A DNA stretch of 64,000 bases from an uncultured Rhodospira sp. (GTDB taxonomy: Bacteria; Pseudomonadota; Alphaproteobacteria; Rhodospirillales; Rhodospirillaceae): assembly GCF_937138205.1 (NCBI RefSeq), contig NZ_CAKZOT010000113.1, positions 62,001 to 126,000 on the forward strand, read 5' to 3'. The notes under the pieces were generated by a model. The model was not told where the DNA came from. It did not search any database and saw nothing but the letters and a program-made list of their open reading frames with translations. Of the stretch, positions 1-64,000 are shown in pieces. The position numbers were made by a program, and so were the translations under genes. Positions within the stretch are counted from its first letter, which is position 1. Every line of letters starts with the position of its first letter.

Positions 1-106
1 ATCGGTCTGCAAAGCCGACGATGTGGCTCCGGAAAGTCCCGATACTTCGCTCATGCTGCCCTCACTGCCCTGTCAGGGGATGTCTGGCCGCCGGCCTGAA
101 AGACGC

Positions 107-319
107 TCAGGCGGTGATGTCGACCGACGCGCCCTTGCCCGATTCGGCGACCGGCGTGACGGCCTGGGCTGGGTTCTGGGCGTTTCCGCTCGCCTGCTCC
201 AGCAGGCCCACGACCGCCTGATCGGCCTCCGCGGACATCCGCAGCATCGCCGTTTGCGTGGACATCATGTTGGCGGCCTGGCTCAGGAGGGTTCCTCCCA
301 CAATGGAGGCCATGCTCAT
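107..319 (-). CDS. Small YjfB-like putative motility protein (70 aa)
   Basis: A 70-residue protein beginning MSMASIVGG. The start at 319 has a GGGAGA ribosome site about 8 bases upstream; the longer frame reading back to 406 has no such support and an arginine-rich, non-protein-like front. The pattern of a short helical N-terminus with A-A-N-M-M-S-T-Q and then M-x-A-E-A-D-Q-A-V-V-G-L-L resembles the short YjfB family of putative motility proteins, which carry a methionine/alanine-rich amphipathic helix and have no known enzymatic activity. It has no signal peptide or membrane span. It lies alone downstream of secA on the same strand with about 280 bases between them, so it probably has its own promoter. 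Assignment is by pattern only; it could be another small flagellum-associated protein. Confidence 0.6.
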   Translation of the reverse strand: MSMASIVGGTLLSQAANMMSTQTAMLRMSAEADQAVVGLLEQASGNAQNPAQAVTPVAESGKGASVDITA

Positions 320-597
320 CGGTCTGTCTCCCATTCTGGGGCACGTGTCACGACTCCGGGTCCCTTGCCTTGCCCATCCACGGGTCGCGATCGAGCCGGA
401 CCACATTCCGGCCGCGCACGCGCAAGGTCACCCGACGGGACGATGATTTCCCACGACAAAGATAGCAAATGACGGGCAGAGGGACAAGACCAGCCGTCAC
501 AATCAAAAATTTGCACGACAATGATGCAAAAACAGGACAAGTTTTATGGAATGATCATTGGGGCGAGTCGGCGCAAAACCGCCATTGGCCCGGCCTG

Positions 598-3333
<2,736 letters not shown>

Positions 3334-3686
3334 GGGATGACCTCGGAAGCGGACAGAGAGGCGGACAGGGAGGGCAGGGGCACATAGAAGCAGGGGCACA
3401 TAGAAAACGTCGCCCCGGAGCCCCGGGGCGCGTGCCGGCAAGAGATAGAGAGCGGGGGCAGGGCTGTCAACGAAACGCCGGCCCCACAAGCGTGTGCCCC
3501 AAAATGGTCAGAAACAGCACCTATCTGACGCGACGGTGGTGTCGCTGGCCCGGCCGAGTGGTTGACCCAGGCGGTTGACGATCCCGGCGCGACGGGTCAG
3601 GGTGCCGCCCACATCGCGCGGCTGGCGTCCTTGATGCCCGGCCGCCAATCTCTCGAGACCTTTCCGCTCCAACGAGGACTCACGAC
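3334..3686. other. Divergent intergenic region between secA and ppiC
   Basis: These 353 bases separate the divergently transcribed secA and parvulin genes and must hold both promoters. Close to secA is a tandem duplication (3375-3406, listed separately). TTGAC-like hexamers occur near 3560 and 3576 on the plus strand, but no convincingly spaced -10 element goes with them. No open frame here looks like a real protein. Confidence 0.6.
3375..3406. repeat. Tandem 16-bp direct repeat in the secA upstream region
   Basis: CAGGGGCACATAGAAG at 3375-3390 is followed immediately by CAGGGGCACATAGAAA at 3391-3406, identical except for the last base. The repeat lies 42-73 bases upstream of the secA start codon, within the probable promoter or leader. 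On the secA strand each copy contains TTCTATGTG, so a -10-like segment or protein site would be duplicated. Confidence 0.85.
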
Positions 3687-4541
3687 ATGGTTCGCCCCAC
3701 ACCCCGCGCGCTGGCCGTCGCGGCCGGCCTTTCCCTGGTTCTGCTCGGTGCTCCGGCGGCTGTGCAAGCCCAACAGGAGATCGATCCCGATACCGTCGTG
3801 GCCCGTGTCAACGGCCACGAGATCACCATGTCCCGGCTCCAGGCCCTGCGCGCGCGCGATCCCCAGCTTCAGCAGGTGCCGCTGCCCATGCTTTATGAGT
3901 CCCTGGTCAACCACCTGGTCGAGGGCGAGTTGATCGTGGGCAAGGCCAAGGCCGAGGGCTTCGGCGATCACCCCGACGTGCAGGAACGCCTGAACGCCGT
4001 GCGCGACGAGATCATCCGCAGCATCTATCTGACCGAGATCGTCGAGGACGCGGCCACCGAGGAGGCCTTGCAGGCGCGCTATGAGGCGTTCAAGCAGGAG
4101 CATCCCCCCGAGGAAGAGGTCAAGGCCTCGCATATCCTGGTGGAATCCGAGGACGAAGCCCGCGCGATCATCCAGCAGCTTGAGGACGGCGCCGACTTCG
4201 CCGAGCTGGCCAAGGCCGAGTCGACCGGCCCGTCGGCGCCCAACGGCGGTGACCTCGGCTATTTCAAGCGCAACGGCCAGATGGTCGAGCCGTTCGCCAA
4301 GGCGGCGTTCGACCTGGAGGCCGGCGCGTACACCACCGAGCCGGTGGAGACCCAGTTCGGCTGGCACGTCATCAAGGTGACGGACCGCCGCATGTCCGAG
4401 CCGCCGAGCCTGGAGGAGGTGCGCAATCAGCTCACCACCGAGATCGCCCAGGACACGATCTCTGACCTGGTCGAGGATCTGCGCGACGACGCCGACATCG
4501 AAACCACGCCGATCGAAGAGATCGCGCCGAAGGCCGAGTAA
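3687..4541 (+). CDS. Periplasmic parvulin-type peptidyl-prolyl isomerase (284 aa)
   Basis: An exported foldase of the PpiC/SurA/PrsA class that isomerises prolyl bonds and chaperones secreted proteins in the periplasm. Residues 1-28 form a signal peptide (basic start, L-V-L-L core, ending AVQA). An N-terminal helical SurA-like region (about 33-135, VARVNGHEITMSRLQAL) precedes the parvulin domain (about 144-240) with the hallmark KASHILV, the middle NGGDLGYF and the closing FGWHVIKV. A short acidic tail follows. An AACGAGGA ribosome site precedes the ATG. It is the first gene of a plus-strand run with argJ 12 bases later, and it is divergent from secA, a pairing that also makes sense for secretion and folding. 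The exact family name (PrsA-like or PpiC-like) is uncertain. Confidence 0.93.
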   Translation: MVRPTPRALAVAAGLSLVLLGAPAAVQAQQEIDPDTVVARVNGHEITMSRLQALRARDPQLQQVPLPMLYESLVNHLVEGELIVGKAKAEGFGDHPDVQERLNAVRDEIIRSIYLTEIVEDAATEEALQARYEAFKQEHPPEEEVKASHILVESEDEARAIIQQLEDGADFAELAKAESTGPSAPNGGDLGYFKRNGQMVEPFAKAAFDLEAGAYTTEPVETQFGWHVIKVTDRRMSEPPSLEEVRNQLTTEIAQDTISDLVEDLRDDADIETTPIEEIAPKAE

Positions 4542-4553
4542 GGCGGCGCGCGC

Positions 4554-5786
4554 ATGGACACCGTCCCATCCCCGCTCGCTCCCGAGACCATCGTCACGCC
4601 CGCGCCCGTCGCGGGCGTGCGTCTGGCCACGCGGGCGTGCGGGGTGCGCTATCGGGACCGCACCGACGTCCTGCTGGCGCTGTTCGACCCCGGCACCACG
4701 GTGGCCGGGGTGCTCACGCAGTCCGCCACCCGATCGGCGCCGGTCGAGTGGTGCGCGGCCGGCCTGAGGGGCGGGGCAGCCCGCGCGCTGGTGGTGAATT
4801 CCGGCAACGCCAACGCCTTCACCGGGCTGCGCGGCGTTTCCTCGGTGGAAAACATCGCCGCCGCCGCCGCCGCCGTGGCGGGCTGCAAGCCGGAAGAGGT
4901 CTTCGTCTCCTCCACCGGCACCATCGGCGAGTTCCTGCCCGACGCTCGCATCACCGGCCCGTTGCCGGAGATGGCCGCCGCCGCCCGCCCCGACGCCTGG
5001 GTCGAGGCGGCACGGGCCATCATGACCACCGATACCTATCCCAAGACCGCCACCAGCCAGTGTCGTATCGGCGACGCGGTGGTGACGCTGTCGGGCATCG
5101 CCAAGGGTTCGGGCATGATCGCGCCGGACATGGCGACCATGCTGGCCTATGTGGCCACGGACGCGGCCCTGCCGCCGGAGGTGCTGAAGGCGCTGTTGGT
5201 CCCGGCCGCCGATGCGTCGTTCAACAGCATCACCGTGGACGGCGACACCTCGACATCGGATACCCTGCTGCTGTTCGCCACCGGCAAGGCCGACCACCCG
5301 CCCGTCACCTCCGCCGACGATCCGGCCCAGGCGTCGTTCCGTGCGGCGCTGGACGCGCTGTTGCTCGACCTGGCCCACCAGGTGGTCCGGGATGGCGAGG
5401 GCGCCAGCCGGTTCGTGGAGATCCGTGTGACCGGCGCTGAGACCGACCGCGCGGCGCGGCGCATCGGCCTGACCATCGGCAACTCGCCGCTGGTCAAGAC
5501 GGCCATCGCCGGGGCCGACGCCAACTGGGGCCGCATCGTCATGGCCGTGGGCAAGGCCGGGGAGAAGGCCGACCGCGACCGCCTGGCCATCCACATCGGC
5601 GGCGCGCGGGTGTGCGAAAGCGGGTTGGCCGTGCCCGACTACGACGAAACGCCGGTGGCCGCGCATATGCAAGGTCGCGAGATACTGATCGAGGTGGATG
5701 TGGGCGTGGGATCGGGCCGCGCCACCGTGTGGACCTGTGACCTGACCCACGGCTACATCGACATCAATGCCGACTATCGAACCTGA
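4554..5786 (+). CDS. argJ: Bifunctional ornithine acetyltransferase / N-acetylglutamate synthase ArgJ (410 aa)
   Basis: ArgJ transfers the acetyl group from N-acetylornithine to glutamate, recycling acetyl in arginine biosynthesis, and many homologues can also acetylate glutamate from acetyl-CoA. The enzyme cleaves itself before a threonine nucleophile; here the motif KGSGMIAPDMATMLAY places that residue at Thr195. Other family hallmarks are VVNSGNANAFTG near residues 80-91, SSTGTIGEFLP near 119-129, and the C-terminal ANWGRIVMAVG. Length matches the family. It starts 12 bases after the parvulin gene, and its last 20 bases overlap the start of the GNAT-NUDIX gene, so the three are probably one transcript. 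Whether it is mono- or bifunctional cannot be read from the sequence. Confidence 0.98.
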   Translation: MDTVPSPLAPETIVTPAPVAGVRLATRACGVRYRDRTDVLLALFDPGTTVAGVLTQSATRSAPVEWCAAGLRGGAARALVVNSGNANAFTGLRGVSSVENIAAAAAAVAGCKPEEVFVSSTGTIGEFLPDARITGPLPEMAAAARPDAWVEAARAIMTTDTYPKTATSQCRIGDAVVTLSGIAKGSGMIAPDMATMLAYVATDAALPPEVLKALLVPAADASFNSITVDGDTSTSDTLLLFATGKADHPPVTSADDPAQASFRAALDALLLDLAHQVVRDGEGASRFVEIRVTGAETDRAARRIGLTIGNSPLVKTAIAGADANWGRIVMAVGKAGEKADRDRLAIHIGGARVCESGLAVPDYDETPVAAHMQGREILIEVDVGVGSGRATVWTCDLTHGYIDINADYRT

Positions 5787-6810
5787 CGCCTCTGCCCTGG
5801 ACCAGCAGACCGCGCGAACCCTGGCGGCGCGGCTGGAGGAGGGCGGCTGCGAGGCGACTCTGCCCCTGGTCACCGATCGGCTGGTCCTGCGCCTGCCCCG
5901 GGCCGAGGACGTGGCCGCCGTCCTGCCCCATGCCGGGCAATGGGATGTTGCTCGTTTCACCTCCAGCATCCCCCATCCCCTGAGCGAGGACGACGCCCGG
6001 GTGTGGCTGAGCCGGGGGGCGGAGGCCCGGGCCAAGGGGGCCGGCGTTCAGCTCATCATGACGGATCGCGCCGATGGCACGATCAGGGGAGTGGTCGGCC
6101 TCGGCTGGGGCCACACCTGGCCGGAGGCCGAGGTGGGCTACTGGGTCGGACCGCCGTTCCAGGGGCAGGGCCTGGCCACCGAGGCGGTGCGGGCGATCCT
6201 GGGTCTCGGCTTCGAGGCCCTGGGGCTGGCGACGGTGTTCGCCACCACCAAGCCGGACAACGTCGCCTCGCGGCGCGTGCTGGAGAAGGTGGGGCTGCGC
6301 CCGGACGGCCAGCGCCTGCGCATCGATGCCGTGGCGCGCGGCGAAATCTGGGACCACGAGCGCCTGTCCATCGACCGCGCCACGTGGGAGGCCGAGCGCG
6401 CCGCCCGCTCCCGTATGGTGCTGGTGGTGGCCGCCGCGTTGGTGGATGTGGACGGGCGTGTGCTCCTGACCCGCCGGCCCGAGGGCAAGGCGATGGCCGG
6501 CCTGTGGGAGTTTCCCGGCGGCAAGGTCCACGACGGCGAGACCCCCGAACGTGCCTTGATCCGAGAGCTTCACGAGGAACTGGGCATCGACGTCCGGCAC
6601 GCCTGCCTGGCGCCGCTGACGTTCGCGTCTCACGCCTACCCGGACTTCCATCTGCTCATGCCGCTGTTCGTGCTACGCTCGTGGCAGGGGCGCGTGACGC
6701 CGCGCGAGGGCCAGGAGATCGCCTGGGTGCGCGCCATGCGCCTGCGTGACTATCCGATGCCGCCGGCCGATCCGCCGCTGATCCCGGCCTTGCAGGACCT
6801 GCTGGGCTGA
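5767..6810 (+). CDS. Fusion protein: GNAT acetyltransferase + NUDIX (MutT-like) hydrolase (347 aa)
   Basis: Two complete enzyme domains are joined in one frame. Residues about 33-205 are a RimJ/RimL-type GNAT domain: RLVLRLP, VGYWVGPPFQGQGLATEA (acetyl-CoA loop, about 125-140) and the closing N-V-A-S-R-R-V-L-E-K-V-G-L. Residues about 216-345 are a NUDIX hydrolase with a canonical Nudix box from Gly252 to Ile274 (GKVHDGETPERALIRELHEE, then LGI). A MutT-like domain would hydrolyse oxidised nucleotides such as 8-oxo-dGTP; the GNAT substrate is unknown. The ATG at 5767 lies inside the end of argJ (20-base overlap), which implies coupling. The domain boundary near residues 206-216 is uninterrupted, so this is a true fusion and not a frameshift artefact. 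Confidence 0.93.
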   Translation: MPTIEPDASALDQQTARTLAARLEEGGCEATLPLVTDRLVLRLPRAEDVAAVLPHAGQWDVARFTSSIPHPLSEDDARVWLSRGAEARAKGAGVQLIMTDRADGTIRGVVGLGWGHTWPEAEVGYWVGPPFQGQGLATEAVRAILGLGFEALGLATVFATTKPDNVASRRVLEKVGLRPDGQRLRIDAVARGEIWDHERLSIDRATWEAERAARSRMVLVVAAALVDVDGRVLLTRRPEGKAMAGLWEFPGGKVHDGETPERALIRELHEELGIDVRHACLAPLTFASHAYPDFHLLMPLFVLRSWQGRVTPREGQEIAWVRAMRLRDYPMPPADPPLIPALQDLLG

Positions 6811-6843
6811 CGCCGTCCGGCTCATCCCGTGCCTGGAGACGCC

Positions 6844-7602
6844 ATGACCGCCGACGCACCGCCCACCGCCGCCCTGATCGTCATCGGCAACGAGATTCTG
6901 TCGGGGCGCACCCAGGACGCGAATGTGACATTCATCGCCGGACGGCTGTCCGCCATGGGCATTCCCTTGCGTGAGGTGCGCGTCGTGCCGGACGAGGCGG
7001 CGGCCATCGTCGAGGCGGTCAACACGCTGCGCGCGCGCGCGACCTATGTCTTCACGACCGGGGGCATCGGCCCCACCCACGACGACATCACCGCCGCCAG
7101 CATCGCCGCCGCCTTCGGCCGGCCCCTGGTGCGCCATCCGGAGGCCGAGGCTCTCATGCGCGAGGCTTACGGCAGCGACATCACGGAGGTCCGTCTGCGC
7201 ATGGCCTCAATGCCGGAGGGGGCGGCGCTGATCGACAACCCGGCCAGCGGCGCGCCCGGGTTCCGGGTCGAGAATGTGTTCGTCCTGGCCGGCGTGCCCT
7301 CGATCATGCGCGCCATGTTCGAAAGCCTGGCGCCGGACCTGACCGGCGGGCCGCCGATTCTGTCGCGCGCGGTCACCGCCACGGTGCGCGAAAGCGAGGT
7401 GGCGGAGGCCCTGGCCGCCATCCAGGCGCGCTGGCCGGCGGTGGACCTCGGCAGCTATCCGTGGGCGCGCGGCGGTCAGATCGGCACGACCCTGGTGGCG
7501 CGCGGCACCGACGCGGCGGTGCTGGAGGCGGTGGTCACCGACCTGGTGGCCATGATCGACGGCAGGGGCGCGGACGCCACCATCCAGGAGGGCGGGGGCT
7601 GA
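6844..7602 (+). CDS. CinA-family molybdopterin-binding domain protein (252 aa)
   Basis: A stand-alone N-terminal domain of the competence/damage-inducible CinA family, related to MoaB/MogA. Homologues hydrolyse ADP-ribose or take part in pyridine nucleotide recycling, but single-domain versions are poorly defined. Visible hallmarks are ALIVIGNEILSGRTQDAN at the start, FTTGGIGPTHDDITAAS near residue 77, and LAGVPSIMRAMF in the middle. The C-terminal deamidase (CinA_C) domain is absent, as is usual for the short form. The ATG at 6844 has GGAG five bases upstream and is preferred over the in-frame GTG at 6829. It follows the GNAT-NUDIX gene by 33 bases on the same strand and may belong to the same transcript. 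Confidence 0.9.
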   Translation: MTADAPPTAALIVIGNEILSGRTQDANVTFIAGRLSAMGIPLREVRVVPDEAAAIVEAVNTLRARATYVFTTGGIGPTHDDITAASIAAAFGRPLVRHPEAEALMREAYGSDITEVRLRMASMPEGAALIDNPASGAPGFRVENVFVLAGVPSIMRAMFESLAPDLTGGPPILSRAVTATVRESEVAEALAAIQARWPAVDLGSYPWARGGQIGTTLVARGTDAAVLEAVVTDLVAMIDGRGADATIQEGGG

Positions 7603-7621
7603 GGGAGAGGGTGATGGGCCT

Positions 7622-8683
7622 TTACGCCAACGACGCCAGCATGGGCGCCGAATCCTCGATCTTGGTGATGTTGTCCAGGCCCTGGCGGATGTCGGTCATG
7701 ATGAACTCAGAGCGCTTGACCGGGCCGCCCGCCGTGGGGCGCGGGAAAAGGCGCGCCCAGGCGTTCATCTTCACCGTCAGGCCACACAGAACGCCGCCAA
7801 TGGTGACGTGGTAGGCCTCGATCAGCTCCTTGACCCTCTGGAAGCGGGCGGCCGAGATGTTGTCCCACATGGCCCTGGTCGAGCGCTCGAAGTTCTCGAA
7901 CCGGCCGGTGATGGCGGCGGTCAACTCGTTGATCGTCGTTTCGATCATCTCGCAGGACTTCATCAGGTTCTGGTCCTGGCGAAGCTGATAATTCTTTCGA
8001 AACTCGTACATGGACTCGATGAAATTGTCGAGCAGCGGCGCGAGCCGGTCCAGACACTGCTTGTAATAGGACAACGACAGGAAAATATCGCCGTAGTTCT
8101 CCAGGAACTGCGGCACCTCCAGGATATCGATGCCCAGGGCGTCGGCCATTTGCTGTAGCCTTTGTCGCGCCCGCCGGACGTCGGGGTCCCGAAACAACTG
8201 CACGACATCCTCGAACCGTTCCACCTTGACGTCTTCGCCACCATAGATCTCGGCGATCAGCGGCCGCGTGAACTGCGTCATGTAGGCGGTCAGTTCCCGA
8301 TTCTTATCCGCCGACAGTTGCAGGGCTTTCTGATCGTTCACCTGCACGCCGATGCGTCGCAGCATGATCCGCAAGGAAAAGACGTCGTAGCTGTGCAGCG
8401 TCGCCAGTTTGCGCACCACCAAGTGGTCCGGATGGTCCTCCTCCGGCGGCCAGTTCATCAGCTTGCCGAGATCCTCGATCGCCACCTGGCCGCTGCCCGT
8501 CTGGACGTCGGAGAACAACTCGATGACGCTGTGCAGGTGGGCGTTCTTGACCAGCCGGGCCTGACGCAGCGCCGGCGTTTTCAGTGGAATGATGGACAGC
8601 GGCAGGATGAACAGGGAATCCATGTCGCCGTCTTCGATGGGGTTGACGGTTTTGTCGCTGTCTTGACCGGTGGAAACGGCCAT
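7622..8683 (-). CDS. Unrecognised cytoplasmic protein, helical (353 aa)
   Basis: I do not recognise a named family. The start at 8683 (MAVSTGQDSDKTVN) has a strong AAGGAGAG site 7 bases upstream; the frame continues to 8917 without support. There is no signal peptide or clear membrane span. The sequence is dominated by helices with regularly spaced leucines (LAPLLDNFIESMYEFRKNYQ in the second half) and ends with an ITKIEDSAPML tail. A segment LFILPLSIIPLKTPALRQAR near residues 24-43 looks like a conserved N-terminal signature. It is convergent with cinA (19-base gap) and divergent from rph. Codon use is like its neighbours, so it is an established resident gene. A structure prediction would help more than motif reading here. 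Confidence 0.75.
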   Translation of the reverse strand: MAVSTGQDSDKTVNPIEDGDMDSLFILPLSIIPLKTPALRQARLVKNAHLHSVIELFSDVQTGSGQVAIEDLGKLMNWPPEEDHPDHLVVRKLATLHSYDVFSLRIMLRRIGVQVNDQKALQLSADKNRELTAYMTQFTRPLIAEIYGGEDVKVERFEDVVQLFRDPDVRRARQRLQQMADALGIDILEVPQFLENYGDIFLSLSYYKQCLDRLAPLLDNFIESMYEFRKNYQLRQDQNLMKSCEMIETTINELTAAITGRFENFERSTRAMWDNISAARFQRVKELIEAYHVTIGGVLCGLTVKMNAWARLFPRPTAGGPVKRSEFIMTDIRQGLDNITKIEDSAPMLASLA

Positions 8684-8845
8684 ACCTGCTCTCCTTGGCA
8701 ACGGCGGGCGAACGGCCGCAATGGTATCGAGTCCGCCGCTCAAAGCCCATGGGAAATGCCGGCCCGGCTGCCCGGCCCTGATCGACCGATTCCATTTGCC
8801 CGGGACCTGCTTTAGGGTCCGCCGTTTCTCAGTCAGGAGGACCCC

Positions 8846-9574
8846 ATGCCCAGACCGTCCGGCCGCCGGCCCGATCAACTCCGCGCCATCCGCATGGAAA
8901 CCGGCGTCAACAAACATGCCGAAGGCTCATGCATGGTCCGGTTCGGGGATACCCACGTGCTGTGCACGGCCAGCGTCGACGAGCGCGTGCCGCCGTGGAT
9001 GCGCGGCAGCGGGCGCGGCTGGGTGACGGCCGAGTACGGCATGTTGCCCCGGTCGACCAACACCCGCACCGACCGCGAGGCGGCGCGCGGCAAGCAGTCC
9101 GGCCGCACGCAGGAGATCCAACGGTTGATCGGGCGCAGCCTTCGCGCGGTCACCGATCTTGACGCCCTGGGGGAGGTCCAGATCAAGGTCGACTGCGATG
9201 TGCTACAGGCTGACGGCGGCACCCGCACGGCGGCCATCACCGGCGGCTATGTCGCCCTGGCGTTGGCGCTGCGCCGCCTGCACGGTCTTGGCGTCATCAA
9301 GAGCGTGCCGCTGATCGGCCAGGTGGCGGCGGTCTCCTGCGGGCTGGTCGACGGCACGGCCGTCCTTGACCTCGATTACGCGGAGGACTCCGAGGCCCAG
9401 GCGGACGCCAACTTCGTCATGACGGAAAGCGGCGGGATCGTGGAAATCCAGGGAACGGCGGAGACCACCCCCTTCGCCGAGGCCGAGTTCCTGGCCCTGC
9501 TGGCGCTGGCCCAGGCCGGGATCGCCGATTTGTGCCGGATGCAGGCGGAGACTCTGGCCGTGGCGGGGGAGTGA
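8846..9574 (+). CDS. rph: Ribonuclease PH (242 aa)
   Basis: RNase PH is a phosphate-dependent 3'-to-5' exoribonuclease that trims tRNA precursors and helps rRNA turnover; it forms a hexameric ring. The protein starts [11 protein letters not shown] and has [17 protein letters not shown] near residues 60-76 and the phosphate-binding region [17 protein letters not shown] (about 85-101), followed by [18 protein letters not shown] near 115-132. The C-terminal [11 protein letters not shown] completes the family pattern. Length is standard. AGTCAGGAGG lies just before the ATG. In many alphaproteobacteria rph neighbours hrcA; here it is divergent from an unrelated gene. Confidence 0.98.
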
Positions 9575-9583
9575 GCCGCGCGG

Positions 9584-10441
9584 TCAGAACCGCAGGCGCA
9601 GGCCCATCGACATGCCGTGATCACCGCCCGTCGTATCGCCGGCGGGCGCGGCCGACACGCCCCGGCCCAGCCCCAGGGCCGGGCCTTGGTCGAGCGGGCC
9701 GTCGCTCTCGCTGCCGCTGTACCGGTAGGCGAAGTCGAGACTCAGGCCATCGCCCAGGCTGACGTTGGTGCCGGCGGTGGCGCCCCAACTGACTCCGGTG
9801 CCGGAGGTCGGTGACATGGCCACGGCGGCGCCGGCGCCGTCCCGGTGCAGGCCGGCCGGGGTCTCGACGTGGCCGGCCGCGACGCCGGCGCCGAGGTAGG
9901 GCCGGATTCCCCAAAGATCGAGTCCTGTGGCGGCGTTGACGTCGACCACGGCGGACACTCCCGCGCCGACGCCACCGGTGCCAAAGGCCGAGACGCCTGC
10001 GCTGCCCGGCGCGGCGCTGGCGGCGCTCAGGCCGGCGGTGGCATCGGCCAGGCCCGACCGCACACTCAGGCCAGCATCCAGGCGCAGCCAGCCGCCCAGT
10101 CCGTACCGCAGGCCGACGCCAGAGGTCATGCTGGGGTCGGCGCCGCCGCGTGGGGCTGGCCCCAGGCTGAGGCAGCCGGCCAGCGGCTGGGTGCGACCGT
10201 CCAGTCCCGATGTCTCGTCGGCACACGGCAGTCCGAACGCCGTCGTCGCCGTCTGCGGCACGCCGAAATTGGCCACCAGCGTCAATCCGGCCAAGTCATC
10301 ACGCCCCGGGGTCGCCGCGCCGTCGTCGGCAAAAGCCACACCGTTCGCGCCCGCACACGCAAGGACGGCGATCGCGGTCGCGATCGCGCGTGTCCGCCAT
10401 GCCATCACACCGCCGTTACCGCGATGCGCGAGGACACCCAT
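9584..10441 (-). CDS. Outer-membrane beta-barrel protein, porin-like (285 aa)
   Basis: The start at 10441 (MGVLAHRG) has GGAG about 9 bases upstream. A signal peptide follows a short N-terminal extension ([20 protein letters not shown], cleavage near VAFADD). The mature part consists of alternating Gly/Ala-rich amphipathic strands and ends in LRLRF, the terminal aromatic signature recognised by the BAM machinery. The segment [20 protein letters not shown] and the later [16 protein letters not shown] resemble OmpA-like or OmpW/Omp25-type small barrels, but no sequence motif decides which. It is convergent with rph, with a 9-base gap. Function may be structural or a passive pore. Confidence 0.75.
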
Positions 10442-10607
10442 GTCCGTCACTCCTTCGAACGGCCCCACCATATTAATGTACGGCCCCTGCCCGGCGCGGA
10501 CAACTCTATCCGAGGCGGGTTAACAGGCGTTTTCCGCACCCCAGCCTCGCCTGCGACGGCCGACTGGCGGGCGGCCATGAACACGCGATTCGGTGCGCAA
10601 ACGAGGC

Positions 10608-10636
10608 TTGCACCGTGGTCTCCGGCCCAGTATAAG
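10608..10636 (+). promoter_or_regulatory. Sigma-70-type promoter for rpmE
   Basis: TTGCAC at 10608-10613 and TATAAG at 10631-10636 are separated by exactly 17 bases. They lie 28 bases upstream of the L31 start codon, and a short leader contains GGGAG just before the ATG. Confidence 0.7.
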
Positions 10637-10663
10637 GGCCGCTTCTTGCGCGGGAGACCCCTG

Positions 10664-10882
10664 ATGAAAGCCGATATTCACCCCAGTTATCATGAAATCA
10701 CCGTCATCATGACGGACGGAAGCGAGTTCAAGACTCGCTCCACGTACGAGGGCGATACCATCCGACTGGACATCGACCCGAAAAGCCATCCGGCCTGGAC
10801 GGGTGTGCAACGCTTGGTCGACACGGGCGGCCAGGTGGCCAAGTTCAACAAGAAGTTCGCCGGGTTCGGTCTGAAGAAGTAA
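10664..10882 (+). CDS. rpmE: 50S ribosomal protein L31 (72 aa)
   Basis: L31 binds the central protuberance of the large ribosomal subunit and bridges to the 30S. It starts [19 protein letters not shown], has SKSHPAWTG-like SHPAWTG near residue 41, and ends [15 protein letters not shown]. The zinc-binding CXXC pairs found in one class of L31 are absent, so this is the zinc-independent (C-minus) form usual in alphaproteobacteria. The gene is monocistronic between the outer-membrane barrel and fliN. Confidence 0.97.
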
Positions 10883-11068
10883 GGCGCGGGTCGCCTCTAT
10901 CGTGGGCGACTCGGCCCCCTCCCGACCGCCGCCATGAATGGGCAGGCGTGCGGGCCGATAAGGGGGCGTTAACCGTTTCGGTGTATCCGTGTGGTGGCAG
11001 GGAGAGCGGTCCCGGTGGCCCGCCGCTCCCGACGCCATTCCGCGCCGCCTTCCGGACAGACCACGCCC

Positions 11069-11344
11069 ATGGCCAGCGAGCCCAAAGCCCCCACCCAGAA
11101 ACAGGCCGTCTACAGCGTGCCGGTGGAGATTGCCGTGGTGCTCGGCAAGGCCAACCTGCGCGTCAACCAGCTTCTGAAACTCGGTCGTGGCGCGGTGGTC
11201 GAGCTTGAACAGAAGACCAGCCAGCCGGTCGAAATCTACGCCAACGACATTCTCGTCGCGCGCGGTGACGTCGTCATCACCGAGGGCGACAAGATCGGCG
11301 TGACGCTGACGGAACTCGTCAAAAGCTACAATCAATCGCGGTAG
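11069..11344 (+). CDS. fliN: Flagellar motor switch protein FliN-like (91 aa)
   Basis: FliN forms the lower C-ring of the flagellar switch with FliM and FliG and receives CheY-P. The ATG at 11069 (MASEPKAPTQKQAVYSVPVE) is chosen because it begins a normal FliN N-terminus; the upstream frame is basic and low complexity. The SpoA/FliN core is complete: PVEIAVVLGKANLRVNQLLKL, then GAVVELEQKTSQPVEIYAND and ARGDVVITEGDKIGVTLTEL. It is shorter than many FliN proteins because the N-terminal tail is reduced. It sits alone, away from any flagellar operon, like flgE and the FlgC-like gene elsewhere in this window. No ribosome site is obvious. Confidence 0.9.
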   Translation: MASEPKAPTQKQAVYSVPVEIAVVLGKANLRVNQLLKLGRGAVVELEQKTSQPVEIYANDILVARGDVVITEGDKIGVTLTELVKSYNQSR

Positions 11345-11446
11345 GTCACGTCGGGAGCCCGTTCCTCGGGCCTCACGGCGCACGGCGGGATGGCGCGCGC
11401 CTCCCGTCGGCGCGGCGCGTGCGTCCGGCTTGGCCGCGCTTTCGAT

Positions 11447-11479
11447 AAAAAAAGGACGCCCGACCGATGTCGGACGTCC
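11447..11479 (-). terminator. Strong intrinsic terminator, minus strand
   Basis: On the minus strand GGACGTCCGAC (11479-11469), loop ATCG and GTCGGGCGTCC (11464-11454) form an 11-pair stem with one G-T pair, followed by seven T residues (11453-11447). Nothing annotated on that strand ends here, which is the main evidence for the candidate RNA upstream of it. Confidence 0.85.
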
Positions 11480-11700
11480 CAAGCAAGGAAGTCCAGGTAA
11501 GGGATAGGGAGAACATCGCTCGACCATTCGAGCGTCCGCAAGGACCCGTGACAGGCTTCGGGTCCACCCGATCAGAACACCATCGGGGTCGTTGCCGCGC
11601 ACCGCTCCAGCCGTCCCTGGCTTCCACCTCGCCGGGCCAGCGAACTCGGTCCGCATCCAACGCACTAACAATACTCTTACCCCACGACACCGCGAAAAAC
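11447..11700 (-). ncRNA. Candidate structured non-coding RNA, antisense to nothing annotated
   Basis: Read on the minus strand, four perfect hairpins are followed by an intrinsic terminator. In order they are: CTGGC/GCCAG (11640-11636 with 11621-11617), CCCGAT/ATCGGG (11587-11582 with 11572-11567), GGACCC/GGGTCC (11565-11560 with 11547-11542) and GCTCGA/TCGAGC (11533-11528 with 11523-11518). The terminator follows at 11479-11447. There is no open frame of protein character and no minus-strand gene upstream whose tail this could be, since the kinase to the right is on the plus strand. The 5' end is unknown; about 11690-11720 is a guess. The sequence lacks the landmarks of tmRNA, RNase P RNA and SRP RNA. 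6S-like RNA cannot be excluded but is not supported by the multi-hairpin shape. Confidence 0.5.
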
Positions 11701-11971
11701 CACGCGGGCATCCGAGTGTCATCCTTTGTTGACATATCCGCGTCAAAGGGCGGAGCCAATCGGTCACTTTCGAAGGGGGTGGGCGGCCGATGGTCGCAAC
11801 GCGTGCCAAGGGCGACCCAACTGTTGAGATGTTGGGTTGGCGCCGTGGCGTGTGGCGGCCTATAGTCGAAGCCGGTGATCTATCCTGGGGGGGAAGCCCG
11901 GCGTGCGCGTGGCCGGATCGGCGCGCGGGACCGGACAGGGAGCGTCCCTCCGTGGCCGGCGGGATCAGACC

Positions 11972-14107
11972 ATGGAACTGGGCGCCGCGAAGGAGAACGG
12001 GTCGGGGCAGGGGGCCGCAGCGCCGCCGGCACGGCCGCAATCATGGCATCCCGCCCACGGGCATCGCTGGCGGTCTGACCTGACGTTGTTCCTGATCCTG
12101 GCGACCCTGGGGGTCGCCGCCAGCTTTGTCAGCGTTAACATCCCCCACACCGAAGTCTTCCTCGACGGCCGCCATGCCTTCGGCTTCCTGGGCTTCGCGG
12201 TGCTGCGCCGGTGGTGGCTGGCGCTGGCCCTGGGGCTCACGCTGTCGCTGGCGGGGTATCACGTGGTGCCGCTCGAGGTGGCCCTGGCGGGCAATCTGGC
12301 CTACCAGCTTCCGGCGCTGGCCTTGATTCGCGTCGTGCATCGCCGCGTGCTGGACCGCCTGGGCTCCCTGGTGGTCTTCGGCATCGGCTGGCTGCTGCTG
12401 GTCCTGACCTGCTATCAGCTGTTTGTGACGCCCCTGATCCACGCCGTCATGGCCCTTCTGCGCGATGCGCCCCTGTGGCCGCTGGTGCTGGAGGGATGGC
12501 GGACCCAGCCCTTCCTGATCGAATCCATCCTGGTGGGCATCGTCTCCACGGCCGGCGTCACGGTCCTGCGCAGCTACCGCGACCTCGCCCACCGACAGCA
12601 TGAACTGGATGTGCTGCTGCGCTCCCTCGGTGACGCGGTCGTGGCCACGGATACGGCGGGACGGCTGACGCGCATTAACCCTCGAGCGGAGCATATGACC
12701 GGGTGGACGGCGGCCGAGGCCCGGGGCCGACCGCTGGACGAGATCATGACGCTGGTGAACAGCCACACTGGGCGGAGTGTCGCGTCCCCCGTGGCGCGGG
12801 TGCTCGCGGAAGGGCGGCTGATCGGTCTGGCCAACCACACAACCCTGATCGCGCACGATGGCGCGCGGCGGCAGGTCGCCGACAGCGCGGCGCCGATACG
12901 CGATGTCGACGGCAACCTGATGGGCGTCGTCATGGTGTTTCGCGATGTGACGGAGTCCTACGCGGCGCGCGAGGCCCTCGCCGAGAGCAAGCAACAGCTC
13001 GACCTGGCCGTCGAGTCCGCCGGACTGGGCATCTGGGACTGGGACGCGGCCAGCGGGCGCGTGGCCCTGCGCGGATGGCAGGCGCGCCTGTTCGGATTCC
13101 CGCCCGACGCGCCGGATGTCCCGGTCGAGGTGTTCAAGAAGCACGTCCACCCCGAGGACTGGGCGGAGACCTGGGCCAAATCCCTGTCGGCGCGAGACGC
13201 CGGGCAGCCGTTCGACTGCACCTTCCGGGTGGTGCGCCCGGACGGGTCGATGATTTGGGTGCGGGCCATCGGCAAGGCCCTGACTGACGAGTCGGGCACG
13301 GTGCGGCGGGTCATCGGCACCGCCCAGGATGTGACCGAGCGCAAAACGACCCAGGACCAGTTGCACGAAACCATCGACGCCCTGACCCGATCCAATATCG
13401 AACTGGAGCGGTTCGCCTACGTCGCCTCGCACGACCTGCAGGAGCCGATCCGCAACATGGTGGCGTATTCCCAACTCCTGTCCCAGCGCTACGACGCCGA
13501 CATGGACGAGGACGCCAAGGCGTTTCTGGGCTTCATCGTCGACGGCGCCAAGCGGATGCACGCGCTGGTCCTCGACCTGCTGGAGTACTCGCGTCTGTCC
13601 ACCGGCAACCGTGCCTTCGGGCCGGTGGACATGGCGCATGTGGTCGCCGTGGCCTGCGCCAATCTGCGCGAATCGATTGAGGACAGCGGAACACAGCTGT
13701 CCGTCGACCCGATGCCCGAGGTCCAGGGCGACGAAGTCCAGCTCGTCTCGCTGATGCAGAATCTGATCGGCAACGCGATCAAGTTCCGCCGCGCCGACCG
13801 GCGCCCGGAGATCACGGTGTCGGCGCACAGCGACGACGCCTGGCACGTCGTCGAGGTGGCCGACAACGGCATCGGCATCGACTCCGCGCATTGCGAGCAG
13901 ATCTTCCAGGTCTTCAAGCGCCTACACACGCGCCAGGACTATCCCGGCACGGGCATCGGCCTGGCGCTGGCGAAACGGATCGTCGAAGGCCATGGTGGGC
14001 GGATCGCGGTGGACAGCACGCCCGGGCAGGGGAGCCGATTCCAGGTCAGGCTGCCCAGGGCGGCCGGGCCGACCGTGATGGCCCCCGGCGCACCGCGTTC
14101 GGATTGA
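11972..14107 (+). CDS. Membrane-bound PAS sensor histidine kinase (711 aa)
   Basis: A hybrid-free sensor kinase. Residues about 35-205 hold five or six hydrophobic segments (LTLFLILATLGVAASFVSV, LALALGLTLSLAGYHVV, LVVFGIGWLLLVLTCYQLF, and others), a membrane sensor I do not recognise. Two PAS domains follow: about 220-335 (DAVVATDTAGRLTRINPRAE) and about 345-465 (SAGLGIWDWDAASG, ending in a PAC-type VIGTAQDVTERK). The HisKA H-box is ERFAYVASHDLQEPIRNM, the bacteriophytochrome-type variant. The ATP-binding domain shows the N-box LIGNAIKFR, G1 ADNGIGID and G2 GTGIGLALAKRIVEGHGG. No receiver domain or response regulator gene is adjacent, so this is an orphan kinase. The ATG at 11972 is preceded by a weak GGGAT site; an in-frame start at 11903 is possible but gives a low-complexity extension. 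Confidence 0.88.
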   Translation: MELGAAKENGSGQGAAAPPARPQSWHPAHGHRWRSDLTLFLILATLGVAASFVSVNIPHTEVFLDGRHAFGFLGFAVLRRWWLALALGLTLSLAGYHVVPLEVALAGNLAYQLPALALIRVVHRRVLDRLGSLVVFGIGWLLLVLTCYQLFVTPLIHAVMALLRDAPLWPLVLEGWRTQPFLIESILVGIVSTAGVTVLRSYRDLAHRQHELDVLLRSLGDAVVATDTAGRLTRINPRAEHMTGWTAAEARGRPLDEIMTLVNSHTGRSVASPVARVLAEGRLIGLANHTTLIAHDGARRQVADSAAPIRDVDGNLMGVVMVFRDVTESYAAREALAESKQQLDLAVESAGLGIWDWDAASGRVALRGWQARLFGFPPDAPDVPVEVFKKHVHPEDWAETWAKSLSARDAGQPFDCTFRVVRPDGSMIWVRAIGKALTDESGTVRRVIGTAQDVTERKTTQDQLHETIDALTRSNIELERFAYVASHDLQEPIRNMVAYSQLLSQRYDADMDEDAKAFLGFIVDGAKRMHALVLDLLEYSRLSTGNRAFGPVDMAHVVAVACANLRESIEDSGTQLSVDPMPEVQGDEVQLVSLMQNLIGNAIKFRRADRRPEITVSAHSDDAWHVVEVADNGIGIDSAHCEQIFQVFKRLHTRQDYPGTGIGLALAKRIVEGHGGRIAVDSTPGQGSRFQVRLPRAAGPTVMAPGAPRSD

Positions 14108-14188
14108 GGGTCTGCCGTCCATCGTGCGAGACGGGGGCCGTGCCGCCGATTCGTCGCGTTGCGCATTTGTTGCATCTTGACCGCGTGC

Positions 14189-14216
14189 TTGACAGCGGCA
14201 AAGCGTCCCATAGGGT
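14189..14216 (+). promoter_or_regulatory. Candidate promoter for the cytochrome c' gene
   Basis: TTGACA at 14189-14194 and TAGGGT at 14211-14216 are separated by 16 bases. The start codon is about 150 bases downstream, leaving a long leader. The -10 is imperfect. Confidence 0.4.
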
Positions 14217-14365
14217 CTATGGTCAAGGGTTCGTCGGCGCATTGCTGGCGGCGTGTCTGAAGGGCCGCCGCCACGGACGGCGCGCGTGACGAAGCCCTCG
14301 CCTGATGGCGGTTTGCCCGGCCCGCCGGCACCGCCTCCTCCCAACAAGAACAGGAGATCCGAACC

Positions 14366-14818
14366 ATGACCAAGGGACTGACCGCGGCCGCCGCCCTGCT
14401 GATGGCCGGCATGATCGCTCACCCGGCCCTGGCCGATGACGCCGACACTGCCGTTCAGCACCGCCAGGACGTCATGAACGTGGCCGGCGCCAGCATGGGC
14501 GCCATTGGCTGCTTCATGAAGGGTGACTGCGCCCTGCCGGCCGAGGTGCTGGTGCGCAACGCCAAGGCCATCGCCTTCGTCGGCGAGATGTCCGTGCCGG
14601 CGTTCGAGGTGAACACCACCGACTCGATGGCCGACACCACGGCCCTGCCGGCCATCTGGGAGAACTGGGAGACGTTCGAGGGCGGCCTGAAGGCGATGAC
14701 CGAGGCGGCCAACGAACTGGCGGTGGCCTCGGCCGAGGCCGACCGGGGGGCCATGGGTCCGGCGGTCAAGAAACTCGGCGGCACCTGCAAGGAGTGCCAC
14801 GACAACTTCCGCGAATAA
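14366..14818 (+). CDS. cycP: Cytochrome c' (150 aa)
   Basis: Cytochrome c' is a periplasmic four-helix haem protein that binds NO and CO and is thought to protect against nitric oxide; it is common in purple bacteria and denitrifiers. A signal peptide covers residues 1-23 (ending HPALA). The haem motif CKECH is at residues 141-145, near the C-terminus as is typical of this class, and mature size is about 127 residues. The residues VQHRQDVMN and MGAIGCFMKG in helix 1 match the N-terminal helix. AACAGGAG precedes the ATG and a strong terminator follows, so the gene is monocistronic. An extra cysteine pair (CFMKGDC) at residues 49-55 is unusual and could form a disulfide. Confidence 0.92.
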   Translation: MTKGLTAAAALLMAGMIAHPALADDADTAVQHRQDVMNVAGASMGAIGCFMKGDCALPAEVLVRNAKAIAFVGEMSVPAFEVNTTDSMADTTALPAIWENWETFEGGLKAMTEAANELAVASAEADRGAMGPAVKKLGGTCKECHDNFRE

Positions 14819-15140
14819 AGTCCAGGACATGCCATGAAGCCGGCCGCGCCCGGAGGGGTGCGGCCGGCCTTTGGCGTTGTGATCATGGTCCGGGGACTTT
14901 GGTACAGGACGCTGCTTCACAATGATGTGTCACCTTGATGTGTCACCTTTCCGCCAAGGCCGCGATCCCTGGCTTGGTGGGAACAGTTGGATGAAAACGA
15001 AGGGCGTCTCCTCGGTGAACTGCCGCCTGGGACGGGGACGGGTTCGGTCGGTGTGACCGATCAATCCGCGCGGGCCAGACCAAGGGCGGATGGGCTATAC
15101 TCCGCGCCTTTGTATTCCCCTGCGATGGATCGACCCCGGC
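14819..15140. other. Intergenic region after cytochrome c'
   Basis: Apart from the terminator at 14839-14873, this stretch holds TGATGTGTCACCTT repeated with TGATGTGTCACCTT (14923-14936 and 14937-14950), a perfect 14-base tandem duplication. A TATACT at 15097-15102 is the best -10 candidate for the downstream gene, without a clear -35. No protein-coding frame is convincing. Confidence 0.55.
14839..14873 (+). terminator. Intrinsic terminator downstream of cytochrome c'
   Basis: GCCGGCCGC (14839-14847) pairs with GCGGCCGGC (14860-14868) around a 12-base loop, followed by CCTTT. It lies 21 bases past the stop codon. Confidence 0.8.
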
Positions 15141-16280
15141 ATGATCGATGTCCTCACCACGGTGACCGCTGTCTTTGGCGCGGTCGGGCTGTTCCGCGCC
15201 ATGGTCGGAGCGGGCCGGGGCGCGCCGTCCCCCAGCGACACGGAATGGCGCCTGCTGCGCGCGGCCATGGGCGGCAGTCTGCTTGTCGTCGCCGGGCTGG
15301 TGGCCGCGCCCCTGGGGCTGTTCGGGGCCTGGGCGGCGGCGCTGGCCCTGTGCGTGCCCCTGGCTTTGGTGCGGCCGACCTGGGTGGTGCCGGGGCGGCG
15401 CCCGGACCGACGACGCGGTGCTCTGGGATACGGCATCCTGGCCCTGATCATGGCGGTGCTGCACGTCGCCCTGCCGGGCATTTCGGGGCCGCTTGCGGCG
15501 GGCGACCCGTGGTTTCCGGATATCGTGGCCCTTGTCTCGTTGCTCATCGGTCGGTCGTGGCTGTGGCGGTCGCGCTCTGATTCGCCGGTCCGGCGGTTGC
15601 GCGCGGCCGACGAAGCGCGGGTGCTGGAGGGCGGCGCCTGGTGGGACCGCGTGTGGTCACAGCATCAGGTCGATGCCGGGCTCGCGGACGTCGCGGATTC
15701 CGAGCCGGCAGCGGCGGGGGCCGGCGCGGAAGAGGCCAGGGGGGCCAAGGCCCAGGCCGCCGGCGAGGGCGACCCCGGCGACCCCGACGCGACGCTGGAG
15801 GTGCCGGGCTATGATCCGGAGCTGCTGGTCGAGGAACTGGCCGCGTTCCGCGAGCACCGCGACCGGATCGAACGGGTGGCGCTGGCTTGGCCCAGTCATC
15901 CCGTGTCCGAAGCCCTGATGCACGTTTCCGTGATCCTGCGCGAGACGCGGACGTTTCTCCAGAAGCACCCGGACAAGTACCGCGACCTGCGCCCCATCCT
16001 GGTGGGGCACGCGGCGACGGCGTCGGACATCGCCCGGCTGGTCGACCGCATCAAGGGAACGGGCGAGGCGCTGGACGATGCCGAGGGCGTGGCCACGCGC
16101 CTGTTCGCGCTGGCCAATCTGATGCGCGAGACACGCCGCAAGTCCACCCAGGCCGAGCGCGACCGCCTGAAAGCGAGCATGGCCGTGATCGACGACGAAC
16201 TGAGCGCCTTGTCGGCCATGCGCGACCTGCGGGCGCGCATGGACCGGGAGAGCGGCGCGGCGGCGCGGCCCGGCGGGTGA
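15141..16280 (+). CDS. Membrane protein with XpaC-like C-terminal domain (379 aa)
   Basis: The first 130 residues contain four hydrophobic segments (VLTTVTAVFGAVGLFRAMV, GGSLLVVAGLVAAPLGLF, AAALALCVPLALV, LGYGILALIMAVLHVALPG). A Gly/Ala/Glu-rich linker near residues 185-215 leads to a soluble helical domain of about 150 residues. Within it, S-E-A-L-M-H-V-S-V-I-L-R-E-T-R-T-F-L and the following HPDKYRDLRPILVGHAATAS resemble the XpaC family (named for bromo-chloro-indolyl phosphate hydrolysis; true function unclear, with TelA-type tellurite-resistance partners in some genomes). The ATG at 15141 is chosen because earlier residues lack any membrane or signal character. No telA neighbour is present. 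The family call is tentative. Confidence 0.6.
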   Translation: MIDVLTTVTAVFGAVGLFRAMVGAGRGAPSPSDTEWRLLRAAMGGSLLVVAGLVAAPLGLFGAWAAALALCVPLALVRPTWVVPGRRPDRRRGALGYGILALIMAVLHVALPGISGPLAAGDPWFPDIVALVSLLIGRSWLWRSRSDSPVRRLRAADEARVLEGGAWWDRVWSQHQVDAGLADVADSEPAAAGAGAEEARGAKAQAAGEGDPGDPDATLEVPGYDPELLVEELAAFREHRDRIERVALAWPSHPVSEALMHVSVILRETRTFLQKHPDKYRDLRPILVGHAATASDIARLVDRIKGTGEALDDAEGVATRLFALANLMRETRRKSTQAERDRLKASMAVIDDELSALSAMRDLRARMDRESGAAARPGG

Positions 16281-16286
16281 GGCGGG

Positions 16287-17051
16287 TCAGCCGCCGCCGG
16301 TCTCAAGCGCCGGCAGGTCGATCAACGCGCCGTGGTCCTGGCACTCCGCGCTGGCCAGGCGGACAAACGCGTCGGCGTGGGAGTCGGGCAGCGGCAGCGT
16401 CTCCGGGTTCTCGCCCGGATAGGCCTCGCGGCGCATGGTGGTGCGAGTGCGGCCGGGGTTGATCAGGTTGACCTTGACGTTGGTCTTCAGCAGTTCGGCG
16501 GCGTAGACCCCGACCATCATTTCCAGCGCCGCCTTCGAGATGGCGTAGGCGCCCCAGTAGGCCCGCGCCTCGTGGCCGACGCCCGAGGTGACGAAAATGG
16601 CCCGGCCCGCCTCCGACTGGCGCAACAGTGGGTCCAGCGAGCGGATCAGGCGCCAGTTGGCCGTCAGGTTGATGTCCATGACCTGCTGGAACATGTCCGG
16701 CGGCATGTGGCCCAGCGGCCCCAGGCGGCCGAGATACCCCGCGTTGCCCACCAGCACGTCGAGCCGGCCGAAGCGCTGATACAGGGCGGCGCCCATGTGG
16801 TCGAGCTTGTCGTAGTCGGTCAGGTCCTCGGCCACCAGCATCAGCGGCTGCGCCCCGGCGGCCTGCACCTCGTCGTCCAGTTCCTCCAGCGCCGCCTGCG
16901 TGCGGGCCACGGCCACCACGTGGGCGCCCTCAAGGGCGAAACGCTTGGCCACGGCGCGGCCGATGCCGCGCGAGGCGCCGGTCACCACAGCAATGCGGCC
17001 GGCGAGGCGGCCTTCGGAACGGGAGGACGACGGGTTTTCGGACGCGGTCAT
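16287..17051 (-). CDS. Short-chain dehydrogenase/reductase, YciK-like (254 aa)
   Basis: A cytosolic NAD(P)-dependent oxidoreductase with the classical SDR layout: TGASRGIG at residues 24-31 for the dinucleotide, NAG at 103-105, catalytic Ser156, Tyr169 and Lys173 (YAISK). VVAVARTQAALEELDDE after the second strand ends in an arginine, which favours NADP(H). The overall pattern (RFGRLDVLVGNAGYLGRLGP, then INPGRTRTTMRREAYPGENP) matches the YciK-type SDRs whose substrate is not established. The 14-residue Ser-rich N-terminus is additional. It is preceded by purF on the same strand, about 110 bases away. Confidence 0.9.
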   Translation of the reverse strand: MTASENPSSSRSEGRLAGRIAVVTGASRGIGRAVAKRFALEGAHVVAVARTQAALEELDDEVQAAGAQPLMLVAEDLTDYDKLDHMGAALYQRFGRLDVLVGNAGYLGRLGPLGHMPPDMFQQVMDINLTANWRLIRSLDPLLRQSEAGRAIFVTSGVGHEARAYWGAYAISKAALEMMVGVYAAELLKTNVKVNLINPGRTRTTMRREAYPGENPETLPLPDSHADAFVRLASAECQDHGALIDLPALETGGG

Positions 17052-17163
17052 GGGCAGAGGGCCTCACTGAAGAAATCGAGATCGTGTTTGATCCGGGGTG
17101 CTCACCTGCACTCCGCCGGGGCCAACCGCCATGCGGATCCGCAACCGCACCGGGACCGTCTGA

Positions 17164-18645
17164 CTACCCCGCCTCTCGCAACAGCGTCAACTGCCTGGCA
17201 CGGGTGCCGCCTTCCTCGTCCACCAGCGGGATCGGGTACTCGCCGGTGAAATAGTGGTCCAGGTAGCGCGGGTTGGCCGGGTCGCGCCCCGGCTCGCCCA
17301 GCGCCCGGTACAGGCCGTCGAGCGAGACGAAGGCCAGGCTGTCGGCGTCGATGTAGCTGGCCATGCCCTCGACCCCCATGCGGCTGGCCAGCAGTTCGGC
17401 ACGGGTCGGCGTGTCGATGCCGTAGAAGCAGGGATAGCGGATGGGCGGGCTGGCGATGCGCATGTGCACCTCGCTCGCACCCGCGTCGCGCACCATCTTG
17501 ACGATCTTCAGGGACGTGGTGCCGCGCACGATGGAATCGTCGATCAGCACCACCCGCTTGCCGGCCAAAACGGCGCGGTTGGCGTTGTGCTTCAGGCGCA
17601 CGCCCAGGTGACGAATTTCGTTGGTGGGCTCGATGAACGTCCGCCCCACGTAGTGGTTGCGGATGATGCCCAGGTCGAACGGCAGTCCCGCGCCCTCGGC
17701 GTACCCCAACGCGGCGGGGACCCCCGAGTCCGGCACCGGCACGACGATGTCGGCGTCGGCCGGAGCCTCCGCCGCCAGTTCCCGGCCGATGGCCTTGCGC
17801 ACCTCGTGCACGCTCTTGCCGGCCATGATGCTGTCCGGGCGGGCGAAATAGACGTATTCGAACAGGCACGGGCGCGGCGCGACCGGGCGGAACGGGCGGA
17901 AGCTCTCGATCCCCTCGCGGGTAATGACCACCATTTCACCCGGCTCCACGTCGCGCACCAACTCGGCGCCGATGATGTCGAACGCGCACGATTCCGAGGC
18001 CAGGATGTGCGCATCCCCCAACCGCCCCAGCACCAGAGGCCGCACGCCGTGGGGATCGCGCACCCCCACCAGCTTCTGCCGGGTCAGCAGCACCAGGGAA
18101 TAGGCGCCCACGACCTCCGTCAGGGCCTCGACCAGCCGGTCCACCATGCGACCCGAGCCGCGAGCCATCAGGTGCAGGATGACCTCGGTGTCGGTGGTGG
18201 ACTGAAAGATGGCGCCCTGGCGGATCAGGTCCTGGCGCAGGGTGGCGGCATTGGTCAGGTTGCCGTTGTGGGCGATGGCCACGCCGCCCAGGTTCAGTTC
18301 GGCGAACAACGGCTGGACGTTGCGCGGATTGGACTCGCCGGTGGTGGAGTACCGGTTGTGGCCGATGGCCGCGTCGCCCACCAGCCGGTCCATCACGCGG
18401 GGCGAGGAGAACACGTCCCCCACATGCCCCTGATCGCGGTGGGCGATGAAGCGGTCGCCGTCGTGGGCGACGATGCCGGTGGCCTCCTGGCCCCGGTGCT
18501 GCAGCGCGTGCAGGCCCAGCGCGGTGTGGGCGGCGGCATCGGCGGTGCCCAGGATGCCGAACACGGCGCAGTCCTCGCGCGGGCGGTCGGCGAGGGGGTC
18601 GTAGGACAGCGGCGCCCAGGGGGCATCGCGGAACAGTGGTCTCAT
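17164..18645 (-). CDS. purF: Amidophosphoribosyltransferase PurF (493 aa)
   Basis: PurF catalyses the first committed step of purine synthesis, converting PRPP and glutamine to phosphoribosylamine. The N-terminal Ntn glutaminase begins at Cys26 in EDCAVFGILG, so a 25-residue propeptide must be removed. The sequence then runs through LHALQHRGQEATGI, HNRYSTTGES and HNGNLTN. The phosphoribosyltransferase half carries the PRPP loop VVLIDDSIVRGTTS and upstream VPVPDSGVPAALGYA. Length is normal. The bent cluster [4Fe-4S]-type cysteines of Bacillus-like enzymes are not evident. In this genome it is followed by an SDR gene and preceded by cvpA, the classic cvpA-purF pairing. Confidence 0.98.
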   Translation of the reverse strand: MRPLFRDAPWAPLSYDPLADRPREDCAVFGILGTADAAAHTALGLHALQHRGQEATGIVAHDGDRFIAHRDQGHVGDVFSSPRVMDRLVGDAAIGHNRYSTTGESNPRNVQPLFAELNLGGVAIAHNGNLTNAATLRQDLIRQGAIFQSTTDTEVILHLMARGSGRMVDRLVEALTEVVGAYSLVLLTRQKLVGVRDPHGVRPLVLGRLGDAHILASESCAFDIIGAELVRDVEPGEMVVITREGIESFRPFRPVAPRPCLFEYVYFARPDSIMAGKSVHEVRKAIGRELAAEAPADADIVVPVPDSGVPAALGYAEGAGLPFDLGIIRNHYVGRTFIEPTNEIRHLGVRLKHNANRAVLAGKRVVLIDDSIVRGTTSLKIVKMVRDAGASEVHMRIASPPIRYPCFYGIDTPTRAELLASRMGVEGMASYIDADSLAFVSLDGLYRALGEPGRDPANPRYLDHYFTGEYPIPLVDEEGGTRARQLTLLREAG

Positions 18646-18687
18646 CCGATTTCCGATAGTGTGTGAACCAAGCCGTCCTCCGTCCGC

Positions 18688-19253
18688 TCAGGACTCGGGC
18701 AGGGACCGCATCAACTGGTCCCGGATCTGGCCATCGCCGCCGCCGATGGTCTGTCCGTTCTCAAGAAGATCCTCCGGAACCAGCGCCAAGAGGGCATCCG
18801 CGCCCTGTTCGATGAACGGCATACTGCGGGCCTTCTGCACCCACGGCGGCTGCGTGTCCGGCGGCACCAGCCAGGAGGCGGCGATGAACAGGATCACCAC
18901 GATCACCGCGCCGCGCGCCAGCCCGAACACAAAGCCGAGCGAGCGGTCGACCGTGTTCAGGGCGCTGTCCTGCACGCGCCGCGCGATCAACGTCGTGAAC
19001 ACGGACAGGATGATCAGGGTGACCAGGAAGATGGCCACGACGGCGGCCAGGTCGGCCGCCCAGTCGATGGGGATGAGATCGCGCGCATAAGGTTGCGCGT
19101 GCGGCAGGCCATAGATGGCGGCAAGGATGGCGCCGATCCAGGCGGCGATCCCCAGCACCTCGTGCACGAAGCCACGGAAGAACGCCAGGGCCGCCGAAAT
19201 CACGACGATGATCAGGACGGCGATGTCCACCGGGTTGACCGGCCAGTTCTCCA

Positions 19254-19257
<4 letters not shown>
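18688..19257 (-). CDS. cvpA: CvpA family inner-membrane protein (189 aa)
   Basis: CvpA is a small inner-membrane protein first linked to colicin V export and often co-transcribed with purF; its direct activity is unknown. Four hydrophobic segments cover about residues 10-125 (NPVDIAVLIIVVISAALAFF, FVHEVLGIAAWIGAILAA, AADLAAVVAIFLVTLIILSV, LGFVFGLARGAVIVVILF). The conserved RSLGFVFGLARG motif is present, and a polar Gln/Gly tail follows. Its start overlaps the stop of radA in the ATGATG context at 19254-19257, so radA, cvpA and purF are very probably one transcript. Confidence 0.93.
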
Positions 19258-20690
<1,433 letters not shown>

Positions 20691-20703
20691 GGGGCTCAGG
20701 TCG

Positions 20704-21552
20704 TCACGCGGCCGCCCCGGCCTTGTCGTCGGCCGCGCGCGGTCCCTCGTCGCGCAGCCGCCACAGCCGAAAGCGCAGGTAGCGCCACAACGCGCCGCCG
20801 AACAGGCGGCCCATCCAGCCATGCGGCCTCAGGCCGGCGGCCTTCATGACCATGCCGCTGGCGCGGTCGATGTGGCCGCGCCTGTAGTGACGAAAGGCCC
20901 GGGCGCCGTAGGCGCGGCTGCTGGTCTCGCGGTCGTAAGGCTGGTCCGGCGTGTTGGCGCAGTGGTAGGCGAAGGCCAGTTCGTCGTCCTCGCTTTCCTG
21001 CATCCGCTTGACGGCCACCATGAGGCGGTCGCGACGCGACAGCCTGTCCTCGCCCTGGGTGCGTTTCAGCGTGTCATAGAACAGCTTGTAGTGGCGGAAC
21101 TCGTCGCCGGCGATGCGGTGGCAGATCTCCTTCAGCACCGGCTCGTCGGTGGCGTCGCGCAGGGCGGAATAGAAGCTGGAGGTGCCGACCTCGACGATGC
21201 AGCGGGCCACCATCTCGCCGCTGCGCGAGCCCCGGACGGAGGCGTCGACATCGGTCGGGATCACGTATCCCTCGCGGAAGCGCTGGAACGTCTCCTCGAA
21301 ATCGAAACTGGGGTCGGCCAGGGTGGCCCAACGCGCCAGGGTGTCGCCGTGCTGTTCCTCCTCGCCGGCCCAGGTCTCGGCCTGGGCGCAAAACCCCTCG
21401 TCGTCCCGGAAGACGTTGCACAGGTAGCGGGAATAGTGGGCGCTGTTGCGCTCGGTCAGGGCGGCGGCCTTGATGATGCACACCATGTCGGGATCGGCGC
21501 GCGACGCATCGAACGCATCCCAGGGGATATCGTCGAGGGTCCAGTTCGACAT
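20704..21552 (-). CDS. Ferritin-like di-iron domain protein (282 aa)
   Basis: The start at 21552 (MSNWTLDDIPWDAF) has GAGG about 6 bases upstream; the frame continues far upstream without support. The metal-ligand pattern of ferritin-like four-helix bundles is visible: A-A-L-T-E-R-N-S-A-H near residue 31, AGEEEQHGDT near 60, a middle glutamate pair (CIVEVGTSSFYSAL) and AGDEFRHYKLFYDTLKR near 145. The C-terminal 90 residues are basic (HYRRGHIDRASGMVMKAAGL) and may bind membrane or nucleic acid. Similar proteins are annotated as ferritin-like or acyl-ACP-desaturase-like; the substrate is not known. It lies 13 bases upstream of radA and may be co-transcribed. Confidence 0.82.
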   Translation of the reverse strand: MSNWTLDDIPWDAFDASRADPDMVCIIKAAALTERNSAHYSRYLCNVFRDDEGFCAQAETWAGEEEQHGDTLARWATLADPSFDFEETFQRFREGYVIPTDVDASVRGSRSGEMVARCIVEVGTSSFYSALRDATDEPVLKEICHRIAGDEFRHYKLFYDTLKRTQGEDRLSRRDRLMVAVKRMQESEDDELAFAYHCANTPDQPYDRETSSRAYGARAFRHYRRGHIDRASGMVMKAAGLRPHGWMGRLFGGALWRYLRFRLWRLRDEGPRAADDKAGAAA

Positions 21553-21677
21553 GATCCTCACCTTGCCGGGGTTCGGGCCGGGAAGCGCGCGGCGCGGGGT
21601 GGCCCAGGATGCGACGCCGCTCGGGGCGGAGTATAGGGATAACGGCCGCGCGCGGCAAAGGCCGGCACGGACCCGGA

Positions 21678-22577
21678 TCAGGGATCGGGAAAGCCGGCCA
21701 TGGCTCGCGCCTCGGCGGGCGTGACACCGGCCTCGCGCAGCGTGCGCAGGGCGCGGGCGTTGTCGCGCTTGGCCAGGCGTCGGCCGCTGTCGTCCGTCAG
21801 CAGGCCGTGGTGGTGATAGGCCGGCGTCGGCAGATCCAGCAGGGCCTGCAGCAGGCGGTGGACGTGGGTGGCGTGGAACAGGTCGAGCCCGCGCGTGACC
21901 AGCGTGATCCCCTGCGCGGCGTCGTCCACGGTGACGGCAAGGTGATAGCTGGTGGGGATGTCCTTGCGGGCCAGCACCACATCCCCGAACAGGGTGGGCG
22001 CCGCCGTCTGTGGTCCGGCGGCGGCGTCGTGCCAGACCAGCGGTCCGGACAGGCGCGCCAGCGCCGCCGCCATGTCCAGGCGCAACGCGTGTGGCACGCC
22101 AGCGGCGACGCGCGCGGCCCGGTCGCCCGGATCCATGGCCCGGCAGATGCCGGGGTACAGCGGGCCGTCCGGGCCGTGCGGTGCCGACGGACTGGCGGCG
22201 ATCTCGGCCAGAATATCCTTGCGGGTGCAGAAGCACGGGTACAACAGGCCCATGGCGTCAAGCCGGTCGAGCGCGGCCTTATAGGCCTCCAGCCGCGCCG
22301 ACTGGCGCCACACCGGTGTTTCCCAGGTCAGGCCCAGCCAGGCCAGATCCTCCAGGATGGCGGCTTCGAATTCGGGGCGGCAGCGGCCGGCGTCGATGTC
22401 CTCGAGTCGCAGCAGGAACCGCCCGCCCGCCGCCGCCGCGTGGCGGGCCGTGAACAGGGCCGAGTGGGCGTGCCCCAGGTGCAGCAGCCCGGTGGGGCTG
22501 GGCGCGAAACGGGCCACCACGGGCCGAGTCTCGGGGGCGGAGACGAGGCCGCTGGCGGGTTGTCGGGAAACCGTCAT
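21678..22577 (-). CDS. gluQ: Glutamyl-Q tRNA(Asp) synthetase (299 aa)
   Basis: GluQ-RS is a truncated glutamyl-tRNA synthetase that attaches glutamate to queuosine in the tRNA(Asp) anticodon. Hallmarks are the HIGH-like motif FAPSPTGLLHLGHAHSAL (about residues 24-41), the zinc-binding CFCTRKD with a later Tyr/Cys (LYPGICR), and the KMSKS-like RLAKRD near residue 268. The anticodon-binding domain of full GluRS is absent, which gives the characteristic short length. The N-terminal 20 residues are additional. It is the end of a minus-strand run and is divergent from the HNH nuclease gene. Confidence 0.95.
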   Translation of the reverse strand: MTVSRQPASGLVSAPETRPVVARFAPSPTGLLHLGHAHSALFTARHAAAAGGRFLLRLEDIDAGRCRPEFEAAILEDLAWLGLTWETPVWRQSARLEAYKAALDRLDAMGLLYPCFCTRKDILAEIAASPSAPHGPDGPLYPGICRAMDPGDRAARVAAGVPHALRLDMAAALARLSGPLVWHDAAAGPQTAAPTLFGDVVLARKDIPTSYHLAVTVDDAAQGITLVTRGLDLFHATHVHRLLQALLDLPTPAYHHHGLLTDDSGRRLAKRDNARALRTLREAGVTPAEARAMAGFPDP

Positions 22578-22746
22578 GAAAACGTGATAATCTTTTTGTC
22601 ATGCATGGGGTAGAACATACCACATCTAGTCCGGGTCGTCGTCGTTGAGATGGATCCGGCTCCGAAACCGGGGCCTCGGGCCGACCGTTTCGGGGCCAGG
22701 GTTGACAGGCCGGCCGAAGCCTTGGAAACAAGAGCGGCCCGCCATC

Positions 22747-23331
22747 ATGTCCAGGGGACTGAGTGACGTGGATGCGGTACCGACACATGCGCCGGCGCTG
22801 GTCCTGAACGCGGACTACCGACCGCTCAGCTACTTCCCGCTGTCCCTGGTCTCGTGGCAGGAGGCGGTCAAGGCGGTTTTTCTCGATCGGGTGAACGTGG
22901 TTTGCGAATACGACCGCGTCATCCGCTCGCCCAGCCTGGAAGTCCGGCTGCCCAGCGTCATTTCCCTGAAGCAGTTCGTGCACACGTCACGCACGCCGGC
23001 CTTTACCCGCTTCAACGTGTTCCTGCGCGACCGTTTCACGTGCCAGTACTGCGGCCAGAAGTTCCCGACGCACGAGCTGACCTTCGACCACGTGGTGCCG
23101 CGCTCCTGGGGCGGGCGGACAACGTGGTCCAACGTCGTCACCGCCTGCAGCGCCTGCAATCTGCGCAAGAGCAACCGCACGCCCCGGGCTGCGTCCATGC
23201 CCCTGAGGCAGCCGCCTCAGCCGCCGACACATCACATGTTGCAGGAGATTGGGCGGGCTTTCCCGCCCAATTATCTTCATGAGAGCTGGCGCGACTACCT
23301 GTACTGGGACAGCGAACTCGATCCCTGGTAG
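22747..23331 (+). CDS. HNH endonuclease family protein (194 aa)
   Basis: A cytosolic protein with an HNH nuclease fold. It starts at 22747 ([20 protein letters not shown]). The N-terminus [21 protein letters not shown] is the conserved front of a widespread bacterial HNH family. The nuclease core is [10 protein letters not shown], then [20 protein letters not shown] with CSACN (about residues 98-140), giving both a zinc knuckle (two CXXC pairs) and the catalytic His of DHVVP. A basic Pro-rich segment and a conserved [19 protein letters not shown] tail follow. It is close to but not within a restriction or CRISPR system, and this widespread family has no defined role. It is 12 bases upstream of the PfkB kinase gene. 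Confidence 0.92.
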
Positions 23332-23343
23332 GGGCGTTCCGCC

Positions 23344-24180
23344 ATGGCACGGATTCTCGTCATCGGCAACGTCAACGCCGACGAGGTGGTGCATGTGGAT
23401 GCGCCGCCCACGCCCGGCGCGCACCTGAAAGGCCGTCCCGATGGGGTGCGGCTGGGCGGGGGCGGCGCCAACGCGGCGGTTGCCCTGGTCCAGGCGGGCT
23501 ACGAGGTCCTGCCGTGGGCGGTGGTCGGCGACGACGAAACCGGCGCCCGCCTGATCGCCGCCTGCCGCGCGCACGGCCTTGACGTCTCCGGGCTGCACGT
23601 CCTGTCTGGCCACGCCACCAACCGGCCCCTGATCCTGATCGACCCGAACGGGGAACGCACCCTGATCGCCCGCAAGACGATCGGTGCCGAGGCCGTGCGG
23701 CCGCCGCCGGCGGACGTCGCGGCCGACGGTGTGCTGGTGAAGACCTTCGCCCCGGCGCTGGCCCCGGTGCTGGCCGAGCGCGCCCGGCGCGGCCCGGTGG
23801 TGGCGCACGCGCCGCCGGCGTCGTTCGACAGGTGGCCGGCCACCGTCTGGGTGACGTCCGAGAGCGAGGATTCGGCGGCGACGGGCACCAACCCCTGGCA
23901 CGAAGCCCGATCGCGGGCTGGCGACGCGCTGCGCTGGCTGGTGATCACCCGGGGCGCGCGCGGCGCCGAGGCGCTGGGGCCGGACGGTGTGAAGGTCAGG
24001 GTGCCGGCCGAGCCGGTGGAGCGCGTCGTCGATACCACCGGCGCCGGCGATGTGTTCGCTGCCGGCCTGTTGCACGGGTTGATGGCCGGGTCGGGCATCG
24101 GCGATGCCATGACGATCGGCGCGCGCTGGGCGGCCCGGACGATTCAGGCCCCCGGGTCCATTCCGCCGCCCCGCCCCTGA
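23344..24180 (+). CDS. PfkB-family carbohydrate kinase (278 aa)
   Basis: A ribokinase/PfkB-fold sugar kinase. The first PfkB signature is [16 protein letters not shown] (residues about 38-53) and the second is the ATP-binding [17 protein letters not shown] (about 231-247) with the catalytic Asp in GAGD. The start begins [19 protein letters not shown], a normal first strand. The family includes ribokinase, fructokinase and adenosine kinase; no substrate-deciding motif can be read, so I give no gene symbol. It follows the HNH gene by 12 bases. After it, a GC-rich inverted repeat (CCCCGTGGACCGGGG, 24182-24196) has no T tract. Confidence 0.9.
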
Positions 24181-24616
24181 TCCCCGTGGACCGGGGAAAC
24201 GACTTGGAACGGGACTTGTGCCGCACCCTCGGGCAAAAAAACCCAATATTCCGATCAACAAAAGCCCGAATTGAATATTTCCCACACACTTCGAGCGGCC
24301 TCTCGGGCGGCGTGAGAGACATGTGCGTATTCCGGAAATCCAATCTTCACTTCCACAAAGTAAATAATGGCGGCGTGCGTGGCTGTTCCGGTATCGGCTC
24401 GTCGGGTTTGACCGGTTGACTCGCCGTCGGGCGATGCTTATTTTTATCGCCATCGGCCAATCCATTGCAGACACTTGCTCTATATTCTGTCCGCGATCGT
24501 GAGACCTGATCGTCGGATACAGTCCTGATTGAGCGCCATAATCGCGGCATGGGCCAAGCGCCATTCGGCGGCGTCGGACAGGCTGGTGCCGAAGGGCGGG
24601 GGGCGCTTCGGTAGAA
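24181..24616. other. Intergenic region upstream of proV
   Basis: These 436 bases are AT-richer than the surrounding genes. They contain the good sigma-70 promoter at 24416-24444 and a long leader of about 170 bases to the likely start codon. The stretch 24225-24330 holds no reading frame and no clear structure. Confidence 0.6.
24416..24444 (+). promoter_or_regulatory. Sigma-70-type promoter for the proVWX operon
   Basis: TTGACT at 24416-24421, a 17-base spacer and TATTTT at 24439-24444. Transcription would start near 24451, giving a leader of about 165 bases. Such operons are typically induced by osmotic stress, but no dedicated operator is recognised here. Confidence 0.65.
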
Positions 24617-25849
24617 ATGGGACCAGGAACGGGGAACGCTCACTTGACTGCCACGGAAAAGCTGGTCGTCCGCGACCTTTTCAAGGTTTTCGGCGACCAT
24701 CCCGAGGAAGGCATCCGCCTGTACCGGGAGGGGCTGGGGAAGGACGAGATCTTCGAGAGGACGGGGATGACCCTGGGCGTGTGCGACGCCAGCTTCTCGG
24801 TCCGCGAGGGCGAGATTTTTGTGGTCATGGGCCTGTCGGGCTCGGGGAAGTCGACGCTGGTGCGGATGCTCAACCGCCTCATCGAGCCGAGCGCCGGTGA
24901 GATCGTCGTCGACGGTTCCGACATCGCCAAGATGAACACCAAGGAGCTGATCGAGTTCCGGCGGAAATACATCAGCATGGTGTTCCAGTCGTTCGCCCTG
25001 ATGCCGCACCTGACCGTGCTGCAGAACACGGCCTTCGGGCTGGAACTGTCCGGCATCCCGCAACGAGACCGCGAACAACGCGCCATGACCGCGTTGGAGC
25101 AGGTCGGTCTGGCCCCCAACGCGCAAAGCTTTCCCAACGAGTTGTCCGGCGGGATGCAGCAGCGCGTCGGCCTGGCCCGGGCGTTGACCAATGATCCGTC
25201 CATCATGCTGATGGACGAAGCCTTCAGTGCCCTCGACCCGCTGATCCGCAGCGAGATGCAGGACGAACTGATCGCCCTGCAGGAAGAGCAGAAGCGGACG
25301 GTCGTCTTCATCTCGCACGACCTCGACGAGGCCATGCGCATCGGCGACCGCATCGCCATCATGGAAGGCGGCCGGGTTGTGCAGGTGGGCACGCCGGACG
25401 AAATCCTGAACAACCCCGCCGACGACTATGTGAAATCGTTCTTCCGGGGCGTGAACGTCTCCAACGTGCTGACCGCCGGTGACGTGGCGGTCAAGCAGCA
25501 GGTGACGATGATCGACCGCGAGGGCTCGGTCCGCGCCGCGTTGCAGCGCATCGGCAAGGCGGACCGCGATTTCGCCTACGTCGTCGACAGGCGACAGCAC
25601 TATCACGGCGTCGTGTCGGTCGCCTCGCTGGAGGCGGAGGCCAAGGGCAGCAAGCCCGAACTGCACAACGCCTTCCTGACGGATGTCGAGCCGATCCGCG
25701 CCGACACCAGCATCGGCGACATCATCGGCGCCGTGGCGCAGGCCCCCTGCGGCGTGCCCGTGGTCAACGAAGAGAACCGTTACATGGGCGTGGTCTCGCG
25801 CGCCCTTCTCCTGGAAGCCCTGAACAGGGAGGGCGCCGAGAATGGCTGA
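24617..25849 (+). CDS. proV: Glycine betaine/proline ABC transporter ATP-binding protein ProV (410 aa)
   Basis: The nucleotide-binding subunit that energises uptake of the compatible solutes glycine betaine or proline. Walker A is GLSGSGKST near residues 73-81; the ABC signature is [15 protein letters not shown] near 176-190; Walker B is [14 protein letters not shown]. Characteristic of the ProV/OpuAA class are the N-terminal [19 protein letters not shown] extension and the C-terminal CBS-domain pair (about 280-405), where homologues sense ionic strength. ATG 24617 is used; a TTG at 24643 is possible because LTATEKLVV looks like the conserved beginning. Its last codons overlap proW by 8 bases. 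Confidence 0.95.
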
Positions 25850-27020
25850 CGATACCTACGAAGTTGCCCAATCCAATCCCTGGGCCACCGGCGGATCGAA
25901 CGGCGATGCCGCGTCCGGCGAGGCCGCCGGCGAGTCCACCAGCAATCCCTGGGGCGCCGCCACCGGCACCGGAAGCGGTGACGCCCGCACCGGCGGCGAA
26001 CAGCCGGCCGGCACCGACTGGCTCAGCCAGGCGCCGCCGGCCGAGGAAAAGACCTTCGACATCCTCAATCCGTTCGAGCACGCGTGGATTCCGCTCGAGG
26101 GCTGGGTCGAGACCTTTCTCGACTGGGTGGTCAACAACTTCCGGCCCGTGTTTCAGGCCATCCGCCTGCCGGTCGACTGGGTGCTGACCAGCGTGCAGGA
26201 GGCGCTGACGTGGCTGCCGGCGCCCCTCATGCTGATCGTCATTGCCCTGCTGGCGTGGCAGGCGGCCGGGTGGCGCCTTGGGGTCGGCGCGATCCTGTCG
26301 CTGATCTTCGTCGGCCTGATCGGCGCCTGGGAAGCCACCATGGTCACCCTGGCCCTGGTCTTGACGTCCGTGTTCTTCTGTATGGTGATCGGGCTGCCCA
26401 TCGGCATATGGCTGTCGCGCAGCGATCGCGCCGCCCAGGTGATCCGGCCGATCCTGGACGCCATGCAGACCACGCCGCCGTTCGTCTATCTGGTGCCGAT
26501 CGTCATGCTGTTCGGCATCGGCAACGTGCCCGGGGTCATCGTCACCATCATCTTCGCCCTGCCGCCGGTGATCCGCCTGACCAACCTGGGGATCCGTCAG
26601 GTCTCGGGAGACCTGATCGAGGCGGCCAGGAGCTTCGGCGCCTCGCCGAGGCAGCTTCTTCTCAAGGTGCAATTGCCGCTGGCCATGCCGACCATCATGG
26701 CCGGCGTCAACCAGACGCTCATGCTGGCCCTGTCGATGGTGGTGATCGCCTCCATGATCGCCGTCGGCGGTCTGGGGCAGATGGTGCTGCGCGGCATCGG
26801 CCGCCTGGACATGGGCCTGGCCACCGTCGGCGGCATCGGCATCGTCCTGTTGGCCATCATCATCGACCGCATGACCCAGGCCATGGGCGTGTCCAAGCGG
26901 GACCGGGGGAACGTCGGGTTCCTGGAGACCGGCCCGGTGGGCATGGTGCGCCGGGCCATGGGGCACGGCCGGGCGGCCGCCGCCCAGGCGGTGGACGCCG
27001 CGAAGCCAAACCAGACATGA
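25842..27020 (+). CDS. proW: Glycine betaine/proline ABC permease ProW (392 aa)
   Basis: The transmembrane subunit of the same importer. Residues 1-75 are hydrophilic and Gly/Ser/Asn-rich ([20 protein letters not shown]), an N-terminal tail like that of E. coli ProW. Residues about 75-100 contain [19 protein letters not shown]. Then come the hydrophobic segments of the ABC permease domain ([38 protein letters not shown]; and so on) with the EAA-type coupling motif in [20 protein letters not shown] near residues 263-282. The C-terminal residues are cytoplasmic and basic. Overlap with proV and the short gap to proX confirm one operon. Confidence 0.95.
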
Positions 27021-27130
27021 GCCGGCGCCGGATCGGCGCCCGTTCGCAAGACCCGCAGATCGTGACGCAACGCTTCGGTCGATTGTGCGTTGATGTCAGA
27101 AAACCAAGATCACTGAAGGGAGACCGCATC

Positions 27131-28153
27131 ATGAACCAACTGCTGAACTCAACGACGCTGCGCGGCACGGCCGCCGCCGTTGGCCTGTCCGTCGCGCTGA
27201 TGGCCGGCCCGGCGCTGGCCGCTGACATGCCGGGCGAGGGCGTCGAGGTGATTCCGCTGAAGTCCTCCATCGCCGAGGAAACCTTCCAGACCATGCTGGT
27301 CATGAAGGCGCTGGAGGAACTGGGCTACGACGTCCAGGACATCAAGGAACTGGAGTACGCCGCCGGTCACGTGGCCATCGCCAACGGCGACGGCACGTTC
27401 ATGGCCGACCACTGGGATCCGCTGCACTCCGACTTCTTCCAGGAAGCCGGCGGCGAGGAAAAGATCTACCGGGAAGGCGTGTACTCGCCGGGCGCCCTGC
27501 AGGGCTACCTGATCGACAAGAAGACGGCCGAGGAACACGACATCACCAACCTGGGCCAGTTGCAGGACCCGGAAATCGCCGCTTTGTTCGACAATGACGA
27601 CGACGGCAAGGCCGACCTGACCGGCTGCACACCGGGCTGGGGCTGCGAGCAGGTGATCGAGCATCAGCTGGACGCGTTCGACCTGCGCGACACGGTCACC
27701 CACAACCAGGGTTCCTACTCGGCCATCATCGCCGACACCATCACCCGCTACGAGCAGGGCGAGTCCATCCTGTACTACACCTGGACCCCGTACTGGGTCT
27801 CCGGCGTGCTGGTGCCGGGCGAGGACGTGGTGTGGCTGAACGTGCCGTCCTCGGCCCTGCCGCCGCCGCGCGAGGACGTGGACACCAGCCTGCCGGACGG
27901 CTCCAACTACGGCTTCCAGGCGAACGATCAGCGCATCATCGCCAACCGCGAGTGGGCCGAGGCCAACCCGGCGGCGGCCGAACTGTTCTCGATCATGAAG
28001 ATCTCGGCCAACGACATCAGCGCGCAGAACCTGAAGATGCGCGATGGCGAGGACAGCGAAGAGGACATCGAGCGCCACACCGAGGCCTGGATTTCCGCCC
28101 ACCAGGACACCTGGAACGGCTGGCTGGAAGAGGCCCGCGCGGCCGCCGAGTAA
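27131..28153 (+). CDS. proX: Glycine betaine/proline-binding periplasmic protein ProX (340 aa)
   Basis: The solute-binding protein of the transporter. The ATG at 27131 has AAGGGAG about 8 bases upstream. A signal peptide covers residues 1-31 (ending ALAADM). The OpuAC fold is visible in VIPLKSSIAEETFQTMLV, FMADHWDPLHSDFF and ILYYTWTPYWVSGVL. The repeated Trp/Tyr residues in these motifs are consistent with an aromatic cage that holds quaternary ammonium groups. CTPGWGCEQV supplies a Cys pair. It is the last gene, 110 bases after proW, before a strong terminator. Confidence 0.94.
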   Translation: MNQLLNSTTLRGTAAAVGLSVALMAGPALAADMPGEGVEVIPLKSSIAEETFQTMLVMKALEELGYDVQDIKELEYAAGHVAIANGDGTFMADHWDPLHSDFFQEAGGEEKIYREGVYSPGALQGYLIDKKTAEEHDITNLGQLQDPEIAALFDNDDDGKADLTGCTPGWGCEQVIEHQLDAFDLRDTVTHNQGSYSAIIADTITRYEQGESILYYTWTPYWVSGVLVPGEDVVWLNVPSSALPPPREDVDTSLPDGSNYGFQANDQRIIANREWAEANPAAAELFSIMKISANDISAQNLKMRDGEDSEEDIERHTEAWISAHQDTWNGWLEEARAAAE

Positions 28154-28188
28154 GCGACTGACCGCTCCAGACCGAAAGACCGCGAAGG

Positions 28189-28218
28189 GGGCCGGCGCCG
28201 TTGGGCGCCGGCCCTTTT
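28189..28218 (+). terminator. Intrinsic terminator of the proVWX operon
   Basis: GGGCCGGCGCC (28189-28199) pairs perfectly with GGCGCCGGCCC (28204-28214) over a four-base loop and is followed by TTTT. Confidence 0.9.
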
Positions 28219-28383
28219 CACGGGTCACGGGCGGGTCCGAGGACCGCTCGCGATGGACGAACACCGTGCATCGACCTATTCTGGCCACGACCGGGGGGTA
28301 GAACATCGGCACCACGCGGCCCCTGGCTCAGCGTGGGTCCACGAAACGCCAGGGGCCACCCGCTCCATGGTCGCGCGCGAGGG

Positions 28384-29151
28384 ATGCAGCAGGTGTTTGA
28401 ACCAATAACGTCGCCTCCGGCCTTCCGCTGTTTCCCGAGGGGCGCGACGCCGTCCCGGGCCGCTGCCTTTGCGGTGGGCTTCGTCCTGGTCCTGGTCGCC
28501 ACCGCGATGCCCCGCGCCGCGCCGGCCGAAACCGCCATGCCCTCGGTCATCGACGGTGATACGGTGCAGACGGCCGATGGCATCCATCATCTGGCGGGGA
28601 TCGATGCCCCGGAACTGGGCCAGCGTTGTCGGCAGGCCGGCCGGTGGATCCGCTGCGGGCAGGACGCCGCCTTCGCGCTGCATCGGGTTCTGAGCCTGTC
28701 ATTGGCGCCGCTGGTCTGCACGCCGCTGCCGGATCGGTCGCCCGCCGCGGACGGGTCGCGCGTGTCGACCTGCGCCATCGACGGCCGCAAGGACATCGCC
28801 CAGGTGCTGCTGTCGCAGGGGTTGGCGATCGCCCTCAAGGACGCGCCCAGCGCCTACCGCGAGGCCGAGGAGAATGCGCGGGCCGCCAACCTCGGCCTGT
28901 GGCGCACCGAGTTCGTGCGACCCACGGACTGGCGCAAGGGGCGGCGCCTGCCGGACGATCCGGTGGTTGACCCGCCGCCGTGCCCGATCAAGGCCACCAC
29001 CGACGCGGACGGCCATCGGCTCTACCTGGTGCCGCTGGATGCCGCCTACGCGGCCCTGCCCGACGAGGCGGTCGAGGCCCGCTATTGTAGCGACGAGGAC
29101 GCCGCCGCCGATGGCTGGCGACGCCCGCCCATTGGCGTGCCGCAACGGTGA
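28384..29151 (+). CDS. Exported thermonuclease (SNase)-family protein (255 aa)
   Basis: A staphylococcal-nuclease-like protein with an N-terminal membrane anchor or signal (residues about 28-48, AFAVGFVLVLVATAMPRAA). The SNase domain runs from about residue 52: S-V-I-D-G-D-T-V, then GIHHLAGIDAPELGQRC (the Asp/Glu pair typical of the calcium and active site) and ending EENARAANLGLWRTEFVRP. The catalytic arginine region (DGSRVSTCAIDGRKDIAQVL) differs from the canonical enzyme, and Cys residues at about 77 and 85 and in CAIDG suggest disulfides. A C-terminal 70-residue extension follows. Start at 28384 is uncertain because the ribosome site GAGGG is very close. Confidence 0.8.
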   Translation: MQQVFEPITSPPAFRCFPRGATPSRAAAFAVGFVLVLVATAMPRAAPAETAMPSVIDGDTVQTADGIHHLAGIDAPELGQRCRQAGRWIRCGQDAAFALHRVLSLSLAPLVCTPLPDRSPAADGSRVSTCAIDGRKDIAQVLLSQGLAIALKDAPSAYREAEENARAANLGLWRTEFVRPTDWRKGRRLPDDPVVDPPPCPIKATTDADGHRLYLVPLDAAYAALPDEAVEARYCSDEDAAADGWRRPPIGVPQR

Positions 29152-29204
29152 GCGCGTCCGGCCGGCGAATCATGCGGCCGTGCAGCGTACAGGACAGGCG
29201 GGGA

Positions 29205-29441
29205 TCACTCCGGGGTCACCGCGCCCGCGTTCGTGGCCGCCGGGCAGGCCTTCGCCTTGCCGCAACTGGCGCAAGCAGGACGGCGGCGGCCGAAATACGA
29301 GCGCCACAGGTAGACCAGCGCCACCGCGACCACGGCGCCGACCAGCAGGATCTCCACAAGGCCGGTGCTGGCTTCGGTGGCCAGATTGACGGTCGGGGCG
29401 GCGTCCGCAAGCGCGGGGGTGGTCGCGTCTGTCGTGGTCAT
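29205..29441 (-). CDS. FeoB-associated Cys-rich membrane protein (78 aa)
   Basis: A small protein with one membrane span (about residues 26-46, GLVEILLVGAVVAVALVYLW), a basic stop-transfer FGRRR and a cytoplasmic tail with CASCGKAKAC (three cysteines in ten residues). This layout is the FeoB-associated Cys-rich family, small proteins thought to assist or modulate the FeoB ferrous-iron transporter, perhaps like FeoC. Its ATG (29441) overlaps the feoB stop by 4 bases (ATGA), so translation is coupled. Iron or redox sensing by the cysteine cluster is inference. Confidence 0.88.
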   Translation of the reverse strand: MTTTDATTPALADAAPTVNLATEASTGLVEILLVGAVVAVALVYLWRSYFGRRRPACASCGKAKACPAATNAGAVTPE

Positions 29442-31996
29442 CCCGTCATCTCCTGGTGCGTGTCACGGTATCCCGGCGTCGGCAATGATCGGCCGAACGG
29501 GGTCTTGAAAAAGCCCACCAGCAGCAGCAGGGCCAGCGCGGTCAGGTAGACCGCCGTGAACATCTGCAGGCCAGTGAGTTCAAGGGCCGTGCCCACGGTG
29601 TAGACGGCGCTGGCGGTGGTGAGGGCCAGCGCGGTGGGAAAGACGATGGAAAACACCATCCACTTGTAAGACCCCGTCTGCACCCGCACCATGATGGTGG
29701 TGGCCAGGCACGGCGGGTACAGGGCGAAGAACAGCATCAGCGCCAGCGCCGTCATGGCGGTGTAGCCGGCGGCCTTCTGCTCCGATCCCATGCGTTCTTC
29801 CAGTGTCTGGTTCTCGCCCTCCGGCTGGTCGAACAGCACGCCCAGGGTGGCGACACTGCTTTCGCGCGCGGCGAAGGAACTGAGCAGGGCGACGTTGATC
29901 TTCCAATCAAAGTTGGCGAACTGGGTGACCGGCTCCAGCGACTTGCCGAGCTGGCCCAATGCGCTGTTGACGATGCGCTCGTCCTTCATCTCGCGGCGCA
30001 GTTCCTTGCGCGTGGTGGCCAGGTCGCGCAGCGCCCCCTGCGCGGCCCGCGCCTCGGGATCGCGCGAGCGCACGACGAAGGGCGCCAGATCGGGGTGGTT
30101 CTCCTTGACCCGGGCGTCGAGCGCCTCGGCGGCCTCGCGGCTGCCCACCATCATGCGGTCGGACCGGTAGTCGGTGTACAGATTGACGAGGCGGGTCAGG
30201 CTCTCCTGGTCCGGCACGGCGGCGGCCAGTGGGTTGCCCGCAAGCGCCTCGCGGAACTCGACGATCGCGGCCTCGGCGCGGGCGTGATAGTCGGCCTGTC
30301 GCTCCGGCGTCAGGCCGGGAAATTGCAACAGCACGTAGACCACCGTCGCCACCGCCAGCACGACCGTCCCCACCTTCTTGATGTACAGCCACGTGCGGTC
30401 GAAGGACCGCCGCAGCACGCCGGTCACGGTGGGCAGGTGGTAGTGCGGCAATTCCATGACGAAGGGCGCCGTCTCCATGCCGCGCAAGACCGACACGGAC
30501 AACAGCTTGGCGATCAGCAGGGCGAAAATGACGGTGATGGTCGACAGGTAGAACAGGACCAGCCCCTTGGCCTCAACGAAGTAGATGTTGATGAGCAAGG
30601 TATAGAGCGGCACCTTCGCCAGGCAGTTCATGAACGGCACGGTCAGGATGGTGGCCATGCGCGCCCGCTGGTCCGGAATGCCCTTGGTGGCCATCACCCC
30701 CGGCACGGCGCAGCCGCCGGCGAACACGCCGCCCAGGATGAAGGGCAGGGTGGACTGGCCGTGCAGGCCGAAGCGGTGCAGGATGCGGTCCAGGATAAAG
30801 GCGATCCGCGCCATATATCCGCTGTCCTCCAGAATCGCGATCAATGCGAACAGGATCAGGAAGATCGGCACGTAGTTCAGCAGGGCGTTGGCGGAATCGA
30901 CCATCCACAGCCCCATGGAGCGGATCACCGGATCGTGCAGGAAGCCCGCCGCCGGCAACACGTCGCCGACGATATCGCGGAACCCCGCCAGCAGCGGCCA
31001 GGTGATCTTGGTCAGCTCGTAGCCCTGCACGATCGACAGTTGGTAGATGACCCAAACGGTCAACACCAGAAAAGCGGGTGCCAGCCAGCGGTTCAGCAGG
31101 AACCGGTCGATCCGCTCGGTCAGCGGAACGTGGTCGGTGCGCGCGTGCTGCATACTGGTGGCCAGGATCTCGCCGGCCAGGTGATCGCGGCAGGCGGCCA
31201 TGTGGTCGCCGGCCGTCAGGCCCTTGCGCTCGTGGAACGCCGCCGCCGCATTCTGGGCCTGATCGAGCAGACCGTGGGCATGGGTCACGTGCTGGTGCAG
31301 CAGGCGTTCCGCCTCGCTGTCCTCCTCCAGCAGTTTGGCGGCCAGCCAGCGGGCGGAGACAACGCTCTTCAGGCTGGGCAGTTCCGAGAGCCGGACCTGC
31401 AGGGCGGCAACGGCCTCCTCCAGGTCGCTGTAGTTGATCGTCGCCGGTGGCGCGTGCTCGGCGTCGGCGACGCGGCCGATGGCGGCCCGCAGGTCCTCGC
31501 GCCCCACGCCCTTGTGCCCGACCACCGGGACGACGGGTGCGCACAGCCGGCGCGACAGGGTTTCCAGGTCGAACGACAGGCCCCGGCTCTTCGCCACGTC
31601 CATCATGTTCAGGGCGATGACAACGGGAAATCCCAGTTCCATGAGCTGGAACGTCAGGTAGAGGCCGCGCCGAAGGTTGGTGGCGTCGACGACGTTGACC
31701 ACGACGTCGGGCTGCTCGTCCAGCAGGAACTGGCGGGCCACACGCTCTTCCAGGGAGAACGAGGTCAGGCTGTAGGTCCCCGGAAGATCGACGATCTCCA
31801 CAGCGCGGTCGCCGTCGCGATAGGCTCCGCTCTTCTTGTCCACGGTGACGCCGGGGTAGTTGGCGATGTGCTGATGCATCCCTGTCAGGGCGTTGAACAG
31901 CGTGGACTTGCCGCAATTCGGCTGGCCGGCCAGGGCCACCAGGGTCCGTTTGCGGGGGGCGGCGGACGGTGCGTCCGGAGCGGAGGAGGCGGCCAT
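29438..31996 (-). CDS. feoB: Ferrous iron transporter FeoB (852 aa)
   Basis: FeoB imports Fe(II) across the inner membrane and needs its N-terminal GTPase. The start at 31996 (MAASSAPDAPSAAPRKRTLV) is preferred over the in-frame 32023. G1 is GQPNCGKST near residue 24; G2/G3 include IANYPGVTVDKKSG and VDLPGTYSL; G4 is NMMDVAKSRG. The membrane part shows the Gate motifs FILGGVFAGGCAVPGVMATK and later LLSSFAARESSVATLGVLF. A loop of about 140 charged residues (about 560-700), from GLTPERQADYHARAEAAIV to the ELRREMKDERIV region, separates the last membrane groups and makes it longer than the usual 770 residues. It lies downstream of the DUF4198 gene (139 bases) on the same strand. Confidence 0.97.
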   Translation of the reverse strand: MAASSAPDAPSAAPRKRTLVALAGQPNCGKSTLFNALTGMHQHIANYPGVTVDKKSGAYRDGDRAVEIVDLPGTYSLTSFSLEERVARQFLLDEQPDVVVNVVDATNLRRGLYLTFQLMELGFPVVIALNMMDVAKSRGLSFDLETLSRRLCAPVVPVVGHKGVGREDLRAAIGRVADAEHAPPATINYSDLEEAVAALQVRLSELPSLKSVVSARWLAAKLLEEDSEAERLLHQHVTHAHGLLDQAQNAAAAFHERKGLTAGDHMAACRDHLAGEILATSMQHARTDHVPLTERIDRFLLNRWLAPAFLVLTVWVIYQLSIVQGYELTKITWPLLAGFRDIVGDVLPAAGFLHDPVIRSMGLWMVDSANALLNYVPIFLILFALIAILEDSGYMARIAFILDRILHRFGLHGQSTLPFILGGVFAGGCAVPGVMATKGIPDQRARMATILTVPFMNCLAKVPLYTLLINIYFVEAKGLVLFYLSTITVIFALLIAKLLSVSVLRGMETAPFVMELPHYHLPTVTGVLRRSFDRTWLYIKKVGTVVLAVATVVYVLLQFPGLTPERQADYHARAEAAIVEFREALAGNPLAAAVPDQESLTRLVNLYTDYRSDRMMVGSREAAEALDARVKENHPDLAPFVVRSRDPEARAAQGALRDLATTRKELRREMKDERIVNSALGQLGKSLEPVTQFANFDWKINVALLSSFAARESSVATLGVLFDQPEGENQTLEERMGSEQKAAGYTAMTALALMLFFALYPPCLATTIMVRVQTGSYKWMVFSIVFPTALALTTASAVYTVGTALELTGLQMFTAVYLTALALLLLVGFFKTPFGRSLPTPGYRDTHQEMTG

Positions 31997-32135
31997 ACAA
32001 TACCTCGACAAGGGCGGGGGCACCGTGTGCTGGCGCCCGGCAGGCGTTGGTGCGAAACAATCGCATTTCCTGCCGGTTGTCCAGGCCGATCCCGAGACGC
32101 GGGCGATCCCCCATCGTCCCGGGTCCCGGCCCGGG

Positions 32136-32924
32136 CTATTTCAAGTCAAAGGCGCGGACCCAGATCACGGCGTCCTGGCTCAACTCCTTGCCCTCGTGCT
32201 CCGTGGCGGGGCCGGAGCCCAACGCGGCGAAGCCCCAGAACCCGGCCTTGGGGATGCCGAACGTGAATTCGCCGTTGGCATCGGTGATCGCCACCAGGGT
32301 TCCCCCGGGCATGGGCTCGACGGTCGGTTCGGTGGCGCTGTTGGTCGCCATGTCCGGCGGTGCGGCCATGTATTCGATTTCGATCTCCGCGCCCGGCACC
32401 GGCTCGCCCTCCGACAACAGCACGCCGGAGAATGTCGAGCCGGCGATCACGTTGGTCGGCTTGTTCAGCGGCACGATCTCGGTCGGCAGGCCGACGGGCT
32501 CGTTCCACCCGGTGGGGATGCCGCCCTTGTTCAGAAAGCTTTTGGTGATCTGCTGGATGTAGATGTCCTCACTTTCTTCGTAGTAGGGCGCCGGCGTGAA
32601 GGCGACGATGTAGTCGCCGTTGCGCCGGACCGGGATGTCGGCCTTGAACGCCTGGGCCTCGTTGTCGGCGCCGTGGAACGTGATGGGCGCCAGGCTGTCG
32701 GTCAGGTCGATCGCCTCGCCCTTGAAGTGCAACTCCAGGCGGGACGGGGCGGCGACGTCCATGGCATGACCGTTTTCCATCGGATGCCAGAAGATGAACG
32801 CCATCGGCACGGGGCCGGGCCTGTCCAGGTTGACCTTGGGCGTATAGGCGAGCTGGAAATGGGCCAGGGCGGGGGCAGCCGATACAATCAGGGCGGCCGC
32901 GACCGCCGTAACGGTCCGGATCAT
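32136..32924 (-). CDS. Exported DUF4198 protein of the Feo locus (262 aa)
   Basis: A periplasmic protein with a signal peptide at residues 1-21 (ending APALA, then HFQL). The DUF4198 fold is visible in LDRPGPVPMAFIFWHPMENG, NGDYIVAFTPAPYYEESEDI and the C-terminal carboxypeptidase-regulatory-like repeat GTLVAITDANGEFTFGIPKAGFW. DUF4198 proteins are auxiliary periplasmic components of several nickel, cobalt and other metal uptake systems. The mature N-terminus begins with histidine, and His47, His54 and Met residues (WHPMENGHAMD) could bind metal. Its position between the small exported gene and feoB suggests it delivers or buffers Fe(II). Ferrous specificity is inferred from context only. Confidence 0.85.
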   Translation of the reverse strand: MIRTVTAVAAALIVSAAPALAHFQLAYTPKVNLDRPGPVPMAFIFWHPMENGHAMDVAAPSRLELHFKGEAIDLTDSLAPITFHGADNEAQAFKADIPVRRNGDYIVAFTPAPYYEESEDIYIQQITKSFLNKGGIPTGWNEPVGLPTEIVPLNKPTNVIAGSTFSGVLLSEGEPVPGAEIEIEYMAAPPDMATNSATEPTVEPMPGGTLVAITDANGEFTFGIPKAGFWGFAALGSGPATEHEGKELSQDAVIWVRAFDLK

Positions 32925-32964
32925 AGAGGATCTCCTGTTGTCTGGTGTTTTTCTTCAGTGGTGA

Positions 32965-33291
32965 TCAGTAAATCTCGTCGGCGGGCACGTCGATGCTGTG
33001 GCCTTCCCCGGCATCGAACTGAACGCTGTAGTCGCCGTCCGGCATGTCGAAGATGAACTCGCTGTTGGCGTCCATCGTGCTTTCCTTGATGACATCGCCG
33101 GCGCCGTCGAGCACCCGCACCGACACGCCGGCGGCGGATGAGCCATCGGAGAACCCGGCCTCGCACAGCACGGTGCCGTCGCCGTTGTCGTAGCAGGAGA
33201 AAAGGGGCGTATGGGCCAGCGCGGCGCCGGCCGAGCCGACGATCAGACTGGCGCTCAGCGCCAGCGCGGGGATCAGGGGGGATCGGATCAT
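32965..33291 (-). CDS. Small exported carboxypeptidase-regulatory-like protein (108 aa)
   Basis: The start at 33291 (MIRSPLIPALALSASLIVG) overlaps the stop of the zinc-ribbon gene by 4 bases (ATGA). A signal peptide covers residues 1-26 (ending GAALA, mature start HTPLF). The mature 82 residues form one small beta-sandwich-like repeat, SVRVLDGAGDVIKESTMDA with FIFDMPDGDYSVQFD. Cys34 and Cys44 (FSCYDNGDGTVLCEAG) probably form a disulfide. The mature histidine start and acidic surface recall the small NikL-like partners of DUF4198 proteins in metal transporters. It is followed 41 bases later by the DUF4198 gene on the same strand. Role in periplasmic iron handling is inference. Confidence 0.75.
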   Translation of the reverse strand: MIRSPLIPALALSASLIVGSAGAALAHTPLFSCYDNGDGTVLCEAGFSDGSSAAGVSVRVLDGAGDVIKESTMDANSEFIFDMPDGDYSVQFDAGEGHSIDVPADEIY

Positions 33292-33776
33292 GACGGGGTC
33301 CTCTGTTGAAGGGAGTGGGCACTTGTGGCCAAGGCGGCTGGCGTGTGGTGGTGCCGCAAGGCCGTCACCAAGGGATCGTCGGGGGCGGCCCGCAGGCGCT
33401 GCACCATGGACCAAGCTGTCTTGTAGCTGACGCCGCACTGCCGCTCGATGCGGGCGGGCAGGCCCCGCTCATTGCCGGCCAGGAACAGGTCGAGGACGCG
33501 CAGCCAAGTGGCCGTGTCGACGTTGGACCGCTCCAACACGGTGCCGCGCCGGGCCGAAAACGGCTTGCGGCAGCGGGCGCACTTGAACCGGACGCCGCCG
33601 GACCGGGGACAGACCATGCGGTAGGTGTGGCGTGATCCGCAGTGCGGGCAGACAGGAACGCCGCGCGGCCAGCGCAGCCACTCCAGCCGTGTCTCGGCGC
33701 TGGCGCGTTCCCCGGCGTCGGTTGCCGTTCCGGGCGGCGGCGAAGGCGTGAGGGCGGTGGCGGTCGCGCTTTGCAT
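33288..33776 (-). CDS. IS1595-type zinc-ribbon/HTH protein lacking a transposase nuclease domain (162 aa)
   Basis: The start at 33776 (MQSATATALTPSPPPG) has GAGAGG about 7 bases upstream. After a Pro/Thr-rich tail, the protein carries the zinc ribbon of IS1595 transposases: CPHCGSRHTYRM near residues 43-54 and FKCARCRKPFSARRGTVLE near 64-82. It is followed by the usual helical DNA-binding segment WLRVLDLFLAGNERGLPARI and SYKTAWSMVQRLRAA (about 91-134). The ISXO2-like DDE catalytic domain, which should follow, is absent; the protein ends about 28 residues later. There is no terminal inverted repeat or remnant nuclease downstream. Its stop overlaps the next gene by 4 bases and a Fur-like box lies upstream, so it looks like a recruited DNA-binding protein and not a decaying insertion sequence. 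Confidence 0.82.
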   Translation of the reverse strand: MQSATATALTPSPPPGTATDAGERASAETRLEWLRWPRGVPVCPHCGSRHTYRMVCPRSGGVRFKCARCRKPFSARRGTVLERSNVDTATWLRVLDLFLAGNERGLPARIERQCGVSYKTAWSMVQRLRAAPDDPLVTALRHHHTPAALATSAHSLQQRTPS

Positions 33777-34196
33777 ACGATCCTCTCGAGTGGTCGAGGT
33801 CCGACGACGCGGGACCGGGCGCGGTCCGGCCGCATCCGTGGGCACCGGTGCATCGGCTTGCGTTACGACCAGGACTCTATTGCCAGTGAGAAGCGTTCGC
33901 AAGATAAAAAGAAAAGGGTCAATTGACCGGCGTGTTTCTGAAAAAAGCCTGCATATTCGGGCGCTTGGCGGGGAGTGATCCAGCGTCAGCCAAGTACCTT
34001 AGCAAACAAATGGGTCATTACTGACCACAGCCCGCCATCGTCTTTTCATGGAGCGCCGCGGGACGCCCATGGCCACTCTCGGTCGCCCGCCAAGTCGGCC
34101 GACCAAGACCAGTTCATTGTTTTGATGAATTCTAAACGAGATCCCGGTCACACCAAAAGGCATGGCCATACCTGCGCGGCGCGCCAGCGCCGGATC
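33777..34196. other. Intergenic region between feoA and the zinc-ribbon gene
   Basis: This 420-base gap within a same-strand locus is AT-richer than its surroundings, and it holds the Fur-like box at 33880-33902. On the minus strand TTGACC (about 33927-33922) is a possible -35. No frame resembles a protein. It shows that the zinc-ribbon gene starts a second transcription unit and is not simply read from feoA. Confidence 0.6.
33880..33902 (-). promoter_or_regulatory. Fur-like box upstream of the zinc-ribbon/DUF4198/feoB operon
   Basis: On the minus strand the site reads TTGCGAACG, then CTTCT, then CACTGGCAA: an imperfect 23-base palindrome with TTGC/GCAA ends. It shares TGCGAA-C/T-GC-C/T-TCTCACT with the site in front of feoA at 34796-34818. 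Alphaproteobacterial Fur sites commonly have TGC...GCA-bounded palindromes. It lies about 104 bases upstream of the zinc-ribbon start codon. Confidence 0.65.
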
Positions 34197-34712
34197 TCAG
34201 GCGGAGACCACCTGGATGCGCGCGGCCTCGGCGCGGCGCAGGGTGATGAACGCGTCGTCGATCCGCACTTCGACCGGATCATCCAGCGGGGCACTGCGCA
34301 CCACTTCAAGGCGGGCATTGGGGACCAGCCCCAGATCCATCAGGCGATGGCGGACCGGACCGTGCCCATGCAAGGCGACGATCCGGCAGTGTTCGCCCGG
34401 TGGCACATCGTTCAGCGAATGCCCGTCAAACGCGGCGTTGGCGGCGCCATGGCGATGCCGGCGACCATGCCCGTGACCAAGTCCGCCGCCAGGGCCGGCC
34501 CCGGCCCCCTGGCCACCGCCCCTCTTGCGCCATCCACGGCCCCGGCCCAAGCCGTGGCCCATGCCGTGGCCGAAGCTCTCGTGTCGGTCGGTCGGCGCCG
34601 TCACGTCGATCGAGGAGTCCTGTGACTCGGGGGCAAGCACGTCTTGGTTCCGACCATGCCCACCGCGTCGGTGCCAGCGCGCTCGGCTTCCTCGCCCCAG
34701 ACCACGAAACAT
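34197..34712 (-). CDS. feoA: FeoA-domain protein with a His/Gly-rich N-terminal extension (171 aa)
   Basis: FeoA is a small SH3-like cytosolic partner of FeoB. The C-terminal 75 residues are a complete FeoA domain: SLNDVPPGEHCRIVALHGHG, VRHRLMDLGLVPNARLEVV and the end DAFITLRRAEAARIQV. In front lies an unusual 95-residue region rich in Gly, Arg and His (FGHGMGHGLGRGRGW, then GLGHGHGRRHRHGAAN), a plausible metal-binding or low-complexity tail absent from ordinary 75-90-residue FeoA proteins. The start at 34712 (MFRGLGRGS) has GGGAT about 8 bases upstream; an in-frame start at 34772 is possible. A Fur-like box sits about 85-105 bases upstream. Metal binding by the His-rich tail is inference. 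Confidence 0.85.
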   Translation of the reverse strand: MFRGLGRGSRARWHRRGGHGRNQDVLAPESQDSSIDVTAPTDRHESFGHGMGHGLGRGRGWRKRGGGQGAGAGPGGGLGHGHGRRHRHGAANAAFDGHSLNDVPPGEHCRIVALHGHGPVRHRLMDLGLVPNARLEVVRSAPLDDPVEVRIDDAFITLRRAEAARIQVVSA

Positions 34713-34795
34713 GCTGCCTATCCCTCTACGAGGTCGCGCGGGCGATCCCGGTGTGAAGCGCGACCACAACAATCCTATGGGTTTCTAATTGGGCA

Positions 34796-34818
34796 CTCTA
34801 AGTGAGAGGCATTCGCAT
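34796..34818 (-). promoter_or_regulatory. Fur-like box upstream of feoA
   Basis: On the minus strand the site reads ATGCGAATG, CCTCTC, ACTTAGAG. Its left half matches the box at 33880-33902 at TGCGAA-GC-TCTCACT. It lies between the divergent feoA and oxyR genes, about 140 bases from oxyR, so it could influence both. Confidence 0.6.
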
Positions 34819-34956
34819 GTCCAGGCAAAACTACGGCCGGGCCGGTGGTTTGGGTCGGTTCGGCGACGGATTATCCGGATCAAACCCATGGAAACGAGTG
34901 ATCATTCCGAATAGTCTCGCGGCCATCGCCGCAAAAACAGGTGAGGGTTCCCGTCG

Positions 34957-35871
34957 ATGCGCGCCCTGCCAAGCCCTCGCCAGCTTCGGTATCTGGTCAC
35001 CGTCGCCGAAACGCTGCACTTCGGCCAGGCGGCGGATCGGTGCAACGTCACCCAGTCCACGTTGTCCGCCGGCATTCGCGAACTGGAAGGGCTGCTCGGG
35101 GTGACGCTGATCGAGCGCCAGTCGCGGCGCCGCGTGGTGATCACGCCGATTGGCCACGAGATCGTCGCCCGCGCGGAGCGGTTGCTGGCCGACACCGAGA
35201 CACTGGTCGACGTCGCGGCCGCCGGGTCCTCGCCGCTGAGCGGACTGTTGCGCCTGGGCGTGATTCCGACCATCGGGCCCTACCTTCTGCCGGCGGCGTT
35301 GCCCGACATTCGCCGTCGGTATCCGGACCTGCGGCTGTACCTGCGCGAGGCCCTGACCGATACCCTGCTGGAGGCTCTGGCGGCGGGCCGGCTGGACGCG
35401 GTTCTGGTGGCCACGCCCTTCGATCTGCGCGGCATGGCCTCGGTGGCGCTGGGGGACGAGGACGTGGTGGCCGCGCTGCCCGCCGACCACCGGCTGGCCG
35501 GACACGCGACCCTGCGGGAGGACGACCTTGCGGGCGAGACGGTGCTGGTGCTGGAGGACGGGCACTGCTTGCGCGACCATGCCCTGGCGGCGTGCCGGAT
35601 GGACCGGGGGCGCAGCGACCAGCGGTTCCAGGCCACCAGCCTGGCGACCCTGACGCAGATGGTGGCGGCCGGCCTGGGGGTCACGCTGCTGCCGCGCATG
35701 GCGGTCGGGCGTGAGGTGGTCCCGGACGGCGGCGTGGTGGTCCGGGATCTGGCCGATGTGCGAACCGCGCGCACGTTGACCCTGGCGTGGCGGCCCGGCG
35801 CGGCGCGCGAGGCCGACTTCCGCCTGCTGGCCGATCTGCTGCGAGAGGCGCACGGCCGAACAGCGGGTTGA
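34957..35871 (+). CDS. oxyR: LysR-type peroxide regulator OxyR (304 aa)
   Basis: OxyR senses hydrogen peroxide by an intramolecular disulfide and activates antioxidant genes. The N-terminal winged helix is RQLRYLVTVAETLHFGQAAD, with the recognition segment VTQSTLSAGIRELEGLLGVT. In the effector domain, LEDGHCLRDHALAAC places the redox cysteines at residues 204 and 213, the same 9-residue spacing as Cys199/Cys208 of E. coli OxyR. Length is standard. No catalase or peroxiredoxin gene is adjacent, so it acts in trans. Its neighbourhood with feoA and a shared Fur-like site is sensible, because Fe(II) import and peroxide defence are linked by Fenton chemistry. Confidence 0.93.
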   Translation: MRALPSPRQLRYLVTVAETLHFGQAADRCNVTQSTLSAGIRELEGLLGVTLIERQSRRRVVITPIGHEIVARAERLLADTETLVDVAAAGSSPLSGLLRLGVIPTIGPYLLPAALPDIRRRYPDLRLYLREALTDTLLEALAAGRLDAVLVATPFDLRGMASVALGDEDVVAALPADHRLAGHATLREDDLAGETVLVLEDGHCLRDHALAACRMDRGRSDQRFQATSLATLTQMVAAGLGVTLLPRMAVGREVVPDGGVVVRDLADVRTARTLTLAWRPGAAREADFRLLADLLREAHGRTAG

Positions 35872-35930
35872 CGGGCTGCGGCGCTGGACCTACGTAGCGG
35901 GTCCGAAGGGGCCGAGTACGCTGGCGACCG

Positions 35931-35958
35931 TTGACGCAAGACAGTGGGGGCGTGTACA
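35931..35958 (+). promoter_or_regulatory. Promoter of the tRNA-Ser gene
   Basis: TTGACG at 35931-35936 and TGTACA at 35953-35958 are separated by 16 bases; the mature tRNA begins about 50 bases downstream. A second possible pair, TTGACG 35868-35873 with TACGTA 17 bases on, lies over the end of oxyR. Confidence 0.55.
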
Positions 35959-36007
35959 AACCCCTTCTTCCGATCCGGAGCTCAGGGGGGCTCCCGACCC
36001 GTCTTGC

Positions 36008-36097
36008 GGAGGGCGGGCAGGACGGTAATGCAGCGGATTGCTAATCCGTACACCGGGTCATACCGGTGACTGGGTTCGACTCCCAGGCCCTCCGCCA
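36008..36097 (+). tRNA. tRNA-Ser (anticodon GCU)
   Basis: A class II tRNA of 90 bases with encoded CCA. The acceptor stem GGAGGGC pairs with GCCCTCC, followed by discriminator G and CCA at 36095-36097. The anticodon loop TTGCTAA lies between GGAT and ATCC-type stem bases, giving anticodon GCT. A long variable arm (ACACCGGGTCATACCGGTG) and the T arm CTGGGTTCGACTCCCAG are clear. No integrase or attachment duplication is adjacent. Confidence 0.97.
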
Positions 36098-36104
36098 TTG
36101 AGGA

Positions 36105-36136
36105 AAGGCAAGTCCTTGATTGGGCTTGCCTTTTTT
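36105..36136 (+). terminator. Intrinsic terminator of tRNA-Ser
   Basis: AAGGCAAG (36105-36112) pairs with CTTGCCTT (36125-36132), and the run of T residues extends to 36136. Confidence 0.9.
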
Positions 36137-36214
36137 CATTCTAATGGGAAATGCTTTGGTGCGGTGCATCGCCCCGGGCGGCAAAAAGATCGTTCGTCGC
36201 GCGCGTTCGTGGGC

Positions 36215-37528
36215 TCACGGTGCCTCGTCGGCCGCCTCCAGGTCGCAAAACATCTCGACCTGCCACTCCATCTCGGCCTCTTCCATCGGATAGCCGTCGC
36301 TCTCTGGCGAGGACGTTAGGATCTCGTGCGGGGGAATGGCGCCCAGCCAGCGCTGCAGATCCGGCAACAGGCTTGCGGGCAATCCGGCCTTCCAGGCCAT
36401 CGCGACGAGTCCCTTGGCGCTGAGCGCCTGAACGGCCACCGCCAAGGCCATGGGGGCGACCCCGGCCATGGCGCTCAGCACGGCAATGCCCAGGGTGCGA
36501 TTGTTCGCCGCCATGGCGGCGCGCAGTTCGGTCTCGCCCGATGTCCCGGCTTTCAGAGTGTCGAGCACGCGCACGTGCAATTCCTGAAGGGACCGGCGCC
36601 AGTCCGGGCCGAAGTCGATCAGCTCTTCCGCGGGAGACTGGCGGGCGATGCGTCGATGCATCTCGGTCGACACCGCCTCGGCGGCGTCGGGGCTGAGGTC
36701 CTGCCGAAGCATCAGCGCCTGGACCAGGGTGTCCGAGACGAACACGGCGAGCCGGCGCGCGGCCGCCGGGTGCAGGCGCGGCCGGCCCACCAGGGGGGCG
36801 TGCCACTCGGGCACGGACGGTGCCCGGTCGATCAGGGCGTCCAGTGTTTCCTCGCGGATTTGCGCGCCTTGGTTGGCCAGCATGTCGGCGATGGCCGACA
36901 GGTCGGCGGTGTCGACGATGGCGTCTGTCACGCGTTCGGTCAGACCGCCGGGGCGACGGGCAATGGCCGCGAGGCGATCGCTGGCCGGGCCATCCTGGAT
37001 GAGGTCGAGCAGGTCCTCGTCCGTCAGCACGGGGCTGAACGTCAGCACCGGGGCGGCGACGGCGATTTCGGCATCTCGTGCGAGGTGGTTAACGGCGGAC
37101 GCTGGCGCATTGGCGATGTTCTTCAGCGCATCCGACAGCAGGGCGCGCACCTTCGGGATCTGATCGCGGGCGAGACGGGCCAACGCCTCGTGCACGTTCT
37201 GGCCTACGCGGTCCTTTTCGTCGTCCGACAGACCGGGCGCCAGCGCGGCGATGCGCTGCGCCAGCGTCAGGCGCACGGTTTCGTCGGAATCACCGGTCAG
37301 CAGCAGATAGGCTCGCGCCGGCGTGGATGTGTTGCCGGCGATGGTGCGCCGGACCTCCGCGTCGTCGTCCTCGGCCAGATAGTACAGCACCTCGGGCGCG
37401 ACATCGGTGCGGTGGGCCAGCGTGCGGCGCACCGCCACGTCGTCGTGCGCCGCCAGTTCCCGTGTCTCCTCGTAGGTGAAACGCCCGTCCCCGGCGTCTT
37501 CGAACAGCCGTCGCAGCAGGTCGGTCAT
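36215..37528 (-). CDS. DUF2336 domain protein (437 aa)
   Basis: A cytosolic protein of HEAT-like helical repeats: LLRRLFEDAGDGRFTYEETR at the start, LAAHDDVAVRRTLAHRTDVA, then LYYLAEDDDAEVRRTIAGNT and LLLTGDSDETVRLTLAQRI are successive repeat units. This is the DUF2336 pattern found in alphaproteobacteria, whose function is not established. The ATG at 37528 overlaps the TGA of the upstream GGDEF gene (TGATG), so translation is coupled. The two are therefore likely to function together, for example as a scaffold or effector for a c-di-GMP pathway; that is inference. Confidence 0.85.
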   Translation of the reverse strand: MTDLLRRLFEDAGDGRFTYEETRELAAHDDVAVRRTLAHRTDVAPEVLYYLAEDDDAEVRRTIAGNTSTPARAYLLLTGDSDETVRLTLAQRIAALAPGLSDDEKDRVGQNVHEALARLARDQIPKVRALLSDALKNIANAPASAVNHLARDAEIAVAAPVLTFSPVLTDEDLLDLIQDGPASDRLAAIARRPGGLTERVTDAIVDTADLSAIADMLANQGAQIREETLDALIDRAPSVPEWHAPLVGRPRLHPAAARRLAVFVSDTLVQALMLRQDLSPDAAEAVSTEMHRRIARQSPAEELIDFGPDWRRSLQELHVRVLDTLKAGTSGETELRAAMAANNRTLGIAVLSAMAGVAPMALAVAVQALSAKGLVAMAWKAGLPASLLPDLQRWLGAIPPHEILTSSPESDGYPMEEAEMEWQVEMFCDLEAADEAP

Positions 37529-39297
37529 CACGCGTCCCCGGGGCTGATCCAAACCGGGGCGGGTGCCGCCAGGTGGCACTGGCCCTTGCCCATGAGCTTG
37601 GCGGCGTACATCGCCGCGTCCGCCCGGTGGGTCAACGCCTCGCCCGTCTCCGGTCTGGCGGGGTCATAGACGGCAATGCCGACGGACAGAGCCAGGGGGT
37701 GGGCGGGGTTCGCGCTCATGGTCGACAACATGACGCTGGTCTCCAGCACCTCGCGCGCCTTGCGTTGCGCACCCGCTTCGTCGATGGCTTCCAGCCAGAC
37801 GGCGAACTCGTCGCCGCCGATGCGGGCGACGAGATCGGTCGGTCGTGTCTTGGTGTCGAGGATCTCGGCCACCATCACCAGAACCTGGTCGCCCTGAGCG
37901 TGGCCGCGGTAGTCGTTAACCAACTTAAAGTTGTCGAGGTCCACATACAGCAGCGCCGCGGTCTCGTGCTGGCGCTCCATGCGCTTCTGGCGGCGTTCGA
38001 TGTCCTCCAGGAAGGCGCGCCGATTGAGCAGGCCCGTCAAGGGGTCGGTGCGGGACAGGGTCATGACCGTCTCGTAGCGGCCGATCTGCTCGTTGGCGAG
38101 GCCGACCTGGTCCGCCACATCGCGGATCAGCCGCCGGTCGTCCTCCGTCCAGGGGCCGCGTTCGGCGCGGCGCCAGGCAACGATGGCGCCGTTGAGGACC
38201 TTGTGGTGGCTGGTTCCGAGGACGATCACGCTATGTGCCCCGATGGCCGCCTCCCACGGGGCCGTGTCGGGCGTCAGCGTCGGCGAAAGGTCTGAGAGCG
38301 GGGGCGCGGCCTCGCCATAGTCGCCGCCAAGAATCAGATCCGCCAGGGCGACGGGCTGCGATTCCTTGTCCTTGTCGGCGAGCCCGGGGGGATGATCGCG
38401 TCGCAGGATTTGGCACCCCCGCGCACCGGTGCCCTTGGCGAGCGCCTCGGCGGCGACAGTCAGGATGTTGCCGACGTCCAGTTCGTCCCGGAACGCCTGG
38501 ACCACACGGGCGCGCACCTGCTCGCGGTGGTGCGCGCGCCGCAGGGCGCGGTCCTGCTCGCGCTGTTCGGTGATGTCGCGGCAGACGCCCCGCGCGCCGA
38601 TCCAGTCTCCAGCGGAATCAAACAGCGGCACGGCCGAAACCAGCAGGCACACCGCTTGGCCGTCGCCCAGGCGCGCCCACAATTCGACGCTCCGGACCGG
38701 GGACCGGGTGCGGAACACGGCCGCCACGTCCCGACGTTCGCGCGGATCAAGCAGGTCGGCCGGGTCCGTGTGCAGCAGGGCATGGCTACCATATCCCAGG
38801 GCGTCCGGCGGCGCGACGAACACGAACCGGCCGTCTTGCCCGGTCTCCCAGGCGACGTCGCAGGCCAGGGCGACGAAGTCCTTGTAGCGGGTGCGGCTGT
38901 CCGCAAGGGCGCCGTACAGGGCTGTCTCAAGTGTGGTGTCCTGGGCCAGGATGGCAACGCCTTGCCGGTCGTTCAGCGGCAACACGGTGAGGTCGAGGCC
39001 CGCGCGGCTGCCGCCCGCCAGGGCCGGTATGAAACACATCGCCGGCGTGCCGGTGTCCAGGGCGCGCCGGACCACCTGCGGAAGTCCTCCGGGGATTTCG
39101 GGGTCGTTCAACAGAGGCGTCAGGCGGCCGGCCTCGGCGTTGCCATGCACCATGGTTCCGTCGACGGCAAGAATGGCGGCCGGACCTCGGTGGGCTAGCA
39201 CGGTGGCAATCGAAACGGTGCCCGCCGCAAGGGCGATGGCGGGTCGGGCAGAGACGGCTGCGCCCAGGTCAGGGGCGGGAGTCGGGTCCGAAGTCAC
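37528..39297 (-). CDS. Diguanylate cyclase with PAS and GAF-like sensor domains (589 aa)
   Basis: Makes c-di-GMP from two GTP. The C-terminal GGDEF domain is complete: GGDEF at residues 494-498, preceded by the allosteric I-site RPTD five residues earlier, so product inhibition is expected. No EAL or HD-GYP domain follows. In front lie a first PAS-like part (TVLAHRGPAAILAVDGTMV), a second PAS/PAC (about 130-240, FVALACDVAWETGQDGRFVF ending ARGVCRDITEQREQ) and a GAF-like domain (about 250-400, VRARVVQAFRDELDVGNIL, ARGCQILRRDHPP). There is no membrane span, so it senses an intracellular signal. It is translationally coupled to the DUF2336 gene. Confidence 0.94.
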   Translation of the reverse strand: MTSDPTPAPDLGAAVSARPAIALAAGTVSIATVLAHRGPAAILAVDGTMVHGNAEAGRLTPLLNDPEIPGGLPQVVRRALDTGTPAMCFIPALAGGSRAGLDLTVLPLNDRQGVAILAQDTTLETALYGALADSRTRYKDFVALACDVAWETGQDGRFVFVAPPDALGYGSHALLHTDPADLLDPRERRDVAAVFRTRSPVRSVELWARLGDGQAVCLLVSAVPLFDSAGDWIGARGVCRDITEQREQDRALRRAHHREQVRARVVQAFRDELDVGNILTVAAEALAKGTGARGCQILRRDHPPGLADKDKESQPVALADLILGGDYGEAAPPLSDLSPTLTPDTAPWEAAIGAHSVIVLGTSHHKVLNGAIVAWRRAERGPWTEDDRRLIRDVADQVGLANEQIGRYETVMTLSRTDPLTGLLNRRAFLEDIERRQKRMERQHETAALLYVDLDNFKLVNDYRGHAQGDQVLVMVAEILDTKTRPTDLVARIGGDEFAVWLEAIDEAGAQRKAREVLETSVMLSTMSANPAHPLALSVGIAVYDPARPETGEALTHRADAAMYAAKLMGKGQCHLAAPAPVWISPGDA

Positions 39298-39558
39298 TGA
39301 ACGGCCTAATCGTCCGAGCCAACAACACCAGCGGTGGAACGGGCGGAGCGGTTGCGATCGCCCTCAACCGCCGCCCTGTCTCGCGCCAATGGCGACTCGA
39401 TCATACCCTGCTTCAAGGCCGGAGGCGATAGCGGATGGCCGCGCCATGCCTGAAAGAAAGCACGGGCGCGGCCACTGAAAGTTTCCTGTATTTTCGGGGC
39501 AGAACCTTGGGATGGTCGCGTCGGGCGAAGTGCTTCCGCGCCCTGGTCCGGCGAAGGT

Positions 39559-40209
39559 CTATTGTGTGCCTTCGGCGGCGCGGCGTTCGGCCAGGCGCTC
39601 GGCGACATATTTCTGGAAATGGGTGTCGCCCTCGTAGCCCTTCTGCTTCACCCACTCGAACGCCGACAGAAAGGTGTGTTTGCCGAACGCGCCGTGCATG
39701 TTGAACACGGCGGCCTCCTTGCCGGTCATCCCCTCGGCGTCGGCCGGGTCCTCGGGCATGAACAGAAGGGTTGGGGTGAAGATCACGCCCCAGCGTCGGG
39801 CGAGTTGTTTTTCGGGCATGGTCTCGCCGTCGAAGTCGGTGACCTCGCGTTCGCCAAACAGGTTGAGTTGCAGGACGTTGAAGTTGCCCTTGACGTACTC
39901 GTAGATGGCCGGGTCGCCCAGAATTTCGACATTGACCTTCTTGCAGTAGATGCAGCCGCGTTGTTCAAAAATGATCACCAGGCGTTTGTCCGCCGCGTGG
40001 GTTTCCGCCAGGTCCTCTTGCAGGTCCAGGAAAGACTGCATGAAAAAATCGTGATGGTACAGGCCGTCATCGCCAAGGGTCGGTTCGATCAGCGCCGGCT
40101 CGGCGGCGCGCGCGGGCGGGACGGTCGCCAGGGACAGGCCCAACAGGACGGCGACCGCCAGGGCGGCGGCCGCGCGGGGGGCAAGGGTCCGGATCGTGGT
40201 CATGATCAT
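39559..40209 (-). CDS. soxW: Periplasmic thioredoxin SoxW (216 aa)
   Basis: SoxW is the periplasmic thioredoxin that keeps parts of the thiosulfate-oxidising Sox system reduced, taking electrons via SoxV. The start at 40209 (MIMTTIRTLAPRAAA) has a GGAGG site. A signal peptide ends near residue 36 (PPARAAEP). The active site is RGCIYCKKVN near residues 83-92, with VIFTPTLLFM as the cis-Pro strand later in the fold. It follows soxS by 62 bases on the same strand and is divergent from soxX. The CIYC dipeptide is that of SoxW/thiol:disulfide reductase homologues. Confidence 0.88.
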   Translation of the reverse strand: MIMTTIRTLAPRAAAALAVAVLLGLSLATVPPARAAEPALIEPTLGDDGLYHHDFFMQSFLDLQEDLAETHAADKRLVIIFEQRGCIYCKKVNVEILGDPAIYEYVKGNFNVLQLNLFGEREVTDFDGETMPEKQLARRWGVIFTPTLLFMPEDPADAEGMTGKEAAVFNMHGAFGKHTFLSAFEWVKQKGYEGDTHFQKYVAERLAERRAAEGTQ

Positions 40210-40271
40210 GAGGGTGTGTCCTCCCTGATGTGGTTTTGTGATTGCGTCGGGTTGCTGGTGCCGGGCCGCTC

Positions 40272-40706
40272 TCAGCGGCCTTCGTCGCCGTCCGGCGCCG
40301 GCAACGCCTTCAGGACGGTGGCCAACTGAAACCAGAAGAAATCCTCGCCGGCATAGCCGGTGATGCGGCCCAGTTCCTCGCCGGCCTCGACGAGAACAAA
40401 GGTCGGGGTGAACGAGACCGCGCGCAAGCCGCGCAGGTCCGAAGGCCACGGGTCGTGGAGGTTGACGCGGCGGAGCGGGGCGCGGCGCGATTCGTCCGTC
40501 TTGGGGTAGATGGGGCCGATCTCCGCGTGCCAGCGCTGGCACCAAGTGCACGACGGGGATTCGAACATGACGAGTTCGGCGGCTTTGGCCGACACGCCGA
40601 CCGCGCCCAGCAGGGCGGTCAGGCAGACGGCCACCACACCGACGCGTCGGTGGCGTGCGGGGCGGGCCGGGCGGAGGCGCGCGCGGGTGCCGGGGGTGAG
40701 GGGCAT
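40272..40706 (-). CDS. soxS: SoxS-like periplasmic thioredoxin (144 aa)
   Basis: In Paracoccus, SoxS is a periplasmic thiol-disulfide oxidoreductase that reactivates the carrier SoxYZ. Residues about 20-43 form a basic, hydrophobic signal (VGVVAVCLTALLGAVGVSA, ending KAAEL). The redox motif SPSCTWCQRWHAEIGPIYPK sits near residues 51-70, directly after the first strand. SFTPTFVLVEAGEELGRITGY is the cis-Pro region, and GEDFFWFQL completes the small fold. It is divergent from soxX and shares the 541-base regulatory region. The N-terminal 18 basic residues may include an in-frame earlier start. Confidence 0.85.
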   Translation of the reverse strand: MPLTPGTRARLRPARPARHRRVGVVAVCLTALLGAVGVSAKAAELVMFESPSCTWCQRWHAEIGPIYPKTDESRRAPLRRVNLHDPWPSDLRGLRAVSFTPTFVLVEAGEELGRITGYAGEDFFWFQLATVLKALPAPDGDEGR

Positions 40707-40864
40707 GTCGGACCTCGCGGAGGGTTCGGACGGCCGGGCCGCGCTCGCTTCGGTAGGGCGTGGATGCGCCGCGACGGCCCTTCAGGCAACGCCGGGGGGA
40801 GGATAGCGCAACGGTTCATCGCCGGAAAACTGAGTCTTGCCATGGGTGAAACGATCGATCATGC

Positions 40865-40894
40865 TTGAATTATAAAAAGCTAATTCGCTAGACT
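40865..40894 (+). promoter_or_regulatory. Sigma-70-type promoter of the soxXYZAB operon
   Basis: TTGAAT at 40865-40870, an 18-base spacer and TAGACT at 40889-40894. Transcription would begin near 40901, immediately before a perfect palindrome. Confidence 0.6.
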
Positions 40895-40907
40895 CCAGAG
40901 CGAGAAA

Positions 40908-40923
40908 CACCCCAATTGGGGTG
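40908..40923. promoter_or_regulatory. Perfect 16-bp palindrome, candidate sox operator
   Basis: CACCCCAATTGGGGTG is a perfect inverted repeat lying at about +8 to +23 from the predicted soxX start site, a typical position for a repressor. The regulator is not encoded nearby. Confidence 0.55.
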
Positions 40924-41247
40924 GACCATCCGGGGTTCGGGGCGGCCTATGCGGGCGTTCCCGGCGGACACCGGCAAGAATCGGGCGCCCCTGCCGCCGT
41001 GGCGGCAAAAAAGAAAATGGGGCGTGGGAACAGGGAGGAACAATCCGGGCCGCCCCGCGACGCCGTGGCGGTCTCCGGGTGGGTGCGCCTCGGCGTGCCC
41101 TGCTCCTCCCCAAAACAGGTGGCGACGGCACCGGGACGCCCCCGGGCGGCGTCGGGGCGCGGACGGACGTGTGTCTGGCGCTGGCCCGGCGGATTGGCTC
41201 GGACGGCCCGCAGCGACCAGAAACCAATCAAGGGAGGACCAGGGGGC

Positions 41248-41733
41248 ATGAACCGTTTCGGATACACGACCCTGACAGTGGCCGCGGCGCTTGCCGCAGC
41301 CGTGTGGACGGCACCGGCCCGGGCGGCGGACTCGGACGTGTCCTACGAGGTGGTGGACGGCTACACCATTCGGGAGCCGTTGACCGACACCCCCGGGGAC
41401 CCGGTCATGGGGCGCAAATGGGCCATCAACCGCAAGCTCGGCAACTGTCTGAGCTGCCACCAGATGCCCATCCCCGAGGAGCAGTTCCACGGCGAGACGG
41501 GACCGGCCCTGTACGGGGTGGCGGACGTCTATGACGAGGGCGAGTTGCGCCTGCGCATCGTTGACCCCAAGGTGCTGAACCCGCACTCCATGATGCCGTC
41601 GTTCTACAAGGTCGAGGGCCTGAACCGCGTCATGAAGGGGTTCCAGGACAAACCCATCCTGTCGGCGCAGCAGGTCGAGGACATTGTCGCCTACATGATG
41701 ACCTTGCGCGACACCAGCAAGAAAAGCCAGTAG
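41248..41733 (+). CDS. soxX: Sulfur oxidation cytochrome c subunit SoxX (161 aa)
   Basis: SoxX is the monohaem partner of SoxA; together they attach thiosulfate to SoxY. The ATG at 41248 has AGGGAGG. A signal peptide covers residues 1-27 (ending APARA). The haem site is C67-L-S-C70-H71. A distal methionine, expected as sixth ligand, lies in the segment containing SMMPSF near residues 117-122. It is the first gene of soxXYZAB; soxY begins 66 bases later. Confidence 0.95.
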   Translation: MNRFGYTTLTVAAALAAAVWTAPARAADSDVSYEVVDGYTIREPLTDTPGDPVMGRKWAINRKLGNCLSCHQMPIPEEQFHGETGPALYGVADVYDEGELRLRIVDPKVLNPHSMMPSFYKVEGLNRVMKGFQDKPILSAQQVEDIVAYMMTLRDTSKKSQ

Positions 41734-41799
41734 ACGGATCAGGCCGCTCCGCCGCGCGCGCGTCGGTGCGGATGATTGTGCAACAGGGAGATCCTCAGG

Positions 41800-42288
41800 A
41801 TGCTTGAGATGCAAGACTCCGGCGGCACCAGCCGCCGCAGGGTTCTGTTCAGCCTCGGCGGCGCGGCCGCCGTGGCCACCGGGCTGAGCGTCGTGCCCGG
41901 GCTCGGGGCGCGGCTGGCGCACGCCACGGAAGCCGAGGTGGCCGAGACCATCAAGGAGATGCTCGGTGAGGTCCCGGCGGAAGGCGGCGTCTCTGTTGAC
42001 CTGCCCGAGATCGCCGAGAACGGCAACACGGTGCCCATGACCTTCGAGGTCGACGCGCCGATGACCGCCGACAGCCATGTGAAGGACGTGATGGTCCTGG
42101 CCGATGGCAACCCGGCGCCCAGGGTTGCCACCTTCCACTTCACGCCGATGAGCGGCAAGGCGACGGCGTCCACCCGGATGCGCCTGGTCGGCACGCAGAA
42201 CGTCGTCGTCGTCGCCCGCATGAACGACGGCACGGCGATGATGGGCAAGAAGCAGGTCAAGGTGACCATCGGCGGCTGCGGCGGCTGA
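41800..42288 (+). CDS. soxY: Thiosulfate carrier protein SoxY (162 aa)
   Basis: SoxY carries sulfur intermediates covalently on its C-terminal cysteine and works as the SoxYZ complex. The start at 41800 gives MLEMQDSGGTSRRRVLF; the twin-arginine motif SRRRVLF at residues 11-17 sends the folded protein through Tat. The end GGCGG puts the carrier residue at Cys160. The middle strand VKDVMVLADGNPAPRVATFH matches the family. The frame upstream (41776) begins with a non-conserved octapeptide. It is followed by soxZ after 52 bases. Confidence 0.96.
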   Translation: MLEMQDSGGTSRRRVLFSLGGAAAVATGLSVVPGLGARLAHATEAEVAETIKEMLGEVPAEGGVSVDLPEIAENGNTVPMTFEVDAPMTADSHVKDVMVLADGNPAPRVATFHFTPMSGKATASTRMRLVGTQNVVVVARMNDGTAMMGKKQVKVTIGGCGG

Positions 42289-42340
42289 GCCGCCGGCCTC
42301 TCGGCACCCGGGAACAAGACAGTCACAGGAGACACAGGCG

Positions 42341-42667
42341 ATGGCGACGATTCGGCCGCGCGTGAAGGCCCCCCGCAAGGCGTCCGCGGGAGAGGTCGTG
42401 GAAATCAAGACCCTGATCAACCATTCGATGGAATCGGGGCAGCGCAAGGACAAGGACGGCAATCCGATTCCCCGTCAGATCATTCATCGCTTCGAGGCCC
42501 AGTTCAACGGGCAGGAGTTCTTCGCGGTGGACCTGCAGCCGGCGATTTCGGCCAACCCGTATCTGTCCTTTTTCGCCAAGCTCGAGGAAAGCGGCGAGTT
42601 CACGTTCCGCTGGCACGATGACGACGGCTCGGTCTACGAGGAAACCAAGTCCGTCGAAGTGACCTGA
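42341..42667 (+). CDS. soxZ: Sulfur carrier partner SoxZ (108 aa)
   Basis: SoxZ is the small immunoglobulin-like partner of SoxY and has no signal peptide of its own; it is exported by hitch-hiking with SoxY through Tat. Conserved features are VKAPRKASAGEVVEIKTLI, HSMESGQRKDKDG and the end GEFTFRWHDDDGSVYEETK. AGGAG precedes the ATG. Length is exactly that expected. Confidence 0.97.
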   Translation: MATIRPRVKAPRKASAGEVVEIKTLINHSMESGQRKDKDGNPIPRQIIHRFEAQFNGQEFFAVDLQPAISANPYLSFFAKLEESGEFTFRWHDDDGSVYEETKSVEVT

Positions 42668-42863
42668 GGGCGGCCGGGCCAGCCCGTCATTCGCCGGTCG
42701 AGCGGGCGGGGGCGCGGCCAGGACGGCTCCCGGGCGGGACGCTGACGTGACGCGACCCAACGAAGCAAGAAGGAGCCCGCGCCAAGGGCTCCGCACGGGA
42801 CGGCCGGGGACACGGCGGGCCAACCGCCGGCGTCGGCTCCCGGAGCAGGGAGGACACGGTTCC

Positions 42864-43706
42864 ATGATGACGACGATGCTCAAGGTCCTTGGACGCGGGG
42901 TTCTCGGCCTCGCCGGGGCCGGCATGATGGCGGCGGTGGCGGCGGCGCCGGCCGCTGCCGACGAGTCAACCGGCGCGCGGATCGACTGGGGTCCCTACAA
43001 GGTCGGCGACGTGCGCTCGGGCTACACCTACGCCGGCGCGCAGACCCGCGCCATGCAGGACGACGAGTTCCAGAACCCGGCGTTCCTGTGGCTGGAACGC
43101 GGCATGGACATCTGGGATACGGTCGAAGGCGAGGCCGGCAAGGCCTGCGCCGACTGTCACGGCGATGCCGAGGAGAGCATGGCGGGCGTGGCGACCCGCT
43201 ACCCGATCTATTTCGAGGATTGGGGCAAGCTGATGAACATCGAGCAGCGCATCAACTGGTGTCGCGAGACCCAGATGCGGGCCGAGCCCTTTGCATGGGA
43301 GTCGGATGACCTGCTCGGCATCACCGCGTTCGTCAAAAACCAGTCCAAGGGAATGGCGGTCGATGTGGCGATCGACGGCCCGGCGGCGCCGTTCTTCGAG
43401 ATGGGCAAGGACTTCTACCAGACCCGGCGCGGTCAGCTCGACCTGGCCTGCACGCACTGTCACGTGGACAATCCGGGCAACCTGATTCGCGCCGAGATCC
43501 TCAGCCAGGGGCAGGTGAATGGTTTTCCGACCTACCGCCTGAAGTGGCAGACGGTGGGCTCGCTGCATCGCCGCTTCCGGGGCTGCAACAAGAACATCCG
43601 CGCGGAGCCGTTTCCCTACGGGTCCGACGAATACGTCAATCTGGAACTGTACACGAGTTGGCGCGGCAACGGGCTGCCGGTGGAATCGCCGTCGGTGCGC
43701 AAGTAG
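42864..43706 (+). CDS. soxA: Dihaem sulfur oxidation cytochrome c SoxA (280 aa)
   Basis: SoxA catalyses transfer of thiosulfate to SoxY. The start at 42864 has GGGAGG 10 bases upstream. A signal peptide covers residues 1-32. Two haem sites are present, CADCH at 95-99 and CTHCH at 196-200, so this is the dihaem form. C133 (NWCRETQM) and C241 (GCNKNIRAEPF) are candidate distal axial cysteines; the second, in the active-site haem, becomes a persulfide in homologues. A GC-rich 8-bp hairpin without T tract (43734-43754) follows. Confidence 0.96.
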   Translation: MMTTMLKVLGRGVLGLAGAGMMAAVAAAPAAADESTGARIDWGPYKVGDVRSGYTYAGAQTRAMQDDEFQNPAFLWLERGMDIWDTVEGEAGKACADCHGDAEESMAGVATRYPIYFEDWGKLMNIEQRINWCRETQMRAEPFAWESDDLLGITAFVKNQSKGMAVDVAIDGPAAPFFEMGKDFYQTRRGQLDLACTHCHVDNPGNLIRAEILSQGQVNGFPTYRLKWQTVGSLHRRFRGCNKNIRAEPFPYGSDEYVNLELYTSWRGNGLPVESPSVRK

Positions 43707-43831
43707 GGCCGGGTCTTCGCGTGGTCTGGCGTGCCCGGCGGTGACGCCGCCGGGTTGCCGCCCGTTGGGCGCGAAACGATACCTCGTGTTTTTGTGCGGA
43801 AATAAACTGATAACGAGAGAGAGGGCGGGGC

Positions 43832-45520
43832 ATGTTCACACGGCGTGACTTGATGCGGACGGCGGCGGCCACGGCGATCCTGCTGGGGGGACCGGCCGGG
43901 CTGCGCCGCGCGGCGGCGGCCCAGGCGCTGAGCCAGGACGACCTGTTGCGGTTCGATCCGCTGGGACAGGTGACGCTGCTGCACGTGACCGACGTGCACG
44001 CGCAACTCATGCCGATCTACTTCCGCGAGCCGTCCATCAACCTCGGCGTCGGGGCGGTCAAGGGCAAACCGCCACACGTCACGGGCCCCGACTTCCTGGA
44101 GATGTTCGACATCCCCCGGGACACGCCGGAATGCTACGCGCTGACCAGCGTGGACTTCGTCGAACTGGCCCGCACCTACGGCAAGGTCGGCGGGCTGGAT
44201 CGCCTCGCGACGCTGGTCAACGCCATCCGCGCCGATCGGCCGGACAACACGCTGTTCCTGGACGGCGGCGATACCTGGCAGGGGTCCTATACCTCGTTGC
44301 AGACAAACGGCGCCGACATGATCCGCGCCTTCAACGCGCTCAAGACCGACGCCATGACCGCCCATTGGGAGTTCACCTACGGCGAAGAGCGGGTGCGGGA
44401 GATCATCGACGGGGAGCTCGACTTCCCGTTCCTGTGCGGCAACGTGATCGACACCATGTGGGAGGAGCCGGTCTTTGAGTCCACCCAGATGTTCGAGCGC
44501 GGCGGCGTGCAGGTGGCGGTGATCGGCCAGGCTTTCCCCTACACGCCGATTGCCAACCCGCGCCACCTGATCCCCGAGTGGTCGTTCGGCATCCGCCCGG
44601 ACATGGTGCAGGCGCACGTGGACGCCGCGCGGGCCAACGGCGCCGAGGTGGTCGTTCTGCTGTCCCACAACGGCTTCGATGTCGACCGCAAGCTGGCCTC
44701 GCTGGTCGACGGCATCGACGTCATCCTGACCGGTCACACCCACGACGCCCTGCCGCGCGAGGTGAAGGTCGGCAAGACGCTGCTGATCGCGTCGGGCTCG
44801 CACGGCAAGTTCCTGTCACGCCTGGACCTGGAGGTGAAGGGTGGGGCCGTGACGGACTACCGCTACCGTCTGATCCCGGTGTTCTCCGACGTCATCACGC
44901 CGGATCCGGAGATGGCCAAGGTGATCGCCGAGGTGCGGGCGCCCTACGAGGCCGAATGCACCCGCGTGCTCGGCCAGACCGACGACCTGCTGTACCGGCG
45001 CGGCAACTTCAACGGCAGCTTCGACGACCTGATCTGTCAGGCGCTGCTGGAGGAGCGCGATGCCCAGATCGCCCTGTCGCCGGGCTTCCGTTGGGGCGCT
45101 ACCCTGTTGCCGGGGCAGGACATCACCGTCGACGACGTCTATTCGATGACCTCGATCACCTACCCCAGCGCCTACCGCCAGGAGATGGACGGGGCCATGC
45201 TGAAGACGGTGCTGGAGGATGTGGCCGACAACATCTTCAACGAGGACCCCTTCTATCAGCAGGGCGGCGACATGGTGCGCGTCGGCGGCATGGGTTATGC
45301 CATCGACGTGCGCAAGCCCATGGGCGAGCGCATCTCCGACCTGACGCTCCTGTCCACCGGCGAGGCCATCGATCCGGCCAAGAGCTACGTCGTCGCCGGC
45401 TGGGCCTCGGTGAACGAGGGCACCGAGGGGCCGCCGATCTACGACGTCGTCTCGCAGTACATCGAACGCCACGGCACGGTTTCGGTGCCCGAGAACACCA
45501 CGATCAAGATCAAGACGTAG
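43832..45520 (+). CDS. soxB: Thiosulfohydrolase SoxB (562 aa)
   Basis: SoxB is a periplasmic dimanganese hydrolase that releases sulfate from SoxY-bound sulfane sulfonate. The N-terminus FTRRDLMRTAAATAILLGG is a Tat-type signal. Metal-site motifs of this 5'-nucleotidase-like family are VTDVHAQL near residues 54-61, DGGDTWQGSY, the SoxB-specific AHWEFTYG and LTGHTHDAL. The second, C-terminal domain begins near residue 375 (FNGSFDDLICQALL). Length is normal. No soxC or soxD follows, so the pathway is of the type that stops at sulfane sulfur and may deposit sulfur globules. Confidence 0.98.
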   Translation: MFTRRDLMRTAAATAILLGGPAGLRRAAAAQALSQDDLLRFDPLGQVTLLHVTDVHAQLMPIYFREPSINLGVGAVKGKPPHVTGPDFLEMFDIPRDTPECYALTSVDFVELARTYGKVGGLDRLATLVNAIRADRPDNTLFLDGGDTWQGSYTSLQTNGADMIRAFNALKTDAMTAHWEFTYGEERVREIIDGELDFPFLCGNVIDTMWEEPVFESTQMFERGGVQVAVIGQAFPYTPIANPRHLIPEWSFGIRPDMVQAHVDAARANGAEVVVLLSHNGFDVDRKLASLVDGIDVILTGHTHDALPREVKVGKTLLIASGSHGKFLSRLDLEVKGGAVTDYRYRLIPVFSDVITPDPEMAKVIAEVRAPYEAECTRVLGQTDDLLYRRGNFNGSFDDLICQALLEERDAQIALSPGFRWGATLLPGQDITVDDVYSMTSITYPSAYRQEMDGAMLKTVLEDVADNIFNEDPFYQQGGDMVRVGGMGYAIDVRKPMGERISDLTLLSTGEAIDPAKSYVVAGWASVNEGTEGPPIYDVVSQYIERHGTVSVPENTTIKIKT

Positions 45521-45567
45521 AGAAAGACGTCATTGTGAAGAGCGCAGCCCAAATAGCAAAAAATGGG

Positions 45568-45608
45568 GCAATCCAGTGCATACGGCAACACCTTCTGCCC
45601 TGGATTGC
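45568..45608. repeat. Inverted repeat / possible terminator near soxB
   Basis: GCAATCCAG (45568-45576) pairs with CTGGATTGC (45600-45608) across a 23-base loop. On the minus strand it is followed by CCCCATTTTTT, so it could stop transcription from the right; on the plus strand the tail is only TTCG. Confidence 0.5.
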
Positions 45609-45695
45609 TTCGTCCTCATCTGAAGACGGGGGCTCGCGATGATACCAAGCGACGGAAATCGTGACACGTTTTCCGGACCGTCGACACACCACTTT

Positions 45696-45798
45696 GGGAG
45701 ATCCCTCGCGTCCTAACGGACGCTTCGGGATGAGGTATGTATTTGTTTTTAAAAAAAATCGTCATCCCGAGCGAGCGAAGCGAGCCGAGGGATCTCCC
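45696..45798. repeat. BIME-like pair of inverted REP elements
   Basis: The left unit (45696-45733) begins GGGAGATCCCTCG and ends TCGGGATGA. The right unit (45762-45798) is its inverted relative, beginning TCATCCCGAGCGAG and ending CGAGGGATCTCCC. Each can fold alone, and the two can pair with each other across an AT-rich centre that includes a run of eight A residues (45751-45758). The GATCCCTCGG...CGGGATGA motif belongs to a common intergenic repeat type. Confidence 0.75.
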
Positions 45799-45934
45799 GC
45801 GTCGGCACCGCACCCGGCGAATGGGGACGGGTCATGACTTCGGTCGGCTGGTATGACAGGGTGCCCTGCCGGCTGGGTGTCCCGATTCTCATCCGGCCAT
45901 CTTGAGCCTGGCACCAAACGGGGGATGAACACCC

Positions 45935-46678
45935 ATGGACGGACTTGAGGTCACCTACATTGGGGCGTTGACGGCCGGCGTGTTGAGTTTTCTGTCGCCG
46001 TGCATTCTGCCCATCGTGCCGCCGTACCTGTGCTTCATCGGCGGCGTCAGCCTCGACCAGCTCGAAGGCGAGGCGGACGCGGTGCGGGCGGCGCGCCTGC
46101 GGGTGGTCAGCGCGGCCATCGCCTTCGCGTTGGGTTTCGGCACGGTGTTCGTGCTGCTGGGCATCGGCGCGGCGTTCGCCGGCAACATCATCTCGGAGAA
46201 CATGCACATCCTGGCACCGATCGCCGGCGCCATCATCATTGTCCTGGGCCTGCATTTCCTCGGCGTGCTGCGCATTTCCATGCTGTATCGGGAGGCCCGG
46301 TTCCACGTCCAGAACAAGCCGGTGGGCCTGATCGGCGCCTATGTGGTGGGGCTGGCGTTTGCCTTCGGCTGGACGCCCTGCGTCGGGCCGATCCTGGCGG
46401 CGATCCTGTTCGTCGCCGGGTCCAATCCGAACCCGTGGGTGGGGGCGTCCCTGCTGGGCACCTATGCCATCGGGATCGGCGTGCCGTTCGTTCTGGCGGC
46501 CTTCGCGCTGGGGGCGTTCCTGCGCTTCAAGACCCGGTTTCGCGCCTACATGGGCACGGTCGAGAAGGTCATCGGCGGCCTGCTGGTGCTGACGGGCTTT
46601 CTCATCATGACCGGCGGCATGGCCGACATCGCCCAGTGGATGATCGAGACCTTCCCGAGCCTGGGCACGATCGGGTGA
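45935..46678 (+). CDS. soxV: CcdA-like thiol transporter, probable SoxV (247 aa)
   Basis: Six or seven membrane spans carry reducing equivalents from cytoplasmic thioredoxin to the periplasm. The two redox cysteines are in LSPCILPIVPPYL (residues about 20-32) and GWTPCVGPIL (about 146-155), the CcdA pattern. Start MDGLEVTYIGALTAGVLSFL is normal. CcdA itself serves cytochrome c maturation; here the position after soxB, with soxW and soxS in the same cluster, favours a SoxV role as electron donor to SoxW. The sequence alone does not separate the two functions. Convergent with the DsbA-like gene. Confidence 0.9.
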   Translation: MDGLEVTYIGALTAGVLSFLSPCILPIVPPYLCFIGGVSLDQLEGEADAVRAARLRVVSAAIAFALGFGTVFVLLGIGAAFAGNIISENMHILAPIAGAIIIVLGLHFLGVLRISMLYREARFHVQNKPVGLIGAYVVGLAFAFGWTPCVGPILAAILFVAGSNPNPWVGASLLGTYAIGIGVPFVLAAFALGAFLRFKTRFRAYMGTVEKVIGGLLVLTGFLIMTGGMADIAQWMIETFPSLGTIG

Positions 46679-46724
46679 GGGCAGGGGGCATGGGGGCGAC
46701 GGCGCGGCCGCCCCGACCCGTCTC

Positions 46725-47486
46725 CTACCCGTCGGCGCGGGCCTGTTCGATCAACGCGTTCAGCTGTTCGCCAGAGACCGCGCCGGGCACCAGAGTGCCG
46801 CCGATAACGAACGCGGGCGTGCCGGAGACCCCCAACTGCTTCGCCAGCGCGATGTTCTGTCCGAACACCTCGTCCAGCGCCGGATCGTTCATGTCCTTGC
46901 GCAGGGCTTCAACATCCAGGCCGACCTCGGCCGCCAGCTGCATGACCGAGGCCTCCGATACGCCGCCCTTCATTTCCATCAAGGCCTTGTGGAACGCCGG
47001 ATAGAGGTCCTGGGCGCGCGAGGCCACGGCGGCGCGCGCGGCGACCACCGATTCGGGGCCCAGGATGGGCAGTTCGCGGATGATCAGGCGCACGTTGCCG
47101 TCGGCCTCGACGGCCTGCATCAGTTCCGGGAACACACGCTTGCAATACCCGCACTGATAATCGGAAAACTCGACGATGGTGACGTCGCCGTCCGGATTAC
47201 CGAGCACGTCCTCCGGCTCGGCGGCCATCAGGGCCGCGCGGTTGTGGGCGATGGCCGCGCGGGCCTGGGCCGCCTTTTCGGCCTGTTGACGCTCCTGGTA
47301 GACCTCCAGCGCCTCGGCGATGATCTCCGGGTCATCCAGCAGGGTCTCCCGCACCAGGGCGCGCACGGCCGCCTTCTGGTCGTCGGTCAGGGCGTCGGCG
47401 GCGTGGGCGGGCGTGGGTCCGCCCCACCAGGTCGGGGCGAGCAGGCCGGCCACCAAGGCCCCGGCCAGAATCGGGCGCATCCTCAT
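46725..47486 (-). CDS. DsbA-family thiol:disulfide protein (253 aa)
   Basis: A periplasmic DsbA-like thioredoxin-fold protein. The start at 47486 (MRMRPILAGALVAGLLAPTW) gives a signal peptide ending near residue 28 (AHAAD). An N-terminal helical lead (about 30-85, DDQKAAVRALVRETLLDDPE) precedes the thioredoxin-like domain, a ScsC/BdbD/Com1-like layout. The active site is YQCGYCKRVF near residues 107-116, and the cis-Pro region is SGTPAFVIGGTLVPG near residue 224. CGYC favours an oxidase or isomerase of the ScsC/Com1 type. It lies between soxV (convergent) and the M48 gene. Confidence 0.88.
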   Translation of the reverse strand: MRMRPILAGALVAGLLAPTWWGGPTPAHAADALTDDQKAAVRALVRETLLDDPEIIAEALEVYQERQQAEKAAQARAAIAHNRAALMAAEPEDVLGNPDGDVTIVEFSDYQCGYCKRVFPELMQAVEADGNVRLIIRELPILGPESVVAARAAVASRAQDLYPAFHKALMEMKGGVSEASVMQLAAEVGLDVEALRKDMNDPALDEVFGQNIALAKQLGVSGTPAFVIGGTLVPGAVSGEQLNALIEQARADG

Positions 47487-47596
47487 GACGTCGCGTATCC
47501 TCCACAACAGGGATTGGGCTCCGCCCTGGATAATGGGGGCGGGCATGACATGCCACAAGAAATCGGCGCGCCGGTTGCCGACGCCACCGGCAACAT

Positions 47597-48958
47597 TCAG
47601 CCGTCGTCCTTGCGGCGTTCGGCCTCGCCGCGGATGTCCTGCAGCCGCAGCCAGGTGGGCGATCCGCGTTTGAGCTGGGTTTCCGCGCGCTCGACGTGGA
47701 ACAGCGCACGGTCGTACTCGCCCGAGCGCAGCGCGGTTTCGGCCATGGCGTAGTCCGCCTGGGCGGTGTCGCCGGCCCGGCCATAGGCCTGCGCCAGCAG
47801 GCGCCAGGCCAGCGCGTTGTTGCCGTCGCGGCTGAGGGCGTTGCGCAGGTTGTCCTGGGCCGGCGTCAACAGCGCGTCGTCACCGCTCTCGATCTGGGCG
47901 TGCGCCAGCGCGACCCGCAACAGGGGCTCGTTGGGGGCCAAGGCGACGGCGCGCTCATAGGAGCCCAGAGACTCCCGCACCCGGCTGCTCTCGAACAGCA
48001 TCTGCCCCTTGAGTTCGTGGAAGTAGGGGTTGTCCGGCTCGTCGGCGATCAGGCCGTCGATCAGGCCCAGAGCCGGGTCGAGTTCGACGGCGCGGTAGTG
48101 GGCGATGGCGCGGGCATAGCGGCCGGGGATGTCGTCGCGGTCCTTGTACAGCCGCAGGGCCTCACCCGGCCGCAGCAGGAACCCGTCCAGCTTGGCCAGC
48201 ATTCGGGCGTGAAGGTTGCGCCATTCGGCCGGCACCGCCCGCCCGTCCTGCGGCACCCGGGCCAGGTGGGCCTCGACGGCCTGGATGCGGTCGCGGGTCA
48301 GGGGGTGGGTGCGCAGGTAGGGGGACTGGCTCTCAATCGAAAGCGCCGTCTGATTCTCCATCTCATGCATGAAGTCCAGCAGGCCGGTGGCCGGCAGCCC
48401 CTCGCGGTCCAGGGCCTTCAGGGCGAACGCGTCGGCCGACGCCTCCTCGGTCCGGGTATAGGCCAGGAAGTTGCGCAGGGCCGCCTCCTGCATCCCGGTG
48501 CCAAGGGCGATGCCCAGGTCGGGGCGCCCGACCAGGACGCCGGCGGCCGTGCCCAGCAGCATCCCCAGGATCGAGGTCGTGCTCAGGGTCTCGATGTTGT
48601 CGCCCAGGCGCACGTGATGGCCGCCGGCGATGTGCCCGATCTCGTGCGCGATGACGCCGATCAGCGCCTCCGGCTGTTCCGTTTTGCGGATCAGGCCGGT
48701 GAACAGGAACAAGCGGTTGCCGGTGGCCACGAAGGCGTTCAGGCGCCGATCCGCCAGCATCCGGATGGTGACGGCGTCGGGGGCGATGCCGGCGTCGCGG
48801 AGCAGTGGCGTGGCATACGTGCGGATGATACTTTCGATTTCCGCGTCGCGAACCAGCGTCTGTGCCCGCGCGGGCATGGCCGCGACCAGCACCATCGCCA
48901 CAGCCGCCACGGCCATCGACAGGACGGAACCCCAGGGGACCCGGATGCACGCCACCAT
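47597..48958 (-). CDS. Periplasmic M48 metalloprotease with TPR domain, BepA/YfgC-like (453 aa)
   Basis: BepA-like proteases survey outer-membrane protein assembly, degrading stalled barrels and helping LPS transporter assembly. The start at 48958 has AAGGGAGG. A signal peptide ends near residue 33 (PARAQ). The zinc site is HEIGH near residue 107 (VIAHEIGHIAGGHH), with the third ligand in EEASADAFALKAL near 175. TPR-like repeats occupy about 275-450 (LGSYERAVALAPNEPLLRVA, LAQAYGRAGDTAQADYAMAE). The order is canonical for BepA. It is divergent from the GGT-like gene. Confidence 0.93.
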   Translation of the reverse strand: MVACIRVPWGSVLSMAVAAVAMVLVAAMPARAQTLVRDAEIESIIRTYATPLLRDAGIAPDAVTIRMLADRRLNAFVATGNRLFLFTGLIRKTEQPEALIGVIAHEIGHIAGGHHVRLGDNIETLSTTSILGMLLGTAAGVLVGRPDLGIALGTGMQEAALRNFLAYTRTEEASADAFALKALDREGLPATGLLDFMHEMENQTALSIESQSPYLRTHPLTRDRIQAVEAHLARVPQDGRAVPAEWRNLHARMLAKLDGFLLRPGEALRLYKDRDDIPGRYARAIAHYRAVELDPALGLIDGLIADEPDNPYFHELKGQMLFESSRVRESLGSYERAVALAPNEPLLRVALAHAQIESGDDALLTPAQDNLRNALSRDGNNALAWRLLAQAYGRAGDTAQADYAMAETALRSGEYDRALFHVERAETQLKRGSPTWLRLQDIRGEAERRKDDG

Positions 48959-49082
48959 CGTCTGCCCTCCCTTTGCTCGCCGCTTGCTGCCCGCTTCCGA
49001 CCCCGGTTCCACGTCCGACAAGGACGGTAGTCACTCCCCCCGGTGGGGTCAACGCGCCCGTCGTCGACGCGGCGCCGCCCTG

Positions 49083-50366
49083 ATGATGGCCGCGATGGTG
49101 GTGGGCCTGACCGCGTGTGGCGCGGAACGACAGCCGGGCGTGCTGGGATACGTCGAGGGCTTCGCCGGCGTCGTCGCCGCCGATGAACCGCGCGCCGTCG
49201 TCGTTGCGCGTGACGTCCTGTCGTCCGGCGGGTCGGCGGCGGATGCGGCCGTGGCCATGGCCTTTACGCTGACGGTGACGCTGCCGACGTCGGCCGGGCT
49301 GGGCGGCGGCGGGGTCTGTGTGGTGCAGGACAAGGACGCCGACGGCGACCCCCGGGTTGAGGTGTTGGATTTTTTGCCGAGCACGGCCGCCGGACACCCC
49401 GGCCCTGAGGGCTCTGTCGCCGTGCCCGCCCTGCCGCGTGGGCTGTTCGCCCTGCACGCGCGGGCCGGCGCGTTGCGGTGGGAAGGGCTGGTCGCGCCCG
49501 CCGAGTCCCTGGCCCGGTTCGGGGTTCCGGCGTCGCGCGCGCTGGCGGCCGAGGTCCAGGCACTGGGCCTGGGCGTGCCGGTGCATGGCGTGACCGGGCC
49601 GGCCGAGGGCCAGCGGCTGCTGAACCTGGATCTGGCGCGCGCGCTGGGCCAGGCGCGGGTCGGCCCGGGCGAGTACTATGGCGGCGCCGTGGCGCGGGAA
49701 CTGATGGACGCGGCCGCCGGTCAAGGGTTTGCCATTGATCCCGAAGCCCTGCGCGACTGGCGGCCCACGTGGCGAGCGCCCGTCGACGTCGGTTATCGGT
49801 CGCACACGGATGCCTTCGCGCCGGTGCCGGACAGCGCCGCCACGCTGGCCGAGCGGTGGGCGGCCCTGGACGACGCCGACGCCCTGCCCACCGGCCCGCA
49901 GCCGCTGCCCGATCTGGCCGCCGGAATGCGCACGCGGGGCGCCACCGGCTTCGTGGTGGCCGACAGCTACGGCGGCGCCGTGGCGTGCGCCCTGACGCTC
50001 AACCAGCCGTTCGGGACCGGCCGGCCGCTGCCCGGCTTCGGCTTTGCCCTGGCGCCGACACCGACGCCGCAAAGCCCGGACATCGCCGTCATGCTGCGGT
50101 TCAACCGCAATACGGGCGTGACGTTGGGCGGGGTGGCGGCGGCGGGCGGCGGGGCCGTCGATCTGGCGGTGCAGGCCGGGGTGCCGGTGCTGAAGGACGA
50201 CCGATCGCCGCGCGAGGCCGTGGCGGATGCGCGCGCCGGCGGTCTGGGGCGTGCGCTGGTCAACCTGGTGTCCTGTCCCGGCGGCATTCCGCGTCAGCCG
50301 AAGTCCTGCGCCGTGGCCGTCGATCCGCGTGGCGCCGGCCTGGGGCTGGTGGTCGGCGGGTCATGA
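49083..50366 (+). CDS. Degenerate gamma-glutamyltransferase-like lipoprotein (427 aa)
   Basis: The Met at 49083 is followed by MAAMVVGLTACGAE, a lipobox with Cys12, so the protein is probably a lipoprotein; the exact start is uncertain. The N-terminal GGT pattern is clear: SSGGSAADAAVAMAFTLTVT and SAGLGGGGVCVV (near residues 45-79). In normal GGT the large/small subunit boundary reads D-T-T-H-F-S-V-V-D, where the first Thr is the autoprocessing and catalytic nucleophile. Here the equivalent is GATGFVVADSYGGAVACALT, with Ala in place of that Thr. The following LNQPFGTGRPLPGFG still matches GGT. Activity and self-cleavage are therefore doubtful. Divergent from the M48 protease. Confidence 0.72.
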   Translation: MMAAMVVGLTACGAERQPGVLGYVEGFAGVVAADEPRAVVVARDVLSSGGSAADAAVAMAFTLTVTLPTSAGLGGGGVCVVQDKDADGDPRVEVLDFLPSTAAGHPGPEGSVAVPALPRGLFALHARAGALRWEGLVAPAESLARFGVPASRALAAEVQALGLGVPVHGVTGPAEGQRLLNLDLARALGQARVGPGEYYGGAVARELMDAAAGQGFAIDPEALRDWRPTWRAPVDVGYRSHTDAFAPVPDSAATLAERWAALDDADALPTGPQPLPDLAAGMRTRGATGFVVADSYGGAVACALTLNQPFGTGRPLPGFGFALAPTPTPQSPDIAVMLRFNRNTGVTLGGVAAAGGGAVDLAVQAGVPVLKDDRSPREAVADARAGGLGRALVNLVSCPGGIPRQPKSCAVAVDPRGAGLGLVVGGS

Positions 50367-50407
50367 GGCCCGGCGCCGATTGAGTCCCTTCGATAGAGTG
50401 AGTGAGC

Positions 50408-51556
50408 ATGGTCCTGAAAGTCGCCGATCGCGCCAAGGTTCCCCCCTTTATCGTCATGGACGTGATGAGCGCCGCCGCCGCGCGCGAGGCCGCCGGCGAA
50501 CGTGTGCTGCACCTGGAGGTCGGCCAGCCCGGCACCGGCCTGCCGCGCGGCGCGGCCGACCGGCTGGCGGCGCTGATCGCGCGCGAACGTTTGGGCTACA
50601 CGGTGGCGCTGGGCATTCCGGAGTTGCGCGAGCGCATCGCGCGCCACTATCGCGAGGACCACGGCGCCGATGTGCCGCCAGAGCGCATCCTGGTGACGAC
50701 GGGGTCGTCGGCGGCGTTCCAGTTGGCTTTCCTGGGGGCGTTCGCGGCCGGTGATCGGGTGGGGCTGGCGGCGCCGGGCTATCCCGCCTACCGGCACATC
50801 CTGAAGGCGCTGGGGATCAAGCCGGTGACCCTGCCCGTGGGGGCGGACAGCCGCTATCAGCCGACCGTGCCGGTGCTGGAGGCGGCGGGCGAACGGCTCG
50901 ATGGGCTGATCGTCGCCAGCCCGTCCAATCCGACCGGGACCGTGGTGCCGCCGGACGACATGCGGGCGCTGGCGGCCTATTGCGACCGGGAGGGGATCCG
51001 TCTGATCTCCGACGAGATCTACCACGGCATCGTCTATGGCGAGCCGGCCGTGTCCGCCGCCGGGCTGACACCGAACGCCATCGTCATCAACAGCTTCTCG
51101 AAATACTATGCGATGACCGGGTGGCGCCTGGGCTGGTTGGTGGCGCCGCCGGACATGATCCGGCCGCTGGAATGCCTGGCGCAGAACATGTTCATCTCGG
51201 CGCCGACCCTGTCGCAGTACGCCGGCCTGTTCGCCATGGACTGTGTGGAGGAGCTTCAGGCCAACGTGGCGCGCTATGCCGCCAACCGGGCGCTGCTGCT
51301 GGACGAACTGCCGGCGGCCGGGTTCGACCGGCTGGCGCCGGCGGACGGCGCATTCTACCTGTACGCCGACGTGTCGCGCCTGACCAACGACAGCCAGGAT
51401 TTCTGCCGGCGGATGCTGATGGAAACGGGGGTTGCCGCGACGCCGGGCCTGGATTTCGACGCCGCCCAGGGCCACCGGTTCGTGCGGTTTTCGTTCGCCG
51501 GCGCGACCGAGGACATGGCGGAGGCGGCGCGGCGTCTACGGGCGTGGGGGCCGTAA
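50408..51556 (+). CDS. Class I/II pyridoxal phosphate aminotransferase (382 aa)
   Basis: A fold-type I PLP enzyme. The Schiff-base lysine is in INSFSKYYAMTGWRLGWLVA, typical of the aspartate/aromatic aminotransferase I-gamma class. Other hallmarks: LEVGQPGTGLPRGAA and GYTVALGIPELRERIARHY near the N-terminus, VASPSNPTGTVV near residue 175, and the C-terminal FVRFSFAG arginine that binds the substrate carboxylate. The substrate cannot be told from sequence. ATG 50408 is used; GTG 50402 is an alternative. It follows the GGT-like gene by 41 bases. Confidence 0.93.
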   Translation: MVLKVADRAKVPPFIVMDVMSAAAAREAAGERVLHLEVGQPGTGLPRGAADRLAALIARERLGYTVALGIPELRERIARHYREDHGADVPPERILVTTGSSAAFQLAFLGAFAAGDRVGLAAPGYPAYRHILKALGIKPVTLPVGADSRYQPTVPVLEAAGERLDGLIVASPSNPTGTVVPPDDMRALAAYCDREGIRLISDEIYHGIVYGEPAVSAAGLTPNAIVINSFSKYYAMTGWRLGWLVAPPDMIRPLECLAQNMFISAPTLSQYAGLFAMDCVEELQANVARYAANRALLLDELPAAGFDRLAPADGAFYLYADVSRLTNDSQDFCRRMLMETGVAATPGLDFDAAQGHRFVRFSFAGATEDMAEAARRLRAWGP

Positions 51557-51566
51557 CCGGCGGTGA

Positions 51567-52802
51567 TCACTTCAACTGGGTGGCCGTGCGCAACATCTCG
51601 TCGCTGGTGCGGTACACCGTGGCCGAGGTCGAATACGCCCGCTGCGTGGTGATCAGCAGCGAGAACTCCTTGGCCAGGTCGACGGTCGAGCCTTCCACCG
51701 CCGACGGCAGGATGGCCGTACTGTCGAACACGTCCCCGACCCCGAACAGGGTCAGTTCGCCGGCCTCGGCCCGGTAGGTGAAGGCGGTGTTGCCGGCGTC
51801 CTCCAGGTTCTGCGGCGCGGTGAAGTCGGCCAGGGCGACCTGATACTGAACGCGGTTCTGGCCGTTGCTGTAGTTCGTCATCAGGCGTCCGAAGTTGTCG
51901 AACCCGACGCTGGAGACGAACCCGTCGCTGAAGCCGTTGGCCTCCTGGTAGATTTCGGAAAACCCGGAATCGCCGTACTGGGTCATGCCCGTCAGGTCGA
52001 TGGTGATATCGCTGGAGGTGCCGTCGGCGAACGGCACGGTGACCACCGGGTTCTCCTCTGGCGACTGGTATTTGGCGAATCCGTCGAAGGTCACGTCCGT
52101 CGTTTCGGGTAGAGCGGTTGTGTTGCCATCCGGGCCACGCACGCTGTAACTGACCGTCCATGCGTTGCTGCCGATCTCGCCCGGGCTCCAGGTCATCACC
52201 AGAGCATAGGGGTCGTTGTTCCCCTCGGCGTCGGGGGTGGACCAGACACGGACCTCGAAGTTGTGGGCCTGGGTGGAATTCGCTTCTACGTTGGCGGCAA
52301 ACGTGACGTCGTCGGTGACCGATCCCGCCAGGGGGTCGACGCTGTCGACCTGGATCGGCACGAGCGGCCCGGTGGTGTCGACGGCGCCTTCTTCATCGGC
52401 GGCCCAGCCCAGGATGAAGTCGCCCGCGCTGGTGGTCAGATAGCTGTTGCCGTCGTCGCCCAGACGCGTGCCCGTTGCCCCGTTGCGTGTGTAGTGCGTC
52501 GTGTCCGACAGGTCGAATTTCGGGTTGGTGACGAAGAAGCCGTTGCCGTTGATGGCCATGTCCAGGGCGTCACCTGTGGAGGTGATGATGCCCTGCTGGT
52601 CCATGCGGCGGATGTCGACGCTGTTGACGCCGACAAATGTCCCGGTCGTCGTCACATGGTTGACGGTATCCTGCAGGTGCGCGTCGAACGACTTGTAGCC
52701 GACGGTGTTGACGTTCGACACGTTGCCGCTGATCCGCTCCATGACATGAGACTGCGTCGTCATGCCTTGGGCCGAGGTGTGCAGGGCGGCAAACACGCTC
52801 AT
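51567..52802 (-). CDS. flgE: Flagellar hook protein FlgE (411 aa)
   Basis: The building block of the flagellar hook, exported by the flagellar type III system. The N-terminal rod/hook helix motif is VFAALHTSAQGMTTQSHVME, followed by ISGNVSNVNTVGYKSFDAHL. The core has GDALDMAINGNGFFVTNP, and the C-terminal helix is VDLAKEFSLLITTQRAYSTS with TVYRTSDEML. Length is at the small end for hook proteins. It is a lone hook gene with a clear sigma-54 -24/-12 promoter 53 bases upstream (52855-52871), as in late-middle flagellar genes. It is convergent with the aminotransferase gene, 10 bases away. Confidence 0.95.
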   Translation of the reverse strand: MSVFAALHTSAQGMTTQSHVMERISGNVSNVNTVGYKSFDAHLQDTVNHVTTTGTFVGVNSVDIRRMDQQGIITSTGDALDMAINGNGFFVTNPKFDLSDTTHYTRNGATGTRLGDDGNSYLTTSAGDFILGWAADEEGAVDTTGPLVPIQVDSVDPLAGSVTDDVTFAANVEANSTQAHNFEVRVWSTPDAEGNNDPYALVMTWSPGEIGSNAWTVSYSVRGPDGNTTALPETTDVTFDGFAKYQSPEENPVVTVPFADGTSSDITIDLTGMTQYGDSGFSEIYQEANGFSDGFVSSVGFDNFGRLMTNYSNGQNRVQYQVALADFTAPQNLEDAGNTAFTYRAEAGELTLFGVGDVFDSTAILPSAVEGSTVDLAKEFSLLITTQRAYSTSATVYRTSDEMLRTATQLK

Positions 52803-52854
52803 GGTCGGGCTCCGTGCGTCAGCGCGTGTGGAACGGACTCATCCACCGCTGTTG

Positions 52855-52871
52855 AAGCACGAAACGTGCCA
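52855..52871 (-). promoter_or_regulatory. Sigma-54 promoter of flgE
   Basis: On the minus strand TGGCACGTTTCGTGCTT gives GG and GC dinucleotides separated by exactly 10 bases, the -24/-12 consensus (TGGCACG...TTGC[A/T], here GTGCTT). The ATG of flgE is about 53 bases downstream of the -12. Confidence 0.8.
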
Positions 52872-52982
52872 GGCCGGAGGCACCGGAACCGGCGCCGGCG
52901 GCCGGTTCCCAGGGTCTTTCGTCACTGACGACTGGGCAGACCTTGCCGGGTCGCTGGCATGGCTTGCCGGCCTGCCGGGCGC

Positions 52983-53981
52983 TCAGATGAGGCCGGCCAG
53001 GGGCGAACTGGGATCGGCGTAGCGCTTCTTGGGCATCCGTCCAGCCAGGTAGGACAAGCGTCCGGCCTCGACCGCCAGCTTCATGGCACGGGCCATGAGG
53101 ATCGGGTCCTTCGCCCCGGCGATGGCGGTGTTGAGCAGCACGCCGTCCACGCCCAGTTCCATGGCCACCGCCACGTCGGAGGCGCAGCCCACGCCGGCGT
53201 CCACCAGCACCGGGACCGAGACCGTTTCCTTGATCAGGCGGATGTTGACCGGATTGATGATTCCCAGGCCGGAGCCGATCATGGAGCCCAGCGGCATGAT
53301 GGCGACACAGCCCAGGTCCTCCAACCGCTTGGCGGCGATGGGGTCGTCGTTGCAGTAGACCATGACCTTGAAGCCGTCCTTGATCAGGGCCTCGGCCGCC
53401 TTGAAGGTCTCGGGCATGTCCGGATAGAGCGTCTTCTGGTCCCCCAGCACCTCCAGCTTGACCAGGTCCCAGCCGCCGGCCTCGCGCGCCAGCCGCAGCG
53501 TGCGCACGGCGTCGTCGGCGGTGAAGCAGCCGGCGGTGTTGGGTAGGTAGGTGTAGACCTTGGGGTCGACGTAATCCATCAGCATGGGCTGCGTCGGATC
53601 GGCGATGTTCACCCGCCGCACGGCCACGGTGACGATCTCGGCGCCGGAGGCTTCCAGGGCGCGCGCCGTCTCCTCGAAGTCCTTGTACTTGCCGGTGCCG
53701 ACCAGCAGGCGCGAGTGGAAGCGCCGCTCGGCCACCACGAAGCCCTCGTCCTCGCCCGCCTGGGGCGCGGCGGTGTCGGGCGCGCCGCCGCCGATGAAGT
53801 GGACGATCTCCAGCGCGTCGCCGTCGCCGACGCGGGTGTCGTCGTACTGGCCGCGCGGCACGATCTCGCGGTTGCGCTCCACCGCGACCTTGCGGGCGTC
53901 GAGGCCGAGCGAGGACAACAGGGCGTTCAAGGGCATGGGCTGGTCGAGCGTGCGGGGCTCGCCGTTGATGGTCACCTGCAT
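52983..53981 (-). CDS. thiG: ThiS-ThiG fusion: sulfur carrier + thiazole synthase (332 aa)
   Basis: Residues 1-66 are ThiS, which delivers sulfur as a C-terminal thiocarboxylate: [18 protein letters not shown] and [11 protein letters not shown] at 57-66, with the Gly-Gly tail fused through [14 protein letters not shown] into ThiG. ThiG (about 83-332) forms thiazole phosphate; the catalytic Lys is in [13 protein letters not shown] near residue 179, with [20 protein letters not shown] and the phosphate-binding [19 protein letters not shown]. The fused diglycine is not a free C-terminus, so either processing or a special sulfur relay is needed. Only this one gene of the thiamine pathway is in the window, and I see no TPP riboswitch upstream. 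Confidence 0.94.
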
Positions 53982-54161
53982 GGGTCTGTCGGGGTCCGGT
54001 TTGGGGAAAGGGAAAGCTGGCCGAGAGTATGGGTCGCGGTCGGGGCGGATTCAACCGGGCCTCCACGCCACGCGCAGCAGGAACGGTGCCCGGGGGGGTG
54101 TCCGATGCCGTTGACCGACGCGGGCGCCTGCGGGTAGCCTCCCTTGAAACGGGAGGCGGGA

Positions 54162-54563
54162 ATGGCCAGCGTTGCAGAGATCAAGAGCGCGCTCCTTCAA
54201 GAGCGGCAGGAGTTGGCCGACATTGCTGCCTTGGCGCTAACGTCCATGGACACGCTCCTCGCTCTTTCCATGTTCGTCCTCTCTGCGATCGGCCTTCTGA
54301 TCGCTGTTCTGTCGATCATCGGGGTGGTCTGGCTGGTGCGCGTGGCGAGGCGCAATGCGACCAAGGTTGCGAACGAGCGGCTCGATTCTTATCTTGAATC
54401 GCAGGTCTTTCGCGATCTTATGGAATCTATGGTCGCGAACGCGGTGGACAGGAAGTGGCAAAACACCGTTGTCGTGACACGGCTGGATACGCACGATCAG
54501 CAGGCGGGCGGACATGCCGAGTTCCCTGCCCCCAGGGGAGCGCGGAGCGATGATTCCCATTGA
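54162..54563 (+). CDS. Small membrane protein paired with an ImmA/IrrE peptidase (133 aa)
   Basis: The ATG at 54162 has GGGAGGCGGG six bases upstream. A cytosolic helix (VAEIKSALLQERQELADIA) precedes a long hydrophobic segment (about residues 27-63, two spans or one long one, TLLALSMFVLSAIGLLIAV with LSIIGVVWLVRV), then a basic and charged tail. I do not recognise a family. GC content is visibly lower than in the flanking genes, which hints at transfer. It overlaps the next gene by 14 bases (or 50 with the earlier start), so the two form a coupled pair. A toxin-antitoxin or phage-repressor-cleavage role is possible but not demonstrable. Confidence 0.7.
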   Translation: MASVAEIKSALLQERQELADIAALALTSMDTLLALSMFVLSAIGLLIAVLSIIGVVWLVRVARRNATKVANERLDSYLESQVFRDLMESMVANAVDRKWQNTVVVTRLDTHDQQAGGHAEFPAPRGARSDDSH

Positions 54564-55026
54564 ATATCAGGGTATGTTGGCGCCGTTCATGGAGCCGCCC
54601 CCAACCGACGTGCTGGGCGCGGCCCGTGCTCTTGGTCTCGCGGTCTACTCCACGCCTTTGCCTGCCGGGATTTCCGGCGTGCTGGCGCGTGACCCGAGTT
54701 ACGGCACGGCCTCGGGGTTCGTGATCCTGGTGGACGAAAACGAGCCCGTCGTGCGGCAGCGTTTCTCCGCTGCCCATGAACTCGGTCACTACATTCTTCA
54801 CCGGGACTCGATCGGCGAACGCGTCGAGGACAACTACATGCTTCGTGCCGCCGGCATGACCAGTTTGCAGGAAACGGAGGCCAACAGGTTCGCCGCAGAT
54901 CTGCTCATGCCAAGGGAAGCCGTCTCTCTCGCGATGAGCGAGGGCTTCACGACGGTCGACCAACTCGCGGCGCGCTTCAACGTCTCGCGGCTGGCCATGG
55001 GGATCCGGCTCGGGTTGCCGACGTGA
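54550..55026 (+). CDS. ImmA/IrrE-family metallo-endopeptidase (158 aa)
   Basis: A zinc peptidase related to ImmA, which cleaves phage or element repressors, and IrrE, the Deinococcus radiation regulator. The motif is RFSAAHELGHYILHR (HEXXH, residues about 77-91 from the start at 54550), with the third ligand region ETEANRFAADLLMP downstream. The C-terminal half (VDQLAARFNVSRLAMGIRL) is the usual end. An in-frame ATG at 54514 would give 170 residues; 54550 has GGAGCG before it. Typical partners carry an HTH domain; here the partner is a membrane protein. There is no mobile element around it. Confidence 0.85.
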   Translation: MIPIEYQGMLAPFMEPPPTDVLGAARALGLAVYSTPLPAGISGVLARDPSYGTASGFVILVDENEPVVRQRFSAAHELGHYILHRDSIGERVEDNYMLRAAGMTSLQETEANRFAADLLMPREAVSLAMSEGFTTVDQLAARFNVSRLAMGIRLGLPT

Positions 55027-55048
55027 TCGCAGGGCGGCGGGAGACCGC

Positions 55049-55705
55049 CTACTCGATCGCCCGGGCGAAGGCCAACCGTAGCCCCAGCCCAACGAACACG
55101 ACCCCGACAACCCGGTCGATCCAGTGGGCGGCGCGCTGATAGGCCCGGCGCATGGGCGGTTGGCCCACCAGCAAGGCGATGGTCGAGAAGACGAGCGCCG
55201 TTTCCAGCATCATGGTGGCCCCGTACAGGCTCTTCTCGGTTAGAGAGGTTTCCGGGTCGATGACCTGCGTGAACAGGGCCAGGAAGTACAGTGCCACCTT
55301 CGGGTTCAGGACGTTGGTCAGGAAGCCCGACAGGAACGCCGCGCGGCCCCGCATCGCGGGCGCGGTGTCCGCCGAGGGATCGGACTCGCCGCGCGGTTGG
55401 GCGCGGAGCGCCTGGGCGCCGATCCAGATCAGGTAGGCGGCGCCCAGCACCTTGAATAGCGTGAACACCACGGCGGACTGGGCGATCACCACCGACAGGC
55501 CGGCCAGGGTGTAGAGCACGTGCACCGACAGGCCGCAGGCGATGCCCAGCGCCGTCAGCACGCCGGCGCGAATGCCTCGCGCAAGGGTATTGCGCAAGGT
55601 GATGGCGAAATCGGGACCGGGACTGAGAATGGCCAGGATGTTGATCCCCGCCACCATGGCCCAGGCGGTCCAGTCGATGGAGACGGGGATCGGGTCCAGG
55701 GTCAT
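55049..55705 (-). CDS. LysE-family amino acid/small-molecule exporter (218 aa)
   Basis: An inner-membrane exporter with about six hydrophobic spans. The N-terminal signature INILAILSPGPDFAITLRNT (residues about 21-40) is the LysE/RhtB hallmark, followed by ARGIRAGVLTALGIACGLSV. FLSGFLTNVLNPKVALYFLA marks the second half. Transported substrate is unknown; homologues export amino acids or related compounds. Its ATG overlaps the acylphosphatase stop (ATGA) at 55702-55705, so the genes are coupled. Confidence 0.92.
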   Translation of the reverse strand: MTLDPIPVSIDWTAWAMVAGINILAILSPGPDFAITLRNTLARGIRAGVLTALGIACGLSVHVLYTLAGLSVVIAQSAVVFTLFKVLGAAYLIWIGAQALRAQPRGESDPSADTAPAMRGRAAFLSGFLTNVLNPKVALYFLALFTQVIDPETSLTEKSLYGATMMLETALVFSTIALLVGQPPMRRAYQRAAHWIDRVVGVVFVGLGLRLAFARAIE

Positions 55706-55995
55706 AGGGTCGCCTTCTGATGAAAGCCGGGCTCGGCGACGGGCGGGGTCTGCTCGGGGGTGATGCTGGAGACGCGGGCGGCCGGCGGGCCGTCATGGCA
55801 GGCCTCAATCATGCGCTCGACGGCCTCTTGGGGGCCCTGGAACACCGCCTCGACCGAGCCGTCGGACCGGTTGCGGACCCAGCCGTCCAGGCCCAGGTCC
55901 CGGGCCGATCTTTGGGTCCAGTCGCGGAAGGCCACGCCCTGGACGCGGCCCTTGATGCGCACGCATACGGTGGTTGTCTTGCTGGGATCAGACAT
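55702..55995 (-). CDS. acyP: Acylphosphatase (97 aa)
   Basis: A small cytosolic hydrolase of acyl phosphates. The catalytic arginine lies in KGRVQGVAFRDWTQRSA (residues about 15-31, VQGVAFR), and the catalytic Asn in GWVRNRSDGSVEAVFQGP (about 37-54). A C-terminal 20-residue tail is additional. The start at 55995 (MSDPSKTTTVCVRIKG) is the natural one; the frame upstream is not conserved. It is first in a two-gene unit with the LysE exporter. Confidence 0.95.
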   Translation of the reverse strand: MSDPSKTTTVCVRIKGRVQGVAFRDWTQRSARDLGLDGWVRNRSDGSVEAVFQGPQEAVERMIEACHDGPPAARVSSITPEQTPPVAEPGFHQKATL

Positions 55996-56168
55996 GATGC
56001 CTCCGTCCGGTGTCGCGTCTTCGGGGCTGGACGTTGCGGTCTGTCGCCCATACATCCTCCGCATCGTCGGGGCAAAGGGATTTCCGCGTCCCGCCTGATG
56101 CGCTACAGGTGACCGAACCGCGCGTCGGCGGTCCGCCCCGGTGTCGTCCCCTCAAAGGTGAGGCCATC

Positions 56169-56798
56169 ATGTCCCCTGTGCAAACCCCGGACCCGTCGTC
56201 CGGACCGACCCCCGAGGCCGCCGGCGGCGGGCAGGGCCAGTGGCTCAAGCTGGTTCTGGAGGCCGGGCCGCTGCTGGTGTTCTTCCTGACCAACGCGTGG
56301 TTCGGCCTGATCACCGGCACGGCCGCGTTCGTGGTGGCGACGGCGGTCTCGCTGGTGGCGTCGCGGGTGCTGATGGGCCGGGTGCCGGTCATGCCGCTGG
56401 TGGGCGGTGTGTTCGTGATGGTGTTCGGCGGCCTGACGGTGCTGTTGGACGACGACCTGTTCATCAAGATCAAGCCGACCATCGTCAATCTGTTGTTCTC
56501 GGCCATCCTGGTCGCCGGTCTGCTGAGTGGCCGGCATTTCCTCAAGCTGGTGTTCGACGGGGCGTTTCACCTGACCGAGCGGGGCTGGCGCCTGCTGACG
56601 GTGCGCTGGAGCCTGTTTTTCGTCGTCCTGGCCGTGCTCAACGAGGTGGTCTGGCGCACGTTCTCCAGCGATACCTGGGTGGCGTTCAAGGTTTTCGGTA
56701 TCCTGCCGCTGACCCTGCTGTTCAGTGTGGCACAGGTGCCTCTCTTGATGCGCCATCGTGTGGACGAGGCCAAGGAGGCCGGCGCAGAAACGGCCTGA
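56169..56798 (+). CDS. yciB: YciB/IspA-type inner-membrane septation protein (209 aa)
   Basis: YciB (septation protein A) is an inner-membrane protein that interacts with division and elongation machinery; its biochemical role is not known. The start at 56169 has GTGAGG 8 bases upstream. Family features are LLVFFLTNAWFGLITGTAAF, LLDDDLFIKIKPTIVNLLF and LTERGWRLLTVRWSLFFVVL. About five spans are present. The tail is basic then acidic. Divergent from acyP. Confidence 0.95.
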   Translation: MSPVQTPDPSSGPTPEAAGGGQGQWLKLVLEAGPLLVFFLTNAWFGLITGTAAFVVATAVSLVASRVLMGRVPVMPLVGGVFVMVFGGLTVLLDDDLFIKIKPTIVNLLFSAILVAGLLSGRHFLKLVFDGAFHLTERGWRLLTVRWSLFFVVLAVLNEVVWRTFSSDTWVAFKVFGILPLTLLFSVAQVPLLMRHRVDEAKEAGAETA

Positions 56799-57017
56799 CC
56801 GCGCGCCGTGGCTATACGCCTGCCAGGCGATGTGCGAAGATCAGGCCAAAGACTTCCGGTCGTCTGGCCCGAGGGGCAAAAGACGGGTCGGCCCTCAACA
56901 AATCGCGAGGGCCTGACGGTCCAATGTCCCGCGACGCATCTTTGATCGACTGCTTGGGCGGGGTGCCTGTGGCCGCGCCTGTTCCCGTCCCGGACACAAC
57001 CAACGGCATGATCGGCC

Positions 57018-57800
57018 ATGACTTCGACGCGCCGTCGTTCCTCGTCCGATGATCCCACGCTGCCGCTGGACGACGCGTCCGCGCCGGCCGGGCTGGAGGA
57101 CGCGTCGGCGCAGGGCACGCCGGGCGTCGGCAAGCCGCACTACGCCGGACATCGCGCCCGGCTGCGGGAGCGCTTCCTGGCCAATCCCGAGGCCATGCCC
57201 GACTACGAACTCCTGGAACTGCTGCTGTGCCTGGCCCAGCCGCGCGGTGACGTGAAACCGCTGGCCAAGGCCCTGCTGACCCGTTTCGGCAGCTTCGCGG
57301 AGGTGGTGGCGGCCGAGCCGGAGCGTCTGCGGACCGTCAAGGGGATCGGCGACACGGGCGTCGCCGCGCTGAAAACGGCCGAGGCGGCCGCGGTGCGTCT
57401 TTTGCGCGACCGGGTCCGCAACCAGCCGGTGTTGTCGTCTTGGGATCGCCTGCTCGACTACTGCCGCGCCGCCATGGCCTACCGCGACGTGGAGCAGTTC
57501 CGGATCCTGTTCCTGGACACCAAGAATCGCTTGATCGCCGATGAACCGCAACAGAAGGGCACCCTCAACCACACGCCCGTCTACCCGCGCGAGGTCGTGC
57601 GCCGGGCCCTGGACCTCCATGCCAGTGCCTTGATTCTCGTGCACAATCACCCGTCCGGGGACCCGACGCCCAGCAAGGCCGACGTACAGATGACGTTGCA
57701 GATCCGCAATGCCGCCCATGCGGTGGGCGTCTCATTGCACGACCACGTTATTGTCGGTCGTGACGGCCACGTCTCGTTCAAGGCGCAGGGACTGCTGTGA
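57018..57800 (+). CDS. radC: RadC family JAB-domain protein (260 aa)
   Basis: RadC is a conserved cytosolic protein once assigned to DNA repair; its true activity is not established. An HhH-like N-terminal part (YAGHRARLRERFLANPEAMP and ELLLCLAQPRGDVKPLAKAL) precedes the JAB/MPN metallo-domain. The metal ligands are in ALILVHNHPSGDPTPSKADV (HXHPXGXXXPSXXD), near residues 200-219, which is the complete JAMM motif. The 35-residue N-terminus is low complexity. Confidence 0.95.
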   Translation: MTSTRRRSSSDDPTLPLDDASAPAGLEDASAQGTPGVGKPHYAGHRARLRERFLANPEAMPDYELLELLLCLAQPRGDVKPLAKALLTRFGSFAEVVAAEPERLRTVKGIGDTGVAALKTAEAAAVRLLRDRVRNQPVLSSWDRLLDYCRAAMAYRDVEQFRILFLDTKNRLIADEPQQKGTLNHTPVYPREVVRRALDLHASALILVHNHPSGDPTPSKADVQMTLQIRNAAHAVGVSLHDHVIVGRDGHVSFKAQGLL

Positions 57801-57906
57801 GACCGGGGGCTGTGTGCGTTTTTGCTTGAATTGTCGGTAATTTTGGATCAACACTATTGCCCACATCCTGGGGGCGGGAACTGGGCCAATACGAAGCGGG
57901 GCGCGC

Positions 57907-58362
57907 GTGCTAGAGGAATATTCGAATATCGTCCAACTGGTCGAACGACTGCACCGTCACTTTTTGGATGTCCTGCGCACGGAATTGCGGCGTGTCGGGA
58001 ACGAAGAAATTAATGCGGTGCAGGCTTTGTTGCTGTTCAATATCGGCGAGGACGACGTCGTGATCCGCGACCTTCGCGATCGCGGGTACTATCACGGCTC
58101 GAACGTGTCCTATAACATCAAGAAGCTCACCGAGATGGGGTATCTGTCGCAGGAGCGCAGTCCCCACGACCGCCGCGCCACACGGTTGCAGTTGACCGAT
58201 CGCGGGTTCGAGATCCGGCGCGTGGTGGCCGAGTTGCAGAGCGTGCTGGTGGAGCGCCTGGGGCGCAACGGTGTGACGGTGGAGATGTTGCGCGGCGGCT
58301 CGAAAGCCCTCGAACAGATCGAACGCACCTGGACCGACTACGTCCGCTACGGTCGGGACTGA
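57907..58362 (+). CDS. MarR-type winged-helix regulator, LdtR-like (151 aa)
   Basis: A cytosolic dimeric regulator, starting at GTG 57907 (MLEEYSNIVQLVERLHRHFL). The winged helix is clear: VIRDLRDRGYYHGSNVSYNI with KKLTEMGYLSQERSPHDRRA (the wing D-R-R-A-T). The run Y-H-G-S-N-V-S-Y-N-I-K-K recalls the alphaproteobacterial LdtR group, which controls L,D-transpeptidase genes and motility. A YkuD L,D-transpeptidase gene lies 1.9 kb away (60226-60786), which is supportive but not proof. Separate from both flanking genes. Confidence 0.82.
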   Translation: MLEEYSNIVQLVERLHRHFLDVLRTELRRVGNEEINAVQALLLFNIGEDDVVIRDLRDRGYYHGSNVSYNIKKLTEMGYLSQERSPHDRRATRLQLTDRGFEIRRVVAELQSVLVERLGRNGVTVEMLRGGSKALEQIERTWTDYVRYGRD

Positions 58363-58391
58363 CGCTGACCGCGAGGGTCAGTCGGCGGTCG

Positions 58392-58766
58392 TCAGCCAAC
58401 GATGTTCAACAGGGTGTCCTGCTTCTCGTCGGCCGTGCGGATCACGGTGGCCGCGCTTTCGTAGGCGCGGCTGGCGTCGTTCAACTCGACGATCTCGCCC
58501 GCGAGGGAGACGTTCGGCATCGCCTCCGTTCCGCCGGCGCCGTCGGGGACAGGGATGTACGCCGGGTCCACCGGTTGTACCGTGGCGCGCACGCCTCCCA
58601 TTCCCTCTGACACAGGCGCGACGCGGTGCGGCGTGTAGCCGGTGTATTCGCCCGCCGGGTCCAGCGAGGTTCGGTTGGTGGCATTGACGAGGTTGTCTGC
58701 GGTCACCGCCACACGCGTTTCGGACAGCCTGAGGGCGGACACTCCGATGGACAGTGCGTTGATCAT
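58392..58766 (-). CDS. FlgC-like flagellar rod protein (124 aa)
   Basis: A rod/hook-type protein with the short N-terminal helix MINALSIGVSALRLSETRVA and NLVNATNRTSLDPAGEYTG, and the C-terminal helix VELNDASRAYESAATVIRTA followed by KQDTLLNIVG. FlgB/FlgC family proteins are 130-145 residues; this one has a shortened middle. It is separate from any flagellar operon. CAGGAG is before the ATG. It could be a second copy or a specialised rod protein; a full flgBC operon is presumably elsewhere. The 3' neighbour palindrome at 58852-58915 lies upstream of it. Confidence 0.82.
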   Translation of the reverse strand: MINALSIGVSALRLSETRVAVTADNLVNATNRTSLDPAGEYTGYTPHRVAPVSEGMGGVRATVQPVDPAYIPVPDGAGGTEAMPNVSLAGEIVELNDASRAYESAATVIRTADEKQDTLLNIVG

Positions 58767-58851
58767 GGCAACAGGGTCTCCTGACCATAAGCCTTCTGGC
58801 GTGAGTGCCGGGGCGAGGGTACGGTTTCGCGTCCGCGTTAACTATTGTTTT

Positions 58852-58915
58852 TAGAGCAGATTCACGTGAACACTCTGAAACACGAGGTGATTCAGATTGT
58901 TCACGATCTGCTCTA
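58852..58915. repeat. 64-bp palindromic element carrying a stop codon
   Basis: The left arm (58852-58879) and the right arm (58891-58915) are reverse complements, TAGAGCAGAT...CGTGAACA...TCTGAA, apart from a 3-base insertion and one mismatch. An 11-base centre joins them. The right arm supplies the TAG stop (58913-58915, minus strand) of the upstream hypothetical gene. The element has no coding capacity and resembles small palindromic repeats (MITE/REP-like) scattered in alphaproteobacteria. Confidence 0.8.
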
Positions 58916-59374
58916 GAATCGCCGGTCCAGGCGTTGTCCCAACAGGTCGCGCGGTTGTGTGTTGGTGACGGCCTGAATGGCCCGGTCATAGACGTCAACG
59001 GCGCGGACGATCTCGCTGCGGATCGGCGGTGACAGGTCGCGCAGACCCACGGCGCCGGATCGCGTCGCGGAGTCGGTGATCCGGTACGGTGTCAGCACGA
59101 AACGGGGGGCGTCCTCGGCGGCGCCTCTGTCGTCATCCGATTTGCCCGCGAGAGCATCCCGTTGACGCTCGGCGCCGGACCACAGGTCCTCCATCGCCGC
59201 ATGGTCGTCGGCCGTCCGCGCCCTGGTGGGGGTGGCCCCGGTGATGGCCTCGACGAACCCGATTGAGCCGTCACCCTCACCCCTGCCGCCTTGGCTGGCG
59301 CGTACCGCCGTCGCCCGCGATGAGATCGAGGGCGTGGAAGCAACAGGGCCGACGTTTGACGTCGAAGTAGCCAT
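58913..59374 (-). CDS. Unrecognised small protein near the FlgC-like gene (153 aa)
   Basis: I do not recognise the family. The start at 59374 (MATSTSNVGPVASTPS) is chosen because the frame back to 59491 gives a non-protein-like front and a good promoter (59463-59491) lies within it. The first 60 residues are Ser/Gly/Thr-rich; the C-terminal half is more ordered, with FVLTPYRITDSATRSGAVGL and RSEIVRAVDVYDRAIQAVTN. No signal or span. The stop codon is contributed by a palindromic repeat, which suggests the end of the gene was reshaped by insertion. Flagellar involvement is suggested only by its neighbour. Confidence 0.6.
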   Translation of the reverse strand: MATSTSNVGPVASTPSISSRATAVRASQGGRGEGDGSIGFVEAITGATPTRARTADDHAAMEDLWSGAERQRDALAGKSDDDRGAAEDAPRFVLTPYRITDSATRSGAVGLRDLSPPIRSEIVRAVDVYDRAIQAVTNTQPRDLLGQRLDRRF

Positions 59375-59462
59375 CCTGGCGTCCCGGCGTTCTACAGGTG
59401 ACCGATCAAGGGTGCCGCAGGTCCCCATGGTGGGGGCGCGGACCTTCACGATAATCCCTTCA

Positions 59463-59491
59463 ACTATGGGGGGGAATGGCCTCCCCGTCAA
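59463..59491 (-). promoter_or_regulatory. Sigma-70-type promoter upstream of the 153-aa gene
   Basis: On the minus strand TTGACG (59491-59486), a 17-base spacer and CATAGT (59468-59463). It lies about 90 bases upstream of the chosen start codon and speaks against the longer frame. Confidence 0.6.
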
Positions 59492-59669
59492 TGATCGATC
59501 GTTAAGAAAGACTTAAGTCATACAAAGAGAAGGGAAAAGGGCGCGCCGTGGGCTGGTGGCGGCGCGAAAGCCCCGGTTTCGGCTCTTGCGGGTTGGGTCT
59601 GAGCCTGTAGGATGGCGCCCCGCGCGCCGGTTTCGTTGTGTTCGTCGTGACTGTCAGGAGCCCCTTGCC

Positions 59670-60209
59670 ATGCCCCAATCGCTGCACGTCCAGGTGTACT
59701 GTCCGGACCGCACCGGCCTGGTTTCGGGTCTGACGGCGGCGCTGTACGACCTTGGCGCCAATCTCGGCGATACGCGGTTCGCGGTCCTGGGGCAGCGGGC
59801 GGAGTTCTCGGCGGTGGTTTCCGTGCCCGATGACACCGACCCCGCGCAGGTCCGCGCGGCGCTCACCGATGTTCCCGAGGCGCGGGAGGCGGAGGTCTCA
59901 GTGACGCCGTACGACGCCTGGGTCAACCCCGAGGGCGGACCGGCCATCACGCATCACGTCTATGTGACCGGCGTCGACCGGCCGGGCCTGGTGGCCCGCC
60001 TGGCCGAGGTGTTCGGCGATTTCGACGCCAACATCGCCACCATGAACGCACAAGCGATGCCCAACGAGAGTGGCCACTACATCATTCGCTTCGCCGTCGC
60101 CATCCCGTCGGGGCGGGCGCACTCGTGTCTCGCCACGGTCTCGAACACGGCCGAATCCCTGGGCATGAGCTATCGTGTCGAGCATCTGCTGACGTCCGAC
60201 GCGCGCTGA
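59670..60209 (+). CDS. GcvR-like double-ACT-domain protein (179 aa)
   Basis: Two ACT domains in tandem: about 3-85 (LHVQVYCPDRTGLVSGLTAA and DLGANLGDTRFAVLGQRAEF) and about 98-175 (HVYVTGVDRPGLVARLAEVF). This is the layout of GcvR, the negative regulator of the glycine-cleavage system, and related amino-acid-binding ACT proteins. The start at 59670 has CAGGAG. No DNA-binding domain is present, so action is through partner proteins or as a sensor. No gcv gene is adjacent. Confidence 0.85.
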   Translation: MPQSLHVQVYCPDRTGLVSGLTAALYDLGANLGDTRFAVLGQRAEFSAVVSVPDDTDPAQVRAALTDVPEAREAEVSVTPYDAWVNPEGGPAITHHVYVTGVDRPGLVARLAEVFGDFDANIATMNAQAMPNESGHYIIRFAVAIPSGRAHSCLATVSNTAESLGMSYRVEHLLTSDAR

Positions 60210-60225
60210 TCCTGAACGCGGGCCG

Positions 60226-60786
60226 TCAGGTCGGGGCCAGCACCGCCAGCGTCGGCGCCAGCGGCAGGGCGGCCAGCACCGCCAGCAGATCGGGCCGGGG
60301 CAGGGCGATGCAGCCGGCGGTCGGGCTCAGGCCGTGCGGTGCCGCCGGATCGGGCCGAGCGCAATGCAGGAAGATGGCGCTGCCCCGGCGGGGCTGGGGC
60401 GGGGCGTCGTTGTACCCGAGCACGACCACCACGTCGTACAGGCCATCGTCCCGCCACAGCGTTTCATGACGGGCGGGGTGGGGGAGGGCGACGAGCCGGT
60501 TGTAGTCGGCGTGGTCGGGGTCGTCGCACCAGCCCATGGCGGGGTCGATGGGCGTGACCAGCAGCCCGGACTGGCCGACGGCGGGCGGGGTGTCCAGGCG
60601 ATCCGGGCGCCAGAACAGCCGGCGCAACGGCCACTGCCCGACCGGCGTGGCGCCGTCGCCCTCGCGCTTGTCGGTGGTGAGGCCGCCGCGTCCCAGGGCG
60701 CAGGGCAGGGCCCGCTGCCCCTGCCGGAACCATCCGTCGGCGGAGACGGTCAGGGCGGCCTCTGTCTCCGGCGTGGCGGGACCCAT
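60226..60786 (-). CDS. YkuD-type L,D-transpeptidase (186 aa)
   Basis: The catalytic segment FLHCARPDPAAPHGLSPTAG with CIAL (residues about 138-161) contains the His and the SPTAGC Cys of L,D-transpeptidases, which crosslink peptidoglycan or attach proteins to it. No signal peptide is seen at the annotated start, unusual for a periplasmic enzyme, so either the start is later/earlier or it is a cytosolic-facing variant. The N-terminal region has LTTDKREGDGATPVGQWPL (YkuD-like). It is 23 bases downstream of the sigma-54-controlled 497-aa gene and probably co-transcribed with it. Confidence 0.85.
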   Translation of the reverse strand: MGPATPETEAALTVSADGWFRQGQRALPCALGRGGLTTDKREGDGATPVGQWPLRRLFWRPDRLDTPPAVGQSGLLVTPIDPAMGWCDDPDHADYNRLVALPHPARHETLWRDDGLYDVVVVLGYNDAPPQPRRGSAIFLHCARPDPAAPHGLSPTAGCIALPRPDLLAVLAALPLAPTLAVLAPT

Positions 60787-60809
60787 CGGGAAATATCCGG
60801 ATCAGGCGG

Positions 60810-62303
60810 TCAAGACGCCGCGCCGGTGTCGGTCTGGCGCTGGGCGTCGTAGCGCTGCATGGCGTCCATGACTCTCTGCGAGAACCACGGCTGGCTAACA
60901 ACCGGGCCGGACGCCGAAGCCGGCGCGTCGGCCCCGCGCTCGGAACCGTTCGCCTCGGCGATCGGCAGGGCGCGGAAACTCGGCGCGGCCGTGGTCATGG
61001 GTTCGGGGGCGGTGGCCGTGCGCGCCGCGTCGTCGGCCAGGCGGCGCGCGCGGCTGTCGGCGGCCATGGCGGCGCGCTCGCCGCGTTCCAGCAGGCCGGC
61101 CATGGTGGCCTGGTCAGGCAGCAGGCGTCCAAGGTCGGCGGCGCTGAGGCTGTTGACGGCGGCCCGGGGACGCCGCGAGGTGTCCTGGCCCCCACCCTCG
61201 GCGCGCCGATTGGGGTTGGCCCGGTAGTCGGCCAGGGTGAGCCCGGTCGGGCGATCCGTGGCGGGCTCCGCCGCCCCTTGGACGGCTGACAGCCGCTCGC
61301 GCAACGCCGCGCGGCCGCGCTCGATGTCCGTGGGCATGGCCGCCTCGGCCCGGCCGCCTGTCTGGCCGGAGCTCTGCGGCCGAGGGGCGGCGACACCGGC
61401 GTGGGCGGTCTGTTCGCGTCCGGGATCCTGGGAGGAATTCTGGGGCATGTCCTGGCTCTGCTGGTCGGTGCTGGCGGGCGTCGTGGCGGCAATGGCGTCG
61501 CGTGGAGTGCCGTCGAGCATGGCGGTCAGGGTGGCGGCGGACCCGGGGCGCGCGGTGGTTTCTGGGCGAAGTCCGCCGGTGTTGGTCTGGGCGATCATGG
61601 CCGAGAGCGCGGCCGAGCGGGCGCCGTCCAGGACCGGGGCCGTTTCCCGCAGGCCGCGCGCGGCGGCCTGCTCGGCGGCCATCTGCCCCGCCTCTGAGGC
61701 GAACAGAAAGGCGCCGAGGGGCGTTGACGACATGGCCAACCCCGGTGGCACCGATCCGGCGGCGGTCGCGCCCCCCAAGGCAGGCGTGCCCGGCGCCGTC
61801 TGGCCGGCCAGGGCCGTGGCGGCGGCTGTACCCGGCCCGGCGGCCAGCGCCTGTGCCGCACCCCCGGTGCCGCCCAGCAGGTCGTGCCCGAGCGGACCGG
61901 CGGTGGAGGCCAGATTCTCCGCGTCACCCACCACGCCAGCGTCGGTGTCTGGGGTGGAATGATCCCCGGTGAAGGCGGCGAGGACGAGTTGGGCGGGCTC
62001 CTTGCCGGTGCTTTCCGTCACGACCATGGTGGCGATGCCGGCCAACGCCCCGATGCCACCGCCGTAGAGCGCGCTGCCGGCCACCTGGGCGTAGGACTTG
62101 ATCTCGTCACCCGTGATTTCGCGATAGATGCTGCCGATGATGGGGATGTGCTGCAGCGGGTTGATGATGTCGAGCAGGTCCCAGAAGCTGAACTGCTCGA
62201 CGACCTCATCGAACGTGTAGTACGGCTGGCCCTCGTATACGGGACGAGGGGCCACGCGGTACGTGGGTCCGGCGGTATCGCTGGCGACGGCATCAACGGA
62301 CAT
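60810..62303 (-). CDS. Unrecognised sigma-54-controlled protein with FWDLLDIINPLQHIP motif (497 aa)
   Basis: I do not recognise a family. The start at 62303 (MSVDAVASDTAGPTYRVAPR) has AAGGAGG 8-9 bases upstream. The N-terminal 80 residues are ordered: FDEVVEQFSFWDLLDIINPL, then HIPIIGSIYREITGDEIKSY. A hydrophobic Gly-rich segment (ALYGGGIGALAGIATMVV, about residues 72-90) could be a membrane span. The central 250 residues are Ala/Gly/Thr/Pro-rich and low complexity. The C-terminus is helical and basic, ending VVSQPWFSQRVMDAMQRYDA. A near-perfect sigma-54 promoter is 28-43 bases upstream, and an L,D-transpeptidase follows. Confidence 0.72.
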   Translation of the reverse strand: MSVDAVASDTAGPTYRVAPRPVYEGQPYYTFDEVVEQFSFWDLLDIINPLQHIPIIGSIYREITGDEIKSYAQVAGSALYGGGIGALAGIATMVVTESTGKEPAQLVLAAFTGDHSTPDTDAGVVGDAENLASTAGPLGHDLLGGTGGAAQALAAGPGTAAATALAGQTAPGTPALGGATAAGSVPPGLAMSSTPLGAFLFASEAGQMAAEQAAARGLRETAPVLDGARSAALSAMIAQTNTGGLRPETTARPGSAATLTAMLDGTPRDAIAATTPASTDQQSQDMPQNSSQDPGREQTAHAGVAAPRPQSSGQTGGRAEAAMPTDIERGRAALRERLSAVQGAAEPATDRPTGLTLADYRANPNRRAEGGGQDTSRRPRAAVNSLSAADLGRLLPDQATMAGLLERGERAAMAADSRARRLADDAARTATAPEPMTTAAPSFRALPIAEANGSERGADAPASASGPVVSQPWFSQRVMDAMQRYDAQRQTDTGAAS

Positions 62304-62330
62304 GGGGGTGTCCTCCTTGGGGGATCGCAC

Positions 62331-62346
62331 AGCAAGCCGTGTGCCA
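62331..62346 (-). promoter_or_regulatory. Sigma-54 promoter of the 497-aa gene
   Basis: On the minus strand TGGCACACGGCTTGCT matches the -24/-12 consensus TGGCAC[A/G]NNNNTTGC[A/T] throughout, with GG and GC 10 bases apart. It is a better match than the flgE promoter. Confidence 0.85.
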
Positions 62347-62580
62347 TTCTGGGGCTGGATTGAGCCGCACGGGATCTCGATCCGTTACCGGTACCACGGC
62401 GTCCCGCGATGGGCTGCCACCGGCAGGAATGGGCTGCGTTGAGGGGCGTACCCGGCAACCCTTGCCGGGTGGGCGGACGGCGCCGGCCCATGATCGCGCC
62501 ACATTCCGCGCCTATGGTCCCATCATCCGGCGCGGCCCTGCCGCGTCCGTTCCATTTGCATCCGATCCCGAGGAGGTTCG

Positions 62581-63258
62581 ATGTTCCGAGCGTGTCGCCG
62601 TGTCCGTGGGCCAGGCGTGGCCGTGTGGTTGATGGTCATGACCGCGATGCTAGGTGGCGTCGTGGGCTCCGGTCCGGCTTGGGGGCAGGCGCCCCAGCCC
62701 TATCTGATGACCACGCAGGAGGCGGTCCTTCTCAAGGAAGCCGCCGCCTACCTCAACAGCATCCGCACCATGCGCGCCCGCTTCGCGCAGACGTCGTCGA
62801 CCGGCAACTATGCCGAGGGCACCGTGTATCTGCAGCGGCCCGGGCGGTTGCGGATCGAATACGACCCGCCCGCCGAGGTCCTGGTGGTGGCCAATGGGTC
62901 GAGCCTGATCTATGAGGACGGCGAGCTGGACCAGGTGAGCTATATCGGGATCGACGACACGCCGCTGGGGCTTCTGCTGCGCGAGTCCGTCGAGTTCACG
63001 GATCCGGAAATCACCGTCACCGACATGCGTCAAAGCGCCGGCCTGCTGGACATTTCGATGGTCCAGACCGATGACCCCGGACAGGGAACCTTGACGCTGC
63101 GGTTTGCGCTGCAGCCGATGGAACTGCGGCAATGGAAAGTGCGCGATGCGCAGAATGTCGAGGTGATCGTGACCCTGTTCACGCCCCGGTTCGGGGTCGA
63201 TCTGGACCCGGACCTGTTTCACTACGCCCAACGGCCGGGGATCCGGCGGGCCGATTGA
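62581..63258 (+). CDS. lolA: Outer-membrane lipoprotein carrier LolA (225 aa)
   Basis: LolA shuttles lipoproteins across the periplasm from LolCDE to LolB. A signal peptide covers residues about 1-36 (VWLMVMTAMLGGVVGSGPAW, ending GQA). The mature fold begins AAAYLNSIRTMRARFAQTSS and runs through EGTVYLQRPGRLRIEYDPP, the conserved LolA strand pair; the C-terminal strand is FRP-type FALQPMELRQWKV. AGGAGG precedes the ATG. In many alphaproteobacteria lolA follows ftsK; here it stands alone. Confidence 0.93.
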   Translation: MFRACRRVRGPGVAVWLMVMTAMLGGVVGSGPAWGQAPQPYLMTTQEAVLLKEAAAYLNSIRTMRARFAQTSSTGNYAEGTVYLQRPGRLRIEYDPPAEVLVVANGSSLIYEDGELDQVSYIGIDDTPLGLLLRESVEFTDPEITVTDMRQSAGLLDISMVQTDDPGQGTLTLRFALQPMELRQWKVRDAQNVEVIVTLFTPRFGVDLDPDLFHYAQRPGIRRAD

Positions 63259-63282
63259 GTCTGCTCGGGCTAGCGTTATGCG

Positions 63283-63475
63283 AACTTCGCATGAGGGACA
63301 TGCGTGCGCCAGGGTTTAAAAATGTCCAAGCCCTCTTATGTGAGATGCATACGGAGGCGGGATCGTGAGACACCGCCTCCGAAGCGAGGTGACCGGCATC
63401 CCCCCCCGGCCGGACCTCGCGCTCCGGCAACGGAGCCTTGGCGCCCGGCCCCTCCCCCTGGCCGGGCGCCTTTCC
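63283..63475 (+). ncRNA. Candidate small structured RNA after lolA
   Basis: A promoter-like pair, TTGAGT 63255-63260 and TATGCG 63277-63282 (16-base spacer), overlaps the lolA stop. Downstream come: a GAGG...CCTC/GGACAT...ATGTCC stem region (63293-63335), GGAGGCGG/CCGCCTCC (63353-63360 with 63373-63380), GCGAGGT/ACCTCGC (63384-63390 with 63414-63420), GCTCCG-GCAA-CGGAGC (63421-63436, a GNRA tetraloop), and a terminator. No reading frame fits. It could instead be a long 5' or 3' untranslated region of a neighbour. Confidence 0.5.
63440..63474 (+). terminator. Intrinsic terminator after the candidate RNA
   Basis: GGCGCCCGGCC (63440-63450) pairs perfectly with GGCCGGGCGCC (63460-63470), loop CCTCCCCCT, followed by TTTCC. 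It lies 36 bases upstream of the next start codon. Confidence 0.8.
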
Positions 63476-63510
63476 GTTTGTGACCAGAACACACCGGATT
63501 GGAGGCGCGG

Positions 63511-63855
63511 ATGCCCAAAGGGATGCCGAGTGGCATGACAAGAGCTTTTGGCCTGTCGTTCCTGGCGACGGTGCTTCTGACCGCTTGCGCCGGTGACGAT
63601 GGCGCGCAGTGGACGAAGCCGGGCGTCACGCCATCCCAGGCGAGCGCCGACAGTCGTGCCTGCAAGCGCCAGGCGGACGATCACGCCATGCGGCGCGCCC
63701 ATCAGCCCGACCGTGTGACCTCCGGCGGTGGATACGGGGCTGGCGGCGGTGGTCTCGACCCGATGGCCCAGGTGGATCGCGTCGAGGCGCGCGAGGCCTA
63801 CCGGTCCTATTACGCCGCCTGCATGGAGGCGCGCGGGTATGCACCCGGGCGCTGA
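63511..63855 (+). CDS. Small putative lipoprotein (114 aa)
   Basis: The ATG at 63511 has GGAGG six bases upstream. A signal of 25 residues ends in the lipobox LLTAC, with lipidation at Cys26. The mature 88 residues include two further Cys (about 49 and 105, ACKRQADDHA and CMEARGYAP), likely a disulfide, and a Gly-rich linker GGGYGAGGGGLDPM. The end RSYYAACMEARGY is reminiscent of many small uncharacterised proteobacterial lipoproteins. Function unknown. Confidence 0.7.
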   Translation: MPKGMPSGMTRAFGLSFLATVLLTACAGDDGAQWTKPGVTPSQASADSRACKRQADDHAMRRAHQPDRVTSGGGYGAGGGGLDPMAQVDRVEAREAYRSYYAACMEARGYAPGR

Positions 63856-64000
63856 CCTCGTCGCCCCTGCACATGCGTTGTGTGGGGCATGAGAAAAGCA
63901 ACCTTGTCGGGACCGGGCGGCTTCGGCAGTGTGGTCGTCTTTCACACGGTTCCCCCTGGACTGTTCCGAGCCGGCGCCCGCGACGCACGACGCGGGCGGC

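Follow-up and report, generated by a model that had tools for sequence, protein, structure and literature searches.

Some purple bacteria seem to have turned half of a transposase, the part that binds DNA, into a stand-alone protein encoded beside iron uptake and storage genes, and its role is most likely that of a gene switch. The case described here lies in the window, the whole 64,000-nucleotide stretch of DNA analyzed, in which a 162-residue protein (the ribbon protein) is encoded within a ferrous iron transport (feo) locus. Judged from its sequence and surroundings, this protein is probably the exapted DNA-binding half of an IS1595 transposase, retained without the nuclease as a regulator of iron uptake and storage genes. 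Feature coordinates are given in Table 1. W denotes the window locus, L with a number the other loci, and G with a number the genomes compared.

Table 1. Positions of the ribbon gene, its neighbors and predicted control sites in the window, and of the small ORFs following the sister-clade regulators.
Feature	Position	Strand	Remarks
Stand-alone IS1595-type zinc ribbon and HTH protein	33288..33776	-	162 aa; ATG start at 33776, TGA end at 33288
ATGA, overlap of ribbon-gene stop and next-gene start	33288..33291	-	Plus strand reads TCAT
Small secreted protein, NikL-like	32965..33291	-	108 aa; NF058648 E 4.7e-14, 52.8 bits, under the cut-off of 100
DUF4198 protein	32136..32924	-	PF10670 E 6.3e-48
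FeoB ferrous iron transporter	29438..31996	-	PF02421 and TIGR00437, matched with the longer ORF 29438-32023; shorter start picked by the codon-usage gene caller
Small cysteine-rich FeoB-associated protein	29205..29441	-	ORF; homologue after FeoB in L035
FeoA	34197..34772	-	PF04023 E 4.5e-22, residues 119-188 (last third)
Predicted promoter	33874..33902	-	-35 TTGCGA 33897-33902, 17-bp spacer, -10 TAGAGT 33874-33879
Fur-like box TGAGAAGCGTTCGCA	33887..33901		Overlaps the TTGCGA-17-TAGAGT ribbon-gene promoter
Fur-like box TGAGAGGCATTCGCA	34803..34817		Upstream of FeoA
Candidate operator AAACAAATGGGTCATTAC	34004..34021	+
Small ORF after sister-clade regulator	L047 8414-8542; L207 7744-7854; L276 2434-2565		L276 on the reverse strand
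Small ORF or tail	L216 within 7916-8164; L206		In L206, the C-terminus of the ribbon gene

The zinc ribbon and helical segment of an IS1595 transposase, which the preliminary description had recognized in the protein, are both confirmed by domain searches. Residues 26-71 match the zinc ribbon PF12760 (E 2.3e-8, 34.3 bits against a Pfam cut-off of 25.4), and residues 84-133 align solely to positions 2-52 of the 215-position model NF033547, at 26.7 bits against a cut-off of 75. In an alignment with ordinary transposases, the entire transposase DNA-binding region is retained. The AlphaFold model of the protein is fair, with a mean pLDDT of 83, strands at residues 51-74, and helices at 88-144. No PDB relatives were found at E≤0.001, by sequence or by fold (Foldseek). 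The ribbon gene of the window is not called by a simple codon-usage gene caller, so composition alone is insufficient to call it. A good ribosome site had been proposed ahead of the gene and is present as GAGAGGATCGTATG.

The same description had noted that the gene lacks a DDE domain and terminal inverted repeats and that its stop codon overlaps the next gene, and all three points held. None of the 11 Pfam matches at E≤1 is to a DDE family, and a DDE domain in frame, the finding that would have argued against a nuclease-less protein, was looked for and is absent. The next gene begins at the stop codon of the ribbon gene, with the ATGA overlap on the gene strand. Nine inverted-repeat pairs occur at 32900-34200 and none of them brackets the gene. 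The ribbon gene is not an IS1595 element because two defining features fail, the DDE nuclease and terminal inverted repeats with a target duplication. The zinc ribbon and HTH are common to the protein and to IS1595 transposases, and weaker relatives are mostly 30-42% identical there. The ribbon gene differs from the transposases in having neither the nuclease nor bracketing inverted repeats, in its single tight copy, and in its place in iron loci.

Searching genomes with the 162-residue protein, as had been recommended, shows that the nuclease-less form is kept. Of the 73 family genomes searched, 11 (four genera, Roseospira/Rhodospirillum relatives) carry a short orthologue without the DDE domain, with one tight copy in each. 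A profile made from the alignment of these 11 orthologues was run against the 73 family genomes and against 317 genomes of the order. In each set 11 genomes score at least 220 bits, and the next best reaches 100 bits; the scores of the 11 are high by construction because the same 11 built the profile. A preceding single-sequence search of 60 genomes, by which the orthologues were first identified, gave E 1.3e-39 or better for the orthologues against 1.6e-19 for the next match. Of the nine loci returned by a scan of named genomes, eight hold orthologues (Roseospira, Rhodospira, Roseospirillum, Pararhodospirillum, and a bin of Rhodospirillum); the ninth, in an actinomycete bin, holds a 31% match. 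Plasmid relatives are all below 60% identity (49 records for the window protein and 69 for the sister clade described below), and among the matches listed (15 of 49 and 15 of 69) they are annotated as transposases or are unannotated. A further genome search, centered on a one-genome order, found no new relatives.

A decaying transposase fragment, transcribed with feo by chance, would also be similar to IS1595 transposases and might be passed over by a codon model as this gene was. This explanation is extremely improbable. The short form is found in 11/11 orthologues, and decay of a full transposase was rejected on this ground; a wrongly labelled duplicate row (L062) aside, the orthologues make up a single group in the tree. 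Substitutions in the core of the 11 orthologues are biased to third positions (0.30/0.22/0.49 by codon position), and the promoter block is conserved.

Cys43, Cys46, Cys66, and Cys69 are invariant in 11/11 orthologues. The same four are invariant in 5/5 sister-clade proteins and in 4/4 ordinary transposases aligned. A variant of the regulator reading holds that the ribbon senses metal, with Fe(II)/Zn(II) exchange at the four cysteines switching DNA binding. The invariance of the cysteines in both stand-alone groups and the iron-gene context agree with this variant, but no sensing role is needed because the cysteines are shared with ordinary transposases, and sensing is unlikely. The four cysteines fit a sensor no better than a zinc ribbon with a structural role.

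In the window, the ribbon gene is followed on the same strand by the genes for the small secreted protein, the DUF4198 protein, FeoB, and the small cysteine-rich protein, while FeoA is encoded upstream. If TTG 34772 is its start, FeoA seems to carry a long N-terminal extension rich in Gly and His (34407-34772). An OxyR-like LysR gene (34957-35871) adjoins feoA.

The gene company of the ribbon gene in the 11 genomes can be sorted into three groups. Five have the secreted-protein and DUF4198 genes, with or without FeoB. In three of these (G000, G002, and G004) FeoB comes next, and in the other two (G001 and G005) it is on a different contig. In G001, IS21 istA/istB-like genes were identified by eye at the expected feoB position after DUF4198 (L038 10701-12711). 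The second group has ferrosome-like genes and also includes five genomes. G003, G024, and G031 carry a cluster composed of a FezB-like ATPase, two small HMA_2-like proteins, and a MamC-like protein; in G018 and G035 a partial ferrosome-like cluster adjoins the ribbon gene and the FezB-like gene is elsewhere. The single remaining genome (G012) has neither feo nor ferrosome-like genes near the ribbon gene. Within the genus of the window, the secreted-protein and DUF4198 partners are present in 5/6 genomes and FeoB follows directly in 3/6.

The 4-bp ATGA overlap recurs with the secreted-protein gene in L034 and L035 and with a FezC-like gene in L039 and L040. Including W, a 4-bp stop/start overlap with differing partner genes was found at five of the nine loci examined.

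The preliminary description had tied the protein to ferrous iron transport and asked how often it lies next to feo genes. This tie stands only in the genus of the window. Other genera have the orthologue in ferrosome-like clusters, and a feo-only role was rejected because five relatives place it there. The proposed exapted DNA-binding regulator is thus nuclease-less, transposase-derived, conserved, and associated with iron genes, but feo alone is too narrow a scope for it. FeoC is a small DNA-binding-type protein in the feo locus, and the ribbon protein is likewise small, DNA-binding-type, and encoded in a feo locus. It differs in that its gene also lies outside feo loci, and it was not identified as FeoC, which is absent from the 11 Pfam matches at E≤1.

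Ferrosome (fez) clusters were reportedly described by Grant in 2022 and Pi in 2023. The clusters found beside the ribbon gene can be compared with them as follows. The heavy-metal P1B-type ATPase in the cluster of L033 matches TIGR01525 (E 2.7e-134, 449 bits against a cut-off of 346). HMA_2 at the N-terminus of the FezB-like ATPase, a candidate FezB, is under the cut-off (E 0.0045). Of the small HMA_2-like proteins, one exceeds the cut-off, two fall short of it, and a fourth gives no match. A small membrane protein directly follows the ribbon gene in G018, G024, and G035. The FezC-like small membrane proteins match DUF4405 in 5/6 cases, all under the cut-off (E 0.012-0.093). The L041 copy (G024) matches cytochrome b561 (0.0081) and not DUF4405, and in the L039 copy DUF998 outscores DUF4405. 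According to PMC10979944, FezC is a DUF4405-like cytochrome. A heavy-metal P-type ATPase, and possibly a DUF4405-like small membrane protein, is common to fez clusters and the ribbon neighbors. PMC12574912 reports Fur repression of FezA and FezB in C. difficile. The present clusters differ in having MamC-like proteins and the ribbon gene.

The MamC-like proteins are encoded at L033 3831-4211, L036 6942-7307, L039 6795-7166, and L041 6728-7177. All four proteins tested match the magnetosome MamC model under its cut-off (E 4e-9 to 5e-7). A MamC-like gene is present in 7/11 genomes with the ribbon gene and 0/62 without (p 2e-7, related genomes treated as independent). A FezB-like gene (E≤1e-100) is present in 7/11 and 4/62, respectively (Fisher p 5e-5, relatedness ignored).

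A second clade of stand-alone ribbon proteins was reached through the weaker short homologues. This sister clade was found in 4/317 order genomes and 1/385 class genomes sampled. The two stand-alone clades are joined in a 44-row tree with support of 98/90 and stand apart from 24 rows picked as transposases by a regular expression; a 25th row so picked, L062, is the L041 orthologue protein.

The sister-clade gene lies between a bfd-like and a ferritin-family gene at three of its five loci (L047, L207, and L276). This order of bfd-like, ribbon, and ferritin-family genes belongs to genomes G041, G179, and G427, where the BFD-like neighbors match PF04324 with E 1.6e-10, 9e-8, and 2.6e-6, all above the cut-off. 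The ferritin-family neighbors match PF00210 with E 2e-36 or better and were named bacterioferritin-like (bfr-like) by eye. In G178 the sister-clade gene is 1.6 kb from another ferritin-family gene, which is Dps-like. In G254 other genes separate it from secreted-protein, DUF4198, FeoA, and FeoB genes, which are about 3.8 kb away.

A small ORF or tail directly after the regulator was seen at 5/5 sister-clade loci, with a likeness of W..hh.ALL...P by eye. The small ORF is about 36-43 residues long with the core W-x-x-h-h-x-A-L-L. Its start overlaps the regulator stop in L047 and L207, and in L206 it is fused to the regulator. A LysR relative of the OxyR-like gene of the window (58% identity) is near the sister-clade regulator in L206 (4402-4773). 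A third, independent stand-alone IS1595 ribbon protein with the conserved C-terminus WSTSWN... was seen in L209, L210, and L211 (G229-G231). It is nested among transposases in the tree, and its gene adjoins a carboxylase-like gene and a glyoxalase-family gene (Pfam-tested in L211) read as methylmalonyl-CoA epimerase.

The promoter of the ribbon gene carries a Fur-like box, as the preliminary description had suggested. The box agrees with 11/14 fixed positions of TGAGAATNATTCTCA. A related box and promoter block precedes 11/11 orthologues, identified by an EM search of the 420 bp upstream of the 11 genes with one site per sequence assumed (score 197; 12 shuffled sets reached no more than 87), and TTGCGA/TTGAGA was found upstream of all 11. 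Taken with the gene company, feo-associated or ferrosome-like genes occur at 10/11 loci and the Fur-like promoter block at 11/11. Fur is associated with iron genes. The ribbon protein shares this association, and Fur-like boxes are found at the promoters linked to it, but it is set apart from Fur by its other motif and by its own gene lying behind a Fur-like box. It was not identified as Fur, since no Fur family is among its Pfam matches.

A second EM motif, AnAAATGGGTnAyyAAAGG, was found with the promoter block masked and a width of 24 (score 107; no more than 74 in any of 12 shuffled sets). The shared element AAATGGGTnAyyAAAG stands upstream of Fur-box promoters in iron loci at a nearly fixed spacing. 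The motif is 111-114 bp from the -35 in W, L033, L034, L035, L039, and L040 and 101 bp in L036. At the ribbon promoters of four of the 11 loci (L037, L038, L041, and L042) it is absent, weak, or unclear. At the HMA2a promoters of the ferrosome-like clusters, GGGT is 56-59 bp before TATCAT in six of seven (56-58 bp in L033, L036, L039, L040, and L163, and 59 bp in L162), and in L041 the spacing does not fit. The values for L036 and L040 are each one of several choices because several GGGT sequences lie upstream. No -35 at the HMA2a promoters is convincing by eye.

A matrix was constructed from three feo-linked sites and used to scan 598 kb. The best five non-training sites are ribbon or ferrosome promoters, three from the discovery set and two from outside it (L033 at 3319 and 7192); the sixth-ranked site is in L166. 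With a six-site matrix, four of the best six non-training matches are ferrosome promoters and the other two are in L166 and L049. Ferrosome loci are motif-poor by matrix score in 2/7 genomes (G005, 12.8 bits; G024, none above 12.1), and in G035 the FezB-like locus, which lies away from the ribbon gene (L161), shows the motif weakly or not at all. Genome-wide, the pattern AAAYGGGTNAYYAA has seven matches in the 11 ribbon-gene genomes against one for the reversed control. Five of the seven are ribbon or ferrosome promoters, and the other two, in G031, are in coding sequence by eye. A candidate element of G031 is at 3233371-3233384. In the 62 other genomes, the numbers are 19 for the pattern and 20 for the control.

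All three BFD loci also have the motif, or a weaker likeness of it, 104-126 bp before the ferritin gene. The bfr-like promoter of L276 scores 22.7 bits (p 0.001) and is the only one significant alone (L207, p 0.16; L047, p 0.11). A stricter motif pattern, tried on 19 loci, matched six of them and gave no match across 238 kb of control loci; its matches at L207 and L047 are circular because the pattern was written after both sites had been seen.

The motif could instead be bound by a different iron or redox regulator, with the ribbon protein merely co-transcribed and serving as a metal chaperone, an RNA-binding protein, or a translational partner of the next gene. The recurrent overlap with different partner genes would suit this, and a strong motif-like site of 18.6 bits precedes feoA in G008 (L166 13630-13647), where FezB-like and Feo genes occur together and the ribbon gene was not found (genome 81% complete). 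However, four ferrosome-like clusters without the ribbon gene (L164-L167) have no site of at least 16 bits near FezB, with L164 and L165 ending soon after FezB, and the ribbon protein retains the whole DNA-binding region of the transposase. A different regulator is a rather unlikely explanation.

A further alternative is modeled on InsA of IS1, which according to PMC12428005 represses the promoter of its element and competes at both ends. As proposed here for the ribbon protein, InsA is described there as a regulator made of just the part of a transposase that binds DNA. An InsA-like trans-repressor would occupy insertion sequence ends against IS1595 transposition and have no iron role. In its favor, Rhodospira trueperi (G002) has a genuine IS1595 element (L078 1379-2411), whose inverted ends are 23 bp long and whose 8-bp target duplication is identical. 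InsA, however, regulates its own insertion sequence, and the ribbon gene is outside any recognizable one, among host iron genes. The repeated siting by iron genes, the Fur-box promoters, and the motif at iron promoters speak against this alternative, as does an intact end, GAGGCTTATCCCTTTGAATCCGG, without a clear motif match; it is very unlikely. An origin of the motif from IS1595 ends was also considered and rejected, as the one clear end pair with a target duplication (L078) is too weakly alike.

The regulator reading can be set out as follows. The zinc ribbon and HTH of an IS1595 transposase would have been kept without the nuclease as a transcription regulator. Because a Fur-like box covers the ribbon promoter, the protein is expected to be made when iron is scarce, if Fur binds there. 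It would then bind AAATGGGTnAyyAAAG at its own promoter and at the promoters of other iron genes, the predicted targets being feo in the genus of the window and ferrosome-like genes in the relatives. About 57 bp downstream of the element is a -10-like hexamer inside a Fur-like box, and this arrangement makes an activator working with Fur the likeliest role. The spacing of the element and the lack of a convincing -35 at HMA2a also suggest an activator, and we infer activation rather than repression. The ribbon regulator is probably, on these sequence features, an activator acting together with Fur.

A broader reading is offered more tentatively and may well prove too wide. One ancient IS1595 exaptation would have founded a group of alphaproteobacterial iron-economy regulators that use AAATGGGTnAyyAAAG about 57 bp above Fur-controlled promoters. 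These would switch ferrosome-like organelles, bacterioferritin, and Feo, with one branch using a microprotein partner that is fused in one species.

A literature search for this protein type returned no paper evidently about a stand-alone IS1595 ribbon regulator. Genes of this type are easily overlooked because they are transposase-like. To our knowledge, the control of ferrosome and bacterioferritin genes by anything other than Fur is little known. If the regulator reading is true, the ribbon protein would be a new player in bacterial iron control and would show clearly that the DNA-binding domain of a bacterial transposase can become a physiological regulator. It would also give ferrosome and bacterioferritin genes a dedicated regulator and a defined DNA site, testable in a genetically tractable host, G031.
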